13,068 nt of DNA, from assembly GCA_012800135.1 (NCBI GenBank), contig JAAZJV010000168.1:1-13068 (forward strand). The letters are read 5' to 3'. The stretch comes from Clostridiaceae bacterium. Its GTDB lineage: Bacteria; Bacillota; Clostridia; Saccharofermentanales; DTU023. Shown one piece after another: positions 1-13,068 of this stretch. Position numbers and translations under genes: made by a program. How positions within the stretch are numbered: position 1 is the first letter of the stretch; every line of letters begins with the position of its first letter. The notes under the pieces are model-generated. The model saw nothing but the letters and a program-made list of their open reading frames with translations. It was not told the origin of the DNA and did not search any database.

Positions 1-342
1 CGTTATAAAGCCGTCTTTTGGGGGATAGTAACCTTCGAGAGAAATCGATCCTGCCGTCGTAGGCATGTCATTAGTGTTCACGTTATCTTTTAACAGCACA
101 GGAATGCCGTGGAGCGGCCCGGTGAAACCTCCTGTTTCATGAAACGCGCGATCCAATCGATCCGCCTCATCAAGCGCATGAGGGTTCACGGTGATGATTG
201 CATTGAGTTTCGGTCCTTTTTGGTCATAAGCATCGATACGGGCAAGATAGGCTTCAACAAGTGCACGGCACGTCAACGATCCTTCACGCATCGCATCATG
301 TACATCTTTAATCGTCGTTTCCATCAGTTCAAAACGATTCAT
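1..342 (-). CDS. Amidase signature family hydrolase, N-terminal part (cut by window edge)
   Basis: Only the first 114 residues are present; the gene continues past position 1. The start is ATG at 342-340, with a purine-rich ribosome binding site (GGGGG core at 352-356) upstream. The block GPLHGIPVLLKDNV (residues 75-88) carries the Lys85 expected to be the catalytic lysine of the Ser-cisSer-Lys triad of amidase signature enzymes; the two serines lie in the missing part. The N-terminus, with AYLARIDAYD and LNAIITVNPHALDEA, reads like the peptide amidase/aryl acylamidase subgroup rather than GatA of the tRNA amidotransferase. These enzymes hydrolyse carboxylic amides to acid plus ammonia; the substrate here is unknown. 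The gene follows mmdB on the same strand after 155 bases containing a probable terminator, so it is probably a separate unit. No signal peptide is visible at the N-terminus. Confidence 0.9.
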   Translation of the reverse strand, partial: MNRFELMETTIKDVHDAMREGSLTCRALVEAYLARIDAYDQKGPKLNAIITVNPHALDEADRLDRAFHETGGFTGPLHGIPVLLKDNVNTNDMPTTAGSISLEGYYPPKDGFIT

Positions 343-364
343 AGTTTTATACCCCCTTTAGTTG

Positions 365-398
365 AAAAACGGAGCGCACCCTCATTCGATACGCTCCG
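365..398 (-). terminator. Probable rho-independent terminator after mmdB (or attenuator before the amidase)
   Basis: On the minus strand a 7-bp GC-rich stem (CGGAGCG, 15-base loop, CGCTCCG) is followed at once by five T residues at 369-365. It would end the mdcA-mmdB transcript. The T tract stops only about 10 bases before the ribosome binding site of the amidase gene, so it could also act as an attenuator in that gene's leader. Confidence 0.6.
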
Positions 399-407
399 CT
401 GTCATTT

Positions 408-439
408 GAGAAGAACGATGCCAATGCATTGGCCTTCTC
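408..439 (-). repeat. Inverted repeat around a perfect 14-bp palindrome
   Basis: GCCAATGCATTGGC (420-433) is a perfect palindrome, and it is flanked by GAGAAG (408-413) and CTTCTC (434-439). As RNA it can fold into a hairpin with an outer and an inner stem, located between the mmdB stop codon and the proposed terminator. It could be a mRNA 3'-end structure or a DNA site for a dimeric regulator of the amidase; the sequence does not decide. Confidence 0.5.
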
Positions 440-497
440 ATAAACGATCATGTGAAAACACATTACGTCTCACGGTCAAATCCTACCCTTAGAATCC

Positions 498-1649
498 TTA
501 CGAGAAGAAGTTCATCAAAAGTCCAGCGGCAACCGCTGAGCCGATAACTCCTGCCACGTTCGGTCCCATCGCGTGCATCAGAAGGAAGTTTGAAGGATTG
601 TACTGTTGTCCCACTTTCTGAACGACACGCGCCGCCATCGGTACAGCCGATACTCCTGCCGCGCCGATCAACGGATTGATTTTTCCCTTGGAGAGCACGT
701 ACATTAACTTGCCGAGCAATACGCCTCCCGCAGTACCGATTGAGAAGGCGACCAGCCCCAGAAAAATGATTTTCAGCGTGTCAGGTCTCAGGAAGAGTTC
801 CGCCGTCGCTTTCGCTCCGACGGTCAAGCCGAGGAAAAGTGACACGATGTACATCAGGCTGTTTTCAATGGCGCTGCACAATAGCGGCACTCTGCCGGAC
901 TCTTTCAGCAAGTTGCCGAGCATCAGCATACCGATCAATGGACCTGCCGACGGAAGCAGCAAAATGGTAAAGAGCGACACAACGATCGGGAAGAGAACCT
1001 TCTCTTGCTTGCTCACAGGGCGGAGCTGTTCCATCTTGACTTTTCGTTCTTTTTCCGTCGTCAACAGCTTCATGATCGGCGGTTGTATGATCGGAACCAG
1101 CGCCATGTACGAATACGCCGCAATGGCAATTGGTCCCAAGAGGTGAGATGCCAATTTTGATGTCAGGAACAGTGCCGTCGGCCCGTCGGCGCCACCGATG
1201 ATACCAATAGAGGCAGCTTCCGGACCGGTAAATCCCAAAGCGACCGCGCCTGTAAAGGTTATAAAAATACCCAATTGCGCCGCCGCACCGAGCAGAAGAC
1301 TTTTTGGATTTGCAATCAGCGGTCCAAAATCAGTGCCACAACCGATACAAAGGAAGATTAGCGGCGGGTACAGACCTTTCTCCGTACCCTGATAAAGCAG
1401 GTTGATAAGTCCGCCCGTATTCTCCGAAGCCAATTCGGCTAGAGGTAGGTTGGCAATCATTATGCCGAACGCAATCGGAATGAGTAAATAGGGCTCATAA
1501 CCTTTGCCAATCGCGAGGTAAAGGAAGACGCACGCGATAATGATCATGATGAGATTGCCCGGTACCATCACCCCGAAAAGTTCCATATTCGGTGTGAATA
1601 GGGGACCTATTCCTGAAGCATTAATAAAATCAACGATTGCTTGCCACAT
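498..1649 (-). CDS. mmdB: Na+-translocating decarboxylase beta subunit (carboxybiotin decarboxylase, sodium pump)
   Basis: This 383-residue polytopic membrane protein of the OadB/MmdB/GcdB family decarboxylates carboxybiotin on the carrier subunit and couples this to Na+ export across the cytoplasmic membrane. The diagnostic block GGADGPT (152-158) and the C-terminal block [17 protein letters not shown] (351-367) are intact. With a constant offset of 48, the functionally important residues known from Klebsiella OadB map to Asp155, Tyr181, Asn325, Gly329, Ser334 and Arg341, so an active pump is expected. Length is normal for MmdB/GcdB. The start at 1649 is supported by an AGAGG ribosome binding site that overlaps the stop codon of mmdC (9 bases between genes). 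It is the last gene of the decarboxylase unit. The subunit is shared by methylmalonyl-CoA, glutaconyl-CoA, oxaloacetate and malonate pumps, so it does not show the substrate; mmdA does. Confidence 0.95.
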
Positions 1650-1658
1650 AGCGCACCT

Positions 1659-2066
1659 CTACTTGTATGTAACGAGAGGATCTCCGGCAGCAACTTGATC
1701 TCCCCTTGCGACTGAAACGCTTGCGATTTCGCCGTCGTGTGGCGCAGGAATCTCGTTTTCCATCTTCATCGCTTCAATCACAATCAGAGTATCTCCGGCT
1801 TTTACCTGATCACCCGGATTTACATTGATGGTGAATATCTTGCCCTGAAGCGGTGCAACGACAACTTCACCGCCTCCTGCGGAAGCGGGAGGCGGAGCAG
1901 GCGCTGCAGGAGTAGGTGCCGCCATCGGTGTCGGAGCCGGTGGCGGAGCGACCGGTAGTGCTACAGACGCAGGAGCAGCGACAGCAGCAGCGCTCCCCAT
2001 CTCTTCTACTTGTACCACGTGCTCGACTCCGTCGATCACGATTCGAAACGTTTTAATACGCGACAT
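1659..2066 (-). CDS. mmdC: Biotin carboxyl carrier subunit (gamma) of the Na+-pumping decarboxylase
   Basis: A 135-residue soluble protein that carries the carboxyl group on biotin from the carboxyltransferase MmdA to the membrane pump MmdB. Residues 1-23 form a short N-terminal segment, 25-63 are a flexible Ala/Pro-rich linker, and 66-135 are a biotinyl domain. The biotin attachment motif EAMKM is at 98-102, so Lys101 should be the biotinylated residue, 35 residues from the C-terminus as usual. Length and layout match MmdC/GcdC. A biotin protein ligase must act on it but is not encoded here. The ATG at 2066 is preceded by AAAGGA about 12 bases upstream, a rather long spacing. The linker is GC-rich and repetitive and may vary in length between strains. 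Confidence 0.95.
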   Translation of the reverse strand: MSRIKTFRIVIDGVEHVVQVEEMGSAAAVAAPASVALPVAPPPAPTPMAAPTPAAPAPPPASAGGGEVVVAPLQGKIFTINVNPGDQVKAGDTLIVIEAMKMENEIPAPHDGEIASVSVARGDQVAAGDPLVTYK

Positions 2067-2099
2067 AATTATGTAATTCCTTTCTTCTAACTCGCTTGA

Positions 2100-2507
2100 C
2101 TAGCGTGAGCGCCGGAGCGCGCTCTGAATACTCGCCTGTTCCCAACCGGAGAGCACTTGCCCTGAGCGGGCAATTTTACGTACTGACAAAGTTTGGCCGT
2201 CTTGTTCATAGGCCTTAATCGCCGCCATGATAATGGCAAGTGTGTGTGCATCTGCACGTCCTGACGTTCGTGAGGATATTGGAGGAGAAACTTCAGGAGA
2301 TGCTTCCTTTTTCAGAGTCACACCTGAGGATCCGCCGTCGGGCTTGTCTTTATCCTTTTTCTTTGATTTTCTCCCGGTAAACCATGCAGTTATGTCTACC
2401 AGATAGGAAATAGAAAGCAGGACGAAGAAGACGACCAGCATACTGAATAATGAAATCAGCAATGTATCCGTAAAAGTCAAATTATTGACATCAAATAACA
2501 GCACCAT
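2100..2507 (-). CDS. mmdD: Small membrane delta subunit of the Na+-pumping decarboxylase (OadG family)
   Basis: 135 residues. One transmembrane helix (about 16-38), then a basic and hydrophilic stretch (44-56, rich in Lys and Asp), a Ser/Pro linker, and a C-terminal helical region (LAIIMAAIKAY, 90-100, ending in Arg-rich residues). This is the layout of OadG/MmdD/GcdD, which anchors the carboxyltransferase and biotin carrier to the membrane pump. I chose ATG at 2507 because GCGGGAGGT lies 9 bases upstream; an in-frame start at 2591 would overlap mmdA and has no ribosome binding site. The gene begins 19 bases after the mmdA stop and ends 33 bases before mmdC. The sequence is divergent except for the helix and the C-terminus, as is normal for the family. 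The small epsilon subunit known from Veillonella is not seen in this unit. Confidence 0.85.
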   Translation of the reverse strand: MVLLFDVNNLTFTDTLLISLFSMLVVFFVLLSISYLVDITAWFTGRKSKKKDKDKPDGGSSGVTLKKEASPEVSPPISSRTSGRADAHTLAIIMAAIKAYEQDGQTLSVRKIARSGQVLSGWEQASIQSALRRSR

Positions 2508-2526
2508 ATTGATATAACCTCCCGCA

Positions 2527-4074
2527 TTACAAAGGAATGTTCCCATGTTTCTTGGAAACCGTGAGCACACGTTTGCCCTTGAGCGAATCAAATGATGAAA
2601 TCAACCGTTGACGCGTTTCTTCGGGAAGAATAATGTCGTCCAGATAGCCGCGTGCTGCTGCTATGTAAGGGTTCATCATTGTGTCTTCGTACTCTTTAAT
2701 CTTGGCTGCGCGCTCTTTTTCGGGATCATCCGCATCCCGAATCACTTTGCTGAAGATAATATTGGCTGCGCCGTCCGCTCCCATGACAGCAATCTCCGCA
2801 CCCGGCCAAGCAAGCACAATGTCGCCGCCCAAATGCTTGGAGCACATACCGATATACGCGCCGCCATAGGCCTTGCGTGTAATCAGTGTTACTTTCGGCA
2901 CCGTCGCTTCGCTGTATGCATAAAGCAACTTCGCACCGTGGCGGATGATACCGCCGTACTCCTGCTGTGTCCCGGGGAGATAACCGGGCACATCCACGAG
3001 CGTCAGAAGCGGAATGTTAAACGCATCGCACGTACGGATAAAGCGTGCCGCTTTATCCGAGGCATTAATGTCAAGACATCCTGCCATCACTCTCGGCTGA
3101 TTGGCGATAACCGCTACGACTTCGCCATTGAGGCGGATGTAGCCGGTGAGCATGTTCGTGGCGTAATACTCCTGATATTGAAAAAACTCGCCGCGATCGG
3201 CAATCGCCGTGATCACATCGAGCATGTTATATGGTTTGGCAGGATCGTCCGGAACAACGGTGTTGAGTTCAGGGCGCATCGCGTCGGGATCCTCATCACA
3301 TGACTGTGCATCCGGTCGTTCCATATTGTTTTGCGGCAGATAGGAAAGCAGTGTCCGTATCTGTCTAAAACAGTCCTCCTCATTTGCCGCTCGATAGTGA
3401 GCGACACCGCTAAGACTGTTGTGAGTCATCGCGCCGCCCAGCTGTTGTGACGACACTTCCTCACCCGTCACCGCCTGCACCACCTTAGGACCTGTGATGA
3501 ACATTTCACTGGTGTTGTCCACCATGAACACATAGTCCATTAGAGCCGGCGAGTATACAGCGCCGCCTGCGCATGGCCCCATGATGACGGAAATCTGGGG
3601 GATGACGCCGGACGCCTGCGTATTATTAAAGAAGATGCGTCCGTAGCCTGCTAATGCATCTACGCCTTCCTGAATGCGCGCGCCGCCGGAGTCATTAATG
3701 GCGATCATCGGCGCACCGACTTTCAGCGCTGCCTCCTGTGTACGAGCGATTTTCGCTGCGTGTTCCTCACCGAGCGATCCGCCGATGACAGTAAAATCTT
3801 GGGCGGAAACGTAGACGAGCCGTCCATTGATGGTGCCATACCCTGTGATCACCCCATCGCCCGGCGCATCCTTTTTATCCATTTCAAACTCGGTGCTGCG
3901 GTGTTTGACAAACAGACCGGTTTCCACAAAACTTCGGTCATCCAAGAGCGCATGGATACGCTCACGAGCTGTCATTTTACCGCGTTCATGCTGTCTTGCA
4001 ACGGCGCGTTCTCCGCCACCTGCAAGCAGCTTCTCTCTCAGCTCCTTAAACTTTTCTTCTTTTTCTGTAAGCAA
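2527..4074 (-). CDS. mmdA: Methylmalonyl-CoA decarboxylase alpha subunit (acyl-CoA carboxyltransferase)
   Basis: A biotin-dependent carboxyltransferase with two crotonase-like halves, about 515 residues. It moves the free carboxyl group of methylmalonyl-CoA (related enzymes also take malonyl-CoA) to biotin on MmdC. NDSGGARIQEG (127-137) and the oxyanion block GPCAGG (166-171) are in the N half; DVPGYLPGTQQEYGGIIRHG (361-380) and YGGAYIGM (403-410) are in the C half. The C-terminal KKHGNIPL matches, as I remember it, Veillonella MmdA. Glutaconyl-CoA decarboxylase alpha is longer (about 587) and quite different. I chose TTG at 4074 because GGAGG lies 8 bases before it; the ATG at 4092, which would add six residues, has no good ribosome binding site and the GGAGG would fall inside its coding region. 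It lies 202 bases after mdcA and 19 bases before mmdD. Confidence 0.93.
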   Translation of the reverse strand: MLTEKEEKFKELREKLLAGGGERAVARQHERGKMTARERIHALLDDRSFVETGLFVKHRSTEFEMDKKDAPGDGVITGYGTINGRLVYVSAQDFTVIGGSLGEEHAAKIARTQEAALKVGAPMIAINDSGGARIQEGVDALAGYGRIFFNNTQASGVIPQISVIMGPCAGGAVYSPALMDYVFMVDNTSEMFITGPKVVQAVTGEEVSSQQLGGAMTHNSLSGVAHYRAANEEDCFRQIRTLLSYLPQNNMERPDAQSCDEDPDAMRPELNTVVPDDPAKPYNMLDVITAIADRGEFFQYQEYYATNMLTGYIRLNGEVVAVIANQPRVMAGCLDINASDKAARFIRTCDAFNIPLLTLVDVPGYLPGTQQEYGGIIRHGAKLLYAYSEATVPKVTLITRKAYGGAYIGMCSKHLGGDIVLAWPGAEIAVMGADGAANIIFSKVIRDADDPEKERAAKIKEYEDTMMNPYIAAARGYLDDIILPEETRQRLISSFDSLKGKRVLTVSKKHGNIPL

Positions 4075-4100
4075 GGTTTGTCCCTCCTTCATCTACACTC

Positions 4101-4138
4101 AAATGCGAGATGTGCCTTAGCGCCACCATCCCGCATCT
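4101..4138 (-). other. Hairpin in the mdcA-mmdA intergenic leader
   Basis: On the minus strand ATGCGGGATG (4136-4127) pairs with CATCTCGCAT (4112-4103) over 10 bp with one G-U pair; two more pairs (one G-U) extend it to 12 bp, with a 14-base loop. It ends about 14 bases upstream of the GGAGG of mmdA. There is no T tract, so it is not a classical terminator. It could protect or process the mRNA, giving mdcA and mmdA different expression levels. The rest of the 202-base gap holds a 6-bp inverted repeat (CCTGAA/TTCAGG near 4160-4185) and a 7-bp one (GAACGCA/TGCGTTC, 4208-4254). Confidence 0.5.
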
Positions 4139-4276
4139 GAGGTTACTATTAATTTTCCCCTGAAACTTGAGATCCGTTCAGGCTATTTATGTTGAGTGCT
4201 TGCCGCCGAACGCATATTGCCATTTTTATTGATACTTCGGCGTTATTTGCGTTCAATTCAGCCGCAGCACAGCTTT

Positions 4277-5908
4277 CTATTTTTTAAAGACGTCCGGAAT
4301 ATCGTATAGTCCGCCGGACCATTCAACGAGATCCTCAAGCGAACGAGCAGCCAGCAAATCATGTGTAGCATCGGCAGGATCGATTCCGAGGTCATCGGGA
4401 TAAGCAATTTTGCCTTCCGCTCTCAAAGACTCAATATCCGCTAAACTCACTCTTTCACCGAGCGCTGTACCTTGTGCCACAGCAGCCAACAGGCGGGTAC
4501 GTTCGGTTTCGCTTTGAGCCATGTAGAGGTAGGCGATACCTTGCTCAGTGACAACATGCGACACGTCTTCGCCGTAGATCATGACAGGAATACCGGAAAG
4601 GCCGGCCTCTCTGCCGATTTTAACGGCATCAAGTTCGGGCACAAAGTAGTCACCGTACTTGCCTCGGCTGGAAAGCATCTGTACGACAAGCTTCCGTCCG
4701 CGGATGAGTGAATTCCCCGGGTTCGGCACCATAGCGCTCCACGCATCGGATGCATGACGGCGACCGCGCGTGTCGTGACCCATGTTCGGAGCACCGCCAA
4801 AGCCGCTGAGACGGCCCTGAACGACCGTAGATGAGTTACCCAGATAATCCATTTGCAACGTCGCGCCCAAGAAAAGATCCATCCCGTAAAGTCCAGCTAG
4901 TTGCGCCACCGCCCTGTTCGAACGAAGTACACCGTCCGATCCGATCGAGAAAATATCCCTTCGCGCCTGTGTATAGCGTTCCATGCCGAGTTCGCCGCCA
5001 AACGGATACATGCTTTCAACCCAGCCGCTTTCAATGGCCGGAATCATCGTCGGATGAGGATTCAAGACCCAGTTGGTGCAGACTTTGCCCTTAAGCCCGA
5101 GACTCTCCCCGTATGTCGGAAGCAAAAGCTCGATCGCGGCACCGTTATAACCGACACCGTGGTTCAACGAGCGAACCTGATGTTTCGCATAGATGCCCTT
5201 GATGACCATCATGCCCATCAAAATGTGCTTGTCCTTAATTTTTGCCGGATCGCGTGTGAAAAGCGGTTCCATGCCATAAGGCTCATCCGCCTGAACGACA
5301 AGATCAACCCAATCGCCCGGAATATCAACACGCGGCAGAGAACCTTCCGAAACCAATTCGTTGGCCTGAGCAATCACGATCGCATCCTTGAATGCACCGG
5401 CTTCTGCTAATACAGGGGTATCTTCCGTGCTGAAGCCCGTGTAAAGGTTGCCGTAAGAGTCTGCTTTTTCCGCGGCAATAAGGCAAACGTCGGGAATAAG
5501 GTCGACGAAGCAACGCGCGTAAAGTTCGAGATAAGTATGGATCGCACCGATTTTTATCTGTCGGTCAGCTACCATTTGCGAAATCTTCTTTGATTGTTTA
5601 CCGGAAAATGCAAAATTAATTTCTTCTGCGATACCTTTTTCAAAGATAGTCAGATGTTCATCCATCGTGACGGCCGGCATAATCATATTGAGACGGTTTA
5701 CCTTCTCAGGATCGACATTTGCCAGAGATTTAGCCAGAAAAGTTGCCTGTTTCTGATTATCGCCTTCCAATATTACATTCGCGCCGGGGGGAATCACCGT
5801 TTCAAGTACGTTGACCGCATCCTCCGTTTTGAAAACTTTATGATCTGTCCACTTAGACGCCTGCTTAAGTAAAGAGGCTTTACGCTCACGTCTCCTCTGC
5901 CAATTCAT
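4277..5908 (-). CDS. mdcA: Malonate decarboxylase alpha-type CoA/ACP transferase (MdcA/MadA family)
   Basis: 543 residues, the usual length for MdcA. In malonate decarboxylases this subunit exchanges malonate for acetate on the acyl-carrier thioester (acetyl-S-ACP + malonate to malonyl-S-ACP + acetate). Family blocks seen: LEGDNQKQATFLAKSLA (47-63), GAIHTYLELYAR (121-132), GNLYTGFSTEDTP (153-165), PRVDIPGDWVD (192-202), LNPHPTMIPAIESGWVES (282-299), GNSSTVVQGRLSGFGGAPNM (357-376) and RGRRHAS (381-387). I chose ATG at 5908 (MNWQRRRERK) because GGGAGGTA precedes it by 5 bases; an in-frame ATG at 5932 has no such site. It is first in the unit with mmdA-D-C-B. No MdcC-type carrier protein or prosthetic-group gene lies near, so it may act directly on CoA esters here. 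Homology to MdcA is clear; the substrate is inferred. Confidence 0.9.
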   Translation of the reverse strand: MNWQRRRERKASLLKQASKWTDHKVFKTEDAVNVLETVIPPGANVILEGDNQKQATFLAKSLANVDPEKVNRLNMIMPAVTMDEHLTIFEKGIAEEINFAFSGKQSKKISQMVADRQIKIGAIHTYLELYARCFVDLIPDVCLIAAEKADSYGNLYTGFSTEDTPVLAEAGAFKDAIVIAQANELVSEGSLPRVDIPGDWVDLVVQADEPYGMEPLFTRDPAKIKDKHILMGMMVIKGIYAKHQVRSLNHGVGYNGAAIELLLPTYGESLGLKGKVCTNWVLNPHPTMIPAIESGWVESMYPFGGELGMERYTQARRDIFSIGSDGVLRSNRAVAQLAGLYGMDLFLGATLQMDYLGNSSTVVQGRLSGFGGAPNMGHDTRGRRHASDAWSAMVPNPGNSLIRGRKLVVQMLSSRGKYGDYFVPELDAVKIGREAGLSGIPVMIYGEDVSHVVTEQGIAYLYMAQSETERTRLLAAVAQGTALGERVSLADIESLRAEGKIAYPDDLGIDPADATHDLLAARSLEDLVEWSGGLYDIPDVFKK

Positions 5909-5971
5909 TGTGCTACCTCCCGCAAATTGCATAAAATAACGATTTAATGACCCATGAAAAAACTATCATGT

Positions 5972-6009
5972 TAGTATTGAAACGTCAACTCAATTTATAG
6001 TCAATACTA
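5972..6009 (-). promoter_or_regulatory. Candidate mdcA promoter with overlapping 9-bp inverted repeat (operator)
   Basis: TAGTATTGA (5972-5980) and TCAATACTA (6001-6009) are perfect inverted arms 20 bases apart. On the minus strand TTGACT (6004-5999), a 17-base spacer and TTCAAT (5981-5976) form a plausible sigma-A promoter whose -35 and -10 boxes fall in the two arms, so a bound dimer would block transcription. A second option is TTGACG (5988-5983) with an extended -10 near 5968-5960. A TATAAT also lies at 6034-6029 but lacks a -35 box. The remainder of the 284-base gap (5909-6192) is AT-rich, with no gene that I can see. Confidence 0.45.
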
Positions 6010-6192
6010 TACAATTCAAATTACTTTGATTATACCTCATAAAATAGCATCGGAACTACTGAAAATACTTTATTTTAGCCATTTTTGACAAGTCTGTAGA
6101 TAATGCCAAATGCTCATCATTGTTGTGAGTTGTTATTAAGATAAGAGAACAAGAGCGTCATCGTTTCATGCCTTTCGTTAATAATTACGTCA

Positions 6193-7419
6193 TCACGTCA
6201 CGTTATTTTTGTAGAAAAGATGAAGGGATTCTTCAATAAACTGATGCCTTTTTCTTCTGTAATCCGCTCCGGCAAAATCGTTTGATGTGGCATGTGTGGC
6301 GTTAGGCACAATCCAGAGCTCTTTTTTCTCGGACGAACACGCTTCATAAAGCTGCTCACCCATCCGTAAGGGAACGAGAAAATCTCTCTCTCCATGAATA
6401 ATAAAAACAGGCACTCGTGCATGACGAACACAATCGAGAGGTGTCGGTTTATCATTCCAGACACCGGCTATCACGCCGTAGAACACCTGTGTTGCTATCA
6501 ATACGGGAAAACGGAGAAATGCCGGCAACTTGTGAAGCATCCACTTCCCTTCTTCTCGAAGAGACGTGTAACCGCAATCGGCGATGACGGCAACGACAGA
6601 ATCAGACAAATTCGGATCGCCGGCCATCTTCAGCACGTTAGATGCCCCCATGGAAACACCATCAAGCACAAATGCGTGTACCTTCTCCGATCCGTCTTCT
6701 CCGTACATTTTTGTCACGTGATCCATCCACGTACCGAGATCGTCGTAATGCTTCAGAAACAGGTCTGAATAATCGCCGCCGGTCGGCTCGTGGCCGCGAA
6801 GCGCAGGCATCAGAACTGAAAAGCCGGCGTTCAAGTATTGAAGTGCTTCCTTTGCACGACTGAGCACATGACCCTGCCACCCGTGAACAACCACGGCACA
6901 AACACCTTTGAAAGGGTTATCACTTCCATGCTCGGCAGACTCGTCCATATATTCCGATTGCGAAAATGCTGAGCAAAAAAAGTGTTCGCTCTCGTTCTTA
7001 TCGACAACGGCAGCATGTAGATCAGAATCTGCAATCTTGTGAACACGCTCGTTCTCGATTTTATCGACAGTCTCTTCATGATCTGAATGCATTAACTGAG
7101 GAAAATAAAGAGCCGCAAGTTTAATACCATCTTTTTCAATCGTATGGGATACATGGGGAAGCGCCATCAAATCGGCTCGCATTTTTTCTGCCTCATCAGG
7201 TCGATCTCTTTCAGACGCGGACATTCCTTTAATCGTGTCATTCGAACTGAAGTCACAGCATGATGATGTACGACGAAACAATTGGTAACCCATCGTGATC
7301 ACGAGCGTAAGCCATCCAACAAGAATGATGATTGCAAACGCCACTGCGAACTTTGGGAGATCCGATGAGTCCAAAGCCAATAATATCGATGCGTATTTCC
7401 AAACCATCTCGCAGTACAT
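6193..7419 (-). CDS. Membrane-anchored alpha/beta hydrolase
   Basis: 408 residues. One hydrophobic segment (about 23-46) should anchor the protein in the cytoplasmic membrane. A hydrophilic, acidic stretch (about 108-168, rich in Glu, Asp, His and Ser) precedes or interrupts the fold. The hydrolase core follows: oxyanion motif HGWQG (179-183), nucleophile elbow GVSMG (254-258) with Ser256, acid in HGERD (Asp346) and His376 in NATHA. The arrangement resembles YqkD/FrsA-like serine hydrolases of Firmicutes, of largely unknown substrate; an esterase or peptidase role is possible. The start is uncertain by four residues: ATG at 7419 has GGAG 9 bases upstream, while a second ATG four codons later has AGGAG 12 bases upstream. 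It lies 103 bases downstream of the MATE exporter on the same strand and may be co-transcribed. Confidence 0.88.
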   Translation of the reverse strand: MYCEMVWKYASILLALDSSDLPKFAVAFAIIILVGWLTLVITMGYQLFRRTSSCCDFSSNDTIKGMSASERDRPDEAEKMRADLMALPHVSHTIEKDGIKLAALYFPQLMHSDHEETVDKIENERVHKIADSDLHAAVVDKNESEHFFCSAFSQSEYMDESAEHGSDNPFKGVCAVVVHGWQGHVLSRAKEALQYLNAGFSVLMPALRGHEPTGGDYSDLFLKHYDDLGTWMDHVTKMYGEDGSEKVHAFVLDGVSMGASNVLKMAGDPNLSDSVVAVIADCGYTSLREEGKWMLHKLPAFLRFPVLIATQVFYGVIAGVWNDKPTPLDCVRHARVPVFIIHGERDFLVPLRMGEQLYEACSSEKKELWIVPNATHATSNDFAGADYRRKRHQFIEESLHLFYKNNVT

Positions 7420-7439
7420 CTCCTAATTCTCCTACTACA

Positions 7440-7470
7440 CGGATCAGACCTTCTTAAGGTCTACGATCCG
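7440..7470 (-). other. Strong hairpin between MATE exporter and hydrolase genes
   Basis: CGGATC (7440-7445) pairs with GATCCG (7465-7470), and AGACCTT (7446-7452) with AAGGTCT (7456-7462), with a 3-base loop and a 2-base bulge (AC). The 13 pairs make a stable structure on either strand. No T tract follows on the minus strand, so termination would be weak or partial; on the plus strand only TTT follows. It may lower expression of the hydrolase relative to the exporter. Confidence 0.5.
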
Positions 7471-7522
7471 TTTGCACACCTGCAATTCTCACTTCACAAT
7501 CGACACCGGTAACCTGTACGCG

Positions 7523-8926
7523 TCAATGTTTGAGTTTTGGCTCGTTAAACCATTTGCCCTTGCGATAAAGAAAGAATCCGAAAAGATCGATCAGCACATT
7601 CGAAGCCAACATCGCAATCCAAATCGCTTTCTCACCTATGTTAGTGTAACGCTGAAACAGGAAAATCATCGGCAGGCGTAAGCCCCACAGTCGCCCAATC
7701 GACATCATCGCTGAGTATCTCTGATAGCCGCTGCCACTGAAAATACCGGCAAATAAATCAAAATATCCCATGAACGGCGCCATCAACACCGAGTAGATCA
7801 TGTAGTCCATCGCTAATTGCCAAACAATCCGTTCCTCGCCATACGAACTGAGATTGTAGAGAGAAAGGAGCGGACTACGTAAAATCCACTGAAGCAACGC
7901 ACCGGTGACCGATAAAACCGTTGAGATGATAAACGCGGCGCGCACAAACTTCTTTACGCGCTCTTTCTTGCCGGCACCCAGATTCTGACCGATGATCGGC
8001 GTCATTGAGCCGCCAACACCCATTGTGGCCGTCGTAAGAAAACCGTTGATGCGATTGACGGCAGCGTAAGCACTCAGGGTCGCCGTACCGTAACCTGCAA
8101 CTACTGAATTGAGCACTGTAAAGCCGATCGCCGCACTGCTCTGACCGAGTGCCGTCGGAAAACCGACGCGCATGAGTTCGAAGAATTTCCGCCATTTTAG
8201 TCGAACGCCGCGCAGCCGTACACGGACATTGTTCGCACGTGAACGTATAGCGACCAGACCAAGCAGTACTTTAACGGCTTGAGCTATCACTGTAGCCCAG
8301 GCCGCGCCGGCAATCCCCATCCCCAAACCGCGCAAGCCGAACAAAGGTTCATATTCAAAAATGAACAGCGGATCTAAAACAACATTCAAGATCGATGAAA
8401 AGACGCTGATGATCATCGTGACTTTCGTCTTACCCTGTGCGCTCAAAATAGCATAAAATGCCAAATACGCGATCTCGAAAAAGTAGCCTAGAAGTAAAAT
8501 GGACAAATAAACAGATGCTAGACTCGCTAACTCACCGGTCGCACCCATCCAACGAACAAAGGAAGGCGCAAGTGATGAGCCAAATCCGGACAGCAAAACG
8601 CCAAGGGCTAAACAAAAAAGTACGACGTGTGTCGCGTACGATTCCGCTTTCTGATGCTCATCCTGTCCTAAAAGTTGCGCAATGATGGCGGTCGCAGCAA
8701 TAGCAAGGCCAATACCCAATGATACAAATAAGTAGTGAGGAGGCCAAACAAAGCTAGTCGCAGAAAACTGAACAATCGAAAGCTGCGCTACCCACAGCCC
8801 ATCAGCCAGATTGTAAAAAGACGCGATGAGATTGTTAAACATGAGCGGAATCGAGACTGAAAACAGGACCGAATAAATCGGTCCTGCTAGAAGATCGCGA
8901 TTTAGGCGTTTGTTTCTTTCCACCAT
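7523..8926 (-). CDS. MATE-family multidrug/metabolite exporter
   Basis: 467 residues with about 12 predicted membrane helices in two related halves, as usual for MATE (NorM/DinF-like) cation- or proton-driven antiporters. Seen in the N half: the first helix with IPLMFNNLIASFYNLADGLW (26-45) and the GIAGAAWATVIAQ block; in the C half: PTALGQSSAAIGF, and GQNLGAGKKERVKK, a hallmark after helix 8. The start at 8926 is backed by AGGAG 8 bases upstream. The substrate cannot be told from sequence. It precedes the membrane hydrolase gene on the same strand. Upstream lies a non-coding region with repeats; a weak promoter-like TTGTTC, 17 bases, TAAGAT occurs within the first repeat unit (about 8950-8980). 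Confidence 0.92.
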   Translation of the reverse strand: MVERNKRLNRDLLAGPIYSVLFSVSIPLMFNNLIASFYNLADGLWVAQLSIVQFSATSFVWPPHYLFVSLGIGLAIAATAIIAQLLGQDEHQKAESYATHVVLFCLALGVLLSGFGSSLAPSFVRWMGATGELASLASVYLSILLLGYFFEIAYLAFYAILSAQGKTKVTMIISVFSSILNVVLDPLFIFEYEPLFGLRGLGMGIAGAAWATVIAQAVKVLLGLVAIRSRANNVRVRLRGVRLKWRKFFELMRVGFPTALGQSSAAIGFTVLNSVVAGYGTATLSAYAAVNRINGFLTTATMGVGGSMTPIIGQNLGAGKKERVKKFVRAAFIISTVLSVTGALLQWILRSPLLSLYNLSSYGEERIVWQLAMDYMIYSVLMAPFMGYFDLFAGIFSGSGYQRYSAMMSIGRLWGLRLPMIFLFQRYTNIGEKAIWIAMLASNVLIDLFGFFLYRKGKWFNEPKLKH

Positions 8927-8950
8927 TCAACACTCCTGACTTGAAGTACA

Positions 8951-9103
8951 TCTTACCTCACCACGAACACGGGAACAAGTTTTCCGACTGTAACGTCCTT
9001 CGCGCCTGACGTCTTGCCGGCAAGAATTGTGTCCGGCACTTCAGCAGTGGCGTAACGCCCTCGCGCCTGACGTCTTACCCCATCGCGAACGCGAGAACAT
9101 GTT
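8951..9103. repeat. Degenerate direct repeats with about 61-bp period
   Basis: The 31-bp block at 8951-8981 recurs at 9073-9103 with 25 identities, exactly two 61-base periods apart. Between them, 8991-9018 recurs at 9053-9079 (shared core CGCGCCTGACGTCTT, two substitutions and one missing base). The units therefore begin at 8951, 9012 and 9073, with the middle of the second unit diverged. No real gene is supported in the 304 bases between the MATE gene and the next gene. A 69-codon open frame here on the minus strand is mostly repeat and is unlikely to be coding. Confidence 0.7.
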
Positions 9104-9107
9104 ACTA

Positions 9108-9187
9108 GATGCAACATGCCGATTAAAAAGATATGCGTCCTCCGGATGATGCAACATGCCAATTTAAAAGATTAACTTCCTCTGGAT
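9108..9187. repeat. Two tandem 40-bp repeats
   Basis: Positions 9108-9147 and 9148-9187 are adjacent copies of a 40-bp unit beginning GATGCAACATGCC and ending in GGAT, with 33 of 40 identities and no gaps. They directly follow the 61-bp-period repeats. Both sets lie in the same non-coding spacer upstream of the MATE gene and downstream of the tail-anchored protein gene. Confidence 0.8.
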
Positions 9188-9189
9188 AA

Positions 9190-9216
9190 ATAAGGTATTC
9201 TTCGACAGGCAATACC
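9190..9216 (-). terminator. Weak candidate terminator after the tail-anchored protein gene
   Basis: GGTATT (9194-9199) and AATACC (9211-9216) form a 6-bp stem with an 11-base loop, followed on the minus strand by TTATTTAT. The stem is short and AT-rich and the T tract is interrupted, so this is only a candidate for ending the TPR/tail-anchored transcript. Confidence 0.3.
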
Positions 9217-9230
9217 GCGAAAAAACCAAT

Positions 9231-9497
9231 TTATAAAAGCCAGTTTATGATTATAGAAAGAATAATAATTACGAGCGCCGCGATCACACACCAGAGGAAC
9301 GATGATTTCCGAGAAGAATCATCGTTTGCGTTGCCGCGACAAGCGCCGCATCCAATACAGTAGTTATGATCTTCATTTCGCAAAATCTCATCTGAAGTGC
9401 CAACACAGGGACGATTGATACTCTCGCGCTCACTGACTGCCGTCTGCTGGGACGACAACAGTGACTCCGAAACTTTATTTTGGTGCCCGGTTTCCAT
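9231..9497 (-). CDS. Small tail-anchored protein with CxxCxxC motif, unknown function
   Basis: 88 residues; I do not recognise the family. Residues 1-45 are hydrophilic. CIGCGAC (47-53) gives Cys47, Cys50 and Cys53 in the spacing of half a [4Fe-4S] ferredoxin motif, but the fourth Cys expected at 57 is Ala. Cys31 and Cys70 are the only other cysteines. Residues 65-88 form one hydrophobic helix ending at the C-terminus, so the protein should be tail-anchored with the Cys motif in the cytoplasm. Zinc binding is an alternative to an iron-sulfur cluster. The ATG at 9497 lies one base after the stop codon of the TPR gene, with GAGG inside that gene's last codons 6 bases upstream, so translation is probably coupled and the two proteins may work together. 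A longer reading frame to 9731 overlaps the TPR gene and is unlikely. Confidence 0.7.
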   Translation of the reverse strand: METGHQNKVSESLLSSQQTAVSERESINRPCVGTSDEILRNEDHNYCIGCGACRGNANDDSSRKSSFLWCVIAALVIIILSIIINWLL

Positions 9498-9498
9498 C

Positions 9499-10176
9499 CT
9501 ACGCCTCATCCTGTTCTGAAGCGGCAATTTGTTTTGTGAGCGAGGAAATACGCTTCTCTTCACGCTTGACATCGGATTTCCGGCCGGCCTTAATAAAAAG
9601 ACGGCGCGCTTCAATGCTTCGCGAGAGCGCCTCCTTGATATCGCCTTGTTGCTCAAGATAAAGACTTTCCAGCGAAAGAATTTCGCGAAGTGCTGATTCC
9701 GATTCCACCGTCTCGGCATAATTGCGTGCAAGTTTCAAATAGATGTCCGCCTGCGTGTAGTTTTTCAACGCCATAAACTGTTCTGCCTGACCGGCAAAAT
9801 TGTGTGACAAACGAAGAAAGTAACGCGGCATTGTGGAAACAAGGTCAACCAATTCGTTCCTATAATTCTTGATTGCCTCTTCCCTATCGCCGACCAAAGC
9901 GGCTAATCGCGCGCGTTCATGAAGTACGGATGGAGTAATATCTTTCGGGTGTTGCCTCGCATCGCTCGCCTCTAACTCATCTAAAATAGCGCGCGCCGGT
10001 TTTGCACGACCGATACTGATCAGTGCACGCGCTTCACCGAGCTGTGCCAGAGCTCGCTCAGGCGGCCTAAGCGTTTTGTCACGACCGCATCCCCGAAAAT
10101 AAGAAACCGCTTTTTCATAAGCGCCGATTTCAAGAAGGCGAAAGCCTTCATCAAGTTGCATCATTGGATCTTTCAT
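9499..10176 (-). CDS. TPR-like repeat protein, unknown function
   Basis: 225 residues, soluble, nearly all helical. About five TPR-like helix pairs can be seen: near 6-30 (FRLLEIGAYEKAVSYF), 43-68 (ALAQLGEARALISIGRAKPA), 82-108 (HERARLAALVGDREEAIKNY), 122-150 (QAEQFMALKNYTQADIYLKL) and 160-195 (LYLEQQGDIKEALSRSIEAR). The C-terminus is charged and possibly coiled. TPR proteins usually act as protein-binding scaffolds; the partner here may be the coupled tail-anchored protein encoded directly downstream. The ATG at 10176 has no Shine-Dalgarno sequence, unlike most other genes here, and an extended -10 box lies just upstream, which suggests a leaderless transcript. It is divergent from the CBS-domain gene, 166 bases apart. 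Confidence 0.8.
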   Translation of the reverse strand: MKDPMMQLDEGFRLLEIGAYEKAVSYFRGCGRDKTLRPPERALAQLGEARALISIGRAKPARAILDELEASDARQHPKDITPSVLHERARLAALVGDREEAIKNYRNELVDLVSTMPRYFLRLSHNFAGQAEQFMALKNYTQADIYLKLARNYAETVESESALREILSLESLYLEQQGDIKEALSRSIEARRLFIKAGRKSDVKREEKRISSLTKQIAASEQDEA

Positions 10177-10205
10177 AAGATCATTTTAGCACGATAAGAT
10201 CATTT
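10175..10205. repeat. Direct repeat pair at the TPR gene start
   Basis: ATAAGATCATTT occurs at 10175-10186 and again at 10194-10205, a 19-base period. The copies flank the proposed extended -10 box and the first overlaps the start codon. This could be a pair of regulator sites or chance in AT-rich sequence. Confidence 0.5.
10183..10191 (-). promoter_or_regulatory. Extended -10 promoter for the TPR gene, probably leaderless
   Basis: On the minus strand TGCTAAAAT reads 10191 to 10183. It matches TGnTATAAT with one mismatch. No good -35 box is present. The A of the start codon lies 7 bases past the end of the -10 box, where transcription normally begins, so the mRNA would start at or next to the ATG. 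Confidence 0.45.
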
Positions 10206-10342
10206 ATATACAGCAAAGATTACGATAACATGACGAATAATTCGGCAAAGTTCACAATTTATTCGCCACTTTCGACTTGGTTTCCTGTACAATATGTTCG
10301 AGACAAATAAAAACTCACTGATAACAGGGGCTGATTCATACA

Positions 10343-10870
10343 ATGATTGGTAAATATATTGGGCGGTTTCTCATGCAAGGAGAAGATCCGCTGATGATTG
10401 ACGCTGAACAGTGTGCCACCGTGCGCACCGAAAACACCTTGATGCATGCGATGTTGTTGCTGACTTCTGTCGGCTATACATCCATTCCCGTTCTCGACGA
10501 TCGCTCTCAATTAGCCGGTACTATTACGATGCCGGGCATCGTAAACGGTGTTTTAGAAGACGACAATTACAACTGGGAACTTTTAAATTGCCGCAAGGTA
10601 CGCGATGTGATGCAAATCAACCCGCCGACGGTTTTTGATGACGCGAAACTGGAGGATGTGTTACGTCTGCTTATCCAATCGAATTACATCTGTGTTACCG
10701 ACAGGAAGAATCGTTTTAAAGGTATCGTTGCACGAAAACAAATTCTAAAAAGGCTAAACCGACTGGCGCACGAATTTGAGATCGCATATGACGTCACACC
10801 TGCTCATGCGACCGACCTTGCAACCTACGATTATTCGTCAATAACGATGAAAGACCTCAGGGCGATCTGA
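10343..10870 (+). CDS. cbpB: Two-CBS-domain protein, probable c-di-AMP-binding CbpB/DarB homologue
   Basis: 175 residues with two CBS domains: about 11-70 (with VGYTSIPVLDDRSQLAGTIT, 43-62) and about 86-140 (with YICVTDRKNRFKGIVARKQI). Sequence and layout resemble B. subtilis YkuL/DarB and the Listeria protein CbpB. Those proteins bind c-di-AMP and, when free of it, bind the (p)ppGpp synthetase Rel; DarB also binds pyruvate carboxylase. Here a C-terminal tail of about 30 residues (from about 143) extends beyond the usual end. The start at 10343 has an AGGGG ribosome binding site 12 bases upstream. The gene stands alone: the next gene begins 121 bases later with its own promoter. The CBS pair is certain; the c-di-AMP role is inferred from similarity, and adenine nucleotides remain possible ligands. 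Confidence 0.85.
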   Translation: MIGKYIGRFLMQGEDPLMIDAEQCATVRTENTLMHAMLLLTSVGYTSIPVLDDRSQLAGTITMPGIVNGVLEDDNYNWELLNCRKVRDVMQINPPTVFDDAKLEDVLRLLIQSNYICVTDRKNRFKGIVARKQILKRLNRLAHEFEIAYDVTPAHATDLATYDYSSITMKDLRAI

Positions 10871-10940
10871 TTTTCCAACCTTATAGAGAGTCGACGCACC
10901 GGAAGGCTTGTCATTACAGAAGAGGCCTTCATAGTGCGTA

Positions 10941-10949
10941 TGCTATAAT
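10941..10949 (+). promoter_or_regulatory. Extended -10 promoter for the aminotransferase-rfbA operon
   Basis: TGCTATAAT is a perfect extended -10 element (TGn plus TATAAT). No recognisable -35 box lies 16-18 bases upstream, as is common for extended -10 promoters. It lies 42 bases before the start codon of the aminotransferase, inside the 121-base gap after the CBS gene. Confidence 0.65.
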
Positions 10950-10991
10950 GCATCCAAATCACCCGAATACAGCTGGAGGAACGCTGATCAC

Positions 10992-12089
10992 ATGTCAATT
11001 AATGTAACCCGATCTTCCATGCCGTCCTTTGAGGCTTTTTGTGACGAGATTCGTCCGCTTTGGGAAAGTCGATGGTTGACAAATCAAGGGTTAAAGCATC
11101 AGGCGCTTGAAGAAGCGCTCAAGGCATTTCTGGACGCTCCTTATCTCACACTTTTTGTAAATGGTCATCAAGCACTCGAAGGTATCTTGCGTGCCATGGA
11201 TCTCGAAGGCGAAGTCATTACCACGCCCTTCACATACGCGTCAACAACGCACGCCATAACCCGAACAGGACTTAAACCGGTTTTTTGCGATGTGCGCCCC
11301 GACAACTTAACGCTCGACCCGGCATTGATAGAGCCTTTGATTACCGACAAAACGTGCGCCATTCTTCCCGTTCACGTCTACGGAAATCTCTGTGACGTCG
11401 ATGCAATTAAATTGATCGCTGATCGTTATCAGCTCAAAGTGATTTACGACGCCGCACATGTCTTTGGAGTTCGCAAAGGCGAAAAAAACGTTGCCGCATT
11501 TGGCGACGCCTCTATGCTGAGTTTTCACGCGACAAAAGTCTTCCACTCGATTGAAGGCGGCGCCGTCATATACCATGATCCAACGCTTGTAGACCGCCTC
11601 AACGCGGAAAAGTGTTTCGGACTGGATGACTTCGAATACTCCGGCGGCAACTCAAAAATGAACGAGTTTCAAGCGGCAATGGGATTATGCAATCTTCGGA
11701 TCATTCAAGATGAAATTAATAAACGCGCCGTCGTGGCCGAGCGCTACATGGCAAACCTTAAAGACATTGATGGACTTACTTGCTGGACGCCTGAAAAGGA
11801 CATCACGCCTAATTACGCATACTTCCCCGTCCTTTTCGATGCCGATCGCTTTGGTCTGACGCGCGATGAAGTAAGCGATCTTCTCGCGCAAGAAGACATC
11901 TACGCTCGCAAATATTTCTACCCTCTGACAAGTGCATTTCCTTGCTATGTCGGAAAAATCGATCCCGGCTACACACCGGTCGCGGAAAAGGCTGCCGCGG
12001 ACGTGCTCTGTTTGCCAATGTACGCGGATCTTGACATCCATGACATCGATCTGATCTGTGATCTGATCATCCAAGCAAAAAGGAGTTAA
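10992..12089 (+). CDS. DegT/DnrJ/EryC1-family PLP-dependent sugar aminotransferase
   Basis: 365 residues, normal for the family. These enzymes use pyridoxal phosphate and glutamate to convert a keto group on a nucleotide-linked sugar to an amino group. Lys182 in SFHATKVFH (177-185) should hold the PLP, and Asp153 in YDAAHVFG (152-159) should bind its pyridine nitrogen. Other family blocks are ESRWLTNQG (25-33), [13 protein letters not shown] (76-88), ILPVHVYGN (124-132) and [10 protein letters not shown] (222-231). The WESRWLTN opening and [14 protein letters not shown] resemble the VioA/FdtB-like group acting on dTDP-4-keto-6-deoxyglucose, which fits the rfbA gene 4 bases downstream. The exact product sugar cannot be read from sequence. 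The start at 10992 has GGAGGA 11 bases upstream. The product probably goes to a surface polysaccharide or glycan. Confidence 0.9.
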
Positions 12090-12093
12090 TTGT

Positions 12094-12969
12094 ATGAAAG
12101 GTATTATTCTGGCCGGCGGTAAGGGCACCCGCCTCTACCCCATGACAAAATGCATATCGAAGCAGTTGCTGCCCATCTACGACAAACCGTTAATTTATTA
12201 TCCGCTTTCAATCCTGCTTCTGACCGGAATTCGAGAAGTCCTGATCATCTCTACGCCGGAAGACACGCCGATGTATGAGCAGCTCCTAGGAGATGGAAAT
12301 AAGATCGGCGTTTCTATTGAATACAAAGTTCAAATGACGCCGCGCGGTCTGGCAGACGCGTTCATCGTCGGCGAGGATTTCATTGGTGACGACAACGTCT
12401 GTCTCATTCTCGGCGACAATGTCTTCTTCGGTCAGAACCTCTCGGCCACCCTTTGGAAAGCCGCGGAAAGGACAAAAGGCGCTACCATTTTCGGCTATCC
12501 TGTGAAAAACGCGCAGGCATTCGGCGTCGTCGAATTCGACGATCAAGGCAGGGTGCTTTCGATTGAGGAAAAGCCGGAACACCCGAAATCCAATTACGCC
12601 GTTCCCGGCCTCTACTTTTATGACAACCGTGTCGTCGATATCGCCAAGAACGTCAAACCGTCTGCGCGCGGCGAGATTGAAATCACGTCGGTTAATAACG
12701 CTTATCTTGAGATGGGCGAGTTACACGTCGAACTGCTTGGGCGCGGTATCGCGTGGTTAGATACGGGTTCGCCGGACGGCCTCCTGAAAGCGGCCGAATT
12801 CGTCGAAGCGATACAGTCGAGGCAGGGATTTTATATATCCTGTATTGAAGAAATTGCATGGCGCCGCGATTTCATTACGACAGAAGAACTCCTCTCCATC
12901 GGCGAAGAGCTGAAAATGACAGAATACGGCAAGTATCTTATCGACCTTGCAAAGACAGACCAGCGATAA
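12094..12969 (+). CDS. rfbA: Glucose-1-phosphate thymidylyltransferase
   Basis: 291 residues, standard for RfbA/RmlA. It makes dTDP-glucose from glucose-1-phosphate and dTTP, the first step to dTDP-rhamnose and other dTDP-deoxysugars, in the cytoplasm. Seen: nucleotide-binding loop [12 protein letters not shown] (8-19), [11 protein letters not shown] (22-32), LGDN (106-109) with Asp108 and WLDTG (221-225) with Asp223 as the expected metal ligands, and EEKP (158-161). Two blocks vary slightly from the usual form: [12 protein letters not shown] (79-90) and [10 protein letters not shown] (196-205). The ATG at 12094 has AAGGAG 8 bases upstream, overlapping the end of the aminotransferase gene (4-base gap), so the two are an operon. 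Later pathway genes (rfbB, rfbC, rfbD) are not in the window, and a terminator follows. Confidence 0.96.
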
Positions 12970-12988
12970 TTTAATATACATTCCATAT

Positions 12989-13045
12989 AAAAAAGGCTGC
13001 CTCTTTCTCGATGTTAATCAACATCTTTGAGGTAGCCTCTTTTTT
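12989..13045 (+). terminator. Rho-independent terminator after rfbA
   Basis: GGCTGCCTC (12995-13003) pairs with GAGGTAGCC (13029-13037) through one G-U pair, with an inner hairpin GATGTT/AACATC (13010-13025). The stem is preceded by six A and followed by TCTTTTTT (13038-13045), so it can act in both directions. It ends the aminotransferase-rfbA transcript and may also serve a convergent gene beyond the window. Confidence 0.9.
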
Positions 13046-13068
13046 ATGTGAATCAGCAGCTACAATAG

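Follow-up and report, generated by a model that had tools for sequence, protein, structure and literature searches.

The window analysed here, a whole stretch of DNA 13,068 nucleotides long, comes from an uncultured digester bacterium. Open reading frames compared with Pfam and NCBIfam models confirmed that mdcA, mmdA, mmdD, mmdC and mmdB lie in this order on one strand, as the earlier note had read them. A truncated amidase gene (342 to 1) comes after mmdB, beyond the five genes of that note. The features are as follows:

4277..5908, minus strand: mdcA-type gene, proposed malonate:acetyl-CoA CoA transferase (543 aa; TIGR01110, PF16957)
2527..4092, minus strand: mmdA-type single-chain carboxyltransferase, proposed to move the malonyl-CoA carboxyl group to biotin (521 aa; PF01039, 652 bits)
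2100..2495, minus strand: oadG/mmdD-like small membrane subunit (131 aa; PF04277 OAD_gamma, 41 bits, above cut-off)
1659..2066, minus strand: mmdC biotin carrier with an EAMKME biotinylation motif (135 aa; PF00364, 72 bits)
498..1649, minus strand: mmdB, predicted carboxybiotin decarboxylase and Na+ channel subunit (383 aa; PF03977, 526 bits)
1..342, minus strand: 5' portion of a gene with an amidase signature, interrupted by the end of the contig; putative malonamate amidase (PF01425, 74 bits)

A ribosome-binding-like stretch (gggaggt) lies directly upstream of the mdcA ATG at 5908. The gap between mdcA and mmdA is 184 bp in the window; its two nearest relatives have 171 and 176 bp. Of the 41 other loci measured, 28 have a gap of 6-36 bp, and the remaining 13 span -158 to 501, values that partly reflect start-codon calls. 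A promoter and terminator scan was uninformative (14 found against 9.0 expected, and 8 against 7.4), and it is the gene arrangement that suggests that mdcA-mmdADCB form an operon.

Loci of the window's type (window-type) were compared in 41 cases for gene order and in 45 for carrier genes and residues, and genome-wide searches covered 46 genomes, several of them incomplete, with completeness given for all but 33. All five genes recurred in 32 of the 41 loci, and eight contigs ended early. The mmdA gene adjoined mdcA in 40 of 41; the contig of the 41st (L036) stops before that point. The oadG/mmdD-like homologue comes after mmdA in most relatives, and tblastn found it in four loci where it had been unlabelled. 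One locus (L035) had sequence to spare, yet mmdB and oadG were not found there by tblastn. Within the window's family, mdcA and mmdA were adjacent in all 13 genomes with a true mdcA. The operon is nevertheless accessory: 3 of 14 genus members and 24 of the 37 family genomes searched lack it. This gene order is kept across several families, more than chance would give. The link to Negativicutes suggested earlier was not borne out, since the nearest named relatives are MAGs labelled 'Clostridiaceae bacterium' and 'Mageeibacillus sp.'. In a phylum sample, a true mdcA occurred in 5 of 397 other genomes, each with a carrier gene and none window-type; 23 other mdcA matches were partial or weak. Besides mdcA and the carrier gene, these five encode an MdcD-type chain; an OadB-family gene accompanies them, in one genome on another contig.

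MdcA passed TIGR01110 with 797 bits, just above the cut-off of 789, and its only PDB matches were the MdcA chains 6mpr and 5vit. At the malonate site of window-type MdcA, nine of ten positions were identical wherever the residue was present, and the tenth (261) was I, V or L. The residues of the MdcC interface were different: F424 was lost in 45/45, E466 was replaced by Q in 45/45 and I490 by G in 41/45, whereas F424 was retained in 5/5 more distant carrier-type MdcA and 39/39 classical proteins had F or Y there. Interface residue R521 was non-discriminating (retained in 11/45 window-type but 0/5 non-classical carrier-type MdcA). The window-type proteins form one clade (SH-aLRT 99), so these residue counts are not independent events. 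Judged by these residues, MdcA retains the malonate pocket and has lost the residues for MdcC docking. On this pattern we propose that it transfers CoA between acetyl-CoA and malonate, as a malonate CoA-transferase (presumably EC 2.8.3.3).

The carrier genes gave a corresponding picture. Homology search detected an MdcC homologue at none of 45 window-type loci, as against 39/39 classical and 5/5 other carrier-type loci, bearing out the earlier statement that no carrier gene adjoins the operon; a strict carrier motif missed 16 of the 39 classical carriers that homology found. The window itself contains no recognisable carrier gene, and its own genome (84% complete) had no ACP-family match. Across the 46 window-type genomes, 26 ACP-family ORFs were found, all matching CitD, and no MdcC candidate was detected elsewhere; 26 genomes, the window's own included, had no ACP-family match at all. 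CitD-type ACP was present in 20/46 and CitG in 23/46. The earlier note held that a carrier with its cofactor genes elsewhere in the genome would speak against a carrier-free cycle. Such genes do occur in part, as a CitX-CitG fusion in the window's own genome and CitD in close kin, but both are of the citrate-lyase type, and 22 of the 46 genomes, including the complete 6.9 Mb chromosome of Hungatella hathewayi, matched neither the ACP family nor CitG.

As the earlier note had stated, the carboxyltransferase is single-chain: MmdA is one Carboxyl_trans protein beside mdcA. Its best NCBIfam model was TIGR01117 (mmdA), with 847 bits under a cut-off of 999. Against the methylmalonyl-CoA decarboxylase families, MmdC (gamma) scored 95 with a cut-off of 200 and MmdD (delta) 19 with a cut-off of 150. 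MmdB passed TIGR01109 (490, cut-off 191) and fell under the MAD-specific malonate model TIGR03136 (185, cut-off 597). Because these subunits lie under curated cut-offs, the family names do not reveal the substrate. Among solved structures, MmdA is closest to propionyl-CoA carboxylase beta chains and to transcarboxylase 12S. The motif A(Y/F)GGAYIGMCSK occurred in 41/45 window-type MmdA, and its Ile is that of Streptomyces PccB chain 1xnw, which we take to be the D422I mutant that acquired activity on acetyl-CoA; chain 1vrg, from a propionyl-CoA carboxylase, carries the same Ile, so this residue is at most a hint of specificity. The EAMKME motif was present in 36/36 MmdC listed and GADGPT in 31/31 MmdB of more than 300 aa. 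The rotor fragment of the genome's own ATPase reads PGTQG...VMVETYAI, a pattern that we take to be the Na+ signature of Enterococcus hirae NtpK, and we infer Na+ as the coupling ion of MmdB. Methylmalonyl-CoA mutase was not found in the window's own genome or in 45 of the 46 window-type genomes.

Two sources of malonate are suggested by the neighbouring genes. MadL/MadM malonate symporter genes lie no more than two genes from mdcA in six relatives' loci, and MadM occurred in 12/46 window-type genomes; a genome search did not find it in the window's family. There and in Lachnospiraceae, the operon's companions are AllF/AllG, a cyclase (a PF04199 protein), an amidase, a uracil-type permease and a molybdenum hydroxylase, a set that suggests that uracil is fermented to malonate by way of barbiturate. 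AllG was present in 13/13 family genomes with mdcA versus 1/19 tested without it. AllH homologues belong to the cluster in the window's family; none is labelled in the Lachnospiraceae cluster. In close kin (L017) and at Lachnospiraceae loci, the amidase gene is full-length and adjoins mmdB; all three full-length copies checked had the GGSSGG motif. Malonate in the window's family probably derives from uracil.

The best explanation of these data, with a probability of roughly 0.8, is that the operon encodes a malonate decarboxylase acting on free CoA esters and exporting Na+, with malonate imported or, in the window's family, probably uracil-derived. MdcA would convert malonate and acetyl-CoA to malonyl-CoA and acetate; MmdA would pass the carboxyl group of malonyl-CoA to the biotin of MmdC, regenerating acetyl-CoA; and MmdB, held by the OadG-like subunit, would release CO2 and export Na+. 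Net, malonate would yield acetate, CO2 and a Na+ gradient usable by a Na+-type ATPase. In the Erysipelotrichaceae branch, malonate would be imported by MadLM or other carriers. In the window's family, the permease would take up uracil, the molybdenum hydroxylase would convert it to barbiturate, and a cyclase-type ring opening would give ureidomalonate. AllFGH would then form malonamate and carbamoyl phosphate, from which carbamate kinase could make ATP, and the amidase would hydrolyse malonamate to malonate. The carrier-free malonate cycle of the earlier note thus gains support from the lack of MdcC at 45 loci, the assignment of all ACPs to CitD, the missing mutase, the nearby MadLM genes, and the loss of docking residues with the malonate site retained.

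Succinate or methylmalonate with propionyl-CoA had been named as an alternative. MdcA would then exchange CoA between propionyl-CoA and either diacid, and MmdADCB would decarboxylate methylmalonyl-CoA as in Veillonella or Propionigenium, which would suit the best NCBIfam model of MmdA and its closest structures. The absence of mutase in 45/46 genomes argues against this route, the lone mutase adjoining a second biotin carrier and an OadB-family gene. The unchanged malonate-site residues, the symporter genes in six relatives and the score of MmdA under the mmdA cut-off also oppose it, and we consider it very improbable. Alternatively, MdcA could still depend on a carrier, borrowing CitD from citrate lyase. 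CitD and CitG are indeed present in about half of the genomes, CitX-CitG in the window's own, and the malonate carrier model gave weak matches to 8 of the 26 CitD (best E 7e-5). However, the 22 genomes with neither match and the loss of the docking residues speak against such borrowing, as does the position of CitD, which adjoins citE/citF-like genes (recognised by eye) in most stretches read, making it highly unlikely.

The operon might instead feed malonyl-CoA to fatty acid synthesis where acetyl-CoA carboxylase is lacking, with MdcA working from malonate or Mmd reversed on the Na+ gradient. AccC was above cut-off in just 4/46 window-type genomes, with best matches under 40 bits in the window's own family; its absence from most genomes leaves room for a biosynthetic role. 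Going by its title, a 1984 study reportedly described carboxylation of acetyl-CoA by reversal of methylmalonyl-CoA decarboxylase. We regard this role as improbable in view of the accessory distribution of the operon within genus and family and of the identified neighbours, many others being unannotated, among which there were no fatty-acid genes. The AllFGH-cyclase-hydroxylase-amidase set could also serve purine, oxalurate or other ureide metabolism, its link to the malonate operon being non-metabolic. E. coli AllFGH acts on oxalurate according to PMC11326118, the molybdenum hydroxylase is closest to xanthine dehydrogenase models (under cut-off), its nearest PDB match being 4-hydroxybenzoyl-CoA reductase, and the regulator in the linked cluster is PucR, named for purine catabolism. 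Against this, the two permeases tested were nearest uracil permease (231-241 bits versus 45-61 for urate/xanthine permease), the linkage recurs in two lineages with differing gene order, and an AllFG locus from a family member without mdcA (L168) had no cyclase or molybdenum hydroxylase in the 15.6 kb examined. Moreover, malonate can be reached from a C3 ureide only. We consider this alternative unlikely.

Returning to malonate decarboxylation on free CoA esters, we give about even odds to a wider reading in which uracil is fermented anaerobically to acetate by an undescribed pathway, with the operon as its energy-conserving last stage. Carbamoyl phosphate would supply ATP, carrier-free malonyl-CoA decarboxylase would build up a Na+ gradient, and another branch of the clade would subsist on malonate that it imports. 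Both malonate decarboxylase systems that PMC5534430 describes use a carrier protein. The present one would add a third and simpler type, whose transferase once served a carrier and was later adapted to free CoA; the loss of its docking surface is visible in the sequence. Older reports describe anaerobes growing on malonate via malonyl-CoA; such a system would make these genes candidates for that growth and cultured Hungatella hathewayi a ready test organism. It would also point to a possible route by which pyrimidines are degraded anaerobically in digesters and in the gut. No account of this gene arrangement was found among the papers listed by searches of the open literature, one of which listed 20 of 250.

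Compared with known systems, the locus resembles the MAD of the Malonomonas rubra type in its homologous transferase (the counterpart of MdcA presumably being MadA), biotin carrier, OadB-family Na+ decarboxylase subunit and overall reaction. The MAD carboxyltransferase consists of two chains, MadC/MadD, whereas the window has one-chain MmdA. The window also has no dedicated carrier protein, whereas MAD uses an acyl carrier protein, as stated in PMC5534430 and PMC7274780. Classical MDC (mdcABCDEGH) shares the malonate pocket and 57-60% MdcA identity in the loci compared; unlike it, the window lacks a carrier and has, at the locus, a membrane Na+-type decarboxylase in place of two-chain MdcD/MdcE. 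The Na+ methylmalonyl-CoA decarboxylases of Veillonella and Propionigenium have the same MmdA-D-C-B subunit plan, but the present set is linked to MdcA, its alpha, gamma and delta subunits score under the family cut-offs, and the mutase is almost always absent. The relatives' cluster shares AllF and AllG with the oxamate transcarbamylase AllFGH of E. coli, and the window's own family adds AllH homologues; the substrate proposed here, ureidomalonate, is one carbon longer. The aerobic oxidative pyrimidine pathway runs from uracil via barbiturate and ureidomalonate to malonate and urea, and its ring is opened by the barbiturase/AtzD family. The proposed route would have the same intermediates to malonate, but the ring would be opened by the PF04199 protein, the carbamoyl group would go to phosphate with a gain of ATP, and malonate would drive the Na+ pump.

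The window makes up all of contig C346 of an incomplete genome (1.65 Mb, 348 contigs, 84% complete), and absences in this genome rest partly on relatives. Its minus-strand genes, in order of transcription, and one plus-strand group are as follows.

7523-8926, minus: MATE exporter gene
6193-7419, minus: alpha/beta-hydrolase-like gene with a hydrophobic N-terminal stretch, judged by eye
4277-5908, minus: mdcA
2527-4092, minus: mmdA
2100-2495, minus: oadG/mmdD-like gene
1659-2066, minus: mmdC
498-1649, minus: mmdB
1-342, minus: start of an amidase gene at the window edge (first 114 codons)
10343-12969, plus: CBS-domain gene, DesI-like sugar aminotransferase gene and rmlA, divergent from the operon

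The hydrolase-like and MATE pair recurred upstream of mdcA in genus members with contigs long enough and was absent in other families. The plus-strand group are apparently surface-sugar genes with no relation to the operon.

From its sequence, the operon is predicted to encode a carrier-free biotin-dependent malonate decarboxylase, in which MdcA would form malonyl-CoA and acetate from malonate and acetyl-CoA and the Mmd subunits would decarboxylate the malonyl-CoA. This decarboxylase probably pumps Na+, and a tie to anaerobic pyrimidine breakdown is plausible. No description of the mdcA-mmd arrangement was found in the literature searched, of which coverage was partial.

A contig scan gave 184 places encoding a relative, of which the best 80 were examined; more distant loci of the window type (mdcA with single-chain mmdA, without a carrier) may exist beyond these. 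By gene order, 41 of the 80 were of the window type and the other 39 were classical, the gene downstream being of MdcD type and only weakly similar to MmdA. Within this set of the best 80, mmdA adjoined mdcA in 40 of 41 window-type loci (the contig of the remaining one, L036, ends before), and all five genes were present in order in 32 of 41, eight contigs ending early. The Angelakisella MAG locus L035 contained mdcA, mmdA and mmdC, with neither mmdB nor oadG within 2.2 kb after mmdA, which may be an assembly fault or a real loss. Identity to the window MdcA separated the types among these 80 (at least 62% for the window type, at most 59% for the classical, and one of each at 60%). The window MdcA itself was barely over the NCBI equivalog cut-off (797 vs 789), compared with a score of 959 for the carrier-type MdcA of L195, a locus from the same phylum. 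Window-type hosts were the window's kin, Erysipelotrichaceae/Solobacterium, Angelakisella, Ruthenibacterium, Lachnospiraceae, two Hungatella species and one Spirochaetaceae MAG. The earlier note had looked to the Negativicutes for comparison; the nearest named records were instead MAGs under the title Clostridiaceae bacterium, with an MdcA 96% identical to the window's, and, more remotely, Mageeibacillus sp. UBA5439 (69%).

Among 59 genomes (the window's own and relatives), true mdcA was found in 13, namely 11 of 14 genus members and two from a sister genus, and adjoined mmdA in all 13. A 398-genome phylum sample contained, besides the window's own genome, five with true mdcA, none of them window-type. 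Within the genus the operon is accessory, and this weighs against the alternative that its malonyl-CoA may be used in biosynthesis. That use was entertained because just 4 of 46 window-type genomes had AccC (biotin carboxylase) above the cut-off; it was near-absent in the window's family.

For a malonate decarboxylase, the substrate evidence was as follows. The earlier note had offered succinate or methylmalonate as an alternative; of 46 window-type genomes searched for methylmalonyl-CoA mutase, 45 gave no match, which speaks against this alternative. In the one exception, G079 (L135, contig C185), the mutase lies next to genes for another biotin carrier and an OadB-family protein, and the mdcA-mmd operon is also present, apparently giving two Na+ decarboxylases in one cell. 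Genes for the malonate/Na+ symporter, MadL and MadM, lay at most two genes from mdcA in six loci (L029, L030, L032, L034, L042 and L043). Both proteins of L030 passed Pfam, MadM being over and MadL narrowly under the NCBI cut-off. MadM was found in 12 of 46 window-type genomes, all of them outside the window's family. None of 34 relatives lacking mdcA had it, a weak control because those relatives are from the window's order and MadM occurs mostly in Erysipelotrichaceae. At other loci the carrier was of the AEC family or, in Hungatella and Ruthenibacterium, of the Na+:sulfate-symporter type. Several loci also had genes for biotin ligase and BioY close to the operon.

The motif GADGPT, within which we take Asp203 of the OAD beta subunit to fall, was present in 31 of 31 MmdB copies. 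A V/A-type ATPase rotor fragment of the window's own genome (PGTQG...VMVETYAI) is presumably Na+-type. F-ATPase genes followed the operon in six loci (L026, L029, L030, L032, L042 and L043), and the L030 c-subunit has Glu in each of two helices. In the OAD beta subunit, Na+ is bound by Asp203 and Ser382 (PMC7274780).

Malonate in the window's family plausibly comes from pyrimidine breakdown. The amidase truncated at the window edge is the first member of a larger linked gene set. Two adjoining stretches of G002 (36 kb) encode a cyclase, AllG, AllF, AllH and PucR, followed by a three-subunit xanthine-dehydrogenase-type Mo-hydroxylase, BioY, BirA, amidase and mmdB-C-D-A-mdcA. In G090 (Lachnospiraceae) the order is mdcA-mmdA-D-C-B, amidase, AllF, AllG, cyclase, three Mo-hydroxylase subunits and a uracil-type permease, with no AllH labelled in the cluster. 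The two orders differ, which points to linkage and not to inheritance as a single block. In the closest kin (G005 and G011) and the window's own genome, the operon and AllFGH halves lie on separate contigs, the latter in the own genome on the 4-kb contig C81 (cyclase, AllG, AllF and part of AllH). All 13 family genomes with mdcA had AllG, vs 1 of 19 without (19 of 24 such genomes tested; Fisher p = 4e-8, kinship uncorrected); in the exception, G019 (L168), the cyclase and Mo-hydroxylase were absent from the stretch fetched. Carbamate kinase was over the cut-off in 16 of 18 mdcA- and AllG-containing genomes searched (exceptions G012 and G087), and also occurs in many relatives without the operon.

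Each linked gene fits one step, read as chemistry, of a route in which uracil would be converted via barbiturate and ureidomalonate to malonamate plus carbamoyl phosphate, and malonamate to malonate. E. coli AllFGH is oxamic transcarbamylase (PMC11326118); the text of that paper, searched by term, had no hit for malon-, barbitur-, uracil, clostridi- or cyclase. The nearest structures of the two permeases compared were uracil permease. The cyclase metal motif HVGTHLDGPxHF was found in three of three copies checked, and the PDB relatives of the cyclase were all weak (kynurenine formamidases and metal-dependent hydrolases). Peptide amidase was the nearest match of the amidase and 4-hydroxybenzoyl-CoA reductase that of the Mo subunit, and therefore substrates are not readable from nearest matches. 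The sole Spirochaetota locus, L053 (Spirochaetaceae MAG), has a uracil-permease-like gene (1-840) directly upstream of mdcA-mmdA, a third hint at a pyrimidine link.

The earlier note had seen no carrier gene beside the operon, and this held throughout: in a homology search with three MdcC queries, a homologue was found in 0 of 45 window-type loci vs 39 of 39 classical and five of five further carrier-type loci (L195-L199). ACP-family (PF06857) matches occurred in 20 of 46 window-type genomes; all 26 ORFs matched citrate lyase CitD, eight of them also matching the malonate carrier model weakly, and citE/citF-like neighbours, recognised by eye, accompanied most CitD stretches read. CitG was found in 23 of 46, as a CitX-CitG fusion in the own genome, and 22 of 46, Hungatella hathewayi among them, had neither an ACP-family nor a CitG match.

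Loci L195-L199, from five genomes of the same phylum, contain an OadB-family subunit, MdcA, carrier and MdcD-type chain. The OadB-family subunits of L195 and L196 are weakly similar to the window's (144-157 bits), that of L195 matching the malonate-type model best; those of L197 and L198 are nearer (407 bits), yet paired with a carrier, and L197 has a short biotin carrier in addition.

In a quick MdcA tree (n = 67: 46 window-type, 20 of 39 classical and that of P. aeruginosa), the window type formed a single clade with SH-aLRT support of 99, set on a long stem within classical MdcA; all its sequences are of one origin, which limits every count. L058 (Candidatus Enterocloster faecavium), with a carrier-type mdcA, branched just outside this clade; its MdcA retains F424 yet has Gln at 466, a possible intermediate between the two types.

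In P. aeruginosa MdcA, ten residues have been assigned to the sites for malonate, oxyanion and diphosphate, and several more to the contacts with MdcC and MdcE; the complex was broken by F424A and not by single E466A, I490A or R521A (PMC5534430). The ten active-site positions were kept in 45 window-type MdcA (I/V/L at 261; three alignment cells were gaps). The MdcE-contact R500 was variable in all groups, and the MdcC contacts were distributed as follows.

Residues at MdcC-contact positions in window-type, classical and L195-L199 MdcA
F424: lost 45/45; F/Y 39/39; F 5/5
E466: Q 45/45; E 37/39; E 4/5
I490: G 41/45; V 38/39; Y 5/5
R521: kept 11/45; 37/39; 0/5

R521 is no discriminator because carrier-type L195-L199 also lack it. 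Only six of 543 positions were fixed differently between window-type and classical MdcA, including two of the four named MdcC contacts (hypergeometric 0.0006, descriptive since the sequences are related). Window-type MdcA is predicted to retain the malonate chemistry and to have lost the carrier dock.
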